From Dyella nitratireducens (GTDB taxonomy: Bacteria; Pseudomonadota; Gammaproteobacteria; Xanthomonadales; Rhodanobacteraceae), in contig NZ_BMJA01000003.1 in assembly GCF_014642835.1 (NCBI RefSeq), positions 201,682 to 265,681 of the forward strand: a DNA stretch of 64,000 nucleotides, given 5' to 3'. A program made the translations under genes and the position numbers. Numbering within the stretch: the stretch's first letter is position 1; every line of letters starts with the position of its first letter. Shown piece after piece: positions 1-64,000 of the stretch. The notes under the pieces were generated by a model that worked only from the letters and a program-made list of their open reading frames with translations, was not told the DNA's origin and did not search any database.

Positions 1-3000
1 GGCTCTGAAGGCAGCGGGTGTCAAATCAATGATATCCATCGAGTCCGGTCTTAATGGATGTATCGGCCGGCCGTTACCGTCACGTGCGAACGGCCCTCTG
101 TCATTCACCGTTACGCATACGGTCACTTGCTTTCCACCAGGCTGGGTATACGTCACCGCAACCATCGTTCCAAGCGGAACCTTATCACCTGTCATGGCTG
201 CCGCCATGACAGTTCCATCAAAAAGTCCCCCGCTAGCGGTCTTATAGCCATTTAAGCTGTAGTAGGTCGCTTGTCCGGTATAGGTGGTATCAAGGCCCCA
301 AAAATCGATAAGGGAGACAGGGTTGCCGTCTGCATAGATATACGTGTTGATCCCACCCGCCAATCCAGCGGGATCACTCTCAAGATACCGCCCCACCCAA
401 TCGAAGTAATCCCGATACCCGTTGTTCCATAGCGACAATTCCGCATCGAAATACTGCCCAGGAAATCCGATGTTCAGAGGCACCACATTGTTGGTGCCCA
501 CCTCTCGCGTAAACGGAAGATTAAATACGCGCCAAATGACTGTCTGGTTCGCGTCGGTCATCGCCTCAGGGCGCCCCACCTGGTCCAGATGGATGTCTTG
601 CACCTGCCCGCCATGGATGCGGCCGATCAGACGGCCATTGAGCCACAGGTAGTCCACCCACATGCCGTTATCGTTTTCAGCGATCAGATGGTTGCTTTCA
701 TCCGGCGCAAAATACGTCGTGGCGCTGCCAACCGTCTTCATCAACCGCTGCCCTTGTGGGTCGATGTAATACGTATTGCCGAACGCCGTGGTCATGCGGT
801 TGAAGGGATCGAACTGCCATCGGCTGATCCCGTTGGCAGCGCTGCTGTTACCCAGTGCATCGTAAGCGAAAGTGGTTTGGCTGGCCTTGATCATCCGGTT
901 GCTGCCACTTTCGTAGAAGATATTCATGCTGTTGCCGTTGACCGTCTGCGCGATGCGGTTGCCATCGGCGTCGTATTGATAGGTCTCGTTCTCAGCACTG
1001 CCTGTTTCCGACACCAGGCGTGACTGTTCGTCATAGGCAAAATTCTGGGTCAAGATGGGCGAGATAAAATCCTGCTTCTTGCTGATGCGATCGGCGTTGT
1101 CGTAGTAAACGCCGTAAGTCAGCACCGCAGGCACGTTGGCACCGGTGAACCGGCCATCGGTGTCGTAAAACAACGTCGTGGTCAGGCCATTGCTGCCCAC
1201 CCAGCTCGCCATCGCCTTGTCTTGGGGCTGATAGGTGATCTGGCTGGCTTCGGTCTTCCCTGTGCCTGCAACATTCAAACTGACGGAAGACACCACGCCA
1301 TTGGTGTAGTTGTAGAGCGCTTGATTCCCATCCGGATACACCAGCGCCGTGACGTCCCCTGTCGCGTTGTAAGCGTAGCTCAACGAGTAGCTCACACCTC
1401 CGACAAAGAAGGAGCGGCCGGTGACCCAGCCCTCTGGGGTATAGCTGTAACCCACGTGGCCACTGGCATCGGCAGCGTTGCACAGGCGACCAAGCCCATT
1501 AGCGCAACTGTCGTAGGTGAAGGTTTGGGACTGCCCGCCTGCACTGATGCTGGTGACGCGGCCAATGGCATCGTAGGCATACATGGTCTGCACACCGTTC
1601 GCGCGCGTCATGCTGGTGCGACGGCCATTGCCATCGTAGCTATAGCTTGTCATGCCGGTGTCGGGACTGGTCTGCTGCCAAAGCTGCCCCAAGCCGTCAT
1701 AGACGTAGCCGGTGACAAGACCACGCGGATCGGTGACACGCGTGAGTTGATCCCCTGCGTCATGGAGGTAGCTAGTGGTGGCGCTCGCCTGAGCCGTACT
1801 GCCGATCGACGAACTGGCACCGCCGCTCTCCGTGGTCTGGGTGACGCGATTCAATGCATCGTATTGATGGCTGGTCACATGACCGGCTGCATTGGTAACG
1901 GACAGCACATTGCCGTTGCCGTCGTAAGCGTAGGTCAGCGATTGGCCGTGCTGACCCAGACGTTGATACACCCTGCCCAGCCCGTCGTAATTGACCGTGT
2001 CGATCAGGGTGGCCGTACCGCCACGCGCGATCGCATGTTTAATGACATCACCGTTCACGTCATAGAGGAAGCCTTCGGAGGAGGCGCCATCCTTGTCATT
2101 GTGGTTGATAGACGTCACCTGCATGACCTGGTTTCGATTCCAGGTGGTGACTTGGCCGTCTGGACCGGATTCGACGGCCAACAAACCGAAGCCATCGTAG
2201 CCATATGACCAGGTGGCGCTTCCGCCATTGGGATGCGTCGTTTTGGTCGACACTCGTCCACGCGCATCGTAGGTGTAATTCACCGTGTCGCCGTTAGGGC
2301 CGGTAATGCTGCCGGGTTGGCCCAACCCGTTATAGCCACCATAGGAAATGGTCTGGCCCAGGCCATTGGTCATCGAAGTGAGATTGCCCAGGCCATCGTA
2401 GCGATAAGTATCGGTGTCGCTGCCATTGGGCGACGGCTTGGTCATCGTCATGGTTTGTACCAAGCCGTTGCCATACAACGCGTATTGATAGCTGGTGGTC
2501 AGCGTCTGCCCTGCGATGCCATTCGCGGCAAGATTGGTTACGCTGATCGAAGCGATGCGATTCTGGGCGTTGTACGCATACGCGGTCTTGCGGACACCTT
2601 CCACCGTCACACTCAGCAACCGATTCAACGTGGCATTGGGATCCCACACATAGTCAGTCTTGCGCGCCAGCGACGTGCCGGCCGCTTCGGTTTCGGTCTG
2701 GAGCTGGCCGTTGGCGGCGTAATTGTAGGTGTGAACGTTGCCGTTGTTGTCGACCGTCTGAGAGAGGTTGCCGTTGCCATCGTAGATTCGGGTGTTGGCG
2801 GTGGGGCCGCACGTGCTGGTGGCGCCGTCGCTGATGGAGCTCAGCAACCCGTTCACGCCGGCATAGGTGTTGGTGGTGACGTGCCCCAGCGGGTTGGTCA
2901 CCGTGGCTACCAGATTGCCCGAACCATCTTTGCTGTAGGCGATCGTATTTTTGCCACTGCCATCCGCGTAATACGTGCTGGTAACCCATCCCCAATAGGG

Positions 3001-4152
3001 ACCGAAAATAGGGTTGCCGTTGTTGACGCTCAGAACCGTCGTGTCGTAGGTCGTGTAGGCATACGGCGTGCCGTTATAGTCCACCTCGCCCAAGATGCCA
3101 CCCGACGTTCCCTTGAAGGAAATCGTGGTAGCAGGGCTGCCGGGGAAACTGATCGAACTGACGACGTCGTTTAGCGTGTAACTGCCTGGAGATTCGTTGC
3201 CCACGTAGGTATAGGCATTGTTAGCCGGATCGGTGACGGTAACGGTGGGCGCGCCGCCGCTTGCCGAGGGCACGTAGGTAAAGCGAATCGACTGGCCATT
3301 GGTATGCGTCACCGATGCCAACTGCCCGCCGCTATAGGTGAAGGTCCAACCGATACCGGACGCATCCACGATGGACTGGATGACCCCCGACGACGAATAC
3401 ACCTGGGTGCTGCCGTCGTCATCCCGCAAGGTGTAATTGCCGCTGGACGGATCGCGTGTCAGCACCTGCACGCCATTGCCCATGATCGGGTAGGACGTGT
3501 CGTTCGCGCCACCGCTGAAGACCACCGCCGAACCATCCGGGCGATGCAAGGTGCGCTTGCTGCAATTGGTGACTGCGCTGCCTTGCGCCAAGCCATCGTA
3601 ATAGCAGGTGGTATCCAGCATGTAATCGAAGTTGCTGGTCCATGGCGCCACGTTGCCGCTGTTGTGAGACAACACGAACTTCAAACCCATCTCGCCGGGC
3701 AGTTCGAATAGCGGAAATGTCTCGACCTTGCTGCCACTGCTGAGCAGCACGGGATCTGCTTTTTTATCCGCGCCACCATTCGGATTCTTTTTGCAATCGG
3801 TGCTGGCAGGCGCGCTTTGAGACGAGTACGGACGCTTGGGGGAGAAGGCAAGTCCCTTCGCGATCGGAGGAAGAGAGCCGAACGGATTCTGCGGAGGGTT
3901 ATAGCTGCTAAGGCCGAGCGCATCCGCTGCAGCAAAGAGGTCCGGCGCCCGATTCCCCGTTACCTGGATCGAAGGCCAGTTAAAAGTGTCGCGCTGAGGT
4001 GCTGCCGCCTGCCCGGCTGCCGAGTGCGGTAGCGAAACCATGGCAGCGACGGCCACGAAAAGAAGCTCTCGACGACGTGTAAACCATGGCGCTTTCGGAA
4101 CCGGCGAATTGACTTCAGCCGCAGCACGTTCGATGCGTGCCACACGCATCAT
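1..4152 (-). CDS. RHS/YD-repeat protein with RlpA-like C-terminal tip (3' end outside window)
   Basis: One uninterrupted frame of 1384 codons runs from ATG at 4152 to the window edge without a stop. The N-terminus has a basic stretch then a hydrophobic segment (about residues 28-44), suggesting export. Residues about 170-1190 are a long series of YD/RHS repeats (forms such as YDGLGNLTS, YDGNGNVLS, YDALNRVTQ). The conserved RHS core follows, with PGQYFDAE, GRYLESDPAGL and NTYIYADGNP, ending in the junction DFWGLD near residue 1283. After the junction, residues about 1288-1384 carry GQATYYS, TASGGLFDG, VPLGTMVAV, VNDRGPF and DIIDLTPAAF. In order and spacing these match RlpA-like double-psi beta-barrel (DPBB) domains. 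RHS proteins deliver variable C-terminal tips, so the DPBB part is probably the effector module; that role is inferred. A second in-frame ATG lies at 4149. Any cognate immunity gene would lie beyond position 1. Confidence 0.9.
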   Translation of the reverse strand, partial: MMRVARIERAAAEVNSPVPKAPWFTRRRELLFVAVAAMVSLPHSAAGQAAAPQRDTFNWPSIQVTGNRAPDLFAAADALGLSSYNPPQNPFGSLPPIAKGLAFSPKRPYSSQSAPASTDCKKNPNGGADKKADPVLLSSGSKVETFPLFELPGEMGLKFVLSHNSGNVAPWTSNFDYMLDTTCYYDGLAQGSAVTNCSKRTLHRPDGSAVVFSGGANDTSYPIMGNGVQVLTRDPSSGNYTLRDDDGSTQVYSSSGVIQSIVDASGIGWTFTYSGGQLASVTHTNGQSIRFTYVPSASGGAPTVTVTDPANNAYTYVGNESPGSYTLNDVVSSISFPGSPATTISFKGTSGGILGEVDYNGTPYAYTTYDTTVLSVNNGNPIFGPYWGWVTSTYYADGSGKNTIAYSKDGSGNLVATVTNPLGHVTTNTYAGVNGLLSSISDGATSTCGPTANTRIYDGNGNLSQTVDNNGNVHTYNYAANGQLQTETEAAGTSLARKTDYVWDPNATLNRLLSVTVEGVRKTAYAYNAQNRIASISVTNLAANGIAGQTLTTSYQYALYGNGLVQTMTMTKPSPNGSDTDTYRYDGLGNLTSMTNGLGQTISYGGYNGLGQPGSITGPNGDTVNYTYDARGRVSTKTTHPNGGSATWSYGYDGFGLLAVESGPDGQVTTWNRNQVMQVTSINHNDKDGASSEGFLYDVNGDVIKHAIARGGTATLIDTVNYDGLGRVYQRLGQHGQSLTYAYDGNGNVLSVTNAAGHVTSHQYDALNRVTQTTESGGASSSIGSTAQASATTSYLHDAGDQLTRVTDPRGLVTGYVYDGLGQLWQQTSPDTGMTSYSYDGNGRRTSMTRANGVQTMYAYDAIGRVTSISAGGQSQTFTYDSCANGLGRLCNAADASGHVGYSYTPEGWVTGRSFFVGGVSYSLSYAYNATGDVTALVYPDGNQALYNYTNGVVSSVSLNVAGTGKTEASQITYQPQDKAMASWVGSNGLTTTLFYDTDGRFTGANVPAVLTYGVYYDNADRISKKQDFISPILTQNFAYDEQSRLVSETGSAENETYQYDADGNRIAQTVNGNSMNIFYESGSNRMIKASQTTFAYDALGNSSAANGISRWQFDPFNRMTTAFGNTYYIDPQGQRLMKTVGSATTYFAPDESNHLIAENDNGMWVDYLWLNGRLIGRIHGGQVQDIHLDQVGRPEAMTDANQTVIWRVFNLPFTREVGTNNVVPLNIGFPGQYFDAELSLWNNGYRDYFDWVGRYLESDPAGLAGGINTYIYADGNPVSLIDFWGLDTTYTGQATYYSLNGYKTASGGLFDGTVMAAAMTGDKVPLGTMVAVTYTQPGGKQVTVCVTVNDRGPFARDGNGRPIHPLRPDSMDIIDLTPAAFRA

Positions 4153-4311
4153 TCCCTGACTTTCCCCCGACACACACTTCCCCTTTTATCCGTTGCGTCA
4201 AACCTGCGTAGGTGCGGCTAGTCTGCGGAAAGGTTGTGTTTTGGGAAGTTCAAGTAAGAGCCAAGAGGATGGCCTTTCGAGACAAGTATCGGGTGCTACC
4301 CCCACGGCCGC

Positions 4312-4404
4312 TATTCCGGCGAAAGCCGATGTGCTTTACAACAGCGAAGCTGGTCAATCCATCGCAAGTACGAAGCATGGATTCTGGCCTTCGCCGGAAT
4401 GACG
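4312..4404. repeat. Degenerate REP-like palindrome
   Basis: Left arm ATTCCGGCGAAAGCC and right arm GGCCTTCGCCGGAAT with an intervening 'gcaagtacgaagcatggatt' identify a decayed copy of the dispersed palindrome family found throughout the window. It occupies the space between the RHS start and the MarR stop (4153-4439), where nothing else was recognised. Confidence 0.7.
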
Positions 4405-4439
4405 TCGGAGCAAGACTGTTTTTCACGGCGAGCGCGGTC

Positions 4440-4976
4440 CTATCGCTTCGCTTCCTCATCAGCGACTTTCAAAAACCCATCCCTGATACGCGTCAACAAA
4501 CGTTGAAACAACACAAGCTCGTCCGGTGACACATCGGCAAGCGCCTTTTGCAAACGGCTCGCGTTGAGATCCATCGCGCTCGTAAAGATCTCCCTGCCCT
4601 TCTTCGTAAGCGTGGCGAGCATGCGGCGGCGGTCTTGTTGATCGCCGACCGATTGCACCAAGCCTTCCTGTTCCAGCGCAAACATCATGGCCGACACGGT
4701 GGCGCGTTTGACCTGCAGCGCCGCAATGATTTCCTGATGCGGTACCGCGCGGTCGCCCGCGCCCCACAGCAGTGCCAACGTCTGGAACCGCGCAGGCGAA
4801 CCGGCGGTGCCCTCCAGCCAACTGTTCAAGACATTCGTGATGTGCTGGGTACCGGACTTCAGCGTGAACACCGTTTCCAGCCGTTGCGCAGCCGACTCCG
4901 GAAAACGCCGCAGATAGGCCTCGCGCAGGTATGGGGTCGGGAAGCTCGACGGGTCGTTGGAATCTTGATCTTTCAA
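4440..4976 (-). CDS. MarR-family transcriptional regulator
   Basis: A 178-residue winged-helix regulator. The central region (HQEIIAALQVKRATVSAMMFALEQEGLVQ followed by the wing DQQDRRRMLATLTKKG, described here in two parts) is the MarR DNA-binding domain, with a C-terminal dimerisation helix. The start is set at TTG 4976 because GGAGGT lies six bases upstream. A GTG at 4991 in the same frame would place this Shine-Dalgarno inside the gene, so the longer form is less likely. It is divergent from the emrAB-OMF operon, the usual arrangement for a MarR repressor that is released by small phenolic or drug-like ligands. Its ligand cannot be read from sequence. Confidence 0.88.
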   Translation of the reverse strand: MKDQDSNDPSSFPTPYLREAYLRRFPESAAQRLETVFTLKSGTQHITNVLNSWLEGTAGSPARFQTLALLWGAGDRAVPHQEIIAALQVKRATVSAMMFALEQEGLVQSVGDQQDRRRMLATLTKKGREIFTSAMDLNASRLQKALADVSPDELVLFQRLLTRIRDGFLKVADEEAKR

Positions 4977-5046
4977 GGGGTTACCTCCCACCGGAACGAT
5001 CCGGCAGCGGACTGTATGGTAAGCGACAAATGCCTTCGCGGACGAT

Positions 5047-5109
5047 TAAGTCAGTAAAAACAGTAGCATAAATAATACTTCGCCTACAAATTGTATGTCG
5101 TTTGACTTA
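5047..5109. promoter_or_regulatory. Candidate MarR operator region between divergent marR and emrA
   Basis: The AT-rich divergent intergenic region carries a 7-bp inverted pair TAAGTCA (5047-5053) and TGACTTA (5103-5109). Between them is the perfect 11-bp palindrome TACAA-A-TTGTA (5085-5095). MarR proteins bind short palindromes overlapping the promoters they repress, so these are plausible operators; binding is inference. Confidence 0.45.
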
Positions 5110-5198
5110 TTTACTAAGCAAGCGTATTGTTCGCTGCCATACAAATAGCGGCTGACTTGCGATCGGCGCACGCCAGCCCCCGCTTGGAGGAGTTGGTC

Positions 5199-6275
5199 AT
5201 GAGCAACACCGAAACACAGGAAGGCGCAAAGCCCCGCGCTCTACCCCGCAAAACCCGGATCGCCGCGGGTGTGATCGCCGCTGTGCTGGTGGTCGTCAGC
5301 GGCGTGGCCTACGCTGTCATGTCGGGCCGCGAGGTTTCCACCGACGATGCGTACACCGACGGCCGCGCCATCACGATTGCCCCGCATGTGGCCGGGTACG
5401 TTGCCGAACTCAACGTCACCGACAATGAGTTCGTCCACCAGGGCCAGGTGCTGGTCCGCATTCAATGCACGGACTATCTCGCCACGCGTGATCACGCGCA
5501 GGGCGCGCTGGAATCGGCCGAAGGGCAACTGGCAGCCGCGCAAACGGACCTGGCACTCGCAAAGATCACTTACCCCGAACGCTTGAGCGCCGCGCAAGCC
5601 ACGCTCGCCACGGAGCGCGCCAATCTGTTCAAGGCGCAATCCGAGTTCCTGCGCCAGCACGACATTCCCAAAGAAGCCACCACGTCGCATGACATCGACT
5701 TCGCCACCGCCAATCGCAACGCGGCCGAAGGCGATGTAGCACAAGCACAGGCGCAAGCGCGCATCGCCCAGCCGGTCAATCTCAACATTGACGACGCGCA
5801 GGCACATGTCGAGCAACTGCAGGGCGAAGTGAAGCTTGCCCAAGGCGATCTGGATCAAGCCAAGCTCAATGTCGGCTATTGCGATGTCGTGGCACCGCAA
5901 GATGGTTGGGTTACCAAGCGCGGTGTCGAAAAAGGTGACTACATCCAGGTCGGCCAACAACTGTTCGCCATTGTCAGCCCGGAAGTCTGGGTCACGGCCA
6001 ACTTCAAAGAAACGCAGCTGGCGCACATGCGCCCCGGGCAGCATGTGTCGATGACGATTGATGCGTATCCGAACCTCAAGCTGAAAGGCCACGTCGATAG
6101 CATCCAGGAAGGTTCGGGCGGCAAGTTCACCGCATTTCCCGCGGAAAACGCCACCGGCAATTTCGTGAAGATCGTGCAGCGCGTGCCGGTGAAGATCGTG
6201 ATCGACTCCGGCCTGAATCCGAAGCAGCCGCTGCCGCTCAATCTCTCGGTCGAACCGACGGTAGAACTGCAATGA
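5199..6275 (+). CDS. emrA: EmrA/HlyD-family periplasmic adaptor of a multidrug exporter
   Basis: A 358-residue membrane-fusion protein. It has one N-terminal transmembrane segment (about residues 20-42), a biotinyl-lipoyl-like half with STDDAYTDG and AGYVAELNVTDNEFVHQGQ, and a long alpha-helical hairpin rich in Ala/Gln (about 95-215). The second lipoyl half and a beta-barrel with VWVTANFKETQLAHMRPGQ follow; the latter is typical of EmrA-type adaptors. The start at ATG 5199 is supported by GGAGGAG upstream; an in-frame extension to 5127 lacks such a site. Its stop overlaps the next start as ATGA, so it is translationally coupled to the permease. Predicted role is linking the inner-membrane permease to the outer-membrane factor. 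Confidence 0.9.
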   Translation: MSNTETQEGAKPRALPRKTRIAAGVIAAVLVVVSGVAYAVMSGREVSTDDAYTDGRAITIAPHVAGYVAELNVTDNEFVHQGQVLVRIQCTDYLATRDHAQGALESAEGQLAAAQTDLALAKITYPERLSAAQATLATERANLFKAQSEFLRQHDIPKEATTSHDIDFATANRNAAEGDVAQAQAQARIAQPVNLNIDDAQAHVEQLQGEVKLAQGDLDQAKLNVGYCDVVAPQDGWVTKRGVEKGDYIQVGQQLFAIVSPEVWVTANFKETQLAHMRPGQHVSMTIDAYPNLKLKGHVDSIQEGSGGKFTAFPAENATGNFVKIVQRVPVKIVIDSGLNPKQPLPLNLSVEPTVELQ

Positions 6276-7852
6276 GCACCGCCTCCGACATCCATGATGT
6301 TGCATGGAAGCCGCGCGGCAATCCGTGGCTGATTGCGGTGGTGGTGACGCTGGCCGCATTCATGGAGATTCTCGACACCACCATCGTCAACGTCGCGCTG
6401 CCGCACATCGCCGGCAGCCTTTCGAGCAGCCCTGACGATGCCACCTGGACGCTTACCTCGTATCTCGTTGCCAACGGGATTGTGCTGACCATTTCCGGCT
6501 GGCTCGGTGCGGTGATCGGCAGGAAGCGCTACTTCCTGATTTGCATCGCCATGTTTACGGTGTGCTCGTTGCTGTGCGGATTGGCGCAGAGCCTGCCGCA
6601 ACTGATCGTGTTCCGTTTGCTGCAAGGTTTCTTCGGCGGCGGCTTGCAGCCCAACCAGCAAGCGATCGTGGTGGATTCTTTCGAGCCGCAGAAACGCGGT
6701 GCGGCGTTCGCCATCACGGCGATTGCCACCGTGGTGGCACCGGTACTCGGCCCGGTGCTCGGCGGCTTCATCACTGATAACGCGTCGTGGCGCTGGATCT
6801 TTTTCATCAATATTCCGGTCGGCATTTTCGCTTGCCTCGCCGTGGCAGCGCTGGTGGACGATCCGCCGTGGGCCGTCAAACAGAAGCGTTCCGTGGATTA
6901 CATCGGCCTGGGGCTGATCACGCTTGGCCTGGGCTGCATGCAAGTGATGATGGATCGCGGTGAGGACGAAGGCTGGTTTCAATCCCCCTTCATCGTGCAC
7001 ATGACGATACTGGCCGTTCTCGGCATTGCCGGTGCCGTGCTGTGGTTGTTGATCGCCAAGAAGCCCGTGGTGAATCTACGGGTCTTCAAGGACCGCAATT
7101 TTGCCGTCAGTTGCGGCTTGATCATGGGCATGAGCTTCATCCTTTACGGCGCAGCCGTGCTCATTCCGCAATTTGCGCAGACGACGATCGGTTACACCGC
7201 TACGCTGGCCGGGCTCGTGCTGGCACCTGGCGGTGTCGTGATCATCTTGCTGATTCCGCCGGTTGGACGGCTGATGAAAGTGGTGCAACTGCGTTATCTG
7301 ATTGCCGTGGGTTTTGCAATCATGATGTTGGCATTCTGGTATTCCAACAGGTTGGTACCGTCCATCGATTTTTCGACGCTCACCACGATGCGCGGCCTGC
7401 AGACCGCGGGACTGGGCTTCCTGTTCGTACCGATCAGCATCATGGCGTACCACAGCCTGCCCAAGTCGCTTGGTGCGGATGCATCGTCGCTGTTCGTCAT
7501 GTTCCGCAATGTCTCCGGATCGGTCGGCATCTCGGTCTCGACCGCCATTGTCTCCGAGCGTACGCAGGCCAGCCAGGCGCATCTGTCCACATGGCTGACT
7601 CCCTTCAATCAATCGTTCAATGAACTGGTCGCAAAAAACGAAGCGGCACTGCGATCGTTGGGACGCGCTGCAAGCACGTTGCACGAAACAGCTATCGGTT
7701 ATGCGTTTCAGACCTTGAAACAGCAGGCCGCCATCCTGGCCTACGGCGATACCTTCATGTACTTCGCCGTACTTGCCGCGGCCATGATCCCGCTGGCGAT
7801 GTTTTTGTCGCCGGTCAAAGACGGCGGTCATGCATCCGCACCCATGCACTAA
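6272..7852 (+). CDS. emrB: EmrB-type MFS drug:H+ antiporter (DHA2, 14 TM)
   Basis: A 526-residue major facilitator with about 14 hydrophobic segments. The DHA2 signature LDTTIVNVALP is near residue 31, motif A is GRKRY, and motif C is seen in GPVLGGFITDNASWRWIFFINIP, where the last part is the usual WRWIFxIN. It exports hydrophobic toxicants using the proton gradient. It overlaps emrA by four bases and is followed 28 bases later by an outer-membrane factor gene, so the whole tripartite pump is encoded together. The exact substrate is unknown. Confidence 0.9.
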   Translation: MSTASDIHDVAWKPRGNPWLIAVVVTLAAFMEILDTTIVNVALPHIAGSLSSSPDDATWTLTSYLVANGIVLTISGWLGAVIGRKRYFLICIAMFTVCSLLCGLAQSLPQLIVFRLLQGFFGGGLQPNQQAIVVDSFEPQKRGAAFAITAIATVVAPVLGPVLGGFITDNASWRWIFFINIPVGIFACLAVAALVDDPPWAVKQKRSVDYIGLGLITLGLGCMQVMMDRGEDEGWFQSPFIVHMTILAVLGIAGAVLWLLIAKKPVVNLRVFKDRNFAVSCGLIMGMSFILYGAAVLIPQFAQTTIGYTATLAGLVLAPGGVVIILLIPPVGRLMKVVQLRYLIAVGFAIMMLAFWYSNRLVPSIDFSTLTTMRGLQTAGLGFLFVPISIMAYHSLPKSLGADASSLFVMFRNVSGSVGISVSTAIVSERTQASQAHLSTWLTPFNQSFNELVAKNEAALRSLGRAASTLHETAIGYAFQTLKQQAAILAYGDTFMYFAVLAAAMIPLAMFLSPVKDGGHASAPMH

Positions 7853-7880
7853 AGCATTTGGATTGTCGAGGACACACGCC

Positions 7881-9443
7881 ATGAACATCATCAAGCTGCA
7901 CATTGCGCTCGCTGCCGTACTACTGGCCGGATGCACCGTAGGTCCGAACTTCACGCGCCCCGATGCGAAACTGCCGACCGCATGGTGCGCGGCAGACTGC
8001 CAGGCAAAACCAACCGTTCCCAGCCACACGGCGCCCGCGCCGATCAACACGGCCTGGTGGACTTCGTTCGATGATCCGGAACTGGTCAAGCTGGAAGAGC
8101 GCGTCGCCGATGCCAACCTGGATCTCAAGGTGGCATCGCTGCGGCTTGCCGAAAGCCGCGCGGAACGTTCGATCACCGCTGCCGACCAATATCCCACCGT
8201 CGAAGGCAATGCGAGTGCCGTGCGTCAGCGTGCCAGCGCCAATGGCGTGATGGGCATTGCCGGTGCGCTGACGCAATCGACCAATGCAACGACGGCCGCC
8301 AACGGAACGGGCGCGGGTGTCGTGGCCCTTCCCTCCGGTAGCAAAGGCTCGTCGGGCCCGGCGCCTTTCAATCTTTTCCAGGCGGGCTTCGATGCGTCGT
8401 GGGAGCTCGATCTGTGGGGCAAGGTGCGCCGTGAAGTGGAAGCCGCCGATGCATCGGTGGATGCACAAGCCGATGCACGCCGTGATCTTCTGATGTCCAC
8501 CATGGCCGAAGTCGCACGCGACTACATTCAATTGCGCGGCACACAAACTGACTACGCCATCACGCTCGACAATCTCAACGCCGCCAAGGATGCCGAACGC
8601 GTCACGCGCGAGCGCATGGCGCATGGCCTCGCCACCGAACTGGATGTGACGGAAGCCGCTTCGCAAGTGTCGGCGGAAAACGCGATCCTGCCCCAGCTCG
8701 CACAGCAGGAGGACGAAACCATCAATCGCTTGAGCTTCCTGCTTGGCCAGGCTCCCGGTGCCTTGCGCGCCGAGCTCGAAGAAAGCAGGCCCGTTCCGCC
8801 TACGCCGCCGGTCGTGCCCGTAGGCATTCCTTCAGACTTGGCGCGCCGCCGTCCAGACATCCGCGAAGCCGAGGCAAACCTGCATCAGGCCACGGCAGAC
8901 ATCGGCGTTGCGAAGGCGGATTTCTATCCGAGCATCACGTTATCGGCCAGCGGCAGCCTGCAAGCCTTGCAGTTCAGCCAGCTCGGTAACTGGGGCTCGC
9001 GCCAGTTTTCCATTGGCCCCTCGATCAACCTGCCCATCTTTGAAGGCGGCCGGCTGAAGGCGACGCTCAATCTGCGCAAGGAACAACAACAAGAAGCGGC
9101 CATCAACTACCAACGCGTCGTACTTTCTGCATGGCATGACATCGACAATGCGCTGACCGAGTATTCCTCACAGCAGCAGCGTCACGATCAACTGCAAGCA
9201 GAAGTGCAGGACAACCAGCGTGCACTACATTTGGCGCAAGCCCAATACACCGCCGGCACGGGCTCGTTCCTGCAGGTGCTCGATGCGGAACGCCGCCTGC
9301 TCGCCGCACAGCAGGACCTTACCGACAACACCACGCAGATCTCCACCACTCTGGTTTCGCTGTACAAGGCACTGGGCGGCGGCTGGGAGTCGACTTATCC
9401 CGAAATCGGGTCCGTAGCGGTCACGCAAACACCACGTTCCTAG
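7881..9443 (+). CDS. NodT-family outer-membrane efflux lipoprotein (OprM/TolC-like)
   Basis: A 520-residue outer-membrane factor. The start is placed at ATG 7881, giving a lipoprotein signal with lipobox LLAGC at Cys18. An upstream in-frame ATG at 7830 would bury the signal peptide. It carries CTVGPNFTRP after the lipid cysteine and SWELDLWGKVRREVEAADAS, characteristic of the NodT family. Two related OEP repeats with long coiled helices are visible, the second beginning near the RRPDIREAEANL motif. It forms the outer-membrane channel for EmrAB. Two further OMFs of other exporters lie at 51250 and 56596. Confidence 0.9.
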   Translation: MNIIKLHIALAAVLLAGCTVGPNFTRPDAKLPTAWCAADCQAKPTVPSHTAPAPINTAWWTSFDDPELVKLEERVADANLDLKVASLRLAESRAERSITAADQYPTVEGNASAVRQRASANGVMGIAGALTQSTNATTAANGTGAGVVALPSGSKGSSGPAPFNLFQAGFDASWELDLWGKVRREVEAADASVDAQADARRDLLMSTMAEVARDYIQLRGTQTDYAITLDNLNAAKDAERVTRERMAHGLATELDVTEAASQVSAENAILPQLAQQEDETINRLSFLLGQAPGALRAELEESRPVPPTPPVVPVGIPSDLARRRPDIREAEANLHQATADIGVAKADFYPSITLSASGSLQALQFSQLGNWGSRQFSIGPSINLPIFEGGRLKATLNLRKEQQQEAAINYQRVVLSAWHDIDNALTEYSSQQQRHDQLQAEVQDNQRALHLAQAQYTAGTGSFLQVLDAERRLLAAQQDLTDNTTQISTTLVSLYKALGGGWESTYPEIGSVAVTQTPRS

Positions 9444-9466
9444 ACCGTCCACAGGAGTGTCGAGTC

Positions 9467-9991
9467 GTGAACAAATATGTTGACCGTGCGGACAAAAGCG
9501 AGGCGTCAACAGGACAAGAAACGTTCGACATGACGGACGTCGACGCGCTCTACAAAATGGCGGAGGTCAGCCGCATCTTGAAGAGCGCAACCTCCACCAT
9601 CGAGAAACTCGCACACCTGGCCTCGGGAACCAACGATCTGACACTGATGCACTGCCTCGTGCTGGTTCATCTATCGAGGACGGTCAGCTGCAAACAGTTG
9701 GATCTGAAATATGCCACCCGCATCGCTTCGCCGTATCTGACGAAGTTGATCGATGAACTCACCATTCGGGGTTTTGTCCGTCGGCATCGGTCGTCAGGGG
9801 ATCGTAGGCAGATCATTCTGGTGCTTACCGCGCCAGGACGGGAAACTGCGCTGCGTCTGCTGGCGTCCTTGCATGAGCTCACCCATCAGACACAACGCGA
9901 TGCTATTGAGCAGCTTGGTTTCTCGCTGAAGCGTTTTGTCATCACGACCGGGAACGAAGGGCTATCTGATCGGGATGGCAAAGAGAACTGA
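9467..9991 (+). CDS. MarR-like winged-helix regulator
   Basis: A 174-residue protein with a MarR-type winged helix: SCKQLDLKYATRIASPYLTKL as the DNA-reading part and RHRSSGDRRQIILVLTAPGR as the wing. GTG at 9467 is preceded by AGGAG nine bases upstream; ATG at 9530 is an alternative start. It lies 23 bases after the OMF gene on the same strand, so it is probably co-transcribed with the exporter. The exporter locus would then have two MarR-like regulators, one divergent and one at the operon end. Sequence similarity to the first regulator is low by eye. Confidence 0.75.
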   Translation: MNKYVDRADKSEASTGQETFDMTDVDALYKMAEVSRILKSATSTIEKLAHLASGTNDLTLMHCLVLVHLSRTVSCKQLDLKYATRIASPYLTKLIDELTIRGFVRRHRSSGDRRQIILVLTAPGRETALRLLASLHELTHQTQRDAIEQLGFSLKRFVITTGNEGLSDRDGKEN

Positions 9992-10020
9992 GATCAACCC
10001 TCGCTGGACACCTGATCACA

Positions 10021-10152
10021 CCTCACCGTCATTCCGGCGAACGCCGGAATCCAGTACGAACATGCTGTGCGGAGCACTCAACATAAAAGGTGTCGTGTCC
10101 TTCGGACGCATATTTAAACTGGATTCCGGCGTTCGCCGGAATGACGGTGAGG
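10021..10152. repeat. Long-form REP/MITE-like palindrome, orientation A
   Basis: Terminal arms CCTCACCGTCATTCCGGCG and its exact reverse complement flank an inner, non-symmetric block containing TGTGCGGAGCACTCA and GTGTCCTTCGGACGC. The same 125-130 bp unit recurs at 46544-46672 in this orientation and at 20235 and 23861 in the opposite one. It lies between the convergent MarR gene and the CoA-transferase gene. Confidence 0.85.
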
Positions 10153-10222
10153 CAATGATTGGCATTGCCGCAAGGTTGACCTACCCACTTGCAAACAAGG
10201 TAAGAGATGTTTTTTAGCCGCG

Positions 10223-11449
10223 CTAAACCACATGCTCCTTCGCGCGCGGAATAGCACCACCCTCACACAAATCATCAATCTCAGTCGCACTGAATCCAAG
10301 CTGCCGAAGAATCTCCTCGTTGTGCTCACCAATCTTCGGCGCACGCTTGGCCGAAACCTTGGCGACACCATGCACCTGCAGCGGACTGCTGATCGTGGAC
10401 GTCAGCTTGCCACCGGCACCTTCGAGCGGAACGATGATGTCATTGGCGCGCAGCTGCGGATCATCGATCACCTCTTGCGGAGAGCGCACGGCACCGAACG
10501 TCACATGGACGCCACTGAAAACCTTGTACCAGTGCTCCATCGGCTGCGACTCGAAAACGCCGTCCAGGATGGCGGTGAGCTGCGGCATATTCGCCATCAA
10601 CTTGGCGGGATCGGCAAACCTCGGATCGGTCAGAAGATCCGGCCGGCCGATCGCCTTGGCCACGGCCTCCAGCTTGTCGGGTGTGACGATGAGAACGAAC
10701 CAGGTGTCATCGGCGGCGCGATAGACATTCATCGCCGCATTCGCAGGATTCTTGCGATCGTGCAAACCAAAAAACTTCGCATCGCACAGTGCCGCCTGGA
10801 TCGAAACGCTTGCCGACCAGACACCTTCCGCAAGCAGCGAGGTCGTGACACGAGTGCCCTCACCCGTGCGTTCGCGGCGATACAGGGCCGTTACAATCGC
10901 GGCATAAAGCCCGACTGCGGTCGCATTGTCACCGCTGCCTGCCACCGGCCAGGTGGGTGGCGCGCCGGCATCGCGCGTCATCGACAGCAATCCGCTGCGC
11001 GCCCAGTACGAGGTGATGTCAAAGCCCGGCAGATCTGCATCAGGCCCCTTCTCGCCGAAACCCGTAAGGTCGGCGTAGATCAGGCGCGGGTTCCATCCCA
11101 CCACGTCTTCATATTCAAGTTTGAGTCGCGCGCGTGCCGGGTGCGGTGTATTCACGATCAGAACGTCGGCCCATTTGACGAGCTTCTCGATCACCTGGCG
11201 AGCGCCCGGCGATTTCAGGTCAAGCGCCATGCCCCGCTTGTTTCGGTTGGCCAGGTGCCAGGGGTAGGCATCCGCGGCAACCGGTTGCGGTGGCATGTTG
11301 TTCGCATGTCGCCACAGGTCGCCATTCGGCGGCTCCACCTTGATCACGTCGGCGCCGAAGTCGGACAGGATCACCGCGGCGCTGGGGCCTGCGATGAAGC
11401 TCGCCATATCCACCACTTTGAGCCCGGAAAAAATGTTGTCGCTTGCCAT
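10223..11449 (-). CDS. CaiB/BaiF family (class III) CoA-transferase
   Basis: A 408-residue protein close to the usual length of class III CoA-transferases. Visible are the N-terminal FSGLKVVDMASFIAGP and SDFGADVIKVEPPNGD (the Rossmann-like CoA region with the VIKVE motif), NRNKRGMALDLKS, and a segment DLTGFGEKGPDADLPGFD typical of the family. It moves CoA between carboxylic acids. The start ATG 11449 is preceded by GAAGGGA; a longer frame to 11566 lacks family similarity. It is the last gene of a minus-strand operon with two crotonases, an acyl-CoA dehydrogenase and a 3-hydroxyacyl-CoA dehydrogenase. That resembles carnitine-type or other CoA-thioester breakdown, but the substrate is not identified. 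Confidence 0.88.
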   Translation of the reverse strand: MASDNIFSGLKVVDMASFIAGPSAAVILSDFGADVIKVEPPNGDLWRHANNMPPQPVAADAYPWHLANRNKRGMALDLKSPGARQVIEKLVKWADVLIVNTPHPARARLKLEYEDVVGWNPRLIYADLTGFGEKGPDADLPGFDITSYWARSGLLSMTRDAGAPPTWPVAGSGDNATAVGLYAAIVTALYRRERTGEGTRVTTSLLAEGVWSASVSIQAALCDAKFFGLHDRKNPANAAMNVYRAADDTWFVLIVTPDKLEAVAKAIGRPDLLTDPRFADPAKLMANMPQLTAILDGVFESQPMEHWYKVFSGVHVTFGAVRSPQEVIDDPQLRANDIIVPLEGAGGKLTSTISSPLQVHGVAKVSAKRAPKIGEHNEEILRQLGFSATEIDDLCEGGAIPRAKEHVV

Positions 11450-11487
11450 GTCTGTCCCTTCTCGATCATTAGTGTGCGGCGGCGACT

Positions 11488-12309
11488 TCACCGCCCCCGA
11501 AACTGAGGCGCACGTTTCTCCAGAAAGGCAGTGGTGCCTTCCTGCTTGTCTTCGGTGGCGGCGCAAATGCCGAAGTAGGCCGCTTCCAGCGCAAGACCTT
11601 CGCTTTGGCTGATATCCAATCCCTTGTTCACGGCATCCAGGGAGAACTTCACCGCGATCGGTGCATTGGCCGCGATTTGCTTGAGGATGGTCTCGGCGCG
11701 TTCCATCAGGCTTGCCGCAGCCACGACTTCATTGACGAGGCCAATGCGATAGGCCTCCTGCGCAGAAATCGTTTCGCCAGTGAGAATCAGCTGCAACGCA
11801 CGCCCCTTCCCTACCAGGCGCGGCAAACGTTGCGTTCCGCCGCCACCAGGCAGCAAACCCAGCTTTACTTCAGGCTGTCCGAATTTGGCGTGCTCCACGG
11901 CGATCCGCATCGTGCAGGCCATGGCCGTCTCGCAGCCGCCACCTAGCGCAAAGCCGTTGATCGCCGCGATCACCGGTTTGCCAAGATTTTCGACGAGATC
12001 CAGCACGTGCTGCCCGAGCCGGCTGGATGCCTCCGCCTCATAGGCACCTAAATGCGCGAGTTCGCTGATGTCGGCGCCGGCAATGAAAGCCTTGTCACCT
12101 GCGCCGGTGAGGATCACGCCGCGTACAGAAGCATCAGCTTTCGCGGCTTCGAATGCAGCCTGCAAATCGGTCCATGTCGACGTATTCAGCGCGTTGAGCA
12201 CCTTGGGCCGATTAACCGTCACGTGGGCAATCGAACCCTTTTTCTCATACAGAACGTTCTCGAGCTTCAACTCCGTCGCTGAAGCAGGTTCGAGTGTCAA
12301 GGCAGTCAT
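11488..12309 (-). CDS. Enoyl-CoA hydratase (crotonase), both catalytic Glu present
   Basis: A 273-residue crotonase-fold protein. The oxyanion-hole segments AFIAGADISEL and NGFALGGGCE are present. Both glutamates used for water addition are present, in GGGCE and in PEVKLGLLPGGGGTQRL, so it is expected to be a true hydratase converting trans-2-enoyl-CoA to 3-hydroxyacyl-CoA. It overlaps the upstream crotonase gene by four bases (ATGA), implying coupled translation. The last helix FLEKRAPQF is the usual C-terminal trimerisation end. Confidence 0.9.
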   Translation of the reverse strand: MTALTLEPASATELKLENVLYEKKGSIAHVTVNRPKVLNALNTSTWTDLQAAFEAAKADASVRGVILTGAGDKAFIAGADISELAHLGAYEAEASSRLGQHVLDLVENLGKPVIAAINGFALGGGCETAMACTMRIAVEHAKFGQPEVKLGLLPGGGGTQRLPRLVGKGRALQLILTGETISAQEAYRIGLVNEVVAAASLMERAETILKQIAANAPIAVKFSLDAVNKGLDISQSEGLALEAAYFGICAATEDKQEGTTAFLEKRAPQFRGR

Positions 12310-13097
12310 TGCAAGGATCCTCCCGCTGCAGCTTTGGACTTTGTGAAGTCGGGCTTGCGCTTTTCGAGGAATGCCATGAGGGCTTCCTTGGTATCAGCCG
12401 ACTGCAAACGCGACGCGTACTCCTGGAACTCAAGTTCCGCAGCAGCCGCCATGTGCGCGCTCAAGCTACGTCTCATCAACTGCTTGCTCGCACATACCGC
12501 GCCGGCCGGTTGCCGTGTCAGTTTGTGTGCCGTGTCCAGCGCTGTTGCCATGAGATCTGCCTCGGCCACGACGCGCGTGACGAACCCCAGCTCCGCAGCG
12601 CGGCGTGCATCGAACGGCTGTGCCAACAGCACCAATTCCGCAGCGGCGAGATAGCCGATCTGCGCGGGAAGCCAATAGCTCGTTCCCAGTTCCGGCACCA
12701 GGGCGAGATTCACGAAAGGCATCTGAAACCGCGTGTGCTCGGCCGCATACACGAAGTCGAAGTGCGTGAGCATGGTTGTGCCCCCACCAATGGCGACGCC
12801 ATGCACCGCCGCGATAAGCGGCTTGCCGAACTCGATCAGCGCAGCGACGAAGCGACCCTGCGGGCTGTCATCCCCCTTCAGCGGATGGTGGAGAAAATCC
12901 TCAAGATCATTGCCCGCGCAGAATGCATCGCCAACGCCGTGCAGAAGCACAACCCGCGTTTCGTCGTCCTTGGCAGCGGCATTGAGCAGATCGGCGATGG
13001 TCGAGTACATGTTGAACGTCATCGCATTCTTCTTTTCCGGTCGGTTGAACTGGATTCGAAGAATGTTCTCGAAGCGCTCGGTCATGATCTCAGGCAT
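12306..13097 (-). CDS. Crotonase-family protein (enoyl-CoA hydratase/isomerase), atypical active site
   Basis: A 263-residue crotonase. It keeps the oxyanion-hole motif AFCAGNDLEDF and HGVAIGGGTT, but the first hydratase glutamate is replaced (GGGTT instead of GGGCE). At the second glutamate position it has PFVNLALVPELGTS. This pattern is seen in isomerases and other crotonase subgroups rather than in classic hydratases, so its reaction may be isomerisation or hydration of a special substrate. It sits 42 bases downstream of the acyl-CoA dehydrogenase gene and overlaps the next crotonase. Confidence 0.85.
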   Translation of the reverse strand: MPEIMTERFENILRIQFNRPEKKNAMTFNMYSTIADLLNAAAKDDETRVVLLHGVGDAFCAGNDLEDFLHHPLKGDDSPQGRFVAALIEFGKPLIAAVHGVAIGGGTTMLTHFDFVYAAEHTRFQMPFVNLALVPELGTSYWLPAQIGYLAAAELVLLAQPFDARRAAELGFVTRVVAEADLMATALDTAHKLTRQPAGAVCASKQLMRRSLSAHMAAAAELEFQEYASRLQSADTKEALMAFLEKRKPDFTKSKAAAGGSLQ

Positions 13098-13139
13098 TTT
13101 CGTCTCCTTGGATTCTGTGGCTGGTCGGCGCCACGCGCG

Positions 13140-14363
13140 TCAGACAAACGCGCCGTGGCCGGTGATGGCTTTACCAATGATCAGGTTCTGCATCTGATAC
13201 GTACCTTCATAGGAATAGAGCGCTTCGGCATCGGCGAAGAAACGGCCGACATCGTAGTCGGCAAGAATGCCGTTGCCGCCCAGCAGCTCGCGTCCCCACG
13301 CGACGGTTTCGCGCGATTTGGCCGTGCAGAATGCTTTCGCAAGCGCCGCCTGGTGATCGCTGAGCTTGCCCTCGTCATCGAGTTGCGCAAGTCGCAGCAT
13401 CAAGCACTGGCACGCCGTTACGTTGGCGAGCATCTTCGCAAGCATGTCCTGCACCATCTGGAACGAAGCGATCGGCTTGCCGAACTGCGATCGCTCCTGG
13501 GTGTATTTGAGCGTTGCCTCGAACGCGCCCATCTGGATGCCGGTGGAAGCCCAACCCACCATGTACCGCGTCATCCGCAGCACACGCGCGGTGTCGCGGA
13601 ACGAATTGCCGCCTTGCAGGCGATTCGCCTCCGGCACACGCACATCGGTCAAGGTGATCTGGCCGTTCTGGACCACCTTCAGCGCGATCTTGTGTTCCAT
13701 CTTCTCCACGCTGAAACCCGGCGTGGTTTTGTTCTCGATGATGAAACCTTTGACCTGGTTGTCAGCCACGTCCCGCGCCCAGATGATCGATATGTCGCAC
13801 CATGGCGAGTTACCGATCCATCGCTTCTGGCCATTGAGAATCCAGTTGTCGCCGTCGCGCTTCGCCGTCGTGGTCAGGCCGCCGGCCGTTCCCGAACCGA
13901 CCAGTGGTTCGGTCAACCCGAAGCAGCCAATTTTCTCGAACCGCGCCATGGGTGGCAGCCACTTCTGTTTCTGCTCTTCCGATCCATCGAGATAAATCGA
14001 GCCCATCGCCAAGCCGCTGTGCACGCCGAAGAACGTGCACATCGATGCATCAGTGCGCGCCAGTTCCATCGCGACGTAGCCGAACAACTTCTGGCTGCCG
14101 CCCGCGCAGCCATAACCTTCGTAGCCAAGTCCGCCGATGCCAAGCTCCTTGAACGAAGGCAGCAGTTCGAACGGAAACGCATCATCCGACCAATACTTGT
14201 TGATGATCGGCCGGACTTTGGTTTCCATGTATGTCCGCACTTTTTTGACGACGGCCCTCTCTTCTTCGGTGAGAAGCTCGACCAGCAGATAGAAGTCGCC
14301 GTTCGGTACAGGTATGGGCTTCGGTTCGCCGCTTTTGCTTGCTGCGGTTGCTGCTGTGGACAT
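13140..14363 (-). CDS. Acyl-CoA dehydrogenase (glutaryl-CoA dehydrogenase-like)
   Basis: A 407-residue FAD flavoprotein. FGLTEPLVGSGTAG and WIGNSPWCDISIIWAR are the FAD/substrate-binding middle domain. RSQFGKPIASFQMVQ and LLGGNGILADYDVGRFF belong to the C-terminal helical domain. YEGTYQMQNLIIGKAITG contains the Glu in YEGT that acts as the catalytic base in this family; this ending resembles glutaryl-CoA dehydrogenases. ATG 14363 is chosen because GGAG lies six bases upstream. The reaction is alpha,beta-desaturation of an acyl-CoA. Substrate specificity cannot be decided from sequence alone. Confidence 0.88.
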   Translation of the reverse strand: MSTAATAASKSGEPKPIPVPNGDFYLLVELLTEEERAVVKKVRTYMETKVRPIINKYWSDDAFPFELLPSFKELGIGGLGYEGYGCAGGSQKLFGYVAMELARTDASMCTFFGVHSGLAMGSIYLDGSEEQKQKWLPPMARFEKIGCFGLTEPLVGSGTAGGLTTTAKRDGDNWILNGQKRWIGNSPWCDISIIWARDVADNQVKGFIIENKTTPGFSVEKMEHKIALKVVQNGQITLTDVRVPEANRLQGGNSFRDTARVLRMTRYMVGWASTGIQMGAFEATLKYTQERSQFGKPIASFQMVQDMLAKMLANVTACQCLMLRLAQLDDEGKLSDHQAALAKAFCTAKSRETVAWGRELLGGNGILADYDVGRFFADAEALYSYEGTYQMQNLIIGKAITGHGAFV

Positions 14364-14439
14364 TGGGGCTCCGATGACTTCGGTTTGAAAGCCGGAAAAA
14401 GTAAAAACGTACAATCGATCCGGATAGAAGCACCCAGCC

Positions 14440-15417
14440 TCAAGCGACCGGCGCCGCCGATTTGAGCTGGCTCGATTTCTCTACCTTGTTACGCAGCTCA
14501 AGCAGCCCGAGCAGCACCTCATCGCGCTCCGACGCAAGTTCGTCGATGGAACGCGAACCGATCTCGGCATGCAGGCCGTCGATCAGTTTCTTCTGCACGT
14601 CCGGGGTAAGTTCGGGAGAGCCCAACACTTTCCACCACGCCGTCATGGGCCCAGTGAATTGCTGGAAGAAGTGCTCGATGCCGCCTTGACCACCGCCAAG
14701 ATGATTGAGCAGCACCTGGCCCATGATGCCCCAGCGCAGACCCGGCCCCCAGCACAACGCCGTATCGACATCGGCGACGCTGACGACGCCATCGGCAACC
14801 AGGTGATAGACCTCCCGCGCCAACGCAGCCTGCAAACGGTTGGCTACATGGCCTGGCACTTCTTTGTTCAAGCGGACGGTTCGCTTGCCCAGGCTTGTAT
14901 AAAACTCGGCGACGCGGTCGATCGTATCTTTCGATGTCTTTGCCCCGCCGACGATCTCGACCAGCGGAACCAGATGCGGCGGATTGAAGGGATGCGCGAT
15001 GACGCAGCGCTCGGGATGCTTTTCGCACGCCGACTGGATGTCGCTCATGGTCAAGCCCGATGAGCTTGAGGCAATGATGACGCTGGGATGCAACAGCTCA
15101 TCCAGTTGGCGATAGAGCGTCTTCTTGAACTCGATTCGCTCGGGCCCGTTCTCCTGCACCAGATCGGCATCCTTGATGGCGTCCGCAAGGTTCGCCGTGA
15201 ACGACACCCTGTTCTGTGATGCATCAGGCGCAAGGCCAAGCCGTTGCAACGCAGGCCAAGCCGCTGCGATAAAACGCTTCAATGCGGCCTCGGCATCCGG
15301 CGCGACGTCTGTCGCCACCACGTCCAGACCCTTGGCCAGGAAAAGAGCGGCCCAGCTGGCGCCAATCACTCCCGTGCCGATGATCGCCACCCGGCGAATA
15401 GGCTTGCTATGAGACAT
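14440..15417 (-). CDS. 3-hydroxyacyl-CoA dehydrogenase / L-carnitine dehydrogenase-like
   Basis: A 325-residue NAD-dependent dehydrogenase. The N-terminal Rossmann motif is GTGVIGASWAALFLAKG. VQENGPERIEFKKTLYRQLD, SSSSGLTMSDIQ and VIAHPFNPPHLVPLVEIVGG are the conserved 3HCDH segments including the catalytic His in AHPFNP. GHVANRLQAALAREVYHLV opens the C-terminal domain. The single-domain length and the PERIEFK/HPFNPPHLVPLVE forms resemble carnitine dehydrogenase and lambda-crystallin-type enzymes. It oxidises a 3-hydroxy group on a carnitine- or hydroxyacyl-like substrate. The start is one base from the upstream gene's stop, so it belongs to the same operon. Confidence 0.87.
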   Translation of the reverse strand: MSHSKPIRRVAIIGTGVIGASWAALFLAKGLDVVATDVAPDAEAALKRFIAAAWPALQRLGLAPDASQNRVSFTANLADAIKDADLVQENGPERIEFKKTLYRQLDELLHPSVIIASSSSGLTMSDIQSACEKHPERCVIAHPFNPPHLVPLVEIVGGAKTSKDTIDRVAEFYTSLGKRTVRLNKEVPGHVANRLQAALAREVYHLVADGVVSVADVDTALCWGPGLRWGIMGQVLLNHLGGGQGGIEHFFQQFTGPMTAWWKVLGSPELTPDVQKKLIDGLHAEIGSRSIDELASERDEVLLGLLELRNKVEKSSQLKSAAPVA

Positions 15418-15418
15418 G

Positions 15419-16348
15419 TCACTGCTCCTTCGGGAGTTCGGCGTAGGCGATGCCGGTCAGGTTGCCCTGGGCATAGAGGAAATTTTTCTCTTCGGATCCA
15501 CCGAGCCGCGCGGTGTAGACCGAGCCCGCGAGATCGGTTACGAACATGCGGTCGCCAGCCACGTCCAGGGCGATGCCGATGCCTTCCATCAAATGGGTAA
15601 CGACGATCTCCGGCTCGGCCGGTTTGTGGTCGATGGATGCGCGATTGACCGTGTTGCCGCGCGGCGGGTCGCCGCGGTCGGTCCAGTACAGGACGCGGTT
15701 TTTCTCGTCGAGCTCAAGATCGATCGGCTCCGGCAATTTATCGAAAAAAATCTCGATATCCGACCTGGCCGCTGCGGTTTCTCCGGCAGGGATCTCGATA
15801 TTGGCGCGGAAGATACGGCCGAGCCCGGCTTTGTCAGGACCTTTTTGCGACCAATAGATATGCCCGCGTTCCGCATCGATCGTCAGGCCGACGCACCACT
15901 TGGTTTTATCCCTGCTATCGGTTTCACCGCGTCCGGCCTCGATGAGCGTCTCCAACTGCGATCCGTCCAGATTGCAGCGCATGACACGCGTGCCTTCTCG
16001 GTCGCACCAATAGAGCTTGCCGTTTGGCTTATCGAGAATGATCTGCTTCGGCGTGTGGGTGTCTCCCTGCGCAACGATCATCTTGCGGTTTTTCCCGTCG
16101 ATGTCGGCGCGCTCGATCGATCCGTCGTTGAGGTTGGGAACGCCCATGTTGGTCCAGTAGATGTGACCGGCATCAATATCGACGACGATGCCGTCGGGCA
16201 TGCGGCAATCCGTGACGATGGTCTTGCGATCGGAACCATCCGCATTCATGCAATGAATGCGCCCGGCATTGATTTCCAGCACAAAGAGTCGGGCGACGGT
16301 GGCTCTGGTGCCAGCGCTGTGCTGGCTTTCGTTGAGGACTTCGGACAT
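15419..16348 (-). CDS. YWTD-repeat beta-propeller protein
   Basis: A 309-residue protein made of repeating propeller blades with IYWTN, LYWCD, IYWSQ and LYWTD, i.e. the YWTD motif of LDL-receptor-like six-bladed propellers. No signal peptide or membrane segment is seen, so a cytoplasmic location is likely. It is the first gene of the CoA-thioester operon and almost touches the 3-hydroxyacyl-CoA dehydrogenase gene. The propeller may bind a substrate or act as a lactonase/hydrolase-like enzyme, as in SMP-30-type propellers. Neither role can be shown, as no catalytic signature is evident. Confidence 0.8.
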   Translation of the reverse strand: MSEVLNESQHSAGTRATVARLFVLEINAGRIHCMNADGSDRKTIVTDCRMPDGIVVDIDAGHIYWTNMGVPNLNDGSIERADIDGKNRKMIVAQGDTHTPKQIILDKPNGKLYWCDREGTRVMRCNLDGSQLETLIEAGRGETDSRDKTKWCVGLTIDAERGHIYWSQKGPDKAGLGRIFRANIEIPAGETAAARSDIEIFFDKLPEPIDLELDEKNRVLYWTDRGDPPRGNTVNRASIDHKPAEPEIVVTHLMEGIGIALDVAGDRMFVTDLAGSVYTARLGGSEEKNFLYAQGNLTGIAYAELPKEQ

Positions 16349-16470
16349 GCGGCACCTGCTTGAAGGTATGACACAACTTCGATGGGAGTTATGTCGCTAC
16401 CATGCCGCGAAAGACAGCTACCGTATTGGACGAAACTACCGTCCTGAGAAAATTCGTGGTGATATCTCGG

Positions 16471-17169
16471 TCATGATTCGGTTTTTGCTTCGTTGTGTAC
16501 GTAAGCCAAGGCAGCGACGATCGGCAGCAACGTGAAACACTTGACGCTGACGATGGCAAACATCAACGCACCGCATCCGCATCCCAGTGCGAACACGGCA
16601 ACGTTCCCACTAAAACGAACGAGCCGGGAATTGAGCGCCGATGCCTGCTCTTCGCTCAAGCCACCATGCAGCTTGTCCGCCAGATCGAGCATGATTTGCG
16701 TCGTAGTTCCCGTCATGATCGTGGACGGCGGCGCGTAAGAAAGATGAACACGATGCACGGCATTTTGCAGTGCCATGGCAGTGACGAAGATCATGCCCAC
16801 GACGACCGTTGCCGTGTTGTCCGCATCGGGAAAAGGTCCAAGCACCCACGCCAGCCACGCGCCCACGATCAGGAGAACCAATTCCAGCAGAAATAGTGTT
16901 CGCAACACCGGCCTACCAAGCGCCACCAGCTTGTAATGCAGCAGACGTGCGAAAACGATAACGATGCAAAAGACAGGAAGCGCCAGGAGTTTCGCCACCG
17001 TACCGCTCGATCCATACACGAATGCAGCACCAAGCGTCACGAAGTTGCCGGTTACGTGAGTCGTAAAGAGGCCGTGCAAGGCCAGAAACCCGGCCGAATC
17101 GACATAACCGGCATTGAAGCTGAGTAGCGTTGGAAGATTCGGCATTTTGAACATGGCAGCGCCCCTCAT
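16471..17169 (-). CDS. DUF1275 (YoaK-like) membrane protein
   Basis: A 232-residue polytopic membrane protein with about six hydrophobic segments. It matches the DUF1275 family by NAGYVDSAGFLALHGLFTTHVTGN near the N-terminus and by the central AMALQNAVHRVHLS...TIMTGTTTQ pattern. Members are inner-membrane proteins of unknown function. ATG 17169 has GAAGGG close upstream; ATG 17154 is an alternative. It has its own upstream region, 65 bases from the downstream end of the large oxidoreductase gene. Confidence 0.88.
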   Translation of the reverse strand: MRGAAMFKMPNLPTLLSFNAGYVDSAGFLALHGLFTTHVTGNFVTLGAAFVYGSSGTVAKLLALPVFCIVIVFARLLHYKLVALGRPVLRTLFLLELVLLIVGAWLAWVLGPFPDADNTATVVVGMIFVTAMALQNAVHRVHLSYAPPSTIMTGTTTQIMLDLADKLHGGLSEEQASALNSRLVRFSGNVAVFALGCGCGALMFAIVSVKCFTLLPIVAALAYVHNEAKTES

Positions 17170-17234
17170 TCACCCTTCCAAGAGAAGGTAACTGCCCTTG
17201 AGAGCGCTTTATGCAAACTATCCGGCGCAAATCT

Positions 17235-20171
17235 TCAGGCGCTGGTACGACTCAACTCTTCCAACAGAAAAAGGAATGATTCATACGGCCGCCCGGTCGC
17301 CTGCCGCAGCCCCATTTCGCAGGTTCGGTTTGCCGACAGGTAAGCATCTGCGGGATGGGCATCCAGCACGGCTTTGATTTCCCGCGTGGCCGACATGACC
17401 AGTTCGGGGTGCAACAGGCCTCGATCACCGGCCGTGCCGCAGCACGTCGTACCGATGGGTACCACGACGTCTTCGGCCAGATGGCTGGCGATCTCCTTGA
17501 GCGCGCCGGCCAGACCCAGGTGGGTGATCGAGCAGCTGGGATGGATGGCAATCCGCGGCAACGTATGAGTTATGGTGAGTTTCGGCAAAAGCTCGCGGCA
17601 CCAGGCGATCGAGTCGATGATCGTCAAGCGTGCATACCGATCTTTCAGATCACCATCGAGTTGCGTGCCGATATCCTCCAGCAAACCGAGGGTGCACGAC
17701 GCGGCATCAACAACGATGGACAAGCTCCCTTCCCCGCTCCACCGCCAGAAAGCCTCTGCGATGGCCTGCGCCATGTAGTGATGCCCTTGGCGATAGGCTT
17801 TGGACTTCCACGGCGTCGAACAGCAGAAGCCGCCGACATCCGGCGGTATCCACAAAGGTTTGCCGGCTCGCGCGGAGAGACTGACAAACACCTCCGGAAG
17901 TGAAGGCCTCGCGGCTGAAGCCGGATCGCGGCCGAAAATACGGTTGATGCACGCGGGAAAGTACACAGCAGCTGCGCCGCCTTTATCTGTCTGCGGCAAG
18001 GCAGGTGCCGGGCGCGGCATCGGTCCGGGAACCGTTGGCAGCACGTCCGGACTGACGACAGTTCTCGCAGCATCCGCCAACGCGGTCAGCGGTTTCACAC
18101 CAAAGATCGACGTAAATCCATGTACGCCGTGCAGACTCACGCGAGCAACACTTTCGATTGATTTCCAATGCTTGGCCAGGCTAAGCGCGACTTTCTCCGA
18201 GCCAGGCCCGCGTTCCAGCGCCCTGAATTCGCGGATCAAGGCACCGGTATTGATGCCGATCGGACAAGGGATGGAGCACATGCCATCGCCCGCACACGTC
18301 TCGATGCCGTCGTATTGATAATCGTTCTGCAATTGCGTGAGCACCGGCGAATCCGGCGCCTGACGTGCCATCTCCCGCCGCAGCACAATCCGCTGACGAG
18401 GCGTCATCGTCACGTTGCGGCTCGGGCACACCGGTTCGCAAAAACCACATTCGATACATTGCGACGAACCCGTCACGCCTTCGATTTGCGGTACCGATTT
18501 CAGGTTTTCCAGATGAAGATTCGGGTTATGCGTCAGGATCACGTTGGGCGCGAGAATCTCATACGGATCGGCAAGTTGCTTGATGCGCCACATCATGGCG
18601 GTAGCCTTCTCGCCCCACTCAGGCGTGACGAAAGGCGCCATGTTCAAACCGGTTCCGTGTTCGGCCTTCAGCGAGCCATCGTGTTTCTTGATAACCAGAT
18701 CGACCAGTTCGTCCATGAATGCTGCGTAGCGCTTGCGCCCTTCCGGATCGGTAAAGTCCGCCACCAAGGTAAAGTGCAGATTCCCGTGTGCCGCGTGCCC
18801 GGCCACACCGGGAATGAAGCCATGCTTGGCCAGCAACGCCTGTACGTCGCGCGCGCCTTCGGCCAGGCGCTGTGGCGGAAAGCACACATCTTCGGTGATA
18901 AGCGTCGAGCCCTCGGGCCGCTGTTTTCCCACCAATCCAAGCAGGCCTTCACGCACGTGCCACGCAAGTTCGATGGCCTCCTCAACGCTGGTGAATTCAA
19001 CTTCGTGAACCAGCTTGGCGTGCCCCACATGTTCGATCACCGCGTACTGCGTTGCCTCCAATGATGTTTCGTCTTGCGCGCCAAGCTCTACCAGAAGTGC
19101 AGCCGCCTTGGGATCAAGCGTTCGCCAATAGGAAGGCGTGTGTGCAAACGCCTGGCCCGCTGCGGTGAGTGCCGGTGCAATCATCAACTCGACAGCGGTT
19201 GCGCCGATGGCTACTAAACCGGGCACAAGCGCAACCGCTTCGTCGATCGTCGGCACCGGAATCCAAGCGACGCTGGTGACGTTCGGCGCAGCAATCGTTT
19301 CGATGGTCGCCTCGGCGATAAACGCCAAGGTTCCCTCGGACCCGACGATCAAGCGCCGGAAGATTTGCAGTGGCGTTTCGCCATCCAGCAGCGCGCAAAG
19401 CCGGTAGCCATGCGTATTGCGAATACTGTATTTGCGGCGCACGCGATCGGCCAAAGCCTGGTCGGCCAAGAGTTCTTGCCGAAGCTCCAGCAAGCCCGCA
19501 GCCAGTTGTGGCTCTGCCGCCGCAAAAGCGCGTTCGGCATCGGGCGCCGATGTATCGATAAAGGCACCGGAAGGCGTCACGAACTTCAGCGCTTTCACAG
19601 TGTGGTAGGCGTCGCGCTCGACCGTGCAGCGCATGCCACCGGCATTGTTGCCGATCACGCCGGCAATGGTGCACGCATGCGAGCTTGCCGGGTCCGGCCC
19701 AAGCCGCCGCCCATGCCGTGCCAGCATGGCGTTGACGTGCGCGAGAATCATTCCGGAACGTGCCGTCACGTGCCGACCACCGTCTTCTACTTTCGCACCG
19801 TACCAATGGCGGCGTACATCGATCAGGATGTCATCGGAGAGTGATTGCCCGTTCAAGCTGGTCCCTGCGGCGCGAAACGTGGCGTGCCTCCCGTGCGTGC
19901 GGCAGTAGGCAAAAATCTTGGCGATATCTTCAGTGGTCCTTGGCAGCACTACAACACGAGGAATCAATCGATATGGGCTGGCATCGGATGCATACCTGAC
20001 CAGATCGATTGCCCGGTGCAGCACTTGGTCCTTACCGAGCAGCGCGATGAGATCGTGCTTGAGCGTGTCGGGCGTTCCATGAAGCATGGAGGCAGGAACG
20101 GCATCGCTTTGCGGATGACCGGGGAATTGGCCGATCAGTGAGGGGTCTGGGGAGAGCAGCTTTCTGGCCAA
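17235..20171 (-). CDS. FAD/4Fe-4S-fused D-2-hydroxyacid (D-lactate-type) dehydrogenase
   Basis: A 978-residue membrane-associated respiratory flavoprotein. The N-terminal half is a FAD_binding_4 domain (PRTTEDIAKIFAYCRTHG, FRAAGTSLNGQSLSDDILID, GVIGNNAGGMRC) with an FAD-oxidase C-terminal domain (GHAAHGNLHF, HGTGLNMAPFVTPEWG). The C-terminal half carries two ferredoxin cysteine clusters, CIECGFCEPVCPS and CAGDGMCSIPCPIGI, then CCG-type cysteine-rich segments (CCSTPW, CCGTAGD). The same layout occurs in fused D-lactate dehydrogenases (Dld-II) and YdiJ-type D-2-hydroxyglutarate dehydrogenases, which pass electrons to quinone. The TTG start at 20171 has GAGAGGG eight bases upstream. Which hydroxyacid is oxidised is not decided. 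Confidence 0.87.
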   Translation of the reverse strand: MARKLLSPDPSLIGQFPGHPQSDAVPASMLHGTPDTLKHDLIALLGKDQVLHRAIDLVRYASDASPYRLIPRVVVLPRTTEDIAKIFAYCRTHGRHATFRAAGTSLNGQSLSDDILIDVRRHWYGAKVEDGGRHVTARSGMILAHVNAMLARHGRRLGPDPASSHACTIAGVIGNNAGGMRCTVERDAYHTVKALKFVTPSGAFIDTSAPDAERAFAAAEPQLAAGLLELRQELLADQALADRVRRKYSIRNTHGYRLCALLDGETPLQIFRRLIVGSEGTLAFIAEATIETIAAPNVTSVAWIPVPTIDEAVALVPGLVAIGATAVELMIAPALTAAGQAFAHTPSYWRTLDPKAAALLVELGAQDETSLEATQYAVIEHVGHAKLVHEVEFTSVEEAIELAWHVREGLLGLVGKQRPEGSTLITEDVCFPPQRLAEGARDVQALLAKHGFIPGVAGHAAHGNLHFTLVADFTDPEGRKRYAAFMDELVDLVIKKHDGSLKAEHGTGLNMAPFVTPEWGEKATAMMWRIKQLADPYEILAPNVILTHNPNLHLENLKSVPQIEGVTGSSQCIECGFCEPVCPSRNVTMTPRQRIVLRREMARQAPDSPVLTQLQNDYQYDGIETCAGDGMCSIPCPIGINTGALIREFRALERGPGSEKVALSLAKHWKSIESVARVSLHGVHGFTSIFGVKPLTALADAARTVVSPDVLPTVPGPMPRPAPALPQTDKGGAAAVYFPACINRIFGRDPASAARPSLPEVFVSLSARAGKPLWIPPDVGGFCCSTPWKSKAYRQGHHYMAQAIAEAFWRWSGEGSLSIVVDAASCTLGLLEDIGTQLDGDLKDRYARLTIIDSIAWCRELLPKLTITHTLPRIAIHPSCSITHLGLAGALKEIASHLAEDVVVPIGTTCCGTAGDRGLLHPELVMSATREIKAVLDAHPADAYLSANRTCEMGLRQATGRPYESFLFLLEELSRTSA

Positions 20172-20533
20172 GGCAGGACCCTCTCATTGGATCATAGATA
20201 TCTACACGTCTCCGCGCACTGAAATCTTGCCTTGCCGTCATTCCGGCGAAAGCCGGAATCCAGTCTAAATATGCGTCCGAAGGACACGGCGCTTTTAATG
20301 TCGAGTGCTTCGCACAGCATGTTTGTACTGGATTCCGGCTTTCGCCGGAATGACGGTGAGGTGTAAACAGACGTTACTGTGAAATGTGTGGATATCCATG
20401 CTTATGGATATAGCAACGCGCGCTAAGCCCGCCGATAGCCAAACCCTACCCCACGCCCAATTTCCACTTATTGGACGTCTATGACCCCACTTGTCGATTT
20501 CAGCCCTCTCGCCACCCAGCTCTTCACACCGGC
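20172..20533. other. Intergenic stretch with one long-form repeat
   Basis: This 362-base stretch separates the 3' end of the kinase gene from the start of the oxidoreductase gene, both on the minus strand. It holds the long palindromic repeat at 20235-20361. Nothing coding is recognised in the remainder (20362-20533). Confidence 0.6.
20235..20361. repeat. Long-form REP/MITE-like palindrome, orientation B
   Basis: Arms CCGTCATTCCGGCGAAAGC and its complement surround an inner block with GCGTCCGAAGGACAC and GAGTGCTTCGCAC, the reverse orientation of the copy at 10021. With the copy at 23861 it brackets the adjacent kinase gene as a direct repeat. Confidence 0.85.
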
Positions 20534-23500
20534 TCACGGCATGGGATATTTCGGGCTCGGCTGAACAGCATCAGGAAATACACGCCAGGATGAAGGCAGC
20601 CGCTGCTTGAACCACATCCATCGGGACTGCCGCGGATGCGCATAGGCAATGCCCGCTGGCACGACAAGTTCAATCTCCGTACCCGCTCCGGCGCTTGCCC
20701 TGATCAGCAGCCGGCCACCGATAGCGCCCGCGCGCTCGCGCATGCCGACCAATCCCCAGTGCCCCGGCCGGTGTCCTGCATCCAATATCTGTGGATCGAT
20801 GCCAACGCCATCGTCACGAATGCACACGCGCAGCTGCTTGACGTCGTAGGCAATCGCCACGTCGACCTGCGTCGCCATGGCGTGCTGAAATGCGTTGAGC
20901 AAGGCTTCGCGGCCGATCAAGTAAATCTCTTCGCGAATCACCGGGATGATCCCTTGCTGGATACCGGTGCAGGCAATCTGGAAACGTGCCGGCCACTCCT
21001 CCGCAAAATCTTCGGCAAGCGACGTAAAGGCCTCGGCGAGATCTTTCGCCGCATGATCGCGGGTACGCAAGTCCCGCACGCGATCACGGCCATCCACCAA
21101 CAGTTCGTAAGCGCGTTCCAGTGACTGATCGACCTTCGCACGAAACGGATCGCCCTTGGGTATGTGGTCGGCAAACGCCTGCATGCACAAGGTCAGGCCT
21201 TGCACGCCCTGCAGCAAGGTATCGTGCAGCTCCCGCGCGATGCGCTCACGCTCCGCATGACGAACCTCAAGCCGGTCGCGAAGTGCGCGCAGCATTCGTC
21301 GGCGCTCCATGAGGGCGAGCGCAACGACACAAAGTATCGCCGCCATGATCGACAGTATCCGGAAAATCCGCGTTTGATAGAACGTTCGCTCGATCTGAAA
21401 CGCCAAGATGGACGGATGCTCGCTCCACACGCCATCGCTGTTCGCCGCCTCTACCTGAAATGCGTAATCACCCGGTTTCAAGTTCGCGTAGACGGCCTGC
21501 CGCTGCGCGCCGCCATCCTGCCAGTGTGTATCGACACCGCTCAGCTTGTAGCGGAACTTCACGTTTTGCGGGGCTCTGAGACTGGCTGCCGTATATTGAA
21601 AACTGATGGTGGCGGTATGCGGCGGAAGCGCCAGGTGACTATCGATGGGGAATGGCCGTCCTTCCGCGACTATCGACTCGATCACCGTCTGCGGCGCAAC
21701 CGGATTGGCGTGCACGGTCGACGGGTCAATCCAGCACACACCCTGGTTGGTCAAAAACCACAGCCTGCCGTGTTCATCCGTGGTAATCGTGGAAGCCAGC
21801 GGCTGCCGGAAGGCAATGCCCGGCACGCCATCGTCGCCGCCATATAACCTGTAGCTGGGCGTATACCCTGCATCGTCGAAAGCGCGTTCGGCTTCGCTTG
21901 CCTCAATACGCACGACACCGACGCTGGTGTTCAACCAAAGATCGCCCGTCTTCGTTTCGGCAACGCCGGACACCGCGCTCAGCACCGGCAGGCGAGCCAT
22001 GGATAGCGATTGAAAACGCCCGTTCTTCCAACGCGCAACGCCGGTATCGCCTCCCACCAGGATGCTGCCGCTTTGTGCGGCGATAGCCTCCACGTTGCCA
22101 ATGCTCAACCCCTCGCTCGCGGTATACACGGTAGCCGCATGGCCATTCCAACGCAGGATCTGGCCGTTGGGGTAGCCCAGCCACATCGTATTGCCTGCAT
22201 CAAAAGCAATCGCCGTAGGTTGCTTGTGGCCGAGAGGGTTTTCGATCTCGGCTTTTCGCCAAGCGTCGCCCTCCAACTCGTAAAGGCTGCCGCTGAAACC
22301 AAGCCAGAGATTGCCGTGCGCATCCTTGCCAACGGCCGTCGTATCCCATGAGGCCTGATTGCCTGGCAGCTTCAATGGCGAACTTCCCGCTTGGGGGCTC
22401 CATTGGTAGAAACCCTCCGCCGTTTCACTTATGAAGCGGTTACCGGCTTTAATGATGTGATAAGAACTTGCTGGAAACGCGCATGTCAGTTCCGACGCCA
22501 CGGCATGGGAGACTTGATATAGGCATCCCTCCTGCAGCAGCAGGACGTTTCCCGCATCGTCGGGAGACAACCATGTTTCCACCGGCGATGCACCAGGCAA
22601 AGGCGAAACAGCCTTGAAGCTATTCGTGTGGAACCGGTTGAGGCCAAAATCGGTGCCGACCCATACGTCGCCTTCGCGATCGACAAGCATGGGCACCGTC
22701 ACAATCGAGGTGAACCCTTGCTCGGTGGAATACCTGTCCGTTACCTGTTCAGGACGTAACGGCTGACCATCGGCGAACTGCGATGGATTTGCCACGCGGA
22801 AAATGCCTTGCATACCGCTGCGATAGGAGAGCGTTCCCCAAAGCGCACCGCTTTTATCAAAAACCAAGCGCATGCTTTGCGCAAAGTGCGTGGCCGGCAA
22901 GGGTTTCAACAATTGACTGGGAACATGTCCGGCTGAAAGGCCAGGCAACGCGCGCGTACCGTGCACACCGTCGGACACCCACAACGTTCCATCCGGAGAC
23001 AAGGCCAGCACCGAATACAAACCGGTGGAGATGCCGGTGTGCTCGAACCGGTGAGAGCCCTTGCGCAAAAACAGCAGCTCCCGATCGGTCGCCAACCACG
23101 CCGTGCCCTCCTTGTCCACGAGCATCCACATGGCCTGCATATCCGGCGGGAAATCCCAATCGACGCCGACCTTCGCCAGCTTGCCATCGCTGTAACGAAG
23201 CAATGCCCGCCCCGCCACAACCCACATGGCACCATCGGGTGTCACTGCAAAGGCATACACGGGGCCTTCCTTTGCCGTGTTGCTGATGGGGTAACTGACA
23301 ACATGCCCGGCTTTGATATGGCTGATCACACCGTCGGACGTACCGACCCAGAAGTCGTCATCGGATACGATGCGAAGCGCAGTCATGTCGGTGGATAGGA
23401 AGGACTGTCCTGCCGCAGGCACGTAGCGCTGGAACTGCACGCCATCGAAGCGAAACAACCCGGTACTGGTGGCGAGCCAGATGAAGCCTTTGCCGTCCTG

Positions 23501-23668
23501 CTTGATGTCCCAGTTATCCGCCGGCGCGCCGTTTACGACCATCCAGGTGCGATGGTTCATGTGCTGGATGCTGTCGGCCGTGGGTTCGCTGCAGATAGCC
23601 GAACGCGGCCACGTCAAACACAGCGGCAGCAAGATAAGCGCCAACCATCTTCCGTGAATCGCGAACAT
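20534..23668 (-). CDS. Propeller-type sensor histidine kinase (Reg_prop/Y_Y_Y/HisKA_3)
   Basis: A 1044-residue membrane kinase. A signal peptide (about residues 1-26) exports a large sensor built from two-component-regulator propeller repeats (motifs such as GKGFIWLATSTGLFRFDG, GDVWVGTDFGLNRF, GDLWLNTSVGVVRI). A Y_Y_Y domain follows (FKYRLSGVD-like: FRYKLSGVDTHWQDGG, NLKPGDYAFQVEAAN). After one transmembrane helix comes a HisKA_3 dimerisation helix with RELHDTLLQGVQG (phospho-acceptor His815). An HATPase with NAFQHA, DDGVGIDP and GLVGMRERAGAIGG follows. It should sense a periplasmic ligand and phosphorylate a NarL-type regulator. No such gene is adjacent; the nearest is at 40885. Confidence 0.92.
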   Translation of the reverse strand: MFAIHGRWLALILLPLCLTWPRSAICSEPTADSIQHMNHRTWMVVNGAPADNWDIKQDGKGFIWLATSTGLFRFDGVQFQRYVPAAGQSFLSTDMTALRIVSDDDFWVGTSDGVISHIKAGHVVSYPISNTAKEGPVYAFAVTPDGAMWVVAGRALLRYSDGKLAKVGVDWDFPPDMQAMWMLVDKEGTAWLATDRELLFLRKGSHRFEHTGISTGLYSVLALSPDGTLWVSDGVHGTRALPGLSAGHVPSQLLKPLPATHFAQSMRLVFDKSGALWGTLSYRSGMQGIFRVANPSQFADGQPLRPEQVTDRYSTEQGFTSIVTVPMLVDREGDVWVGTDFGLNRFHTNSFKAVSPLPGASPVETWLSPDDAGNVLLLQEGCLYQVSHAVASELTCAFPASSYHIIKAGNRFISETAEGFYQWSPQAGSSPLKLPGNQASWDTTAVGKDAHGNLWLGFSGSLYELEGDAWRKAEIENPLGHKQPTAIAFDAGNTMWLGYPNGQILRWNGHAATVYTASEGLSIGNVEAIAAQSGSILVGGDTGVARWKNGRFQSLSMARLPVLSAVSGVAETKTGDLWLNTSVGVVRIEASEAERAFDDAGYTPSYRLYGGDDGVPGIAFRQPLASTITTDEHGRLWFLTNQGVCWIDPSTVHANPVAPQTVIESIVAEGRPFPIDSHLALPPHTATISFQYTAASLRAPQNVKFRYKLSGVDTHWQDGGAQRQAVYANLKPGDYAFQVEAANSDGVWSEHPSILAFQIERTFYQTRIFRILSIMAAILCVVALALMERRRMLRALRDRLEVRHAERERIARELHDTLLQGVQGLTLCMQAFADHIPKGDPFRAKVDQSLERAYELLVDGRDRVRDLRTRDHAAKDLAEAFTSLAEDFAEEWPARFQIACTGIQQGIIPVIREEIYLIGREALLNAFQHAMATQVDVAIAYDVKQLRVCIRDDGVGIDPQILDAGHRPGHWGLVGMRERAGAIGGRLLIRASAGAGTEIELVVPAGIAYAHPRQSRWMWFKQRLPSSWRVFPDAVQPSPKYPMP

Positions 23669-24024
23669 ATGCCCTCAGCTTGGAATCATGGGCTAGCTGA
23701 TACCGACGTTCCCCCATCGGAGGTGGATCGGGTTGCAAGGCAAGGTTAGCACCCTGTGTTGCCTTGGGTCCGTGGGCACGCGCAGGTTAAAAATGAATGT
23801 GTAGATGGGCGAGTAACTGGTTGAGGCTTGTTTTCACCGCAAGCTATCGTCTTGCCCAGTCGTCATTCCGGCGAAAGCCGGAATCCAGTCTAAATAGGCG
23901 TCCGAAGGACACGACATCTTTTATGTTGAGTGCTTCGCACAACATATTTGAACTGGATTCCGGCGTTCGCCGGAATGACGGTGAAGGATCTCGGCGCGAG
24001 TGGCACGCAATGTCCTATCGCCAA
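23669..24024. other. Intergenic stretch with one long-form repeat
   Basis: Contains the presumed promoter region of the minus-strand kinase gene (just right of 23668) and the long palindromic repeat at 23861-23984. No gene is recognised here. Confidence 0.55.
23861..23984. repeat. Long-form REP/MITE-like palindrome, orientation B
   Basis: Same unit and orientation as 20235-20361, with CGTCCGAAGGACACGACA and GAGTGCTTCGCACAAC in the middle. The terminal arms are CGTCATTCCGGCGAAAGCC and its near-complement. Confidence 0.85.
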
Positions 24025-24804
24025 TCAGAAAATCCCAGGATAACGCCCACCATCCATCAGCAGATTCTGCCCGGTGATATAGCCGGCATACGCACTGCAA
24101 AGAAAAGCGCACGCCGCGCCAAATTCCGCAGGATTCCCCAACCGGTTCGCAGGAATGGTTTGCCCCTGCCGTTTGACCAGCTCTTTTACCGTGATGCCAA
24201 GCTGCCTGGCCTGCGCACCGAGCAACGACTTGGTGCGCTCGGTATCGAATACGCCAGGAAGCAGGTTATTGACGGTAACGTTGCCCGCGGCAACGCTGCG
24301 TGCCACATTGCCGGAAAAACCGGTCAATCCAAGCCGCGGCCCGGTTGAAAGGCTATACCCATCCAAAGGCGCCTTCACCGCCCAACTGGTGATGTTGATG
24401 ATGCGGCCGAAACCGCGCGTCATCATGCCATCCACCGTCATGCGGATAAGCTCCAGCGGCGCCAGCATGCTGTCGTTGACGGCCTTTCTCCAATCATCCA
24501 GCGAAAAACCGCGGAAATCTCCGGTAGGCGGGCCACCCGAATTGGTGATCAGGATGTCCGGTTTGTCGCATGCAGCTACCGCATCGCGGCGGCCTTGCAC
24601 CGTCGTGATGTCGCAAGACACCGTCACCACGCTCGCGCCGTAACGCTCGCGTATGTCATCGGCAGCTTTTTCGAGTGTTGACGGAGTGCGTGCCAGCAAA
24701 ACCAGGTTGACGCCTTCGGCGGCCAGTGCATCGGCACAGGCACGGCCAAGTCCCTGGCTGGCCCCGCAAACCAGGGCCGTTTTTCCTCTAATTCCCAAAT
24801 CCAT
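24025..24804 (-). CDS. SDR-family oxidoreductase, atypical active site
   Basis: A 259-residue short-chain dehydrogenase/reductase. The cofactor motif GASQGLGRACADALA, the NSGG motif (ITNSGGPPTG) and the catalytic Ser region INITSWAVK are present. The usual YxxxK is not: the aligned stretch reads GYSLSTGPRLGLTG, with no Lys four residues after the Tyr. Such SDR subgroups exist, with an Arg in an RxGxTG stretch. The C-terminal GQNLLMDGGRYPG is typical. It is the last gene of an MFS-tautomerase-SDR operon with 19-base gaps; the substrate is unknown. Confidence 0.87.
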   Translation of the reverse strand: MDLGIRGKTALVCGASQGLGRACADALAAEGVNLVLLARTPSTLEKAADDIRERYGASVVTVSCDITTVQGRRDAVAACDKPDILITNSGGPPTGDFRGFSLDDWRKAVNDSMLAPLELIRMTVDGMMTRGFGRIINITSWAVKAPLDGYSLSTGPRLGLTGFSGNVARSVAAGNVTVNNLLPGVFDTERTKSLLGAQARQLGITVKELVKRQGQTIPANRLGNPAEFGAACAFLCSAYAGYITGQNLLMDGGRYPGIF

Positions 24805-24823
24805 CGTGACGCTCGCTCAATTC

Positions 24824-25195
24824 CTACTCTGCAACCTCAGGCATGATTTGTCCCATCTCCATCGCCTGGCTGGGAGAAACCTCTTGTATCCCTATAACGA
24901 TCTGATCGTCGGGCGCCCCGGTCGCCGTCTGAAACATGTTCCATAACTGAAGTAATAAACCCCTTTTGTAGTCGGCTGATCGTCCGGATCGAATCAGCAG
25001 CGTCAGTGCTGCGGCAGGCGCAGGTTCCCCGGCCGTAAAGCCATCGCCGGGCGGAAAATCCTGAAACACGACATGCACCCAGTTCGGCGGCACGCCGGCA
25101 TAGTCGGCGTGAAACAAGGTCAATTGCTTTGCCAGGCGCGACTTGGCTGCCTGATCAAGCGTTCCCTTCTGCGTCACTAGCGTATAGAGAGGCAT
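24824..25195 (-). CDS. Tautomerase-superfamily protein with N-terminal Pro
   Basis: A 123-residue protein starting MPLYTLVTQKGTL. After Met removal it exposes Pro1, the catalytic base of tautomerase/4-oxalocrotonate and cis-CaaD-like enzymes. ATG 25195 is chosen because it creates this Pro1 and has GGGGAAA upstream; a longer frame to 25246 would hide it. WVHVVFQDFPPG and ADYKRGLLLQLWNMF fit the family's beta-alpha-beta fold in a roughly doubled monomer. The upstream MFS gene ends 19 bases away and the SDR follows, so it likely isomerises an imported or intermediate enol/keto acid. Confidence 0.8.
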   Translation of the reverse strand: MPLYTLVTQKGTLDQAAKSRLAKQLTLFHADYAGVPPNWVHVVFQDFPPGDGFTAGEPAPAAALTLLIRSGRSADYKRGLLLQLWNMFQTATGAPDDQIVIGIQEVSPSQAMEMGQIMPEVAE

Positions 25196-25214
25196 ACGGA
25201 TTTCCCCGCGACCT

Positions 25215-26477
25215 TCACGGCCGCTTCCCCGTCTCGCGCAATGCAAAGGACACCAGCAAGGCCAATGCGATCACCGCAACCCAGAACAAGGCGGAGTGGA
25301 AAAAGTGGAGCTCAGGGTTGGTGATGGGTGTGCCGATCGTTTTCCCGATATGTTTGGAAAAGACCGGGCCAAGCAACGCCGTCACGCTGAAGGTGACGAA
25401 GTTGATCGCACCCGTGGCGCTGCCTTTCACATTGTCCGGATTCACTTCCTTGATGATCGTGTAAGGAATCATCGCCGCACCGGACGCAATACCGAAAACA
25501 AGCAGCGTGAACCAGCTCGGCAGCGCACCGGGAACAAATGTCAGCTGCAAGGCACACGCAAGCATCAGGCTTATGCCGATGATCAGCGCCAATTTCCTGC
25601 GATGCAACGCATCGGCCATCCAACCGAACAACGGGCAGCCAAACACCCAGCCAAAGGGCACCATCGAGATGGCGAAGACCGCATCGTGGTAACTGAATAG
25701 CCGGTCTTCCTGGAACAGGCGAACACCCCACACCATGTCGCCAATGGTGGTGGGCGCAAAGAGTAAACCCGACACAATGCCACACAGATATGACTGCGGA
25801 TTGCTCAATACGACCTTATAAGGCGCGAGGAAACTGCGTTTTTCGCCGGTTTGGGCCGCATGCTGTTCGCGTGGCGTCATGAGCATCAAGCCCACCGCGA
25901 CCAGCAACACCACGATCCCCATTCCCACCCAGAATTGATGGATGTTGATGGCACCATGAATAAGCGGACCTACCGCGATTTGCCCCATGGTGCCCCCCAG
26001 CATGCCGAAGCACTGGGTGAACCCGATCGCCGTTGCCAGGCTCTTGGCAGAGAATCCGTGCGCGGCAAGATACACGGCGCCCGTAAAAGCGAATGCCGAA
26101 CCCGCGCCTTGCAAGAGACGCCCGAAGCTTCCCACTGAAGCCTGAGGAACGGCAAAAAGCAGGCAGCCGATGGCAAGCAGCGCCATGCCCATCGGTACCA
26201 CATAGCGCGCCCCAAAACGATCCAGCAGCACGCCTGCCACCAAACTGGTCGTGGAATAGGTGTAGTAATACACGCCGAGAATGGTGCTGACACCAAGCGC
26301 CGTGACGCCGAATGCCTGTACCAGTTCGGGAATCATCACGGCCGGCGCGGAACGCGACGCGTATTCCAGAAAATAAAACACGGCAGCGAATCCCCACGCG
26401 ATGGCATAGGCGATTTCTGCTTTTCGGGGCGCTTGAATGACTGCAGCTCTGACGTTCATGGGGCACACCGTGGTCAT
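25215..26477 (-). CDS. MFS transporter
   Basis: A 420-residue major facilitator with 12 predicted membrane segments. Motif A-like DRFGARYVVPMG lies in the N-half loop; a second cytoplasmic loop reads GWMADALHRRK. No signal peptide. It resembles organic-acid or sugar-acid MFS carriers by overall pattern only. ATG 26477 and ATG 26459 are both possible starts; neither has a strong ribosome site. It is the first gene of an operon with the tautomerase and SDR genes, and is divergent from the sensor kinase at 26648. Co-regulation through the shared region 26478-26647 is possible. Confidence 0.85.
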   Translation of the reverse strand: MTTVCPMNVRAAVIQAPRKAEIAYAIAWGFAAVFYFLEYASRSAPAVMIPELVQAFGVTALGVSTILGVYYYTYSTTSLVAGVLLDRFGARYVVPMGMALLAIGCLLFAVPQASVGSFGRLLQGAGSAFAFTGAVYLAAHGFSAKSLATAIGFTQCFGMLGGTMGQIAVGPLIHGAINIHQFWVGMGIVVLLVAVGLMLMTPREQHAAQTGEKRSFLAPYKVVLSNPQSYLCGIVSGLLFAPTTIGDMVWGVRLFQEDRLFSYHDAVFAISMVPFGWVFGCPLFGWMADALHRRKLALIIGISLMLACALQLTFVPGALPSWFTLLVFGIASGAAMIPYTIIKEVNPDNVKGSATGAINFVTFSVTALLGPVFSKHIGKTIGTPITNPELHFFHSALFWVAVIALALLVSFALRETGKRP

Positions 26478-26647
26478 TGGCCCAGTGGTTTCTCACTCTA
26501 TCGGGCATGGCAGCGATGTTCGCCCCCCAAAAGGGTAGTAAATCGTCTTGAGCGCTGGCAGTTCTGTTCAATTTGCAGCATGGATGTCCATACCGCTTTG
26601 GGCTTATATAGAATCGCGTCTCTCGGGATAACCCCACGGATGCACAT

Positions 26648-29600
26648 GTGATCGGCAACAAGGCCCTTTCATTGGCCACACGATTTAGCTGTCAAAGCCA
26701 GCATCTCGCCTACCTTCTCCTGGTCTTTCTTTGCTTCCCGTACGCAGCGTGGCCAGCCGAACCATCACATGTGATCGTTCCGCTGTCGTCGCAAACGCCT
26801 TATCGACTGCAGCTGAGCCAGCTCCAGCATCGGGCGTATCTATCGCGGGATGGCGCCCCCGCCGGTGGCACGGCCATCGCCCAGACAGCGGACGGCTTTT
26901 TATGGTTTGCAAGCCAGAACGGCCTGTACCGATTTGACGGCGTGCACTTCGACGGAAGCGTGACCCGCCAGCTGCCCACCACCAATATTTATTCCCTCTA
27001 TGCGGAGCCGAATGGTGACTTGTGGATCGGCTATACCTTCGGCGGCGCCGGCGTACTGCACGACGGCAAGGTGTCGAACATTCCCGCTTCGGAGCTGCCC
27101 AGCGGCAGCGTCATAGGCTTTGCGCGGGCGGCGGACAAAGTGCTCTGGATTGCCACGACGCGCGGCGTTCTCAGGCAAGCAGGCTCGCACTGGAAAACGG
27201 CAGGCCCATCGCAAGGCTATCCCGGCCATCACCCGCAATGGTTTGGAACTCTAAACGGCCAGATCTATCTCTTCGATGACGATAGCGCCTACCTACTCGA
27301 CCAGCACGACAACCAATTCCATCCCGTCGATTTTTTGCAAGCCAAGCATGAACTGATTGGATTTCCACCTGGCGTCACATGGAGCAAGAACAACCCTTAT
27401 TGGGCAAGCCTTCGCGATCCATCCGGCGCACTGTGGGTGACCCGCGGAGACCAGGAAGGCATCGCGCGCATGCGCTGGAACGACGGCGGCAGCTCGCCCT
27501 CTTCCGAGGAGCATTTTGATCGGCGTGACGGTTTGACCGGCCAGTTCGTGTTCGGTTACTTCATGGATCGCGAATCCAACGTGTGGGTCACGACGGAAAG
27601 CGGCATCGACCGCTTTTCAATCGGTAAATTCACACCGATCCACTTTGCAGAGCCGTTTCCGAACGGCGTGATCAATATCACCGTCGCCGCCGATGCACAC
27701 GGCGGCGTATGGGTAGGCAGCGCGCGCGAAGTCGCGCTGTACATCAAGGGCGACCAGCAACCCGTCCGCACCGACGGCTTCGGGCTCGGTGCGGACTGCT
27801 CGACGGTAGACAGCCGGGGCGTCGTCTGGATGCCGGGAAGAACGGATATCGAAACCTACGACGGTACACACGTCGGCCACATTCCCCCGCCGTCCGGCAC
27901 CATGATCGAGGACCACGGCGAGCAAGCCGTGCAGGCCTGCCAAGGTATCGCGGAAGATGCGGCGGGCGACGTATGGATATCCTTCCTCAAAGTCGGTGTC
28001 TTCAGGCTGTCCAACGGAACGTGGACGCCCAATGGCGGACTGAAAGGGCTGCCGAAAGGACCGGCGATTCGTGTGCTTGCCGATGAGTCCGGCCGCATCT
28101 GGCTGACTTATCCCAATAACCGCATCGCTGTCGTCGATCATGACCACGTCAAGCTCTACACCACGGCCGATGGCTTGAATATTGGCAACATCCTCGCCAT
28201 CGCCGTGCGCGGCACGCATGTCTGGGCCACCGGTGATCATGGCCTTGCCTATCTATCTCCGTCAGGCAACTTCATCAGCCTGCTAGGCAAAAGCGATAAC
28301 CACTTTCCAGGCGCATCGGGCGTCGTCGAAACGCCAACCGGCGAACTATGGCTCAACGGGCCGGATGGCGTTTATCGGATAAGCGCCGACGAAATCGCCA
28401 AATGGCTCAAGCAACCAAACTATGCGCCCAGCTACGAGCTCTTCACGCAAGCGGATGGCATCGATGGGGTTGCCGTTCCCATTCGCCCCGGCCCGACCAT
28501 GATCGAAAGCGCGGACGGACGCATCTGGGTAACGACCAAGCAGCATCTTTCCTGGATCGATCCGGCACATATCCGGCGCAATACCCTTGCACCCGACGTC
28601 ATGATCGGTGCGCTGGAGGCAGGCCGTGCCAGCTGGCCGGCCTCCTCGGTGCCTTCATTACCGCCGATGACGCACGGTATCCATATCACCTATACGGCAC
28701 CTGCGCTGTCCATGCCGGAACGTGTGCATTTCCGCTATCGCCTCAAAGGGGTGGACAGCGACTGGCAGGATGACGGCGGCCGGCGCGAGGCGTTCTATAC
28801 CAATATGCAGCCCGGCAGCTATCACTTCGAGGTTTTCGCCGTGAACGAAGACGGCGTAGCCAGCCGGCAACCCGCGACCTTGAATTTCACGATCATGCCC
28901 GCGTTCTACCAGACGCTGTGGTTCAAGGTATTGATGGCTTGCGCTGCCGTGCTGGTGCTGTGGCTGCTCTACATGCTGCGCCTGCAATTTATCGAACGGC
29001 GCTACCGCTTGCTGATGGAAGAGCGCGTCTCCGAACGCGAACGCATCGCACGCGATCTGCATGACACTTTGCTGCAAGGCATGCAAGGCATGCTGTTGCA
29101 AGTCGGGATACTCTCCAACAGCCGCGATTTGCCGGATGCGCAACGAACCCGGATAAGCAAGATCGAAGAAAAAATGCGCAGCGTGCTGATCGAAGGGCGC
29201 GATGCCATCAACGCGCTTCGGCAAAAAGAAGCGGGGCGCGCGGACCTGCGGGAAGAACTGGAGATCATGGGGCACGATGCCGCCATGCATTCAAGTACGC
29301 ATTTCTCCCTGCGCATCGACGGGGAACCACGCCCCATCGATCCCAAAGTCGGTGAGGAGACGATGGCTATCGCCAGGGAAAGCATCATCAACGCTTTCAA
29401 GCATGCCGAAGCCGAATGGGTGCGTGTGTCCGTTTACTACAAACCCGACGCGTTGATCGTGGACGTCACCGACAATGGCCTTGGCATCACCGAACAGAAA
29501 ATCCAGCAGCGGCAAAAGGAGGGGCATTGGGGCGTAGCCGGCATGCGCGAACGTGCGTCGAAACTTGGCGGCCAGTTGGTCATCCGCGGTACGAATCCGC

Positions 29601-29701
29601 AAGGCACTACGGTTGCGTTGACCTTGCCAGCGAGTGTTGCTTATGCGGACTACTCGTCGTTCAAGCGTCGCCGGTCTCTGGGCCGGATGTTCTGGCGTTA
29701 A
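26648..29701 (+). CDS. Propeller-type sensor histidine kinase (Reg_prop/Y_Y_Y/HisKA_3), paralogue of 20534-23668
   Basis: A 1017-residue kinase with the same plan as the gene at 20534. It has an N-terminal signal (about residues 1-36), propeller repeats (GFLWFASQNGLYRFDG, SNVWVTTESGIDRF, GELWLNGPDGVYRI) and a Y_Y_Y domain (FRYRLKGVDSDWQDDGG, NMQPGSYHFEVFAVN). A transmembrane helix and a HisKA_3 helix follow, with RDLHDTLLQGMQG (phospho-acceptor His805), then an HATPase (NAFKHAEAEWV, DNGLGI, GVAGMRERASKLGG). GTG 26648 is used because the frame gives the signal peptide; no strong Shine-Dalgarno was seen. It is divergent from the MFS-tautomerase-SDR operon, which it might control through a regulator located elsewhere. 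Confidence 0.91.
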   Translation: MIGNKALSLATRFSCQSQHLAYLLLVFLCFPYAAWPAEPSHVIVPLSSQTPYRLQLSQLQHRAYLSRDGAPAGGTAIAQTADGFLWFASQNGLYRFDGVHFDGSVTRQLPTTNIYSLYAEPNGDLWIGYTFGGAGVLHDGKVSNIPASELPSGSVIGFARAADKVLWIATTRGVLRQAGSHWKTAGPSQGYPGHHPQWFGTLNGQIYLFDDDSAYLLDQHDNQFHPVDFLQAKHELIGFPPGVTWSKNNPYWASLRDPSGALWVTRGDQEGIARMRWNDGGSSPSSEEHFDRRDGLTGQFVFGYFMDRESNVWVTTESGIDRFSIGKFTPIHFAEPFPNGVINITVAADAHGGVWVGSAREVALYIKGDQQPVRTDGFGLGADCSTVDSRGVVWMPGRTDIETYDGTHVGHIPPPSGTMIEDHGEQAVQACQGIAEDAAGDVWISFLKVGVFRLSNGTWTPNGGLKGLPKGPAIRVLADESGRIWLTYPNNRIAVVDHDHVKLYTTADGLNIGNILAIAVRGTHVWATGDHGLAYLSPSGNFISLLGKSDNHFPGASGVVETPTGELWLNGPDGVYRISADEIAKWLKQPNYAPSYELFTQADGIDGVAVPIRPGPTMIESADGRIWVTTKQHLSWIDPAHIRRNTLAPDVMIGALEAGRASWPASSVPSLPPMTHGIHITYTAPALSMPERVHFRYRLKGVDSDWQDDGGRREAFYTNMQPGSYHFEVFAVNEDGVASRQPATLNFTIMPAFYQTLWFKVLMACAAVLVLWLLYMLRLQFIERRYRLLMEERVSERERIARDLHDTLLQGMQGMLLQVGILSNSRDLPDAQRTRISKIEEKMRSVLIEGRDAINALRQKEAGRADLREELEIMGHDAAMHSSTHFSLRIDGEPRPIDPKVGEETMAIARESIINAFKHAEAEWVRVSVYYKPDALIVDVTDNGLGITEQKIQQRQKEGHWGVAGMRERASKLGGQLVIRGTNPQGTTVALTLPASVAYADYSSFKRRRSLGRMFWR

Positions 29702-30268
29702 TATCGCTTCAGAGCGAATCCCACTGCTGTCCTGGTAAGTTTCGTAGTACCTCACCGTCATTCCGGCGAAGGCCTACTGCTGTCCGGGGAAACTTCCAGC
29801 TTGCCAGATCAGCCCCCTCCCCTACGTGTAGTAGGGGAGGGTTGGGGTGGGGTGAAGCAACCTCGCGAGAGGTTCCACCATGTTAAGACGCTTGTTCCGG
29901 CGTAGCTGGAAGCGAGCTTCGCTCGCATCACCCCACCCCAGCCCTCCCCTGCACGCAGGGGAGGGAGCTGTTTCCAGCTAGCTAGTCGACGTCGCCTTGA
30001 ACAAACTTTTTTAAGTCTCCTGTCGTGCGGATTCACGCGAACGTGCCGGCGACCAAGCGCATCTCATTTCTTTCGCGAATTTTCCCCGGACAGCAATGGG
30101 CGAAGGCCGGAATGACGATAAGGCAAGATTCAAGACTACGGTGAGAACAAGTTCCTTGCTGCATTCCTTTGCAAAAGCGCCTATAGAACGGCAGCTTTCT
30201 GAGCTTCAGAAAAATCTTCCTAAGACGGCAATGGGCAAAGGCCGGAATGACGGCTCGCTCCGAAAACG
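29702..30268. other. Repeat-filled intergenic region
   Basis: The 567 bases between the kinase stop and the SnoaL-like gene contain no recognisable gene. They hold compound REP-like fragments: a half palindrome at 29752-29774, linker ACTGCTGTCC and its complement GGACAGCA at about 29722, 29777 and 30087, and right-arm pieces at 30100-30118 and 30236-30251. Between them lies the GC-rich inverted element at 29811-29970. Confidence 0.7.
29811..29970. repeat. CCCCTCCC...GGGGTGGGG inverted element nested inside a split REP
   Basis: The left arm (29813-29856) is a hairpin of CCCCTCCCCTAC/GTAGGGGAGGG followed by TTGGGGTGGGGTGA. The right arm (29927-29967) is its approximate complement TCACCCCACCCCAGCCCTC followed by a CCCCTGC/GCAGGGG hairpin. 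The two arms are separated by about 70 bases. The element lies between two REP-linker fragments, as if inserted into them. Confidence 0.7.
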
Positions 30269-30634
30269 CTACGCCGGCACAGCATCAAGAAAGACATAAA
30301 GCGCCGCAATCTTCCCATCACGAACGATGATGACATCCAGCCCCGTATATTCGGGCTTCTCGCCACGCGGGCCGGAGCCCCAGGCAAGGCGGCCTGCATG
30401 GTGGAGGGTTTGAGGCTCGCCGTGCGGCGTATAAGCAAAGTGCGGATGCGTCGCGCGAAGATCCCCGGCGAATTTGTCGAGCGCCTCGTGTCCGACGAGT
30501 GTGCCCAGTGGCATGTAGACCACACAATCCTCGGTATAGAGTTCTTCGATGGCCTGGCGACGGCGGGTAGCGTCGCCTTCGCCGAAAACATCCTGCAGGT
30601 TGCGATAAAGCAGTTCATGGGTAAGGTCATTCAC
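30269..30634 (-). CDS. SnoaL-like / NTF2-fold protein
   Basis: A 121-residue protein with the alpha+beta cone fold pattern of SnoaL/nuclear transport factor 2 families. It has an N-terminal helix, EELYTEDCVVYMPLGTLVGHEALDKF (an early strand-helix unit), and the closing strand GLDVIIVRDGKIAALYVFLD. These proteins are polyketide cyclases, isomerases or binding proteins; no specific activity is deduced. The start is GTG 30634 with AGGAGAC upstream. It is downstream of doxX on the same strand, with a hairpin between them. Confidence 0.8.
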   Translation of the reverse strand: MNDLTHELLYRNLQDVFGEGDATRRRQAIEELYTEDCVVYMPLGTLVGHEALDKFAGDLRATHPHFAYTPHGEPQTLHHAGRLAWGSGPRGEKPEYTGLDVIIVRDGKIAALYVFLDAVPA

Positions 30635-30660
30635 GACACGTCTCCTTAAGCGTAGTGAAC

Positions 30661-30682
30661 GGGAGCGGCCGTTGCCGCTCCC
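30661..30682 (-). terminator. Perfect hairpin between doxX and the SnoaL-like gene
   Basis: GGGAGCGGC and GCCGCTCCC form a 9-bp stem with a 4-base loop, ten bases downstream of the doxX stop. No U-run follows, so it may reduce read-through or stabilise mRNA rather than act as a full intrinsic terminator. Confidence 0.5.
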
Positions 30683-30691
30683 GTCGATCGA

Positions 30692-31129
30692 TCAAGCGCG
30701 CCGTCCATCCAGGCTGATCCGGCCGCCACCGAAGGCGACCACGTGCAGCAAGCCGCCGGCCATCGCGACGTTCTTGAAGAAGTGGATGAACTGGTTCTGG
30801 TCGGCGAAGTTGTGGTGGAAGAACGCCGCCGTCACCAGCGCGAACACGAACAGCACGCTCGCAACGATTCGCGTGCGGTAGCCAAGCAGCAGCGTGATGC
30901 CGCCGACGACTTCGACCAGCACGGAGATGCCGAATGCGACCTGTGGCAACGGCAGCCCCACCGATTGGATGTAACCGATGGTCATCGCCGGTGCCGCGAT
31001 TTTCGAAAGTCCGGCGAGGATGAAGATGGCACTGATCATCACGCGGCCGATGGCCGGAACGATCGTGGTAAGGGCGTCAGGAACAGTCGCGGGAACGACC
31101 GCGGCGCTGGCGTAGGTTTGGTTGCTCAT
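30692..31129 (-). CDS. DoxX-family membrane protein
   Basis: A 145-residue inner-membrane protein with four hydrophobic segments. FILAGLSKIAAPAMTIGYIQ and LVEVVGGITLLLGYRTRIVA are DoxX-family motifs; the ending FKNVAMAGGLLHVVAFGGG is also typical. ATG 31129 has GAGGA eight bases upstream; the in-frame ATG at 31144 is less likely. The function of DoxX proteins is uncertain, with links to thiol and oxidative-stress biology. It is divergent from the LysR regulator at 31251, which is its probable controller. Confidence 0.87.
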   Translation of the reverse strand: MSNQTYASAAVVPATVPDALTTIVPAIGRVMISAIFILAGLSKIAAPAMTIGYIQSVGLPLPQVAFGISVLVEVVGGITLLLGYRTRIVASVLFVFALVTAAFFHHNFADQNQFIHFFKNVAMAGGLLHVVAFGGGRISLDGRRA

Positions 31130-31250
31130 GGCGTATGTCCTCATTTAGGTAGGTCCCGGCAGGGACGATTGAGTTGCTGCAGGACAAATCTACGGCGGCG
31201 TGCTAGTTTTCGAAATAGAAATGACTGAAAACCATCGTTGCAAAATTGCC

Positions 31251-32204
31251 ATGTCAAAGTTGCCGGATTTCGAAGGGCTCGCGATGTTCGCGAAAGTCGC
31301 CGAGGAAGGTTCATTCGCTGGCGCCGCAACCGCCATGGGCGTGTCGGTCGCCACGGTTTCCCGGGCCGTTACCCGCCTGGAGGAGCGGCTGGGAGGCCGG
31401 CTGTTCAACCGTACGTCCAGGCGGCTGGCGCTCACCGACTACGGTCACTCGCTCGCCGAGCGCGCGGCAAAAATCTATGCCGAAGCCGAAGAAGCCGAGG
31501 ATGTCGCACGTGAGACCTCAAGTCGGCCGCGCGGCCTGGTCAAGCTTGCCGCGCCGCTCTCTTTCGGCACGCGCTGGGTCGCTCCGCTATTGCCCGAGTT
31601 CTTCCAAACCTATCCGGATATTTCCGTCGAACTTCATCTCACGGATGCCCACGCCGACCTGATCGGCGAGGGCTTCGACGCCGCGCTGCGCATCGCCGTG
31701 ATGGAAGACTCCTCGCTCGTCGCACGCCTGATCGCACCCGTGCGCCGGTTCGTGGTGGCGTCGCCGGCCTACCTGTCTCGCCACGGCAGGCCCAAGCATC
31801 CGCATGATCTCGGTGCCCATCAGTGTCTTACCTACGCCAACCGCAGCAAGCGCGACGTTTGGCGTTTTACCCACAAAAACGGCGAGGAATGCAGCATGAC
31901 GCCGAGCGGATTGTTGCGCGGAACGAGCGTGGATGCGCTGCTGCCCACGGTGCTTGCGGGACTTGCGCTCACCGAACTGCCGGAGTTCGTTGCCACGCAG
32001 TACTTCGCGGACAAACAGCTTGAGCCCATTTTGACGGACTGGCGATTGCCCGAAGGCGGCCTGTACTTCGTCACCCCCACCACGCGCGCGCGGCCTGCGA
32101 AAGTCAGCGCATTGGCTGACTTTTTCATCAACAGACTCACTGTGGCTGAATGGCGTGCGCCGAAGCTTGCGGCAGGAAAAACACCGGCTCGCCGCAAACG
32201 ATGA
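31251..32204 (+). CDS. LysR-family transcriptional regulator
   Basis: A 317-residue LTTR. The N-terminal winged helix runs through MFAKVAEEGSFAGAATAMGVSVATVSRAVTRLEERLGGRLFNRTSRR, given here as one named region (about residues 9-55). The effector domain begins near GLVKLAAPLSFG and includes VVASPAYLSRHGRP. The start at ATG 31251 leaves the usual few residues before the HTH. ATG 31221 and the longer frame from 31200 are alternatives; none has a strong ribosome site. It is divergent from doxX and its gene ends two bases from the convergent gene at 32207. Confidence 0.88.
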   Translation: MSKLPDFEGLAMFAKVAEEGSFAGAATAMGVSVATVSRAVTRLEERLGGRLFNRTSRRLALTDYGHSLAERAAKIYAEAEEAEDVARETSSRPRGLVKLAAPLSFGTRWVAPLLPEFFQTYPDISVELHLTDAHADLIGEGFDAALRIAVMEDSSLVARLIAPVRRFVVASPAYLSRHGRPKHPHDLGAHQCLTYANRSKRDVWRFTHKNGEECSMTPSGLLRGTSVDALLPTVLAGLALTELPEFVATQYFADKQLEPILTDWRLPEGGLYFVTPTTRARPAKVSALADFFINRLTVAEWRAPKLAAGKTPARRKR

Positions 32205-32206
32205 CC

Positions 32207-32701
32207 TCACGTATCGCCGGTTTCCAGGCCGGATACTGCGTGATTGCGGCGACCGAATGGATCCCACATCACGTCAGCCAGTTCAGCCCGGCATGCTTCG
32301 CCAAAATCACGCAGGAAATCCATGCCGCCCTGCTCCGCAAAAAGCTTGAGCTCGTGCAGCGTCTTGTTCGGCTTGAGGTATGTGTCGACGATGGTATCCA
32401 TGGCGCGCTCCGCCGCCACCAACACGCTGGGCGAGGATGTTAGACGTATGCGCGTCACCAGGGCATACAATTTCACCAGCTGCGTGACGTCGTCCTTGCC
32501 GGTGACCAAGGCATCGCCATAGAGCCTTGAGGCTTCGGCAATGAAGGCATTGAAAAGCGTCTCGCGGCGTTTCCGCTCCGCCTCGCGGTATTGCGCCAGC
32601 AGCTGCGTGCGCTGCGTGATCCAGGATGTCGCAAACGAGGTCAGGCCACCGATGCCGGCACCGGTGAGGCCCGCCAGGGCAGAGATGTAAGCCGTATTCA
32701 T
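32207..32701 (-). CDS. Small membrane-anchored protein of unknown function
   Basis: A 164-residue protein. Residues about 5-27 (ISALAGLTGAGIGGLTSFAT) form a Gly-rich membrane segment. A charged helix with TQLLAQYREAERKRRETLFNAF follows, probably a coiled coil, and then a soluble helical tail. No enzymatic motif is seen. It lies 38 bases after cyoD on the same strand, so it may be a distal member of the cytochrome bo3 operon, although it is not one of the known cyo genes. Confidence 0.7.
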   Translation of the reverse strand: MNTAYISALAGLTGAGIGGLTSFATSWITQRTQLLAQYREAERKRRETLFNAFIAEASRLYGDALVTGKDDVTQLVKLYALVTRIRLTSSPSVLVAAERAMDTIVDTYLKPNKTLHELKLFAEQGGMDFLRDFGEACRAELADVMWDPFGRRNHAVSGLETGDT

Positions 32702-32739
32702 GCTGCCGTCCGTGCATCACTCAGCCATCCACCCATACA

Positions 32740-33129
32740 TCATCGCTGCATGTTCATCAGGTGATCCATCGGCGCCATGTTGGCCGCCAGATGCGACATG
32801 ATCCACAACGATCCAATCACGACGATGGCAATGATCAGCATGGTGGCACCAAACGCCATGACGTTCGTTTTCTGCTCCGGCGCCGTATTGATGTGCAGAA
32901 AGAAAATCAGGTGCACGATCATCTGGGCAATGGCCAATACGACAAGCGCCGCCTCGATGCTGAAAGGCGCCATGTGCTTCGAAGGGGCGATGGCAAACGC
33001 CGCCACGGTCAGGAGGATCGCCACCCCATAACCGATGACGTAGCCAAGCCATGAACCATGATGGCCATGTGCTTGAAGGCTCGGGGTACTACGGTTTGCG
33101 CGACGCGGATCATGCAACGGGTTCGTCAT
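32740..33129 (-). CDS. cyoD: Cytochrome bo3 quinol oxidase subunit IV
   Basis: A 129-residue protein with three membrane helices (YVIGYGVAILLTVAAFAIA; ALVVLAIAQMIVHLIFFLHI; GATMLIIAIVVIGSLWIMSHL). This matches CyoD, which aids assembly of the CuB centre. ATG 33129 overlaps the cyoC stop (ATGA). A longer frame to 33279 lies inside cyoC and is rejected. It is the last recognised cyo gene; no cyoE (heme O synthase) follows. Confidence 0.92.
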   Translation of the reverse strand: MTNPLHDPRRANRSTPSLQAHGHHGSWLGYVIGYGVAILLTVAAFAIAPSKHMAPFSIEAALVVLAIAQMIVHLIFFLHINTAPEQKTNVMAFGATMLIIAIVVIGSLWIMSHLAANMAPMDHLMNMQR

Positions 33130-33755
33130 AGGTAGCCTCCGATCAGATACACAAAGGTGAAGATCCCGATCCACACCACGTCGAGCACATGCCAGAACAG
33201 GCTGAAACACAGAAAGCGCCGCATCATCGCGGGCGTGAAGCCACGGCCGAGAAACTGGACCAGCAACACGGCCAGCCACAGCAAGCCGCAGGTCACGTGG
33301 ATGCCGTGCGTGCTGACCAAGGTGAAAAACGACGATAGAAAAGCGCTGCGATCCGGCCCTGCCCCTCTGGCGACCAGGTCGGAGAACTCGCGTATCTCCA
33401 GCGTGAGAAACATCACACCCAGAACGGCAGTTATCAGAAAGCCGACCAGCGTCATGAAGCGGTTACGCCGATCGCAGGCCAGCATGGCGATGCCGCAGGT
33501 GAAGCTGCTGGTCAGCAGGCATGCGGTTTCAATAAAAGCGTTTCGTGCGCTGAAAAGCGCATGGCCGTCAGGCCCGCCGTCGGTCGCGCCACGCAACACC
33601 GCAAAGGCGGCAAACAGCGCGGCAAACAGGATGCCGTCACTGAGCAGGTAGACGTAGAAGCCGAAACCCGTCACATGCTGGCGAGTTGGCAGCGCTTCGC
33701 TTTCTTCGGGGTAGGAGCCTGCGATGGCCGCATCCACAGAGATATCCTCTTCCAT
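33126..33755 (-). CDS. cyoC: Cytochrome bo3 quinol oxidase subunit III
   Basis: A 209-residue subunit with five membrane helices and the COX3-family signatures FGFYVYLLSDGILFAALFAAF and STHGIHVTCGLLWLAVLLVQ, ending in FWHVLDVVWIGIFTFVYLIG. ATG 33755 overlaps the cyoB stop codon by one base, so translation is coupled. It stabilises the proton-pumping core in the inner membrane. Confidence 0.94.
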   Translation of the reverse strand: MEEDISVDAAIAGSYPEESEALPTRQHVTGFGFYVYLLSDGILFAALFAAFAVLRGATDGGPDGHALFSARNAFIETACLLTSSFTCGIAMLACDRRNRFMTLVGFLITAVLGVMFLTLEIREFSDLVARGAGPDRSAFLSSFFTLVSTHGIHVTCGLLWLAVLLVQFLGRGFTPAMMRRFLCFSLFWHVLDVVWIGIFTFVYLIGGYL

Positions 33756-35716
33756 TAACCGGCGTGAATCGTGACGCGCTCAAGGCGGTCGATGTCGTAA
33801 GGCGTCAGCTCGTATTCGTCGTCCTCATCCCACGAATACCAGCCGAGCAATGCAACGATGGCAAGCAGTGACAGAACGCCCATCCAGAAGATGTGCCAGA
33901 TCATCCCGAACCCGCCGAGCACCGCAAAGAAACTGATCGCGAAGCCAAGCCATGAGTTCTTTGGCATCTCGATCGATTCGTAAGCCTGCTCGGCCGGCTC
34001 GGCGACCTCCTGCTTCGCCTCCCAGAACGCATCCACCGTGTCTGCTTTTGGAAGCAGCGCAAAGTTGTAGGCGGGCGGCGGTGAGGTGGTAGACCATTCC
34101 AGCGTGCGGCCGTCCCAGGGATCACGCGCATTCGTGCGCAGCTGATCGCGTTTGCGGATGCTCCACACCAGCTGCGCGATTTGCAAAAGTATGCCGATCA
34201 GAATGCACACCGCGCCGCATTCGGCTACCAACAGGTAAGGCAGCCAGGCCGGATCGTCGTAGTGGTTCATGCGCCGCGTCATGCCCATGAAGCCGAGCAC
34301 ATAGAGCGGCATGAACGCCAGATAGAAACCCACCAGCCAGAACCAGAACGCCGCCTTGCCCAGCCCTTCGTGCAGCCGGAAGCCAAACGCCTTGGGAAAC
34401 CAGTAAGTCAGGCCGGCAAAGCAACCGAACACCACGCCGCCAATGATCACGTTGTGGAAATGCGCGATAAGGAACAGGCTATTGTGCAAAACGAAGTCGG
34501 CCGGCGGCACCGCCAGCAACACGCCGGTCATGCCGCCGATGGTGAAGGTCACCATGAAGCCGATCGTCCACAACACCGGCGAGGTGAAACGGACGCGTCC
34601 GCCATACATGGTGAACAGCCAGTTGAAGATCTTCACGCCCGTGGGTATCGCTATCACCATGGTCGTGATGCCGAAGAAGCCATTCACATCGGCGCCCGAT
34701 CCCATCGTAAAGAAGTGATGCAGCCACGTCGTAAAGGCCAGCAACGTAATCACCATCGTGGCCACCACCATCGACCGGTAGCCGAACAACGGCTTGCGCG
34801 AAAAGGTGGCAATCACTTCGGAGAAAATACCGAAGGCCGGAAGAATCAGGATGTAAACCTCCGGATGCCCCCAGGTCCAGATCAGGTTGATGTACATCAT
34901 GGGATTGCCGCCACCATCGTTGGTGAAGAAATGCATCCCCAGATAACGATCCGCCAGCAGCATGGCGAAGGTGGCAGTCAAGATGGGAAAAGCCGCGATG
35001 ATCAACATGTTCGCGGCCAGCGCGGTCCACGTGAATACCGGCATCCTGGACAACGTCATCCCGGGTGCGCGCAGCTTCAAGATAGTCGTCACGAGATTCA
35101 CGCCGGATAGCAGTGTGCCGACACCTGAAATCTGCAGGGACCACAAGTAATAATCAACGCCGACGCCCGGACTGAACGGAAGCTCGGAAAGCGGCGGATA
35201 AGCCAGCCAGCCGGTGCGGGCGAACTCGCCCACTCCCAACGAGATATTGATCAGCAGCGCGCCGGCGGCCGTCAGCCAGAAACTGATCGAATTGAGCACC
35301 GGAAAGGCGACGTCCCGTGCGCCGATCTGCAGCGGCATGACGAAGTTCATCAGTCCCACCACGAACGGCATGGCCATGAAGAAAATCATGATGGTGCCGT
35401 GCGCCGAGAAAATCTGGTCGTAGTGTTCGGGCGGCAGAAAGCCCTGCGCATTGGCGCTGGCCAACGCCTGCTGGGAACGCATCATGATCGCATCGCTGAA
35501 GCCGCGCAGCAGCATCACCGCCGCCAGCAAGATGTACATGATGCCGATGCGCTTGTGATCAACGGTCGTAAGCCATTCCGTCCATAGCCACGCCCACCTG
35601 CGCTTGTACGTGATCAGGCCCAGAATCGCCAGGATGCCGATGATGATCGCCAGGCAAGTGCCCATGATGATCGGCTGGTCGAACGGAATGGCCTGCAGCG
35701 TGAGTTTCCCGAACAT
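33755..35716 (-). CDS. cyoB: Cytochrome bo3 quinol oxidase subunit I
   Basis: A 653-residue haem-copper oxidase core, close to the CyoB length. Ligand motifs are present: [15 protein letters not shown] (low-spin haem), [17 protein letters not shown] (CuB His with the cross-linked Tyr), [13 protein letters not shown] (two CuB His) and [14 protein letters not shown] (haem axial His). It oxidises ubiquinol and reduces O2 to water while pumping protons. ATG 35716 is one base from the cyoA stop codon. All expected residues are intact. Confidence 0.96.
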
Positions 35717-35717
35717 A

Positions 35718-36632
35718 TCAGCGCTCCGTGGGGCCTGCGGTAAGCGTCACGCCGGCCTGCGCCGGTGACGCAGTGACTGCAACGGGTCGTCTGGTTGCGC
35801 TGTCGATCGCGTGGGTAAACAGGTCTTGTGCGATCGAAGCGTAATAAACGACGTTTCCCGTACGGTGCCTGGCAACGAGCTGGTTGTAGGTGGCGTCATC
35901 CAGGGCCGCACCTTGCGCCTTGACGTGATCGAGCCAGGCGTTGAACGCCTTGTCATCCGTGGCCAGCACCTGAAAGTGCATGTCGGAGAATCCATCGCCA
36001 CTGAATTGCGCCGACAATCCGCGGTAATTTCCCGGCTCATCCGCCAGCAACGACAGCTTCGTCTCCATGCCGGGCATGGCGTAAATCTGGCCGCCGAGTT
36101 GCGGCACGAAGAATGAATTCATCACGGTTGCCGACGTAAGCCGCAAGGAAATCGGCGTACCGACAGGAATGGCCAGCTCGTTGACGCTGGCAACGCCCTG
36201 GTCGGGATAGATGAAGAGCCAGCGCCAGTCCATCGCCACCACGTCCACCGTCATCGGCTTCCGGTTCGAGGCCAGCGGTTTATAGGGATCGTTCTGATGT
36301 GCGCCTACCCAGGCGAGACTGCCAAGAAACAGGATGACCAGCAGGGGAATCATCCATATGGAAAATTCCACATAACCGGAATACTCCCAACGCGGCTTGT
36401 ACTTCGCACGCGCATTGCCGGCGCGAAACCACCAAGCGAACCACAGCGTCAGCAGGATGATGGGCGTAATGACCATCAACATGGGGATGAGCGCCTCCAG
36501 GAGCAGTTGCTTTTCTTCTGCTCCAACCGGTCCTTTAGGGACCAACACGCCTTCATGACAGGCCGCAAGCCATACGCACGACATGGCTGCGCCTACTCTG
36601 AGTATGGTTTTTGACGCATTTGGCAACGGCAT
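35718..36632 (-). CDS. cyoA: Cytochrome bo3 quinol oxidase subunit II (lipoprotein)
   Basis: A 304-residue subunit II with lipobox WLAAC and two membrane helices ([45 protein letters not shown]) before the periplasmic cupredoxin domain. In cytochrome c oxidases the CuA loop has CxxxCxxxH; here the same place reads [17 protein letters not shown], without cysteines. This marks a quinol rather than a cytochrome c oxidase. ATG 36632 is chosen because it gives the lipoprotein signal; the frame is open to 36866 but that extension has no family features. It is first in the cyoABCD operon. Confidence 0.93.
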
Positions 36633-37250
36633 GCTCGGTCTCCGACACACGATCCCATCTCCGCATACCGACACGTTGGCCTCACCGAACTTGGCAGCTT
36701 CGGAGAACGGAGGCGTCGCAACGGATTTCGCGTGAAGGCTGTCGCCGTGCCACGCGATCGTTATGGGTGGATGAACGATAGGTGGCCGTGTCCGAATGAT
36801 CTTGGACGAAAACGTTCGGCAAGGAACGGATACGACACCGCGCCCGAGGTTTCTGTACGTTTTCACTCGATGGTCTCAATGAAATCATTCGGCTAACCCT
36901 GATCATCGAAATTACCGAATCGTCATTCCGGCGAAGGCCGGAATCCATCGCCAGTGCGAAGCATGGATTCCGGCCTTCGCCGGAATGACAACAAGGAAAA
37001 ACTGGAGCTTTTAGCGGTGGATAGCTCACTTTCGATCCGCTCAAAAATGCTGGAAAACTTCAGACATCGAACCCTCAATTAACCAGCGCCACACATGATG
37101 TCTTGATGACACCGGTGTGTTTGATCCATAGCCCGTCAAATGCGTACAAGCCGGCAGCGCCCCGTGGCGCTAACGTCTATGTGCTCATCGGTATTGCCTT
37201 GAACGCCGATTTGCCGCGCCCGCAACTTGCCACCCAGGGAGACCTCTACC
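36633..37250. other. Divergent intergenic region cyoA / poxB with short-form repeat
   Basis: Between the divergent cyoA and PoxB-type genes. It contains the short palindrome at 36921-36989. The promoters of both respiratory genes must lie here, but no clear FNR or ArcA-type site was recognised by eye. Confidence 0.55.
36921..36989. repeat. Short-form REP-like palindrome
   Basis: CGTCATTCCGGCGAAGGCC and its complement, separated by 'gccagtgcgaagcatgg', form a near-perfect stem of about 27 bp. The inner long-form block is missing. Confidence 0.85.
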
Positions 37251-38969
37251 ATGGCCATGTCATCCGCCGAATACGTCGCCAAAGTTTTCCAGCAGGCAGG
37301 CATCAAGCACGTGTATGGCGTTGTCGGTGATTCGCTCAATGGCATGACCGACGCTTTCCGCCGCAACGCGATCGAATGGCTGCATGTGCGCCACGAGGAA
37401 GCCGCAGCCTTTGCCGCCGGTGCCGAAGCGCACCTGACCGGCGAACTGGCGGTCTGCGCCGGCAGCTGCGGCCCCGGCAATCTTCATCTCATCAACGGCT
37501 TGTTCGACTGCCATCGCAGTGGCGTGCCGGTGTTGGCGATTGCCTCGCATATTCCCAGCAGCGAAATCGGCATCGATTACTTCCAGGCCACGCATCCGGA
37601 GATTCTGTTCAAGGAATGCAGCCACTATGCGGAACTTGTCTCCAACCCGCAGCAGCTTCCGCAGATACTGGGCCGCGCCATGCGCGCGGCGGTTGCACGA
37701 CGCGGCGTGGCTGTCGTGGTTATTCCAGGAGACGTGTCGTTGCGGGAGGCCGTCGCCGAAGCGCCTCGCTGGGTGCTGCCGACCAAACCGATTCTGCATC
37801 CGTCGCTGAAAGATCTGAAGCGGCTTACCGGTCTGCTCAAGGACGCCACGCGCGTCACCATCTTCTGCGGCGCCGGCTGCGCTGGCGCGCACGACGAAGT
37901 CGTGGAACTGGCGCGACGTCTCAAGGCGCCGATCGTGCATACGCTGCGTGGCAAGGAATACATGGAATATGACAATCCTTATGATGTCGGCATGACCGGA
38001 TTGGTCGGCTTTTCATCGGGCTATGCCGCCATGAAGGATTGCGACACGCTGCTGTTGCTTGGCACCGACTTCCCTTACCGCCAATTTTTTCCCAAGAACG
38101 CCAAGGTTGCGCAGATCGATGTGCGCCCCGAAGCACTCGGCAACCGCTGCCCACTCGACCTTGGCTTGATCGGCGACGTGCGCGAAACACTGCAGATGCT
38201 GCTTCCATCTATCCCGGAGAAGATGGATTCCAGCCATCTCGATGCTTCGCTCGCGCATTACAAGGAGGCACGCAAAGGCCTCGACGAACTGGCCGATCCG
38301 CGGCGTGGCAGCGACATCATCCATCCCCAGTACGTGACGAAGCTGGTCAGTGAATTGGCGACGGAGGATGCCATCTTTACCTGCGATGTCGGCTCGCCGA
38401 TCTTGTGGACGGCGCGCTACCTCAAGGTCAACGGCAAGCGCCGCATCGTCGGCTCGTTCAATCACGGTTCCATGGCCAACGCCATGCTGCATGCCATCGG
38501 CGCCCAGGTCGCCTGCCCTGACCGCCAGGTGATCTCGATGTCCGGCGACGGTGGCTTCGCGATGATGATGGGTGATTTTCTGTCACTGACGCAGCTGGAT
38601 CTGCCCGTCAAAATCGTGCTGTTGAACAACGGCACGCTGGGCTTTGTCGAGATGGAAATGAAGGCCAACGGCTTTCTCGATACCGGCTGCGACCTGGTCA
38701 ACCCCAACTTTGCGCAAATGGCCAATGCCGTCGGTGTGAAAGGGATTCGTGTGGAACGCGCCGAGGATCTTCATGCAGCGCTGGTCGAAGCGTTTTCGCA
38801 TAAAGGCCCTGCCCTGGTCGATGTGGTCAGTGCACGGCAGGAATTGGCGATGCCGCCGAAGACGACATTCGATGAGGCTTACAAGTTTGGGTTGTTCATG
38901 ATCAAGGCGGTGTTGGATGGGCGTGGTAGCCAATTGGTGGATTTGGCGAAGGTGAATTTGTTGCGGTGA
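37251..38969 (+). CDS. poxB: Pyruvate:quinone oxidoreductase (pyruvate oxidase), ThDP/FAD
   Basis: A 572-residue enzyme, the same length as I recall for E. coli PoxB. The ThDP-activating Glu lies in WLHVRHEEAAAFAAGAEAHL. The FAD domain contains GMTGLVGFSSGYAAM and LLLLGTDFPYRQFFP. The ThDP/Mg motif is SGDGGFAMMMGDFLSLTQLD followed by LLNNGTLGFVEME. The C-terminus (LVDLAKVNLLR) resembles the lipid-binding tail that docks PoxB to the membrane. It decarboxylates pyruvate to acetate and CO2 and passes electrons to ubiquinone. ATG 37251 has GGGAG upstream; ATG 37257 is an alternative. It neighbours, divergently, the quinol oxidase operon. Confidence 0.92.
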   Translation: MAMSSAEYVAKVFQQAGIKHVYGVVGDSLNGMTDAFRRNAIEWLHVRHEEAAAFAAGAEAHLTGELAVCAGSCGPGNLHLINGLFDCHRSGVPVLAIASHIPSSEIGIDYFQATHPEILFKECSHYAELVSNPQQLPQILGRAMRAAVARRGVAVVVIPGDVSLREAVAEAPRWVLPTKPILHPSLKDLKRLTGLLKDATRVTIFCGAGCAGAHDEVVELARRLKAPIVHTLRGKEYMEYDNPYDVGMTGLVGFSSGYAAMKDCDTLLLLGTDFPYRQFFPKNAKVAQIDVRPEALGNRCPLDLGLIGDVRETLQMLLPSIPEKMDSSHLDASLAHYKEARKGLDELADPRRGSDIIHPQYVTKLVSELATEDAIFTCDVGSPILWTARYLKVNGKRRIVGSFNHGSMANAMLHAIGAQVACPDRQVISMSGDGGFAMMMGDFLSLTQLDLPVKIVLLNNGTLGFVEMEMKANGFLDTGCDLVNPNFAQMANAVGVKGIRVERAEDLHAALVEAFSHKGPALVDVVSARQELAMPPKTTFDEAYKFGLFMIKAVLDGRGSQLVDLAKVNLLR

Positions 38970-39025
38970 TGGCGTAGCGCTAACGATTGCATCGCCGCCA
39001 CCATAAAGCCCCCCATTTGCCACGT

Positions 39026-39101
39026 CGTCATTCCGGCGAAGGCCGGAATCCACGCTTCGTACTGGCGATGGATTCCGGCCTTCGCCGGAATGACGGTGAG
39101 G
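39026..39101. repeat. Short-form REP-like palindrome with attached linker
   Basis: Arms CGTCATTCCGGCGAAGGCC and complement flank 'cacgcttcgtactggcgatg'. To the right, GAGGTGCTACGAAACTTCC and GGACAGCAGCGGGCGAAAG (to about 39160) repeat, in reverse complement, the linker seen at 29721-29790. The unit is therefore compound. Confidence 0.8.
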
Positions 39102-39184
39102 TGCTACGAAACTTCCCGGGACAGCAGCGGGCGAAAGCCAGCATGACTGAGATTCGATCCTTGTGAAGCGGATCATCCAGTACC

Positions 39185-39988
39185 TTACTTCACAGAATGA
39201 TCCACCAACGTCTTCAGATCCGTCACGTCATACGACACCGACATGCGATACCCATTACCGCAACGCACCGGTGCAAGATCCGACAGTTCCTCGCCTTCGC
39301 ACTCCGGCAACGTCAACTCGCCCTTCCCCATCCATGCATCAGCCACCGTGAAGTTGTCCATCACGGACTCCACCAGCTCATGCACGGCCGGACGCTCCCA
39401 TTGCCCCGCTGCCAGTCGAGGAAAGTGACGCATGTTGATCGTGGGACGCGAAGCCAGCGCAGCGAGATCCGTCACGGCTTTTTCGAGCGTCACGATGCCC
39501 CGCGCAATCCTCTGTCCACTGGTCGATGCGCTCGCGCCAAATCGGCCTCCGGGCGCAAGCTTGGGTGATGCGGGGCCACTCGCAGCAAACAGGCGCGTCT
39601 GGAAAACCGAACCAAGCCGCTTGGGGAAGCCCTGCGCCCAGCCACGCGCGACCGCCGCATCGTTGTCGACGAAGATATAGGGGCAATACGCAACCGGCTT
39701 GCCGTTGAATGACGCATCCACGAGTATGAAAAATTCCCGGTACTGATAACGCGCCGGATTGAGAAACTCATCGTGCTCGCCGGTGAATTGCCAATCGATG
39801 AAATACGCCTGTGCATGTCCTTCCGCCTTGGCATCGGCCTGTAACTCCTCAGGCAGAAGCGAGGTGACGGCTTCGGGACGCGCCCAAAAATCGATGACGA
39901 GAAAGTCGCCGGCATAGTGCCAAGGCGGTGACGGGGAGATGCTGGAGAGCCCGCGAGGCGTAAGGGGGGCGAAAAAACGGCTTTTCAT
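39185..39988 (-). CDS. Acetoacetate decarboxylase-like protein
   Basis: A 267-residue member of the acetoacetate decarboxylase superfamily. The N-terminal half has FLVIDFWARPEAVTSLLP and REFFILVDASFNG. The central GWAQGFPKRLGSVFQTRLF holds the Lys in FPK that corresponds to the Schiff-base region of the family. Several superfamily members act as aldolases or cyclases instead, so the reaction is not certain. ATG 39988 is at the end of the frame; no signal peptide. It is monocistronic. Confidence 0.8.
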   Translation of the reverse strand: MKSRFFAPLTPRGLSSISPSPPWHYAGDFLVIDFWARPEAVTSLLPEELQADAKAEGHAQAYFIDWQFTGEHDEFLNPARYQYREFFILVDASFNGKPVAYCPYIFVDNDAAVARGWAQGFPKRLGSVFQTRLFAASGPASPKLAPGGRFGASASTSGQRIARGIVTLEKAVTDLAALASRPTINMRHFPRLAAGQWERPAVHELVESVMDNFTVADAWMGKGELTLPECEGEELSDLAPVRCGNGYRMSVSYDVTDLKTLVDHSVK

Positions 39989-40098
39989 GTGGCCCTTCCC
40001 GGATGAATGTCGAACGAACTATGACATTCGTGGTTCGGGCGATCTTGGATAAACGTGACGGCAAAGGCCGGAAACCTACGCCACGCTGTTCGCGCAGA

Positions 40099-40383
40099 TC
40101 AAAGCTCCGGCGTTCCGCACAAGCCTTGCACGACGTCCCAAAGACGGTCTTCCTCGCCATCGGCGATAACCTGGTATGCATTTCGTCCATCCAGGTCCCG
40201 ATGGCGCGTGCACATCCACCGCACGGCGCGTGTCCTGTCGCCCAGGCCAATGACCAACATGCTGGATAAATTGCCCAGCCGCTCTTCCAGCACAGAAAAT
40301 GCAGCCAGCGCGATTTGTTCGTGCGTCGCGTGGATCTCTTCCAGCCGCACCACCATATCCTTGAACGGGTCTATGTTACGCAT
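40099..40383 (-). CDS. Small protein resembling the Xre/MbcA/ParS toxin-binding domain
   Basis: A 94-residue protein. Its C-terminal half (GDRTRAVRWMCTRHRDLDGR followed by NAYQVIADGEEDRLWDVVQGL) has the order of the MbcA/ParS (DUF2384-like) domain: a Trp in the first helix, an L-x-G-R/x turn, then a helix ending W/V-x-x-x-L. No N-terminal helix-turn-helix is seen. It is four bases downstream of a second protein with the same apparent ending. ParS/MbcA domains normally pair with RES-domain toxins; none is encoded next to it. The assignment is by eye only. Confidence 0.55.
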   Translation of the reverse strand: MRNIDPFKDMVVRLEEIHATHEQIALAAFSVLEERLGNLSSMLVIGLGDRTRAVRWMCTRHRDLDGRNAYQVIADGEEDRLWDVVQGLCGTPEL

Positions 40384-40387
40384 ACCT

Positions 40388-40651
40388 TCAATGGCGCTCC
40401 CCGCGCAGGATGGAACGTAGAAAACCGATCACCAGGTCTGCACTACCCTGCCTGACAAGCTGCTGCGCAGTCATGTCGCCAAGTTCCCGGATACACACCG
40501 ATCGGTACCACTCCCTGACGCGCGACGGATCGCCCTCTATCGCCGAGGCCAATTGCGAGATATGGAGAAAGGCGATATCGACTGCTTGATTCAGGACCGA
40601 GGCGCCCACCTTGCGTGACGGCCATGACGCCACACTGCCTTCGATAGTCAT
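40388..40651 (-). CDS. Small protein resembling the Xre/MbcA/ParS toxin-binding domain (tandem partner)
   Basis: An 87-residue protein whose C-terminal half (REWYRSVCIRELGDMTAQQL followed by VRQGSADLVIGFLRSILRG) fits the same WL...LG-x-T/P...G...V...L pattern of the MbcA/ParS domain. ATG 40651 has GAGGGG upstream. It is transcribed together with the 94-residue partner. The two share little direct identity, so they may be old duplicates or form a heteromer. Confidence 0.55.
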   Translation of the reverse strand: MTIEGSVASWPSRKVGASVLNQAVDIAFLHISQLASAIEGDPSRVREWYRSVCIRELGDMTAQQLVRQGSADLVIGFLRSILRGERH

Positions 40652-40884
40652 GGTTGCGGCCCCTCATTAAACGTACGCGGACCTTACGCTACGCCTGGCA
40701 GCCGATGGTTTTCTTGCAAATTTTTGCGCGCAGATGTGCTTTTCGCATGCACGTGGAAGGGCTCCCGAATTACCCTTTCGAGCATTGAAGTCACCGTTTG
40801 CGCAGCGCATAGTCCCCATCGACCAGGGTCTGTCATGACCTATCAAGATATTGTTTTTAATAAATATTCTTCCAGGTGGATGGT

Positions 40885-41523
40885 TTGAACGAGAAAAAGG
40901 AAAGGTATGGAATTCTCGTCGTGGATGACCATCCGGTCATGCGCGATGGGCTGCGCGCGGTCATTGAACAAGAGCCGGATATGGAGGTGGTTGGCGAGGC
41001 GGCCGATGGCCGGGAAGCGATCGAGCAATTCCACAAGCTGCTACCCGACATCATGCTGATCGATCTGCAGATGCCGGATGTCGACGGCCTGCAAGCCATC
41101 ACGACCATCCGCAGCGAATTTCCCGACGCCACCATCATCGTGCTCACTACGTTTCCCGGCGACGCGCGGGTGGTACGTGCCTTTACGCTTGGCGCGACGT
41201 CTTATCTGCTCAAGACGGCGCGCCGCGATGAAATCATCAAGGCGGTTCGCAGTGCGCTTTGCGGGCGTCACACCATGGCGCCCGAAGTCGCCCAGGAGAT
41301 CGCCAGCCATACCGGGCAGGAAGGACTGACGGAACGCGAAGTCGGCGTGTTGAAGCTGGTGGCCGAAGGCCACAGCAATCGTGCCATCGCCACGGCCCTG
41401 TGCATTTCGGAAGACACCGTCAAGGCGCGCATGAAAAGCATCATGAGCAAACTGGGCGCCGAGGACCGCACGCACGCCGTGATGATTGCGATCCGTCGCG
41501 GCTTCATGGAATCACAACCGTAA
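40885..41523 (+). CDS. NarL/FixJ-type response regulator
   Basis: A 212-residue two-domain regulator. The receiver domain has the acidic pocket VVDDHP, the phospho-acceptor Asp in LIDLQMPDVDG (residue 60 from the TTG start) and the Thr/Lys positions in VLTTFPG and LLKTARR. The C-terminal LuxR HTH is LTEREVGVLKLVAEGHSNRAIATALCISEDTVKARM (one domain, about residues 150-185). The start is TTG 40885, with AGGTGG a few bases upstream; GTG 40876 in frame has no such site. No histidine kinase is adjacent. The two HisKA_3 kinases at 20534 and 26648 belong to the class that uses this regulator type. Confidence 0.9.
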   Translation: MNEKKERYGILVVDDHPVMRDGLRAVIEQEPDMEVVGEAADGREAIEQFHKLLPDIMLIDLQMPDVDGLQAITTIRSEFPDATIIVLTTFPGDARVVRAFTLGATSYLLKTARRDEIIKAVRSALCGRHTMAPEVAQEIASHTGQEGLTEREVGVLKLVAEGHSNRAIATALCISEDTVKARMKSIMSKLGAEDRTHAVMIAIRRGFMESQP

Positions 41524-41548
41524 AGCGTTCCACGAAACGTGGGCGCTT
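41523..41548 (+). terminator. Hairpin after the response regulator
   Basis: AAGCG-TT-CCACG, loop AAA, then CGTGG-G-CGCTT form a 10-bp stem with small bulges right at the end of the response-regulator gene. A T-run is absent, so termination strength is uncertain. Confidence 0.5.
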
Positions 41549-41885
41549 GATCAAAAGTACCTAATCAGGGGGACATCCCACCGGAGTAAAAACGGTGATG
41601 ATTACCGCTGCACCCGTTTCATTCCGCGCCCTGCCGCTGGTTCACCAAAAAACCAAAAGAAGACCAAGCCAAAACCTGAATTTCACGACAAGGCGCGTCA
41701 TCTCGCCTAATGTCCTGCATAAAAAGACGCATCACACGCTGGACGATTCAATGGTCTGCTAGGTGAATTAGGTGATGAGTACTTTTGGCGCTGGGCGTGT
41801 AGCAGCAATCACCCCGACAGCGTACGCAGCTGAAGCAGGACGGGTCCCGCTTCAGCTTCCTTCACGGCGGTCGGAGGGCGGATGC
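41524..41885. other. Intergenic region before the LuxR regulator gene
   Basis: Starts with the hairpin above. The middle (about 41640-41750) is purine/AT-rich and may hold the promoter of the 41886 operon. The frame of the LuxR gene is open from 41772, but there is no ribosome site there. No other gene is seen. Confidence 0.5.
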
Positions 41886-43430
41886 ATGAATCTCTTTCCT
41901 GTTGCACACAGCGCGACCGCGCCTGCCCATCTGGGATGGGTGCAGGATTGGCACGACTTCGACAATCCTGATGAGGCGCTCAGAAATCTGCTGGATGCTG
42001 CCTGGTATGCCGTGAGCACGATGAATGGAACCGACGCGGTCGCAGTCACGACCATGCTGCGTCATGCCTATCTGCAACAACATCGTTTCAGCTTCTACTT
42101 TCCGCATGATGAAGTCGAAACGCTGCTGGCCATCGGAAGCCTCTGGCAAGACGATATCGATGAAGCCATGCGTCGCGTTCAATCGGTGTCGGCACGCGGT
42201 ACCGGCGCGCGGTACCGGTCCATGCTTGAAGTCGTGAAGAAATTTTGTCTTTGGCGGGCGCGCGACTTCATGCCGTTCTATGAGCTGTCGTGGGGCAAAG
42301 CGCCGCGCAGCCATGCCATGTCGCTGCTGACGGCCATCGTCAACCTATCCATCGAGGCCACGGCGGAAGCCGAGCAGCTTCGATTCAAGCTGGCCGAACG
42401 TCTGGCCCGGGACGCCTTGCTCTTGTGCCACAAGTCGACCACGGCAAATACGTACGCATCGCTGCTTCCCACCGCTGTACTGGCGCAGTTGCACTACGAA
42501 GCCGGCGCCGTGGACGAGGCCGATACGCTGCTGCGAGGACGGCTCACGGCCATCGAAGAGAGCGGCGCGATCGAGAGTGCACTCATCGCCTACGTGCTTT
42601 CCGCAAAAATTGCCGCCGCACGAGGCAGCCAGAACATGGCATTGCTGCTCCTGCACCGTGGCGAAGAAATAGGTAGGGAACGCCGCTGGCCCAGGCTGGT
42701 GCTTCGCTGCAAGGCGGAAGAAGTGGCGTTGCGCCTTCAAGACGAACGTGTCGATCTTGCCGAGGCAGCCCTGCAACACCTGTATCTTTATTTGGGCAGC
42801 GTCGATGCAAAGATTCGTCCCAAGGACATCGAAGCGTGGCCTTTGCAAATGGCCCGGCTTCGCCTGCAACTGGCGAACGGGCCTGGTCCGGGTACGGCCC
42901 GCTCGCTTGAAGATCTGCGCAACGCGGCGCTGGACCGCAATCACCCTGCGCTGGTGGTCAAGCTGACCATTCTGCTTTCAAGTGCGCTCCATGCCATCGG
43001 CGAGACGGCGCGCGCCCACGAAGAATTGCTTGCCGCCTTGCATCAGGGCGCCAGCGCCGGGCTTTTCCGCAGTTTCCTGGATGACATGCCGTTGATCGAA
43101 ACGCCTCTCAAGCAGCTTTGGCGATCCTCCGAGGCGGGGAAGCTCGGTCATCTAGGTCCTTACGTCGGACGCCTGCTCACGGCGCCGGAAGTACGTGTTC
43201 CCGCCCGCAAGAAATTCAGAATCAACCACCGCCTGGTGGAATCCCTAAGTACGCGCGAGGCGATTATCCTACGGTTGATGAGCTTAGGCTTATCCAACAA
43301 ATTGATCGCTCGCGAATTGCAGATCACGCCGGAGACCGTGAAGTCGCATGCCAAGCACATCTTCATCAAGCTGTCGTCCAAGAACCGCGCCGAGGCCGTC
43401 TCCCGCGCAACCGAATTGGGGCTCATTTGA
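41886..43430 (+). CDS. LuxR-type HTH regulator with helical-repeat body (no ATPase)
   Basis: A 514-residue protein. Most of it is an all-helical TPR-like body (motifs such as SKLAAARGSQNMALLLLHRGEEIG-like repeats of about 36 residues). The last 60 residues are a LuxR HTH with LSTREAIILRLMSLGLSNKL and IARELQITPETVKSHAKHIF. It resembles the C-terminal two-thirds of MalT-type LAL regulators, but no Walker A or B motif is present. ATG 41886 has GGAGGGCGG upstream and is preferred over starts at 41772. The gene ends 15 bases before the ATPase regulator gene, so the two are probably co-translated. Confidence 0.82.
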   Translation: MNLFPVAHSATAPAHLGWVQDWHDFDNPDEALRNLLDAAWYAVSTMNGTDAVAVTTMLRHAYLQQHRFSFYFPHDEVETLLAIGSLWQDDIDEAMRRVQSVSARGTGARYRSMLEVVKKFCLWRARDFMPFYELSWGKAPRSHAMSLLTAIVNLSIEATAEAEQLRFKLAERLARDALLLCHKSTTANTYASLLPTAVLAQLHYEAGAVDEADTLLRGRLTAIEESGAIESALIAYVLSAKIAAARGSQNMALLLLHRGEEIGRERRWPRLVLRCKAEEVALRLQDERVDLAEAALQHLYLYLGSVDAKIRPKDIEAWPLQMARLRLQLANGPGPGTARSLEDLRNAALDRNHPALVVKLTILLSSALHAIGETARAHEELLAALHQGASAGLFRSFLDDMPLIETPLKQLWRSSEAGKLGHLGPYVGRLLTAPEVRVPARKKFRINHRLVESLSTREAIILRLMSLGLSNKLIARELQITPETVKSHAKHIFIKLSSKNRAEAVSRATELGLI

Positions 43431-43445
43431 AAGCACGGTGATCGA

Positions 43446-46400
43446 ATGAAAGAGTTCAAACCCTTTCGGCTCGATCCAGCCAACCATCAGTTGTGGCGCA
43501 CCTCCGATGAAGGCGGGCTTGCGCCGGTCACCATCACCGCGAAGGCGTTCGACGTACTGCGCTACCTGGTCGAACATCCCGGGCGCCTGGTCTCGCACGA
43601 AGAACTGCTGGAAGCGCTCTGGTCCGGCGTGGCCGTTCAACCCGAAGTGTTGAAAGGGCATGTGCTGGCCATCCGCAACGCACTTGGTGACGACGCCCAG
43701 CGTCCGCGCTATATCGAAACCCATCGCGGCCGCGGCTACCGCTTCATTGCGGACATCGCGACCCCGCAAAAGACGGACAACCATCTTTCATCGCCTGCGG
43801 CGCCGTCGCTGATTGGCAGAGCGGCGCAATTGAACATGTTGCGCGAAGCACTCGTGCAGACCAGCCATGGGCAATCGAAGATCGTCTTCGTGCATGGCGA
43901 TGCCGGCATCGGCAAGACCTCCTTGGCCGAGGCGTTTTGCAGCGACATCGCCACCCGTCATGTGCCGCTGTCATATGGCCGTTGCATCGAAGGCTTTGGT
44001 GGTGCCGAGCCCTTCTATCCCATCATCGAAGCGCTTTCCCGACTGATAAAGGGCGCCAACGGTAACAAGGTGCAGGATGCCTTGATCTCCCTGGCGCCTT
44101 CATGGGCCAGCCAGCTGGCCGGCCTGCTGTCTCGCGAACATCGCGCCCTGTTGCAGAAAATGGCGCATATATCGGCCCGCAGCCGCATGCTGGGCGAATT
44201 CTGCGAACTGCTTGAAGCACTGGCCGAGGATGAAGCCTTCGTGCTGCTGCTGGAAGACCTGCATTGGGCCGACTTTTCCACGCTGGATCTTATTTCGGCG
44301 TTCGCCCGGCGAAAGTCGGCCGTCAAGCTGCTGCTGATCGCCACCTATCGTTCGGATGAACTGGCTACACGCGGGCCAGCATTGAAACAACTGGTCAACG
44401 AACTGCTCTTGCACAAGCTGTGCGAGTCCATCCATTTGACCGGGCTGGACCAGCATGACGTCGCGGAGTATGTCCAGGCGGATGACTCCGAAGAAAGCCG
44501 CTCGTTCGTGCAACTGCTGTTGCATCAATCAAGCGGCAACCCGCTGTTCCTGAGTACGATCCTGGATCACCTGAAAGGTACCCGGTCGATATCCGCCGAT
44601 CGCGGGCGATGGAAAAACGACGTACCGCTTTCCCAGATCCGCTTCGAGATACCACAGACGATCAGCCACGTCATCGAGGCCAAAATCGCCAGCCTCGATG
44701 ATGAAACGCAGCGCATTCTGGAAGCGGCCAGTGCGGTGGGGGAAGTGTTCAATCCGATCGTGCCCGCCACCGCCGCGGGCCTGAGCGCACGCCGGTTCGA
44801 GGAAGTATGCGAGGCGCTTTGCCGAACCCGCAGCTTCATTCATCGCCATGACATGGATACCTTGGGCAGCGGCGAGGTGGTTCGGCTCTATCGGTTCAAC
44901 CACGCCCTGCTTCGCGAAGTGCTGCTGAACCGCCAGGGACCTTTGCGGCTGGCGCAAAGCCATGCCTTGATCGGCAAGGAACTGGAAAAGTCGTATCCCA
45001 GTGAGCTGCGGGCACATGCGGCGTTCGAACTGGCCGAGCAATTCTCCAACGCGCATGAGTGGTCCAAAGGGCTCAACTATCTGAAGATCGCCTTGCAAAC
45101 CGCCAAGCGCCGCTATGCGCACCAGGATGCGCTCGCGATTCTCGACAAGGCCGACGAGATTGCGCGCCATCTTCCCGAAGCCGAGCGCGAATCCACCCTG
45201 GCCGTGCTGCTGGAAGATCGCGCCTCCATCTACGCCACCAACCATGATCCGCGCGCCTTGCAGGTGTTTAACGAGCTTGTGCAACGCTCCGAGCAACTGC
45301 GTCGCCCCGATATGCAGGCGCGTGCGCAACTTGGCCTGGCCTTCACCTTGAGCTGGGGAGATGCGGCCGCATCGGTGGCGCATCTGGAAAACGCCGCCCG
45401 CTTGAGCGATGCGCAACGGGAGCCGCAACTGAAGGCACGCATCCGGTTGAGCAGTGCCGCCTGGCGCCTCTGGATCAGCGGATGGGATGCGGAGCTGGCC
45501 AAGATTTGCGATGAAAACCTGATTCCTTTGCGCAACGGCCCGGACCGCCAGATCACAGCCTGGGGTTTGATCGAATACTGCATGATCTGCCTGATCTCCA
45601 GCCGATACCGCGAGTGCCTGGAAACCGTGGATGCGAACCTGGACATCCTGATACGCCACGCGGCAGACCGGCCCGAATTCAACATCTTTCGCGCCATCTG
45701 GATGGCTCACCTGGGCCGGCCATGGGCGTACACGATGCTGGGCGAATGGGGCCAGGCCCTGAAGGAATTCGACGCCAGCGAAGCGCTTTTCGTCGGCAAT
45801 GCCAATCGCTACAGCATCTGCACCCTGGAGACGCTGCGCGGCTTTCTCTATCTGATGGCGGGTGACTTCCAAGCCATCAAAGACATTTGCATCAAGCTCG
45901 GTTTCTACCAGGATAAAACCGGCCATCAACCGGCGGCGCTCTACACCCTGGTGCTTCCGAATGAAATACGGCATTGCACCCTGCTCGGCGGCGCCATGGA
46001 AATTGGGCTCGGCAATCTCGATGCCGGCATCGACATCCTGAAGCGGCTCGAGCACGACATGCTGGAGCATCCGGTGCTCACGGATTGGTATTGGCTGTTC
46101 GTACTGGAGTGGACGCTTGCCAATGCCCTGCTGCAAGCCGGCGATATCGGACAGGCACGCCTGCATGCGGACCGCATGGTGGAACGCTCCGACCGCACCA
46201 TGGAAGTCACATGGCGTGCGATGGCGCGCGAAGTGCGATGCCGCGTCGCCATCGAAGAAGGCCATCTCACCCTCGCCGCTCGCTTGATCAACGATGCCTT
46301 GCGAATGACCGACGTGATGGGTGCGCCGCTGGCCGATTGGCGGATTCACCGCACGGCCGCACAAGTGCATCGGCTGCAAGGTGATAGCGAAAACGCAGCG

Positions 46401-46499
46401 ATGCACGAGCAATTGTTTGGCAGGAAGGCGCAGCGGCTGCTGGACAGCCTGCCTTCGGGGCATCGGCTTCAGCAGAGTTTTGCGCGGTTTATGGGGTGA
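43446..46499 (+). CDS. OmpR-type wHTH / AAA ATPase / TPR regulator
   Basis: A 1017-residue regulator. Residues about 1-105 are a trans_reg_C winged helix (ITAKAFDVLRYLVEHPGRLVS, HRGRGYRF), as in OmpR or CadC, with no receiver domain. Residues about 120-420 are an AAA_16-type ATPase with Walker A GDAGIGKTS (151-159) and Walker B VLLLEDLHWAD. The rest is a long helical TPR-like region with many repeats. It therefore has an ATPase switch like MalT but a different DNA-binding head. It follows the LuxR gene by 15 bases. The ligand is unknown. Its large size and architecture are typical of signal-integrating regulators. Confidence 0.87.
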   Translation: MKEFKPFRLDPANHQLWRTSDEGGLAPVTITAKAFDVLRYLVEHPGRLVSHEELLEALWSGVAVQPEVLKGHVLAIRNALGDDAQRPRYIETHRGRGYRFIADIATPQKTDNHLSSPAAPSLIGRAAQLNMLREALVQTSHGQSKIVFVHGDAGIGKTSLAEAFCSDIATRHVPLSYGRCIEGFGGAEPFYPIIEALSRLIKGANGNKVQDALISLAPSWASQLAGLLSREHRALLQKMAHISARSRMLGEFCELLEALAEDEAFVLLLEDLHWADFSTLDLISAFARRKSAVKLLLIATYRSDELATRGPALKQLVNELLLHKLCESIHLTGLDQHDVAEYVQADDSEESRSFVQLLLHQSSGNPLFLSTILDHLKGTRSISADRGRWKNDVPLSQIRFEIPQTISHVIEAKIASLDDETQRILEAASAVGEVFNPIVPATAAGLSARRFEEVCEALCRTRSFIHRHDMDTLGSGEVVRLYRFNHALLREVLLNRQGPLRLAQSHALIGKELEKSYPSELRAHAAFELAEQFSNAHEWSKGLNYLKIALQTAKRRYAHQDALAILDKADEIARHLPEAERESTLAVLLEDRASIYATNHDPRALQVFNELVQRSEQLRRPDMQARAQLGLAFTLSWGDAAASVAHLENAARLSDAQREPQLKARIRLSSAAWRLWISGWDAELAKICDENLIPLRNGPDRQITAWGLIEYCMICLISSRYRECLETVDANLDILIRHAADRPEFNIFRAIWMAHLGRPWAYTMLGEWGQALKEFDASEALFVGNANRYSICTLETLRGFLYLMAGDFQAIKDICIKLGFYQDKTGHQPAALYTLVLPNEIRHCTLLGGAMEIGLGNLDAGIDILKRLEHDMLEHPVLTDWYWLFVLEWTLANALLQAGDIGQARLHADRMVERSDRTMEVTWRAMAREVRCRVAIEEGHLTLAARLINDALRMTDVMGAPLADWRIHRTAAQVHRLQGDSENAAMHEQLFGRKAQRLLDSLPSGHRLQQSFARFMG

Positions 46500-47045
46500 G
46501 CGAAGGTTTCTGAATGATCGCCTTGCGGTAATGCACGCTCATACCTCACCGTCATTCCGACGAAGGCCGGAATCCAGTTTCAATACGTTGTGCGAAGCAC
46601 TCAAAACCTAATGCAGTGTCCTTCGGACGCATATTTCACTGGATTCCGGCTTTCGCCGGAATGACGGTGAGGCAAGATTTGAACGACCGACATTACAAAT
46701 ACGCACAACGGTCCCCCACGCGGGGGATAGCCACCGCGATTCACACGATCCAACATCAAGCCAAGGTCAGCGCCAACCATGCGTTGCCCAGACCCCGATA
46801 AACATTAAAACCATGGAATGAGCGCATACGCTCGTCGGGCTGCTACTCGCCATCGAAAGCGAACGCAGTGAGACACGGCTGCCATATGGGACCCATCTAC
46901 ACTTTCGAGTGATTCGACGCATCCCTTTTGTGTCAGCAAGTCTACCCTGACGAAGGCTTCGGCCTCTGACGCATGCGCGTACTTTCCATTCAGGACGACG
47001 TTCAACCAAGAACGCTCAAAGGCCATCAGGCCCGGAGAGGTGCGC
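46500..47045. other. Intergenic region with one long-form repeat
   Basis: Holds the long palindrome 46544-46672 and a short CCCCC-ACG-CGGGGG hairpin near 46713. The promoter of the AraC gene should lie in 46900-47045, but no clear element was recognised and nothing coding is supported. Confidence 0.55.
46544..46672. repeat. Long-form REP/MITE-like palindrome, orientation A
   Basis: Same orientation as 10021-10152, with TTGTGCGAAGCACTCA and GTGTCCTTCGGACGC inside and CCTCACCGTCATTCCGACG / CGTTCGCC-type arms (right arm CTTTCGCCGGAATGACGG). Confidence 0.85.
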
Positions 47046-47975
47046 ATGAATCATGGTGCATTCGGCGATCGGCTCGGCCGTTCGTTTCACCTAAACAATC
47101 CCCCGGTTCTCCATAGCCAGACCAGGCATGGCGTGCGCCTTGCGGTCACGGAGCTCAGGATCGACCAATCCGGTTATGGCATGACGTCCCCGATGGGCAA
47201 CGACGATGCCTACCTGGTATGCCTCAATTTGCGCAAACAGAGCACGCACGAGCTTTGGTGCGACGGCCGTTCCGTGTGTTCGACTGCCTATGAGGCAGGC
47301 ACATCCTACGTACTGGACCTGCGCTGCGACCCCATCGCCTATATCGGCGAGCCGTTGCATTCGCTGTATTTCTACATGCCGCGGCAAGCCATTGTCGAAG
47401 CCGGCGAGGAGCTCGGAAAAACGAACATTGCCGGGCTGGCCATGCTTCCTGGCGAATGCTTCCGGGACACCATTATCGGCAGCATTGGCCAGACCTTGTT
47501 GCCGATCTTCAACAAGGATGCCCCAGCGAACCAGTCACTCGCCGATCACCTCCTGCAAGGCCTGTGCGCCTACATGGCGGCCACGTACAGCGGGTCTTCG
47601 ATACGTCCCGACATCGTTCGCGGTGCGCTCGCGCCGTGGCAGCAGCGGCTGGTCATGCAAATGATGCGGGAGCGCGTGTTCGAAGGGATCTCCATCGGCG
47701 AATTGGCGGAAGCCTGTGGTCTTTCGGCGGGCGCGCTGGCGCGAGGTTTCAAACGGAGCACCGGCATGTCGCCGCATCAATGGCTGCTGTCACGCCGTAT
47801 CGACGTCGCGCTGGAACTCATGGCGGACCCCGACACCTCACTGGCCGACATTGCTTTCAACGCAGGCTTTTCCGACCAAAGCCATTTCAGCCGCGTGTTT
47901 ACGCAAAAGATGGGCGTTGCGCCGGGCGCATGGCGCAAGTCGCTGGCGAACAACAAACGGGTGGAAGCGGCGTGA
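47046..47975 (+). CDS. AraC-family transcriptional regulator
   Basis: A 309-residue AraC/XylS protein. The N-terminal half is a ligand-binding region (VCLNLRKQSTHELWCDGRSV) and the C-terminal 100 residues are two HTHs: ISIGELAEACGLSAGALARG with FKRSTGMSPHQWLLSRRID, and SLADIAFNAGFSDQSHFSRV with FTQKMGVAPGAWRK. ATG 47046 is placed seven bases after GGAGAGG. It lies directly upstream of, and on the same strand as, the ytcA-mdtNOP-like operon, so it probably activates this exporter. Confidence 0.9.
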   Translation: MNHGAFGDRLGRSFHLNNPPVLHSQTRHGVRLAVTELRIDQSGYGMTSPMGNDDAYLVCLNLRKQSTHELWCDGRSVCSTAYEAGTSYVLDLRCDPIAYIGEPLHSLYFYMPRQAIVEAGEELGKTNIAGLAMLPGECFRDTIIGSIGQTLLPIFNKDAPANQSLADHLLQGLCAYMAATYSGSSIRPDIVRGALAPWQQRLVMQMMRERVFEGISIGELAEACGLSAGALARGFKRSTGMSPHQWLLSRRIDVALELMADPDTSLADIAFNAGFSDQSHFSRVFTQKMGVAPGAWRKSLANNKRVEAA

Positions 47976-48019
47976 CCGCCGTTTCCATGCACAAGACTGG
48001 CTTACACAAGGTTGCTCAC

Positions 48020-48307
48020 ATGCACTCACCTAGAACGACGCACGGACATGCCTATCTACGCGTAGCACTCGCGTCATCGTTCTCGATGGCCATGGCGGCA
48101 TGCAGCGCCTCGCCCTCGCGAAACATCCTCGGCTCCTACTTCCCGACGTGGATGGTGTGCGCGCTGCTGGGCATTGTCCTCGTAGCGATCATTCGTGGCG
48201 TACTGCTAAAAACGGGTGTAGACGCCGCCATGCCTGTGCCGGTGATTGTCTATCTGTGCATGTGGACAGCAGTCACGCTCGCCATCTGGCTTGTGTGGCT
48301 GGGCTGA
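48020..48307 (+). CDS. ytcA: YtcA-family small membrane lipoprotein
   Basis: A 95-residue protein with a signal ending in the lipobox MAAC, followed by SASPSRNILGSYFPTWMVCA and two hydrophobic helices (ALLGIVLVAIIRGVLL; VIVYLCMWTAVTLAIWLVWLG). This pattern matches YtcA, encoded next to mdtNOP in E. coli; the neighbour relation is repeated here. Its stop codon abuts the start of the adaptor gene. ATG 48020 is chosen for its AAGG site; ATG 47987 is less likely. Probable accessory subunit of the exporter; function unproven. Confidence 0.82.
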   Translation: MHSPRTTHGHAYLRVALASSFSMAMAACSASPSRNILGSYFPTWMVCALLGIVLVAIIRGVLLKTGVDAAMPVPVIVYLCMWTAVTLAIWLVWLG

Positions 48308-49348
48308 ATGGAGACCGCGTCCATGCAAGCCAAAACCGCTCTTGGCCGACTCATCGCCTTCGTCTCCATCGCGGCGGCCGTGGTGCTCATCGTCGTGTCG
48401 ATGATCGTCGTCGATCAGCGCCCGCGTACGCACGATGCCTATATTTTTGCGTACAGCGCCGGCATCACGCCGGAGGTCGACGGACGCATCGTGGCGATCC
48501 ATATCCGCAACGATCAATTCGTCCACAAAGGTGACGTGCTGCTGCAGATCGATCCCGAGCCGTTCGAGCTGAAGCTGCAGCAAGCCAAAGCACAAGTCGC
48601 CGCCTTGCAGGCCGACATCAACCTCACCGGCCGGCAGGTCAATGCGCAAGGATCCGGCGCCGAAGCCGCAGCACGCGAAGTCGATCGTGCGCGTCAGCAA
48701 CTGGCGCTTGCGCATGACACACTCGCACGCGAACAACCGTTGCTGGCCAAGGGCTTCGTCACCACACAGCAAATCGATGAAGCGCGCACCAACGAGCGCA
48801 CGGCGGCATCGCAATTATCCGCAGCCATCCAGCAGGCAGCACAAGCCAAGGAAGCCGTCGGCGATGTGGAAAGCCTGAAGGCGCAACTGCTCGGCGCGCA
48901 AGCCGTCGAAGCCCTGGCTGCGCGCGATCTGCGTGAAACCGTCATTCGCGCCACGGTGGATGGCCGGGTGACCGGCTTCAATCTCGCCCTGGGATCGTTT
49001 GCCGTGTCCGGGCATCCGCTCTTTACGTTGATCGATGACAACAGCTGGTATGCCGTTGCCAATTTCCGCGAGACCGACCTGCGCGGGATGCACACCGGCG
49101 ATGCCGCACAGATATGGGTGATGGGACATGAAGGCCAGCCGTTGCACGGCGTGGTCGAAAGCCTGGGTGCAGGTGTTCAGCCGGAAGGCGCGGCCGGCCC
49201 AGGACTTCCCCAGGTCGATCGAAACCTCAATTGGGTCGTGGTGGCGCAACGCTTCCCCGTGTGGGTACGCCTGGACCAACCCTCGCAGCCGTTCTTGCGC
49301 ATCGGTGCAACCGCTTCCGTACGGGTGAGCCATGCACGCACCGATTGA
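48308..49348 (+). CDS. mdtN: MdtN-like HlyD-family adaptor
   Basis: A 346-residue membrane-fusion protein with an N-terminal transmembrane helix (about residues 15-36) and a lipoyl half with DAYIFAYSAGITPEVDGRIV and NDQFVHKGDVLLQIDPEPF. A helical hairpin (about 80-215) follows, then a closing barrel with WYAVANFRETDLRGMHTGD. The form matches MdtN/AaeA-type adaptors that serve FUSC permeases. ATG 48308 directly follows the ytcA stop; ATG 48323 is an alternative. It overlaps the FUSC gene by 17 bases. Confidence 0.87.
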   Translation: METASMQAKTALGRLIAFVSIAAAVVLIVVSMIVVDQRPRTHDAYIFAYSAGITPEVDGRIVAIHIRNDQFVHKGDVLLQIDPEPFELKLQQAKAQVAALQADINLTGRQVNAQGSGAEAAAREVDRARQQLALAHDTLAREQPLLAKGFVTTQQIDEARTNERTAASQLSAAIQQAAQAKEAVGDVESLKAQLLGAQAVEALAARDLRETVIRATVDGRVTGFNLALGSFAVSGHPLFTLIDDNSWYAVANFRETDLRGMHTGDAAQIWVMGHEGQPLHGVVESLGAGVQPEGAAGPGLPQVDRNLNWVVVAQRFPVWVRLDQPSQPFLRIGATASVRVSHARTD

Positions 49349-51269
49349 GCTTCAAAACCGTGGCGGCCTGACCGGCGTGTTGCAGCGCGAACTCGCGCTG
49401 ACCGATACGCGTATTCGCACCATGGCACGTATCACCGGGTGTACGGCCTTCGTGGTTGCCATCGCGATGGTGTTTCAAATTCCATTGCCTGCCTACGTTG
49501 CCTACCTGGTTTTTCTGCTCAGCCACGAGGATGCCGCTTCAACCCTGGTCTCCTCCGTCGGTGGCCTGGTGGCAGTTACCTTGGCTGTCGCTTCGTCCCT
49601 GTTGTTCTACGTGTTCGACGCGGCCGAACCGGCGCTGCGCATTCCGCTGTTGGCGGTGAGCACCTTGGCTGGAACGTTTCTCGCGCGCACCAGCCGGTTG
49701 GGACCCATCATCTTTCTTGCCGGGTTCATCCTGGTGTTGTCGCAGACGCTGCTGGATGACGTACCCACCACCGAATATGTCACGCACACGGTGCTGTGGC
49801 TGTGGGTGGTGGTTGCGGTGCCGGTTGGCGCGAGCGTCATGGCCGCGCTGCTGGCCGGCGAAAGTCCTGTCGCGCTGGCGCGCAAGCAGGCTGCGCAACT
49901 GATGGATGCCGTCGCCGGCTATATCGAAAACCCCTACTCCGCAGACCCTTCGCGCTTGCGCGACCAGTTGCTCGCACTTGGCCAGCTCAAGAACAAGGCC
50001 TATCTGTGGAACAAACAACTCAAGGCATTTGCGCGGGAAGACAACCGCCTGATCGCCATCCTGTTAGAAGCGCTACAGATCGCTCGATGCCACCCTTCGA
50101 GCGTATCGCTTGCTTCGAGGCGTTCTTTGGCGATCTCTCTCCGCCAAAGCAAACGTCTTTTTTTACAACGTCGCGGCGTCATGGCCGATGCTGCCGCCGA
50201 CGAGAGCGAGCCCATGCCCGCCACGCTGAATCCCACGGAGACGGCCCTGCGCAACACGCTCGATGAACTGTTTGACGAAGCTTCCGGCAAAGCACCGCCC
50301 CCTGCTGACAAAGCCCCGCCACAACATCCACCTGCGGCAGTTCAATCCCAGAACCGTGCGCATGCGCGCTTCGCGTTCAAAGTGATGTGTGCGGTGCTGG
50401 CTTCCTACGCGACCTACACGTTGCTCGACTGGCCCGGCATTCGCACGGCGGTCACCACCTGTTTCTTCGTCTCGCTGACGACGCTGGGAGAAAGCGTGCA
50501 TAAGCTGACGTTGCGCATTACCGGCGCCATCATCGGCGGGCTGATCGCCGGACTTTGCATTGTTTTCGTGTTGCCCTCCCTGACCGATATCGGCGAGCTT
50601 TGCCTGCTGATTGCCGTGGTATCCGCCTTTTGCGCATGGATTGCCACCAGCAGCGAGACGATTGCCTATGGCGGCATGCAGATCGCCTTCGCCTTCTTCC
50701 TGGGTGTACTGCAAGGCTACAGCCCGGCGGATGACCTCACCGTGCTGCGCGATCGCATCGTCGGCATCGTGGTCGGCAATCTGTGGATCACGATTTTCTT
50801 CACCACGCTTTGGCCGGTCAGCGCGGTGAGCCAGGCGCGCGATAAATGGTCTTCGGCGATCAAGCAACTCGGCGATCTGCTCGTCACCCATGACGAGGAA
50901 GCTGCCGCTGCGATGAAAGCGGATATCTGCCAGCGTGCTTCCGAAGCATCCCGGTTGAACGCACGCACCCTGTTCGAGTGGCGTTTTTTCCTCGATGGCG
51001 ACCTGGCGGATCGCCCGGTCCCCGAAGCACGTCACGTTGAACAACTCGCATCGGCAGCCTTTGTCGTGCAGCGGCTGAAGGACAAAACGGCGTCGCTTCC
51101 ATCCGATGAAAAGGCAGATCAAGCCATCGCCGAGCGACTGGCCGCCCTTGCAAAAGGAACATCTTCAAACGTGTCAGACGAACACCTTGGCCAAGCACCC
51201 ACCACGCTTCTGAATCAGGCCCGGCAGCACCTCAACGAGGAGATCGATCATGCGTCGCGCGCGATCTGA
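49332..51269 (+). CDS. mdtO: MdtO-like FUSC-family permease
   Basis: A 645-residue inner-membrane protein with two sets of hydrophobic helices, each followed by a cytoplasmic helical domain, as in FUSC/YccS permeases. Segments of note are FQIPLPAYVAYLVFLLSHED in the first half and GIRTAVTTCFFVSLTTLGES in the second. It works with the adjacent adaptor and OMF to expel aromatic or other small compounds. The start overlaps the adaptor gene by 17 bases and its end overlaps the OMF gene by 20 bases. Substrate unknown. Confidence 0.86.
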   Translation: MHAPIELQNRGGLTGVLQRELALTDTRIRTMARITGCTAFVVAIAMVFQIPLPAYVAYLVFLLSHEDAASTLVSSVGGLVAVTLAVASSLLFYVFDAAEPALRIPLLAVSTLAGTFLARTSRLGPIIFLAGFILVLSQTLLDDVPTTEYVTHTVLWLWVVVAVPVGASVMAALLAGESPVALARKQAAQLMDAVAGYIENPYSADPSRLRDQLLALGQLKNKAYLWNKQLKAFAREDNRLIAILLEALQIARCHPSSVSLASRRSLAISLRQSKRLFLQRRGVMADAAADESEPMPATLNPTETALRNTLDELFDEASGKAPPPADKAPPQHPPAAVQSQNRAHARFAFKVMCAVLASYATYTLLDWPGIRTAVTTCFFVSLTTLGESVHKLTLRITGAIIGGLIAGLCIVFVLPSLTDIGELCLLIAVVSAFCAWIATSSETIAYGGMQIAFAFFLGVLQGYSPADDLTVLRDRIVGIVVGNLWITIFFTTLWPVSAVSQARDKWSSAIKQLGDLLVTHDEEAAAAMKADICQRASEASRLNARTLFEWRFFLDGDLADRPVPEARHVEQLASAAFVVQRLKDKTASLPSDEKADQAIAERLAALAKGTSSNVSDEHLGQAPTTLLNQARQHLNEEIDHASRAI

Positions 51270-52662
51270 ATCGCCTCTGCTCGCACACATTCCCCTCGCG
51301 CTCGCGATAGTGCTCTTCGTACACAGCGGCATGGCGCGCACGCAATCGGCGTCATGGGCCATGGACACCACCAGCCATGCCGATGCACCAGCGATGGAAG
51401 ACCGCGTCTACACGCTGCAGGAACTCCTGACCATCGCGCTGGACATCAGCCCCAAGACGCGCGAAGTCGAGCAGGAAGCCGTACAAGCCGACCTCGCCGT
51501 GCGGCTGGCCAAAACCCAGTATTCACCGCAACTCGATGCCAAGGCGCTCGGTGGCATCCAACGTACACCGCTGGCGATTCCGCCGACAGTTTCGAAAAAA
51601 GGCTACTTCGTGTCGTCGACCCGGGAAGTTTTTCCGACGCTGGAAATGAAATGGCTATTGTTCGACTTCGGCCGCCGCAAAGGCGCCGTAGAGGAAGCCA
51701 GACATAACGCTTCCGCCGCGCAATCAGGCTTGCTTGGCGCGCAGGAAAAACTGGTGTTCGACGTGTCGGAAGCCTATTTCGATGCGACCTCCGCGCAGGG
51801 ACAAGTGCGCGCCGCCCAAAAATCACTGGATGCCGCCAAGCTGACCGAACAGGCCGTCGCCGATCAGAAGAAGCACGGCCGCGCCACCGTGGTGCAGCTT
51901 GCCGAAGCGCAACGCCAGACGGCTGCCATGCAACTGGGATTGACGAAAGCCAACGGTACGGCGGATACGGCCTTCGCCACCTTGGTCGCCACCATCGGAC
52001 TGCCGCCCGAAACCCGTTTCGAAGTCGCGCCGCCTGCCGATGCACCAACAACGGAAACACTCGCACCACTGCGGACATTGATCGACGAAGCGCTGCAAAC
52101 CCGTCCGGACGTACTCGCCGCCACCGATAAAGTCGCTGCAGCCGGCGCCAAGATCGAAACCGCACGCGCCGCTTACCGGCCGACGATCAGCCTGTCCGCG
52201 CAGCTGTTCCAGAACATCGGCAAGATCAGCAGCGATGGAAGCCCCTACTCGTCCATCGATCGAACCGGCAACGCGCTGTTCGTTTCGTTCGATTGGCCGC
52301 TGTTCGACGGCGGTGCACGAGCCACCAACGTATCGCTGGCCGTCTCGCAAAAGACGGAGGCCGAGGATGCCCTGGCCGACACCAAGGACACCGCCTCCCA
52401 GCAGGTGGTGCAGGCCTACAGCAATCTGAAAACGAGCCTGGACAACCGCAATCAGGCGCTGGCGTATACGCATGCTTCCGAACTTGCCTATCAGGCCTCG
52501 CTCGATTCGTATCGGCGCGGCCTCACCAGCATCACTGACCTGACGAGCAACGAAGCTGTGCTCGCCCAGGCGGAAGCCGGCCAAGAAGATGCCGATGCCA
52601 ACGTCGGCATTGCGCGCGCCGCGCTGGATCTGGCCTTGGGGCGGCGGCCTTCTTCGCATTAG
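51250..52662 (+). CDS. TolC-family outer-membrane factor (MdtP position)
   Basis: A 470-residue OMF with a Sec-type N-terminal signal (about residues 1-30; no lipobox). Two OEP repeats are visible, with YTLQELLTIALDISPKTREV starting the first and RTLIDEALQTRPDVLAATDK the second. KWLLFDFGRRKGAVEEA and FDWPLFDGGARATNVSLAVS are typical barrel-turn motifs. It completes the mdtNOP-like system. Unlike the other two OMFs in this window, it lacks the NodT GPDY/GPNF start, so the class is TolC-like rather than NodT. Confidence 0.87.
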   Translation: MRRARSESPLLAHIPLALAIVLFVHSGMARTQSASWAMDTTSHADAPAMEDRVYTLQELLTIALDISPKTREVEQEAVQADLAVRLAKTQYSPQLDAKALGGIQRTPLAIPPTVSKKGYFVSSTREVFPTLEMKWLLFDFGRRKGAVEEARHNASAAQSGLLGAQEKLVFDVSEAYFDATSAQGQVRAAQKSLDAAKLTEQAVADQKKHGRATVVQLAEAQRQTAAMQLGLTKANGTADTAFATLVATIGLPPETRFEVAPPADAPTTETLAPLRTLIDEALQTRPDVLAATDKVAAAGAKIETARAAYRPTISLSAQLFQNIGKISSDGSPYSSIDRTGNALFVSFDWPLFDGGARATNVSLAVSQKTEAEDALADTKDTASQQVVQAYSNLKTSLDNRNQALAYTHASELAYQASLDSYRRGLTSITDLTSNEAVLAQAEAGQEDADANVGIARAALDLALGRRPSSH

Positions 52663-52712
52663 CGGTCGCCGCTTCAACAGGACTCCCACCCCCTCACCAC
52701 GCGGAGCAAGCC

Positions 52713-54422
52713 ATGAGCAAGAAAGTTGCAGAAATCCTCGTCGAGGTTCTCGAACAAGCGGGCGTCAAGCGCTGCTACGGCATCGTCGGCGATACGCTCA
52801 ATCTGTTCGCGGAACATCTGGAGCGCAGCACCATCGACTGGGTGCACGTTCGGCACGAGGAAGCCGGCGCGTTTGCAGCGGGCGCCGAAGCATCGCTTAC
52901 CAACAACCTGACGGCATGCGCCGGCAGCTGCGGACCGGGCAGCCTGCACTTCATCAACGGCATGTATGAGGCCAACCGCAACCGCTCGCCCGTCATCCTT
53001 ATCGCCAGCCAGGTGATGATGAACGACCTGGGCTTCGAGTTCATCCAGGAGGTCGATTTCAAAACGGTCTTCAAGGAATGCTCGGTGTTCTGCGACATGA
53101 TCCTCACACCCGACCAGGCCAGGAAGAAAGCCGTGATGGCTTGCCAGGCCGCGTTGGCCAAGCAAGGTGTTGCGGTGCTGATCGTGCCGGTGGATATCTC
53201 ACATGGCGAAGTGCACGAAGATTTCCCCTATCAGGTTCACCACAGCAAACCCACGATCACGCCCAACAGCGAAGAGATCGATGCGATTGCCAAGATCCTC
53301 AATGCCGGCAAGAAGATCACCATCTACGCGGGCTCCGGCTGCGAAAATGCGCTGGAAGAAATCCGTGCAGTAGCCGACGTGCTCAAGGTGCCTGTCGCCC
53401 ACACATCCCGCGCCAAAAGCTTTCTGGAGCCCGACAATCCATTCAACGTCGGCATGACCGGCATTCTCGGTACCGAGGCCGGCTACAAGGCCATCCTCGA
53501 TTGCGACACGCTGCTGTTGCTCGGTGCGGATTTTGCGTGGCGCCAGTTCTATCCCGACCACGCGAAGATCGTGCAGATCGATATCGATCCCACACATCTT
53601 GGCCGGCGCCATCACATTGCATTCGGCGCCGTCGGTGACATCAAGCCAACGCTGCGCGCCCTGCTTCCAAGCCTAGTAGAACACGACGACGCATCGTTCC
53701 AGGACGAGTACGTCGGACGCTTCAACAAGGCGATGGCATCCTGGAAAAGCCATTTGGTTCCGGGCCACGATGACACCATTCCCGGCTCGTACCTGGCCTC
53801 CTTGATCGACCGTTACGCCGACGAGGATGCGCTTATCTCCGGTGACGACGGCACACCCATCGTATGGGCGATCCGCCATATCACCGCCAACGGCAAGCGG
53901 CGGATTTTCGGCAGCCTGCTGCATGGAACCATGGCGACCGCGCTGCCCAACGCACTGGGCTTGAAGAAGGCAGCACCCAAGCGCCAGGTGATTGCGATGT
54001 GCGGCGACGGTGGGCTCTCCATGCTTTTCGGCGAGTTGTTGACCGTGATCCAGGAAGACGTGCCGATCAAGATCGTCGTGTTCGACAACAACAAACTCGG
54101 GTTCGTCGAAATCGAGCAGAAATCGGAAGGCATGCTCGATACCTTCACGCGCTTGAAGAACCCGGACTTCGGCAAGGTGGCCGAAGCCATCGGCTTGTGG
54201 GGCAAGACCGTTCGCAAGGCCCCGGAAATCGAGGCGGCCGTGCAGGAGTGGCTGGCCCATCCGGGACCGGCGTTGCTCAACGTTCCGGTGAGTCCGTTGG
54301 AATTGGTCAAGCCGCCTTTTGTCGAGCTCAAACCCGTCGTTGGCATGGCGCTGTATTCGGCGCGAGCCATCCTGCATGGGCGTAGCGCAGACGTGCTGGA
54401 GCTGGTGCGCGAAAATTTCTGA
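52713..54422 (+). CDS. PoxB-like pyruvate oxidase/ThDP enzyme, second copy
   Basis: A 569-residue ThDP/FAD enzyme, a clear paralogue of the gene at 37251. DWVHVRHEEAGAFAAGAEA carries the catalytic Glu. GMTGILGTEAGYKAILDCDT is the FAD domain. CGDGGLSMLFGELLTVIQED and VFDNNKLGFVEIEQ are the ThDP/Mg motif. Its end (DVLELVRENF) is different from, and shorter than, the LLR end of the first copy, so membrane binding may differ. ATG 52713 follows GCGGAGCAAGCC. It lies after the mdt-like operon and before nsrR. Pyruvate is likely but not proven as substrate. Confidence 0.87.
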   Translation: MSKKVAEILVEVLEQAGVKRCYGIVGDTLNLFAEHLERSTIDWVHVRHEEAGAFAAGAEASLTNNLTACAGSCGPGSLHFINGMYEANRNRSPVILIASQVMMNDLGFEFIQEVDFKTVFKECSVFCDMILTPDQARKKAVMACQAALAKQGVAVLIVPVDISHGEVHEDFPYQVHHSKPTITPNSEEIDAIAKILNAGKKITIYAGSGCENALEEIRAVADVLKVPVAHTSRAKSFLEPDNPFNVGMTGILGTEAGYKAILDCDTLLLLGADFAWRQFYPDHAKIVQIDIDPTHLGRRHHIAFGAVGDIKPTLRALLPSLVEHDDASFQDEYVGRFNKAMASWKSHLVPGHDDTIPGSYLASLIDRYADEDALISGDDGTPIVWAIRHITANGKRRIFGSLLHGTMATALPNALGLKKAAPKRQVIAMCGDGGLSMLFGELLTVIQEDVPIKIVVFDNNKLGFVEIEQKSEGMLDTFTRLKNPDFGKVAEAIGLWGKTVRKAPEIEAAVQEWLAHPGPALLNVPVSPLELVKPPFVELKPVVGMALYSARAILHGRSADVLELVRENF

Positions 54423-54446
54423 TACACCGGTAGTTATGTGAAGCGA

Positions 54447-54520
54447 CGTAGGTTGGGGTGAAAACCCCAACTTCCGCGCACCCATGCGTCGCGACATTGG
54501 GGTTCTCACCCCAACCTGCG
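54447..54520. repeat. GTAGGTTGGGGTG palindrome, copy 1
   Basis: CGTAGGTTGGGGTGAAAACC and the complementary CACCCCAACCTGCG enclose about 30 bases including GTTCTC. It lies between the PoxB-like gene and nsrR and could act as a terminator for the first. Confidence 0.8.
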
Positions 54521-54584
54521 GAACCACGCTTGCTGCACGCAACCGGAAGACGCGTGTAGCATGAACGTTCTACCGGAGCCCGCG

Positions 54585-55019
54585 ATGCGACTGACCTACC
54601 AGACCGACTACGCCTTGCGCATGCTGATGTACCTGGCCGTGCAAGGCGACCGCCGCTCTTCCATCCATGAAATCGCCACGCAATATGGCATTTCCGAAAA
54701 CCATCTGATGAAGGTGACGCAGCGGTTGTCGGCACTCGGTTACGTCGACGCGCTGCGTGGACGCAGCGGCGGGCTGAAACTGGCGGGTAAACCGGAAGAT
54801 ATCCGCATTGGCGATATCGTGCGCGAGATGGAACCCGATCTTGAGATCGTGGAATGTTTCGGCGCCGAAAACACTTGCACCATTACGCCAGCCTGTGCGC
54901 TGCGCCATGTTCTGGACGAAGCGCGCCAGAGCTTTCTCGCCGTACTGGACAGCTATACGCTGAAGCAGTTGGTGGCGCGGCCTGGGAAGCTGAAGATAGC
55001 GCTCAACATCGTGGCGTGA
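54585..55019 (+). CDS. nsrR: NsrR-type Rrf2 nitric-oxide sensor/repressor
   Basis: A 144-residue Rrf2 regulator. The N-terminal wHTH is MRLTYQTDYALRMLMYLAVQ with SIHEIATQYGISENHLMKV. The three Fe-S cysteines are Cys91, Cys98 and Cys104 (ECFGAENTCTITPACALR), the pattern of NsrR. ATG 54585 fits the NsrR N-terminus and has GGAG upstream; ATG 54561 is an in-frame alternative. It is convergent with hmp at 55111. NsrR represses NO-detoxification genes until its cluster reacts with NO, and a matching box is found at 56342. Confidence 0.9.
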   Translation: MRLTYQTDYALRMLMYLAVQGDRRSSIHEIATQYGISENHLMKVTQRLSALGYVDALRGRSGGLKLAGKPEDIRIGDIVREMEPDLEIVECFGAENTCTITPACALRHVLDEARQSFLAVLDSYTLKQLVARPGKLKIALNIVA

Positions 55020-55028
55020 TCTCTGAAT

Positions 55029-55103
55029 CGTAGGTTGGGGTGCAAACCCCAACATGCCATGCTTGGATGCACCTCGATGTTGGGGTTTTCACCCCAACCT
55101 ACG
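55029..55103. repeat. GTAGGTTGGGGTG palindrome, copy 2 (bidirectional terminator candidate)
   Basis: CGTAGGTTGGGGTGCAAACC and its complement with 'aacatgccatgcttggatgc' in the loop. It fills the short gap between the convergent nsrR and hmp stop codons, which is the place expected for a shared terminator. Confidence 0.8.
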
Positions 55104-55110
55104 TGAAGAC

Positions 55111-56319
55111 TTAGGCAAGTGCTGAGCCGAAGAACTCCGCGTGAATACGCGAGTCCGGCACGCCAACCCGCTTCAATGAATCGATCTGCGCGTTCATGAA
55201 GCCGCGTGGGCCGCAAATGTAGTAGTCCGCATCGGCGAGGTTTTCCTGCACGGCAATCTGCCCGGCATCGATACGACCCTGCTTGTCGTAGTGACGACCC
55301 GCCACGTCGGCAGTACCGACTTCCTCGTAGTAAATCTCCACATCCAGCGTTTCATGCTGCGCGGCCATGGTTCTTAGCCACTCGTTCATGGCATGCACGT
55401 CGCGATTGCGTGCGGCATGGGCGAAATGGATCGAACGCTTGGGTTGCTCCTTCGCAACCTGTCCCAGGATACCCAGCATCGGCGTGATGCCTACGCCACC
55501 GCTCAGCAGTACCAGCGGCGTGTCTTTGTTCTGGTCCACCACGAAATGGCCCTGCGGGAACGACAGCTCGATGACATCGCCTTCGTTGACGTCGAGATGG
55601 AGCGAGGTGGAGACGATACCCGCGGGGGCGTCCTCGCCGGCATCCTGTCGCTTGACGGTGAGGCGCAGATGATCGTGATGCGGCGCGTCCGACAGGCTGT
55701 ATTGGCGTATATGCGTCATGCCGGCTTCGTCCACCGTGCGTACGGACACGAACTGTCCCGGTTGGAACGGCGGCAAGGTGCCCTCACCGGTCGGCTTCAG
55801 ATAGAACGAAGCGATTTCGCTGCTTTCACGCGCTGTGCCGATGACACGGAACGGGCGCCAGCCAGACCAGCCACCTTCCGTCGTCGCGGCGTGCACGTAC
55901 AAGGCTTGCTCGGCTTCGATCAGTGCGTTCGCCAACTGTCCGTACGCGGCAACCCATGCCTCCAGCACGTCAGGCGTCGCGGCATCGCCCATCACATCGG
56001 CGATCGCCGCAAGCAGATGGCGGCCGACGATGGGATAGTGCTCCGCGCGAATGCCGATGCTGACGTGCTTGGCCGTAATCACCTTGATGACCGGCGCCAA
56101 CACCGAGATATTGTCGATGTTTTCCGCGTAACCCAGCACCGCGAGGGCCAGCGCTTGCTGCTGCTCGCCGCTGGCTTGGTGGCTCATGTTGAACAGATGC
56201 TTGAGCTCCGGATTGGCTTGGAACATGCGTGCATAGAAGTTTTTTGTCAGCGCCAGTCCGTGCGCTCTTAGCGCGGGGGCGCAGCTTTTGACGATGTCGC
56301 GTTGGGCTTGGGTCAGCAT
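55111..56319 (-). CDS. hmp: Flavohaemoglobin (NO dioxygenase)
   Basis: A 402-residue flavohaemoprotein. The globin domain has the proximal His85 (AKHVSIGIRAEHYPIVG) and distal Tyr29 and Gln53 (FYARMF; GEQQQ), the normal Hmp residues. The FAD domain has HIRQYSLSDAP, and the NAD domain has LLSGGVGITPMLGIL and ICGPRGFM. It converts NO and O2 to nitrate using NADH. The start is ATG 56319; the frame is open to 56424 but that extension overlaps the NsrR box. It is convergent with nsrR. Confidence 0.95.
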   Translation of the reverse strand: MLTQAQRDIVKSCAPALRAHGLALTKNFYARMFQANPELKHLFNMSHQASGEQQQALALAVLGYAENIDNISVLAPVIKVITAKHVSIGIRAEHYPIVGRHLLAAIADVMGDAATPDVLEAWVAAYGQLANALIEAEQALYVHAATTEGGWSGWRPFRVIGTARESSEIASFYLKPTGEGTLPPFQPGQFVSVRTVDEAGMTHIRQYSLSDAPHHDHLRLTVKRQDAGEDAPAGIVSTSLHLDVNEGDVIELSFPQGHFVVDQNKDTPLVLLSGGVGITPMLGILGQVAKEQPKRSIHFAHAARNRDVHAMNEWLRTMAAQHETLDVEIYYEEVGTADVAGRHYDKQGRIDAGQIAVQENLADADYYICGPRGFMNAQIDSLKRVGVPDSRIHAEFFGSALA

Positions 56320-56341
56320 GGGGAGGTGCCTTGTCGTTTTA

Positions 56342-56364
56342 AAGATGCATTTATAATACATCTT
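56342..56364 (-). promoter_or_regulatory. NsrR-type operator upstream of hmp
   Basis: An 11-1-11 inverted repeat with arms AAGATGCATTT (56342-56352), central A, and TAATACATCTT (56354-56364), which matches the NsrR consensus AAGATGCNTTT. It lies 22 bases upstream of the hmp start, where it would block the promoter. The match was seen directly; binding by the nsrR product is inferred. Confidence 0.8.
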
Positions 56365-56456
56365 ATAAATCATGACCCGTTGTGCTGCGACGCACTGCCG
56401 CGGTAGCGGCATCCAAGCGGCCACTGATTAATCCGCCCTATTCAATCTCGCCTCAG

Positions 56457-56526
56457 CGTCATTCCGGCGAAGGCCGGAATCCATGGCAAGTGCGGAGCAT
56501 GGATTCCGGCCTTCGCCGGAATGACG
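56457..56526. repeat. Short-form REP-like palindrome
   Basis: CGTCATTCCGGCGAAGGCC and complement with 'ggcaagtgcggagcatggat' in the loop, identical in plan to the copy at 36921. It lies between hmp and the OMF gene. Confidence 0.85.
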
Positions 56527-56595
56527 TCACGGCTAGACAGACTTCTCACCGCTAATCACGCATCGGAGGCAAAACCGTGGGGTGCAAGCTCCAAG

Positions 56596-58002
56596 CTACC
56601 AACCACCACCTAGCGCAAGAAAAACATCGACCTGATCATGATTGAGCGCAGCCTCGCCCGCAGCCACCGCCTGCTCGGCCGTCCAACGATCCCTTTCCGC
56701 CGCCAACGACGCCAGACTATCGATCCTGCCTCCCTGCTCCAGCTCTTGCGCCTGCAACGCACGATGCTCAGCACTATCGCGAGCAACCCGCAATTGCTCC
56801 TGCTTGTCGAGGTCAGCCGCGTAAGTATCCAGCGAGGTTTCAACCTCACGCAGTGCATTCAGCACCGTGCCGTCGAATGCCGCCAGGCTTGCGTGGCTTT
56901 GCGCATTGGCTTCGTCGATGTGTGCGCGCACCGCATTCCGGTTCAAGTTCCAGCTCACCATCGGCCCGATGGCGAAGCGGTTGGTATAGCCGGTCAGTCC
57001 ATCGACGGCCTTGCCGGTCGAGCCGACGGAAATGCCGAATTTGATATCCGGATACAAGGCTGCCGTGGCAATGCCGATGCGTGCCGTTGCAGCTGCCAGA
57101 TGCCGCTCCGCCGCGCGCACATCCGGACGCCGCTTGAGCAAGGCTTGTCCATCGCCGACAGGAAGCGGCTGATTCAGATGCAATGGCGTGTGGCAGGCAA
57201 GCAAGGCGCGGTCGGCATTCGCGGGAGGCTGCCCTGCCAGCGTAGCCAAGCGAAACAAGGCATTGCGCTGCGCGGCTTCAAGCGTCGGCAACTGTGCGTT
57301 GATGGTGGCCAATGCATCTTGCTGCCGTGTGCTGTCCAGCGGCGATGCACGCCCATGCGATACCAGCTCCTGGGTCATGCGCACATCATCCTGCTCGACG
57401 TCGATGCGCTTTTGCGCCAGCGCGATCTCATGCCCTGCGTTGCAGACGTCGGCATAAGCGCGCACGGTGTCGGCAACGACGTTGACACGCACCAGATCGC
57501 GCGCTGCGACAGCTGCTTCGTCATCCGCGCGAGCAGCTTCCACGCCACGGCGAATCGCACCGAACAGGTCGAGGTCATAGCTGACCGACACACCGCCGTT
57601 GTAGTTCTGATACGGCGTGACGCCGACGCGCTTCAACACCGCCTCTTCGGAAGGATGATTCCACGCCGTCGAGGCATCCACGCTGCCCGCAAAGCGCTGC
57701 GAATCGGCATCGATAAGCAGGGCATCGCTATGTTCGAGATTGGCCTCGGCGAAACGCAATTGCGTATTCGCGGCCAGCGTTTGCGCGATAAGGCGATCCA
57801 GCGTGGGATCGTTGTAAAGCTTCCACCAGTTTGGAGGCAGGGCGGCTGCGCTCGTCGCGGCGGAAGCGGAAACGAAACCGCCCTGGGCTGCAGGCGCGTT
57901 AACGACTGCCTGCGTCGGCACGTGATAGTCAGGTCCGACTTCGGCGCAGCCGACGAATGCAATGCAGATACACGCGGCAAGAAGACTACGCAACATCACC
58001 AT
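56596..58002 (-). CDS. NodT-family outer-membrane efflux lipoprotein (OMF of the aae-like pump)
   Basis: A 468-residue OMF with a lipoprotein signal (IAFVGC) and the NodT start CAEVGPDYHVPTQ. SYDLDLFGAIRRGVEAARAD is the NodT turn, and RRPDVRAAERHLAAATARIG begins the second repeat. ATG 58002 is used because AAGGT precedes it; ATG 57996 also fits. It overlaps the adaptor gene end (57996) and is the last gene of the DUF1656-FUSC-adaptor-OMF operon. Confidence 0.87.
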   Translation of the reverse strand: MVMLRSLLAACICIAFVGCAEVGPDYHVPTQAVVNAPAAQGGFVSASAATSAAALPPNWWKLYNDPTLDRLIAQTLAANTQLRFAEANLEHSDALLIDADSQRFAGSVDASTAWNHPSEEAVLKRVGVTPYQNYNGGVSVSYDLDLFGAIRRGVEAARADDEAAVAARDLVRVNVVADTVRAYADVCNAGHEIALAQKRIDVEQDDVRMTQELVSHGRASPLDSTRQQDALATINAQLPTLEAAQRNALFRLATLAGQPPANADRALLACHTPLHLNQPLPVGDGQALLKRRPDVRAAERHLAAATARIGIATAALYPDIKFGISVGSTGKAVDGLTGYTNRFAIGPMVSWNLNRNAVRAHIDEANAQSHASLAAFDGTVLNALREVETSLDTYAADLDKQEQLRVARDSAEHRALQAQELEQGGRIDSLASLAAERDRWTAEQAVAAGEAALNHDQVDVFLALGGGW

Positions 58003-58904
58003 GGCAGCAGACCTTGCGGCTTGTCGGGCGAGTGCACTACCACCGTGGCGGTCTGGCCGGGCACCAGGCGAATGCCCTTGGGCACGTCGTCGATGGCGAT
58101 GCGTACCGGTATGCGTTGCGCCAGGCGCACCCATGTAAAGGCAGGATTGACGTCGGCAAGCTTGGCGATGTCGCCGGCGCGCTCGCGATCCTGGATGGCC
58201 GACTCGATGCTGTCGACGTGACCGCGAATCTCGCCCGGCACGCCCATCAAGTGAACGCTGACGCGATCGCCGATATGGACGCGCTGCAGCTTGGTCTCTT
58301 CGAAGTAACCCTCGACGCGTGTCGATGCCGTGTCCACCAAAGCCAGTGCAGGCTTGCCGACAGTCAGATAGATGCCGGGCTGCAGGGTGACATTGGCGAC
58401 CTCGCCACTCACCGGCGCCTTGACCTGGGTGCGATCCAGATTCAGCTGTGCCAGGTCACGCGCCGCAACGGCCTGCGCCACTGCCATGCGCAGCTCCTCG
58501 ACCTTGGCCTGTCCTTGCTCGGTCACTTCGCTCGCCACGACGTTGGACATCGAGCGGTTGCGCCGATCTTCGCGCTCGGCTTCAGCCAGCGCAGCGCGCT
58601 GGCTGCCGAGGGTGGCCTGCGCCTGTTGCAATGCCAGCGTGTAGCGCGACGGATCGATCACCAGCAGCACCTGCCCTTGCTGCACTTTCTGATTGTCGTG
58701 CACGCGCACTTCAGTGATCAAGCCGGCTACATCAGCAGCCACCGGCACGATATCCGCCAGCACTTTGCCGTCGCGCGTGACCGGCTCCACCTGGTAGCGA
58801 ATCCACAGCGCACGCACGGCATACAGCAGCACGGCGATGGCCAGCAGCGTGAACAGCGCACGCACGATCTTCATGATCCAAGGCTTGATCAAGGCATTAC
58901 CCAT
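57996..58904 (-). CDS. aaeA: AaeA-like HlyD-family adaptor
   Basis: A 302-residue adaptor with one transmembrane helix (about residues 13-31), PVAADVAGLITEVRVHDNQK as the lipoyl half, VLLVIDPSRYTLALQQAQAT, a helical hairpin, and VEGYFEETKLQRVHIGDRVS in the second barrel. It is the size of E. coli AaeA. It overlaps the DUF1656 gene by 8 bases and the OMF gene by a few bases. It links the FUSC permease AaeB to the outer membrane; substrates in E. coli are p-hydroxybenzoic-type acids. Confidence 0.87.
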   Translation of the reverse strand: MGNALIKPWIMKIVRALFTLLAIAVLLYAVRALWIRYQVEPVTRDGKVLADIVPVAADVAGLITEVRVHDNQKVQQGQVLLVIDPSRYTLALQQAQATLGSQRAALAEAEREDRRNRSMSNVVASEVTEQGQAKVEELRMAVAQAVAARDLAQLNLDRTQVKAPVSGEVANVTLQPGIYLTVGKPALALVDTASTRVEGYFEETKLQRVHIGDRVSVHLMGVPGEIRGHVDSIESAIQDRERAGDIAKLADVNPAFTWVRLAQRIPVRIAIDDVPKGIRLVPGQTATVVVHSPDKPQGLLPW

Positions 58905-59112
58905 AGTGAAAAAACCGATCGGCGCCGATGGTCAGCAGCCACCACAACAAGGCAAACAAAGCGAGTTCCCACACGCCTGCGTGCCCGAACACACCCGACC
59001 CGGGCACGCGTTGCCACCAACCGCGCAGCAGGTGCGCAAGCACACCGGCCACCACTGCCCAGACCAGCGCGGAGGGCAGATACACGCCGAATACGTGCAG
59101 TTCTTCAAGCAT
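58897..59112 (-). CDS. aaeX: DUF1656 (AaeX-like) small membrane protein
   Basis: A 71-residue protein with two hydrophobic helices (YLPSALVWAVVAGVLAHLL; WELALFALLWWLLTIG). The position between the FUSC and adaptor genes, the length and the FGVYLP start match DUF1656/AaeX. ATG 59112 overlaps the FUSC stop by 8 bases and its stop overlaps the adaptor start by 8 bases. The family accompanies AaeAB exporters; the function is unknown. Confidence 0.85.
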   Translation of the reverse strand: MLEELHVFGVYLPSALVWAVVAGVLAHLLRGWWQRVPGSGVFGHAGVWELALFALLWWLLTIGADRFFHYG

Positions 59113-61171
59113 CGCCGGCCATCCTTGGAACAGGCGCAGTGGGAAACAGGTTGCAGCGCATGCCGACCAGAGCGAGCAAGGCGGGATGCGATGGTTCCGG
59201 TTGCTCCGCGGTGCACATGGCGGCAATGGCTTTGTCGAGGCTGGTAAGCAGTGACGTGGGGGGCGGCAGTAGCTCGCCCTTGCGACCGCGTGCTTGAAAC
59301 AGGCTTGCGATGCCTTCGAGCACCTCGCGCAGCGTCGCCTGGATCGGCATGGGCACCGTCGATAGCGTCCGCCGAATCGCAATCACGTTGCGGCCGATAC
59401 GCAGGTCTGCCAAACCATCCGCCGCATGCAATGCATCGCTGCCTTCGGCCACGGCCATGCGCGCGGCAATCTGGCCCAGGCGATCGATCGCCATGCTGGT
59501 CCAATGCACGGGCCGGAACGGCCGCGCCACCGACGCCATCTGGCCGATCTCGATCCAGTTGCCGCGGATCATGCGTTTGGCCGTCCAACTCACATTGACC
59601 GAACGGAACATCTTGGCCACGGCGATGGTAGCGATGATGCCGCCGACCTGTGCCAGGCCGACATTGATGAAGGTGGCGAAGTCGGCCATGAAACGATCAA
59701 GAAAACCCAGCGCCACGATCAGGCAGGAAAACATCGGCAAAGCACGCGCCGATAGCGACGGCGTGGCCTGGATGTAACCGATCCCCAACAACGCCGGCGC
59801 CAGCGTCACGATCAGCATCGCGCAACCGTCGACGCGTGGCAGTACGGCAAACAGATAAAACGCTGCGAGCGGAAACGTCAGCAGCGTTGCGCCGAGATAG
59901 CGGCCAAGTACTGGTGCTGGATCATCCTGCGTTGCAAACGAACAGGTGATCAGCGCTGCAAACGCCGCGGTCGCCGAACCATTGGGCCAGGCCAGCAGAA
60001 TCCACACCGCGCAATACAGGATGATGGCCGTGGCGGTCGCCAGGCCCGCCAGCATTGCCAAGCCATGATCGCGCGCCAATGGAAACGATTTGTCGCGCTC
60101 CCTGCCCTGCTTCGGCTGCGCTGCTGGCGCGCTGCCAAGCTGTTTCACCAGCCGGCACGCTTCGACCTGCGCTTCGACGAATTCGGCCATGCGCACGCAC
60201 AAGCTGGCGCGCAACAGATCACGCCAGAACAGCGGGTGTTCCTTGCGCTCGGCCAGCTTGCGGCAGCGCATGGCCAACGCATGTCCGGCGGCGTATTGCA
60301 GTTCGGCGGACTTGGTAAGCCATGCACGCGTTTCTTCGATCAGGCGTGCCAGTTCAGGATCAAGCGGTGCCAGGGCGCTAAGCATGTCCAGGCGGTTGGC
60401 TGCTGCCGACGCCAACGGCAGGATGGTAGCCAGTTGCTTCTGCACACCCAGCACCATGCGGCGGCCCGCCTTGGCCGGCCATGGATCGGCAGGCAAATGG
60501 ATGGCCATCATGCCGAGTTCGGCGACATCCGCCGCGAGCATGCGGCGGTGTTCGTATTCGAGCCGCGTGTGGCGTTGCCCGAGTGCTTCGCGCGTCCATC
60601 GCGACGCATGCGCAAGAAACGAGCTGGCGCGGCCGTGGATGACCGGCTTCACGCTCCATGGTTGCAGCAAGCCGTGCGCGAAGCTGACGCAGGTGATGGC
60701 CACCGTCATTTCTTCCACGCGGGAGATGGTGGTCGTGAAGACGTCCGCAGGGTCATCCAGATAGGGAAAGCTGATCACCGCCGAACTGAAGGCCGCCATC
60801 TGGAACAGGAAAGCGCGTGGCGTGCGATCGAGTACCGCAAGGTAGATGCACAAGCCCGTCCATGCCGCCATGCACAGCACCAGCAGTTCCGGTGCATGCT
60901 GCAGGTTGGGCACCACCAGGATGGATACCGTGGCACCGGTGAGGATGCCGCCCAGGCGATAAAGCATCTTCGGCCGGAACGCGCCGGCCATCGGCTGCGC
61001 CGTGACATATACCGTCAACAGTGCCCACCACGGACGCGGCAGGCTGAATTCGAAGGCAATGAAAAGCGTGGCCGCCGCAGCCATGAAGCTGCTGAACGAA
61101 AACAGCAGTTTCTGCGGATCGAGCAGTAGCAAGGACCACGGCAATGATGCCGTTCGGGCGGTAGCAGGCAT
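59105..61171 (-). CDS. aaeB: AaeB-like FUSC-family aromatic-acid exporter
   Basis: A 688-residue permease with two halves of about six helices plus cytoplasmic helical domains. The N-terminal PRPWWALLTVYVTAQPMAGA is the FUSC motif; a second set begins near VWILLAWPNGSATAAFAALI. It works with AaeX and AaeA to export hydroxybenzoate-like acids. ATG 61171 has no strong Shine-Dalgarno. It is divergent from the LysR regulator at 61521. No truncation is seen. Confidence 0.88.
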   Translation of the reverse strand: MPATARTASLPWSLLLLDPQKLLFSFSSFMAAAATLFIAFEFSLPRPWWALLTVYVTAQPMAGAFRPKMLYRLGGILTGATVSILVVPNLQHAPELLVLCMAAWTGLCIYLAVLDRTPRAFLFQMAAFSSAVISFPYLDDPADVFTTTISRVEEMTVAITCVSFAHGLLQPWSVKPVIHGRASSFLAHASRWTREALGQRHTRLEYEHRRMLAADVAELGMMAIHLPADPWPAKAGRRMVLGVQKQLATILPLASAAANRLDMLSALAPLDPELARLIEETRAWLTKSAELQYAAGHALAMRCRKLAERKEHPLFWRDLLRASLCVRMAEFVEAQVEACRLVKQLGSAPAAQPKQGRERDKSFPLARDHGLAMLAGLATATAIILYCAVWILLAWPNGSATAAFAALITCSFATQDDPAPVLGRYLGATLLTFPLAAFYLFAVLPRVDGCAMLIVTLAPALLGIGYIQATPSLSARALPMFSCLIVALGFLDRFMADFATFINVGLAQVGGIIATIAVAKMFRSVNVSWTAKRMIRGNWIEIGQMASVARPFRPVHWTSMAIDRLGQIAARMAVAEGSDALHAADGLADLRIGRNVIAIRRTLSTVPMPIQATLREVLEGIASLFQARGRKGELLPPPTSLLTSLDKAIAAMCTAEQPEPSHPALLALVGMRCNLFPTAPVPRMAGDA

Positions 61172-61520
61172 GGGGAAACGAAGCGAGCGTGCGAGGGCGG
61201 AGACCTTGTCGCCGCAGCGGCGGAATGCGCTTGCCGGCGAGCGCGCGCATTTTGCCTTATTAATCCGTTAAAGCTGAGATCAAAATATTGCTGGGTGTTA
61301 GCAATAAAAATGCGTTTAAGGCAAATAGCAGGCCCTTGAGCGTGCAGATCAACGCGAGAAACGGGTTTGCGCAGTTGGGTAGGTTGGGGTGCAAACCCCA
61401 ACGTCGCCACGCATGAGTTCCCCGACGTTGGGGTTTGCACCCCAACCTACGAAGTGCCATTCAGTCCTATCCAGAAAAATAATAGAATTGTCCGCGCTTT
61501 CAATAACAAAAGTTTGCTAG
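61172..61520. other. Divergent aaeB / LysR promoter region with a repeat
   Basis: This 349-base region should carry the promoters of both operons and a LysR binding site. It contains copy 3 of the GTAGGTTGGGGTG palindrome (61379-61450), which lies between the two. An AT-rich part at 61462-61515 lies just upstream of the LysR start. No gene is seen. Confidence 0.55.
61379..61450. repeat. GTAGGTTGGGGTG palindrome, copy 3
   Basis: GTAGGTTGGGGTGCAAACC and the complement GGTTTGCACCCCAACCTAC are perfect arms with a short GC-rich loop. It is the best preserved of the three copies and is the only one located in a divergent promoter region. Confidence 0.85.
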
Positions 61521-62384
61521 ATGGACGTCAACGCCGCCCGCACCTTCCTGGAAATCGTCAAAACCGGCAGTTTCGTCAGCGCCGCGGCCAACCTCAATCT
61601 CACCCAGACTGCCGTCAGCGCCCGCATCCGGGTGCTTGAGGAGCAACTGGACCAACCCCTGTTCGTACGCAACAAATCCGGTGCGCGGCTCACTACGGCG
61701 GGCGAGCAGTTTCTGCGCTTTGCCACCACCATGGTCCAGGTGTGGGAACGCGCGCGCAAAGCGGTCGCCTTGCCGCCGGGACGCGAGATGGTGGTTACCG
61801 TCGGCGCCGAACTCAGCCTGTGGGATCCGTTTCTGCGCGATTGGCTTTTCTGGGTACGCCAAGCCTGCCCCGAGTTCGCGGTAAGCGCACAGGTCGATGA
61901 TGCCGAGCGATTGGTCGACCGCGTGCAGGCCGGCTTGCTGGACGTGGCGATCGTCTACGCCGCGCCACAACGCCCGGGTGTGATTGCCGAGCTTCTGTTT
62001 GAAGAAAAGCTGGTGATGGTCAGCACGACGGCAGACTACGGGCGCGCCCTGCAACCCGAAGATCATGTTCGCATCGATTGGGGCGATACGTTCGCCGCCA
62101 GCTACCAGGCGGCGTTTCCGGACCAGCCCAATCCGGTCGTGTCGATCAGCTACGGACCGCTCGCGCTCGACTACATTCTTGCGATGGGCGGCAGTGGTTA
62201 TTTCCGCAAAGGCTTCGTGCGCCGCTACTTGAAAGATCGGCGCCTCGCCTTGGTGCCGGACAGCCCCGAATTTTCCTACTCGGCGTATGCCGTGCACTCG
62301 GCCAAGGCAGATAAAGGCGTGATGGAGCGCATCCGTGCCGGTCTGCGTGAGGCAGCCTCGCGGGCCGCATCGGAAACCGCCTGA
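61521..62384 (+). CDS. LysR-family regulator (AaeR-like position)
   Basis: A 287-residue LTTR. The N-terminal HTH is FLEIVKTGSFVSAAANLNLT with QTAVSARIRVLEEQL, then QPLFVRNKSG. The effector domain starts near MVVTVGAELS. It is divergent from the aae-like operon, as AaeR is in E. coli, and probably activates it in response to aromatic acids. No strong ribosome site precedes ATG 61521, which is the only plausible start. Confidence 0.88.
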   Translation: MDVNAARTFLEIVKTGSFVSAAANLNLTQTAVSARIRVLEEQLDQPLFVRNKSGARLTTAGEQFLRFATTMVQVWERARKAVALPPGREMVVTVGAELSLWDPFLRDWLFWVRQACPEFAVSAQVDDAERLVDRVQAGLLDVAIVYAAPQRPGVIAELLFEEKLVMVSTTADYGRALQPEDHVRIDWGDTFAASYQAAFPDQPNPVVSISYGPLALDYILAMGGSGYFRKGFVRRYLKDRRLALVPDSPEFSYSAYAVHSAKADKGVMERIRAGLREAASRAASETA

Positions 62385-62406
62385 CAGGCGATTTTCGACG
62401 CGAGCG

Positions 62407-64000
62407 TCACCCTTGCGCCGCGCGAGGCGTGGTGGACTTGGTGCCGTGCCTGGCCAGTTGCGCCAACTGCCCCACATCGCCAGGCCGGCCAAGCCAATGG
62501 CCTTGCATCTCATGGCAGCCCAAGGCAGCCAGCTGTGTTGCTTGTTGCACCGTTTCCACACCTTCGGCCACCACGCGCTTACCGAGGCTGATGGCCAGGG
62601 CGATGATGGCGTGGATGACGGAGGCATCCTCGGGATCATCCGTCATGTGCATGACGAAGCTGCGGTCGATCTTCAGCGTATCGATGGCAAAGCGGCGCAA
62701 ATAAGCCAGGCTTGAGAAACCGGTACCGAAGTCGTCGATGGAAAGCTTTACGCCGAGCGCGCTGAGGCCGGCGATGCGCTGCTGGATCGATTCGCTCGGC
62801 TCCATCAGCATGCTTTCCGTCAGTTCCAGTTCGAGCAGGTGCGGCGGCAAGCCGGTTTCGCGCAGCGACTCCATCACGAAGCTCAGGAAGTTGTCGCGCA
62901 CGAACTGTACCTGCGAGATGTTGACGCTGACGCTCACGCCTTTCAGCGGACCATGCTGCCAGGCCTTGCACGCGCGGCAGGCTTCTTTCAAAACCCAGTT
63001 GCCCATGCCGAGAATCAAGCCGCTGGTTTCCGCGATCGGAATGAATACGTCCGGCAGGCAGACTTCGCCATCGGGCCGGCGCCAACGCATGAGCGCTTCG
63101 GTTGCGATGATCTTGCGCGAGCTGGTATCGACACGCGGTTGGAACTCCAGGAACAGCTCCGAGCGCATAAGCGCAAAACGCAGCGCGTTTTCCAGGTCGA
63201 ACTCCTTCTGCGCATTGGCCTCCATCGCGGCGGTATAGAAGTGATAGTCGTTGCGGCCATTGCGCTTGGCCGCATACATGGCGATGTCGGCGTGGCGGAT
63301 CAGCAGGTCGGCATCGTCACCATCATCCGGAAACATGCTGACGCCGATACTTGCCGAAAGCTGCAACTCCCTACGCCCTACCCGGATGGGTTTGCTCAGC
63401 ATCTCCAAAGCCTTGGTCGCGGCGATGGCAGCATCCGACTTGTCGGACAGATCCGGCAACAGCACGACGAATTCATCGCCGCCAAGGCGAGCCACGGTAT
63501 CAGCGCCTTTCACGACAGAAAGCAAACGGTCGGCGACTTGCTGCAGCAGTTCATCGCCCGGCCCATGGCCGAGCGTGTCGTTGATCTGCTTGAAGCGGTC
63601 CAGGTCGATGAACAACACCGCGAGATGATGCGCCGTGTGTTTTGCGCGGGCCAAGGCAATGTCGAGCCGTTCGAGCAGCAGTGCCCGATTGGGCAGCCCG
63701 GTCAGGGCATCGAAGTGCGCCAGATGCGCCATGCGTTCGGACAGCTCCAGCACCGCACTGACGTCGCGCAATACCAGTACCGCCCCCATCACGTCCTCGC
63801 TGCTCGAACGGATCGGCGTTGCCGAGCATTCGATGGCATGACGCGTCTCGTCCTTCAATTCCAGCGCGCATAGAAAAGGACCTTCCGGCAGACCGGACTG
63901 CAGCGCCATGCATGCCGGATGCATCTGCGTCATCCGCTCGCCTTCGCGCCATAGCGGCAGCTGCTGTTCCAAGGTCCGCTCGTTTGGCGCAATGGAGCGA
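62407..64000 (-). CDS. PAS-GGDEF-EAL cyclic-di-GMP protein (5' end outside window)
   Basis: The frame is open from the window edge, giving about 530 residues. A PAS end (IECSATPIRSSSEDVMGAV-LVLRDVSAV) is followed by a GGDEF domain with RLGGDEFVVLLP and then an EAL domain. The EAL domain keeps EALMRW, VNISQ, ELTES, DDFGTGFSSLAYLRR, LKIDRSFV and AEGVET, that is, all catalytic or Mg-binding motifs visible. Both diguanylate cyclase and phosphodiesterase activity are therefore possible. A TTG at 63972 is unlikely to be the true start, as similarity continues upstream of it. It ends 22 bases from the convergent LysR gene. Confidence 0.9.
   Translation of the reverse strand, partial: RSIAPNERTLEQQLPLWREGERMTQMHPACMALQSGLPEGPFLCALELKDETRHAIECSATPIRSSSEDVMGAVLVLRDVSAVLELSERMAHLAHFDALTGLPNRALLLERLDIALARAKHTAHHLAVLFIDLDRFKQINDTLGHGPGDELLQQVADRLLSVVKGADTVARLGGDEFVVLLPDLSDKSDAAIAATKALEMLSKPIRVGRRELQLSASIGVSMFPDDGDDADLLIRHADIAMYAAKRNGRNDYHFYTAAMEANAQKEFDLENALRFALMRSELFLEFQPRVDTSSRKIIATEALMRWRRPDGEVCLPDVFIPIAETSGLILGMGNWVLKEACRACKAWQHGPLKGVSVSVNISQVQFVRDNFLSFVMESLRETGLPPHLLELELTESMLMEPSESIQQRIAGLSALGVKLSIDDFGTGFSSLAYLRRFAIDTLKIDRSFVMHMTDDPEDASVIHAIIALAISLGKRVVAEGVETVQQATQLAALGCHEMQGHWLGRPGDVGQLAQLARHGTKSTTPRAAQG

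What the first reader, a model, noticed from the sequence alone, without database searches (positions are those of the whole stretch)
1..306. RHS protein with an RlpA-like double-psi beta-barrel tip
After the RHS core junction (DFWGLD near residue 1283) the C-terminal part reads GQATYYS, TASGGLFDG, VPLGTM, VNDRGPF, DIIDLTPAAF. This is the order of conserved elements in RlpA-type DPBB domains, which include peptidoglycan lytic transglycosylases. I do not know of a well-described RHS effector with this tip. The TAAH histidine used in RlpA is not seen here (the stretch reads MAAAM), so it may have changed activity or bind glycan only. The window cuts the tip and any immunity gene.
Basis: partly seen in the sequence, partly recalled or inferred. 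Interest (0 to 1): 0.75.

Follow-up and report, generated by a model that had tools for sequence, protein, structure and literature searches.

The report
RHS toxin carrying RlpA-like wall-cutter tip
A large bacterial weapon-type protein of the RHS kind ends in a swappable domain shaped like a cell-wall-cutting enzyme and is followed at once by a small, probably exported protein that may protect the owner; we found no description of this domain as an RHS warhead.

Summary
The minus-strand gene at window 1-4173 continues 56 bases left of the window. It encodes a 1409-residue RHS/YD-repeat protein whose last 115 residues are a complete double-psi beta-barrel (DPBB_1, 39.9 bits, cut-off 28.8; AlphaFold pLDDT 93 with homologues; nearest solved fold PA4485). 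It is a true variable tip: two congeners keep the core (82% and 61% identity) but have unrelated tips and unrelated next genes, with the same acyltransferase further downstream. Fifteen bases after the stop lies a 146-residue protein with a signal-peptide-like start: a candidate, unproven immunity gene. The published catalytic aspartate of RlpA (D168; Ser in inactive E. coli RlpA) is present as D1383, and the missing TAAH histidine is also missing from the organism's own RlpA. The tip shares an enlarged loop with a few DPBBs on viral contigs; all seven long-loop domains examined lack that histidine. No second RHS-DPBB fusion was found among the matches listed from sampled genomes. Best reading: a periplasm-acting RHS warhead that cleaves peptidoglycan glycan; activity, target and immunity are inferred. 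New variant of a known kind.

The parts
1..4173 (-). RHS/YD-repeat protein, 1409 aa in full; the gene continues to window -56 (L002:11626-15855:-); GTG start at 4173. Left of the window, 15 bases after its stop, lies the candidate immunity gene (146 aa, window -512 to -72, L002:11170-11610:-), which the coordinate limits of this list do not admit
   Evidence: Pfam RHS_repeat 1.1e-60; next gene: signal-peptide-like start, AGG ahead of ATG, no Pfam, NCBIfam, PADLOC, PHROG or PDB match
4009..4173 (-). N-terminal signal-peptide-like segment (basic RRR, hydrophobic LLFVAVAAMVSLP, then SAAGQAAA), about residues 1-55; no lipobox cysteine seen; no PAAR
   Evidence: hydropathy maximum of the whole protein at residue 37; no PAAR in Pfam at E<=1; the signal-peptide reading is by eye
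292..483 (-). RHS repeat-associated core domain (TIGR03696), residues 1231-1294, ending DFWGL
   Evidence: 64.2 bits against cut-off 32.5
1..291 (-). RlpA-like double-psi beta-barrel tip, residues 1295-1391 here; the domain runs to residue 1409 at window -56
25..27 (-). codon of D1383, equivalent of P. aeruginosa RlpA catalytic Asp168 (Ser in E. coli RlpA)
   Evidence: alignment; published role in PMC9712689 (passages)
100..102 (-). codon of D1358 in VNDRGPF, equivalent of RlpA Asp157
   Evidence: the number follows from counting along L096; any role of Asp157 is recalled, not from a call
193..195 (-). codon of M1327, at the position of the RlpA TAAH histidine
28..90 (-). enlarged 21-residue loop between DRGP and the catalytic Asp (7 residues in usual RlpAs), shared in form with a few DPBBs of viral contigs

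Best explanation
This is a polymorphic RHS toxin. The protein leaves the cytoplasm by an N-terminal signal peptide, its YD-repeat/RHS core acts as carrier shell, and the last ~115 residues are a variable warhead, probably released by cleavage after DFWGL. The warhead is an RlpA-like DPBB domain that most likely cleaves peptidoglycan glycan strands (lytic transglycosylase chemistry with D1383 as key acid) in the periplasm of a competing cell. The small, probably exported protein encoded 15 bases downstream most likely protects the producer in its own periplasm. Shown: domain make-up, completeness, fold by homology and model, retained Asp residues, replacement of tip and next gene between congeners. 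Inferred: export, cleavage, route between cells, substrate, enzymatic activity, immunity.
For: DPBB_1 over the curated cut-off. PDB sequence match to PA4485, 4avr, E 4e-5. A model of the 97 window-encoded tip residues with 46 viral DPBB homologues has pLDDT 93.2; Foldseek best hit 4avr (TM 0.68/0.70, E 2.8e-4), then the cyanophage A-1(L) baseplate protein 8kea (1.5e-3), with MltA 7esj weak at E 0.47. Asp168 and Asp157 equivalents are kept. Congener G066 keeps the core (75-91% identity per 100 residues over residues 100-1299, then 28%) but has an unrelated tip and next gene; so does G145, whose gene is interrupted by a stop. Downstream of all three lies the same acyltransferase (83-88% identical pairwise). 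GC3 falls from 0.715 (core) to 0.539 (tip) and 0.578 (next gene), with a like drop in G066. Both proteins have signal-peptide-like starts, which would put them in one compartment. A signal-peptide-bearing RhsD was listed in Xanthomonas campestris outer-membrane vesicles (passages of PMC2438364), one possible route out.
Against: No activity data. RlpA Glu120 and His131 are Gly and Met in the tip. RlpA is reported to need denuded glycan and its SPOR domain to present it (passages of PMC6895207); the tip has no SPOR or other wall-binding domain, and RlpA-family NCBIfam cut-offs are not reached. Relatives of the candidate immunity protein lie at 11 further places in 10 genomes; of 9 neighbourhoods read none has an RHS gene directly beside it, one has an RHS-like gene about 1.9 kb away, so the family is not tied to this tip. 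In G000 about 2.2 kb with further genes lie between the candidate immunity gene and the shared acyltransferase. No second RHS-DPBB was found, so conservation of the pair cannot be tested. The model rests on a homologue alignment; without one pLDDT was 43.7 (108 residues).
Confidence: 0.55

Rival explanations
1. The tip is a DPBB that binds or loosens glycan or another ligand (expansin- or adhesin-like) without cutting, acting as wall anchor or adhesin of a surface RHS protein.
For: Two of the four RlpA positions compared are changed (G1316, M1327). Titles and abstract starts listed describe RlpA-family proteins with binding roles: plasminogen receptor MPL36 of Leptospira (PMC10399853), fibronectin binding by RlpA of Glaesserella parasuis (PMC11392263), a non-catalytic FtsK partner in E. 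coli (PMC6113214; that it is non-catalytic is from the passages of PMC9712689). NCBIfam's best match to the tip is MPL36, far below cut-off (33.0 of 430 bits). Foldseek also finds plant kiwellins at E 0.05-0.25.
Against: The published catalytic Asp168 equivalent is kept; the changed positions also vary among RlpAs and viral DPBBs. The tip sits in a swappable warhead position with a next gene that changes with it.
Confidence: 0.25
2. The tip targets a non-bacterial wall or host process (fungal or plant), so the next gene need not be an immunity gene.
For: Fungal DPBB effectors that act on plants are in print (PMC11820871, title and abstract start; PMC7662947, title and abstract start). A weak 24-residue phmmer match to cerato-platanin, E 0.37. 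Relatives of the next gene are mostly not near RHS genes.
Against: Closest sequences are bacterial and viral RlpA-like domains; joint replacement of tip and next gene ahead of a shared downstream gene is typical of toxin-immunity pairs (general knowledge).
Confidence: 0.1
3. A decayed or accidental fusion: a DPBB fragment joined behind an RHS core, now without function.
For: Only one example found; GC3 of the tip is low.
Against: The domain is complete by profile and in frame; both Asp residues are kept; the model of its window-encoded part is confident; a gene with a ribosome-site-like AGG follows after 15 bases.
Confidence: 0.1

Closest known systems
RHS/YD-repeat polymorphic toxins (Rhs core plus variable C-terminal tip plus immunity gene)
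   Same: YD repeats, RHS core domain at the junction, tip and next gene replaced between congeners ahead of a shared downstream gene
   Different: Tip is an RlpA-like DPBB, which I could not find described as an RHS tip; signal-peptide-like N-terminus, no PAAR
RlpA septal lytic transglycosylase (TIGR00413 / PRK10672)
   Same: DPBB_1 domain, element order, Asp157 and Asp168 equivalents
   Different: No SPOR domain, no lipoprotein signal seen, Glu120 and His131 equivalents changed, 14-residue longer loop; scores far below the family cut-offs
PA4485 of P. aeruginosa (PDB 4avr)
   Same: Best sequence and fold match, single DPBB domain
   Different: Stand-alone chain of 95 residues, keeps the histidine (AAH in the alignment); called hypothetical in the entry title
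Phage tail-hub / baseplate DPBB domains (PDB 8kea, cyanophage A-1(L); Nostoc and Dolichospermum phage proteins annotated VgrG1)
   Same: An RlpA-like DPBB carried on a large delivery protein (8kea; the phage proteins matched L108, not the tip)
   Different: Phage tail machinery, not an RHS shell; whether those domains cut the wall was not checked
Small DPBB proteins with long loop on viral contigs (L108, L112, L189, L190)
   Same: Long G.PI.PLRP-type loop, His replaced by Ser, catalytic Asp kept
   Different: L108 and L112 are stand-alone small proteins with a hydrophobic start; L189/L190 gene context not examined; 32-36% identity to the tip

Membership tests
RHS polymorphic toxin | YD/RHS repeats and RHS-associated core at the junction | tested here: met
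   RHS_repeat 1.1e-60; Rhs_assc_core 64.2 bits against 32.5
RHS polymorphic toxin | C-terminal tip varies between close homologues while the core is kept | tested here: met
   G066 and G145 against G000: core 82% and 61%, G000 tip unrelated to either (best blastp E 5.8). 11 different tips printed from 19 genus loci scanned; of these only one pair, G145 and G147, is alike at E<=0.1 (61%)
RHS polymorphic toxin | Cognate immunity gene directly downstream | tested here: inconclusive
   146-aa protein with signal-peptide-like start 15 bases downstream, a different gene in each congener; relatives elsewhere not directly beside an RHS gene in 9 of 9 neighbourhoods read, 2 further places not read; neutralisation not testable
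RHS polymorphic toxin | Self-cleavage that frees the tip | not testable with these tools
   Junction DFWGL instead of DPxGL; other genus proteins also vary (DQQGL, DSLGL, DMLGL); the cleavage rule is recalled
T6SS Rhs effector | N-terminal PAAR or spike-binding domain | tested here: not met
   No PAAR at E<=1; the genome has two VipB/TssC matches over cut-off, so a T6SS is likely present
DPBB_1 / RlpA-like domain | Profile match over the curated cut-off and DPBB fold | tested here: met
   39.9 bits against 28.8; model of the window-encoded part to 4avr TM 0.68/0.70
DPBB_1 / RlpA-like domain | Catalytic aspartate (D168 of P. aeruginosa RlpA) | tested here: met
   D1383; E. coli RlpA has Ser in this column
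RlpA proper (TIGR00413) | Score over family cut-off, SPOR domain, lipoprotein signal | tested here: not met
   31.5 bits against 82.15; no SPOR in Pfam at E<=1; no lipobox seen in the N-terminus (by eye)
Lytic transglycosylase | Cleavage of MurNAc-GlcNAc bonds giving anhydroMurNAc ends | not testable with these tools
   needs an assay

The most novel reading that the evidence does not exclude
The tip belongs to a separate, perhaps mainly virus-borne branch of DPBB wall enzymes in which the TAAH histidine is given up together with a long loop between DRGP and the catalytic Asp (7 of 7 long-loop domains, the tip included, have Ser or Met there, and each carries a histidine inside the loop, though the tip's is not in the aligned column). 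An RHS protein has taken such a wall-piercing domain as an interbacterial warhead, with a periplasmic antitoxin of a new family. This would be a new class of RHS warhead with a rearranged active site.
Probability: 0.25. Interest if true: 0.7.

Novelty: new variant of a known kind. Interest (0 to 1): 0.5.

Why it matters
If right, RHS proteins of the signal-peptide type can carry a cell-wall glycan cutter of the RlpA fold, so DPBB domains serve as swappable weapons as well as division enzymes and phage tail parts. The pair with a small periplasmic protein would be a compact test of which DPBB residues cut peptidoglycan, of interest because the usual His is missing here and in the organism's own RlpA.

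Tried and rejected
Other RHS-DPBB fusions, looked for and not found: tip search in 147 family genomes (E<=1e-3, 14 matched), 398 order (E<=1e-5, 4 matched) and 369 class (E<=1e-4, 56 matched); core+tip search in 398 phylum genomes (E<=1e-8, 49 matched, at most 8 candidates scored per genome); long-loop profile in 299 phylum genomes (253 matched, at most 16 candidates scored per genome, match list cut). The own genome is among the matched ones each time; the samples overlap. Plasmids (12 records, 11 annotated RlpA family, 1 none; 76 records at E<=10, 60 listed) and phages (18 records, all listed): no RHS annotation among the listed rows; the weakest rows (MFS transporter, IclR regulator and the like) look like chance. 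Genome contigs and viral contigs gave no relative from the single tip sequence; genome contigs gave none for the next gene either, although relatives exist in the genome search set, so that scan misses some.

Candidates rejected after reading: plasmid hits H13, H45 and H49 (RHS core match running on, no DPBB in the tip); G536 with a 1420-residue open frame (a chance frame around an ordinary RlpA); six places where the match ran past the core (G1188, G954, G989, G1037, G946, G1001: no tip-like domain, best tblastn E 0.39; G1076, of the same kind, was not opened).

Single-sequence folding of the window fragment was uninformative (pLDDT 43.7); no fold search was run on it. The 71-aa frame at L002:10800-11015 matched nothing beyond copies of its own locus and one weak hit.

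Papers: Rhs+RlpA+toxin (3 listed, none on this subject; PMC2438364 opened for passages); polymorphic toxin + double-psi beta-barrel (0); RlpA+lytic transglycosylase+active site+double-psi (1, listing only); Rhs+effector+peptidoglycan+DPBB (0); RlpA+lytic transglycosylase+Pseudomonas aeruginosa+SPOR domain (21, 20 listed; three opened: passages of PMC9712689 and PMC6895207, and PMC6113214, which gave no passage); Rhs+peptidoglycan+immunity protein+lytic transglycosylase (12; only PMC11148199 looked into, passages, RlpA and DPBB occur 0 times); RlpA+immunity protein+effector (1, off topic by title); polymorphic toxin + RlpA (2, off topic by title, not opened). The library lacks most subscription papers, so this does not prove absence from print.

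Corrections of my own counts: two rows (L282, L290) were counted by the script as long-loop with His; on reading they have DLN instead of DLS and an ordinary 7-residue loop, so I count long-loop domains as 7 of 7 without His. Rows left out: one search was given 47 of the 80 loci; one search used 44 of those 47 (L134, L140 and L171 left out; one search shows all three with His and a short loop) plus L189, L190 and the window. The frame-shifted relative in L069 was left out of alignment A1.

Full report
What is there. The window begins inside the 3' end of a minus-strand gene. The whole genome is held, with the window at G000:C3:201682-265681, so the missing end was read from L002. The gene runs from window 4173 (GTG) to -56 and encodes 1409 residues. 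Pfam finds many RHS repeats and a DPBB_1 domain at residues 1299-1399 (34.6 bits on the whole protein, 39.9 on the tip alone, cut-off 28.8). NCBIfam places the RHS-associated core at 1231-1294, so the barrel begins directly behind it. With the truncated window alone the score is 28.4, just below the cut-off.

It is a tip, not a general extension. In 16 genomes of the genus the closest relative, G066, is 82% identical over residues 4-1296 and G145 61% over 61-1297 (with one stop inside); both matches end at the same junction. Per 100 residues, G000 and G066 agree at 49% in the first hundred, 75-91% from 100 to 1299 and 28% beyond. The G000 tip is unrelated to the other two by blastp (best E 5.8; between the other two 0.08), and so are the three next genes (best E 0.65). 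Further downstream all three have the same acyltransferase, 83-88% identical pairwise: next but one or nearly so in G066 and G145, but in G000 after about 2.2 kb with other genes. Upstream only about 116 bases before the start, plus two short repeat-like stretches, are shared by G000 and G066, and nothing by G145 at E<=1e-3, so the locus is conserved on one side only. GC at third positions falls from 0.715 in the core to 0.539 in the tip and 0.578 in the next gene, and in G066 from 0.685 to 0.541 and 0.490. Eleven tips were printed from the 19 genus loci scanned; only G145 and G147 have like tips (61%). Of the ten tips other than the DPBB, one has a Pfam match at E<=0.01 (Lnb_N). This is the pattern of a polymorphic toxin locus.

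The barrel. Aligned with 13 RlpA-type domains, the tip keeps the DRGPF Asp (D1358) and the IIDL Asp (D1383). In P. aeruginosa RlpA (L096) counting residues makes these 157 and 168. PMC9712689 (passages) names D168 as the catalytic Asp and says E. coli RlpA lacks activity because it has Ser there; the E. coli K-12 sequence indeed has Ser in this column. Glu120 and His131 are Gly and Met in the tip. The His is not a reliable sign of activity: the own-genome RlpA (L047) has Ser, and of 14 DPBB domains held from this bacterial family 13 lack it (11 Ser, 2 Asn; the exception L016 has His). Apart from L047 these loci are those that matched the tip, a selected set; I know of no assay of any of them.

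Structure. The model has pLDDT 93.2 and pTM 0.82; the fragment without homologues had 43.7. Foldseek gives PA4485 (4avr) first, E 2.8e-4, TM 0.68/0.70, rmsd 1.9; then the baseplate protein of cyanophage A-1(L) (8kea, 1.5e-3); kiwellins (0.05-0.25); MltA (0.47). By sequence 4avr is also the best PDB match, E 4e-5. The model follows its alignment, so it confirms rather than discovers the fold, and it lacks the last 18 residues.

A long-loop branch. Between DRGP and the catalytic Asp the tip has 21 residues where usual RlpAs have 7. Three domains from viral contigs have a similar loop (L108 FAMNQAGEPIKPLRPHPKRLF against FARDGNGRPIHPLRPDSMDII in the tip; also L112 and L189), and three more have loops of 24, 20 and 14 residues (L190, L113, L116). 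In the 47-row alignment all 7 long-loop rows, the tip included, lack the TAAH His, and 38 of 40 short-loop rows have it (Fisher p 6e-7). Rows are related and the scan favoured the conserved motifs, so this is not an independent test, and the invariance of the two Asp in 47 of 47 rows is partly built in. A wider count over 174 distinct domain strings that fit the script's pattern in all held loci gives 7 of 7 long-loop without His after correcting two mis-parsed rows, and 17 of 167 short-loop without (a 10-residue loop with Met, L279, is counted as short). Each long-loop domain has a His inside the loop, though in the tip it is not in the aligned column. L108 and L112 are small stand-alone proteins with a hydrophobic start. 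In 299 phylum genomes searched with the long-loop profile, 253 matched. Among the listed matches none spans more than 270 bases against 321 for the tip, and none but the tip lies in a frame over 600 residues; but some listed matches end before the loop, and the list is cut. That the branch is mainly viral is therefore only a suggestion: its members were first sought in viral contigs.

The neighbour. The next gene starts 15 bases after the RHS stop, with AGG ahead of its ATG, and encodes 146 residues with a hydrophobic start and an AHA-type end of a signal peptide (by eye), no Cys, and net charge -5 in the presumed mature part against +3 for the tip (opposite charge is only suggestive). It lies at window -512 to -72 (L002:11170-11610:-), outside the window. 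It has no family match. Relatives occur sporadically in the bacterial family: 8 of 197 genomes and 8 of 157, the own genome included in each; together 11 further places in 10 genomes, two of them weak. Of 9 neighbourhoods read, none has an RHS gene directly beside the relative; L070 has an RHS-like gene 1.9 kb away. So immunity rests on position, likely compartment and replacement together with the tip, and the family context does not confirm it.

How it most likely works. Export: the N-terminus looks like a signal peptide and there is no PAAR, although the genome has two VipB/TssC matches. How such an RHS protein crosses the outer membrane is not known to me; a signal-peptide RhsD was listed among vesicle proteins of X. 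campestris (PMC2438364, passages). Cleavage after DFWGL, shell function of the core and transfer to a neighbour are inferred from general knowledge of RHS proteins (recalled). Action on peptidoglycan glycan is inferred from the fold, the retained Asp pair and the RlpA relatives. Against it: RlpA is described as needing denuded glycan presented by its SPOR domain (PMC6895207, passages), which the tip lacks, and other RlpA-family proteins are listed in print with binding roles (titles).

Novelty. RHS toxins and RlpA domains are both well known; their union as core and tip was not found in the collections or papers searched here (searches named in Tried and rejected). I rate it a new variant of a known kind. 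The rarity is a sample result: the genome samples overlap, candidates per genome were capped, and the match list was cut.

Noticed in passing
L002:9503-9573 and L002:11043-11110 (left of window): Two copies of a palindromic REP-like element (TAGGCTGGGATGAAATCCCAGC), 26 nt fully complementary between copies, flank a second acyltransferase gene (9615-10754) between the candidate immunity gene and the acyltransferase shared with congeners.
   Followed up: partly
window 4440-9443: MarR-type regulator on the minus strand next to plus-strand genes that look like HlyD/EmrA, a DHA2-type MFS pump and an outer-membrane factor: a drug-efflux-type operon (names by eye).
   Followed up: no
L047 (own-genome RlpA) and L006-L015: RlpA-type domains of this bacterial family have Ser in place of the TAAH histidine.
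   Followed up: partly
L051:8443-8919:+ (G066 contig 63): Another RHS tip of the genus matches Lnb_N (PF13387, 23.0 bits against 22.2), a periplasmic domain by its name; possibly another envelope-directed warhead.
   Followed up: no
L050:1991-2386:- (G145) and L020:5128-5520:+ (G147): Two RHS proteins of different congeners, with cores about 61% and 40% identical to this one, share a tip of unknown family (61% identical).
   Followed up: no
hits H152, H154 (Nostoc phage YongM, Dolichospermum phage Dfl-JY23): Phage genes annotated valine-glycine repeat protein G1 carry an RlpA-like DPBB, an arrangement that recalls the solved baseplate protein 8kea; not compared directly.
   Followed up: no
L050:1988-6205 (G145 contig 16): The G145 homologue of this RHS gene is interrupted by a stop, leaving open frames of 1119 and 283 aa.
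   Followed up: no
L069:4207-10928 (G394 contig 11): A relative of the candidate immunity gene lies frame-shifted among small accessory genes that may be an immunity or defence island.
   Followed up: partly
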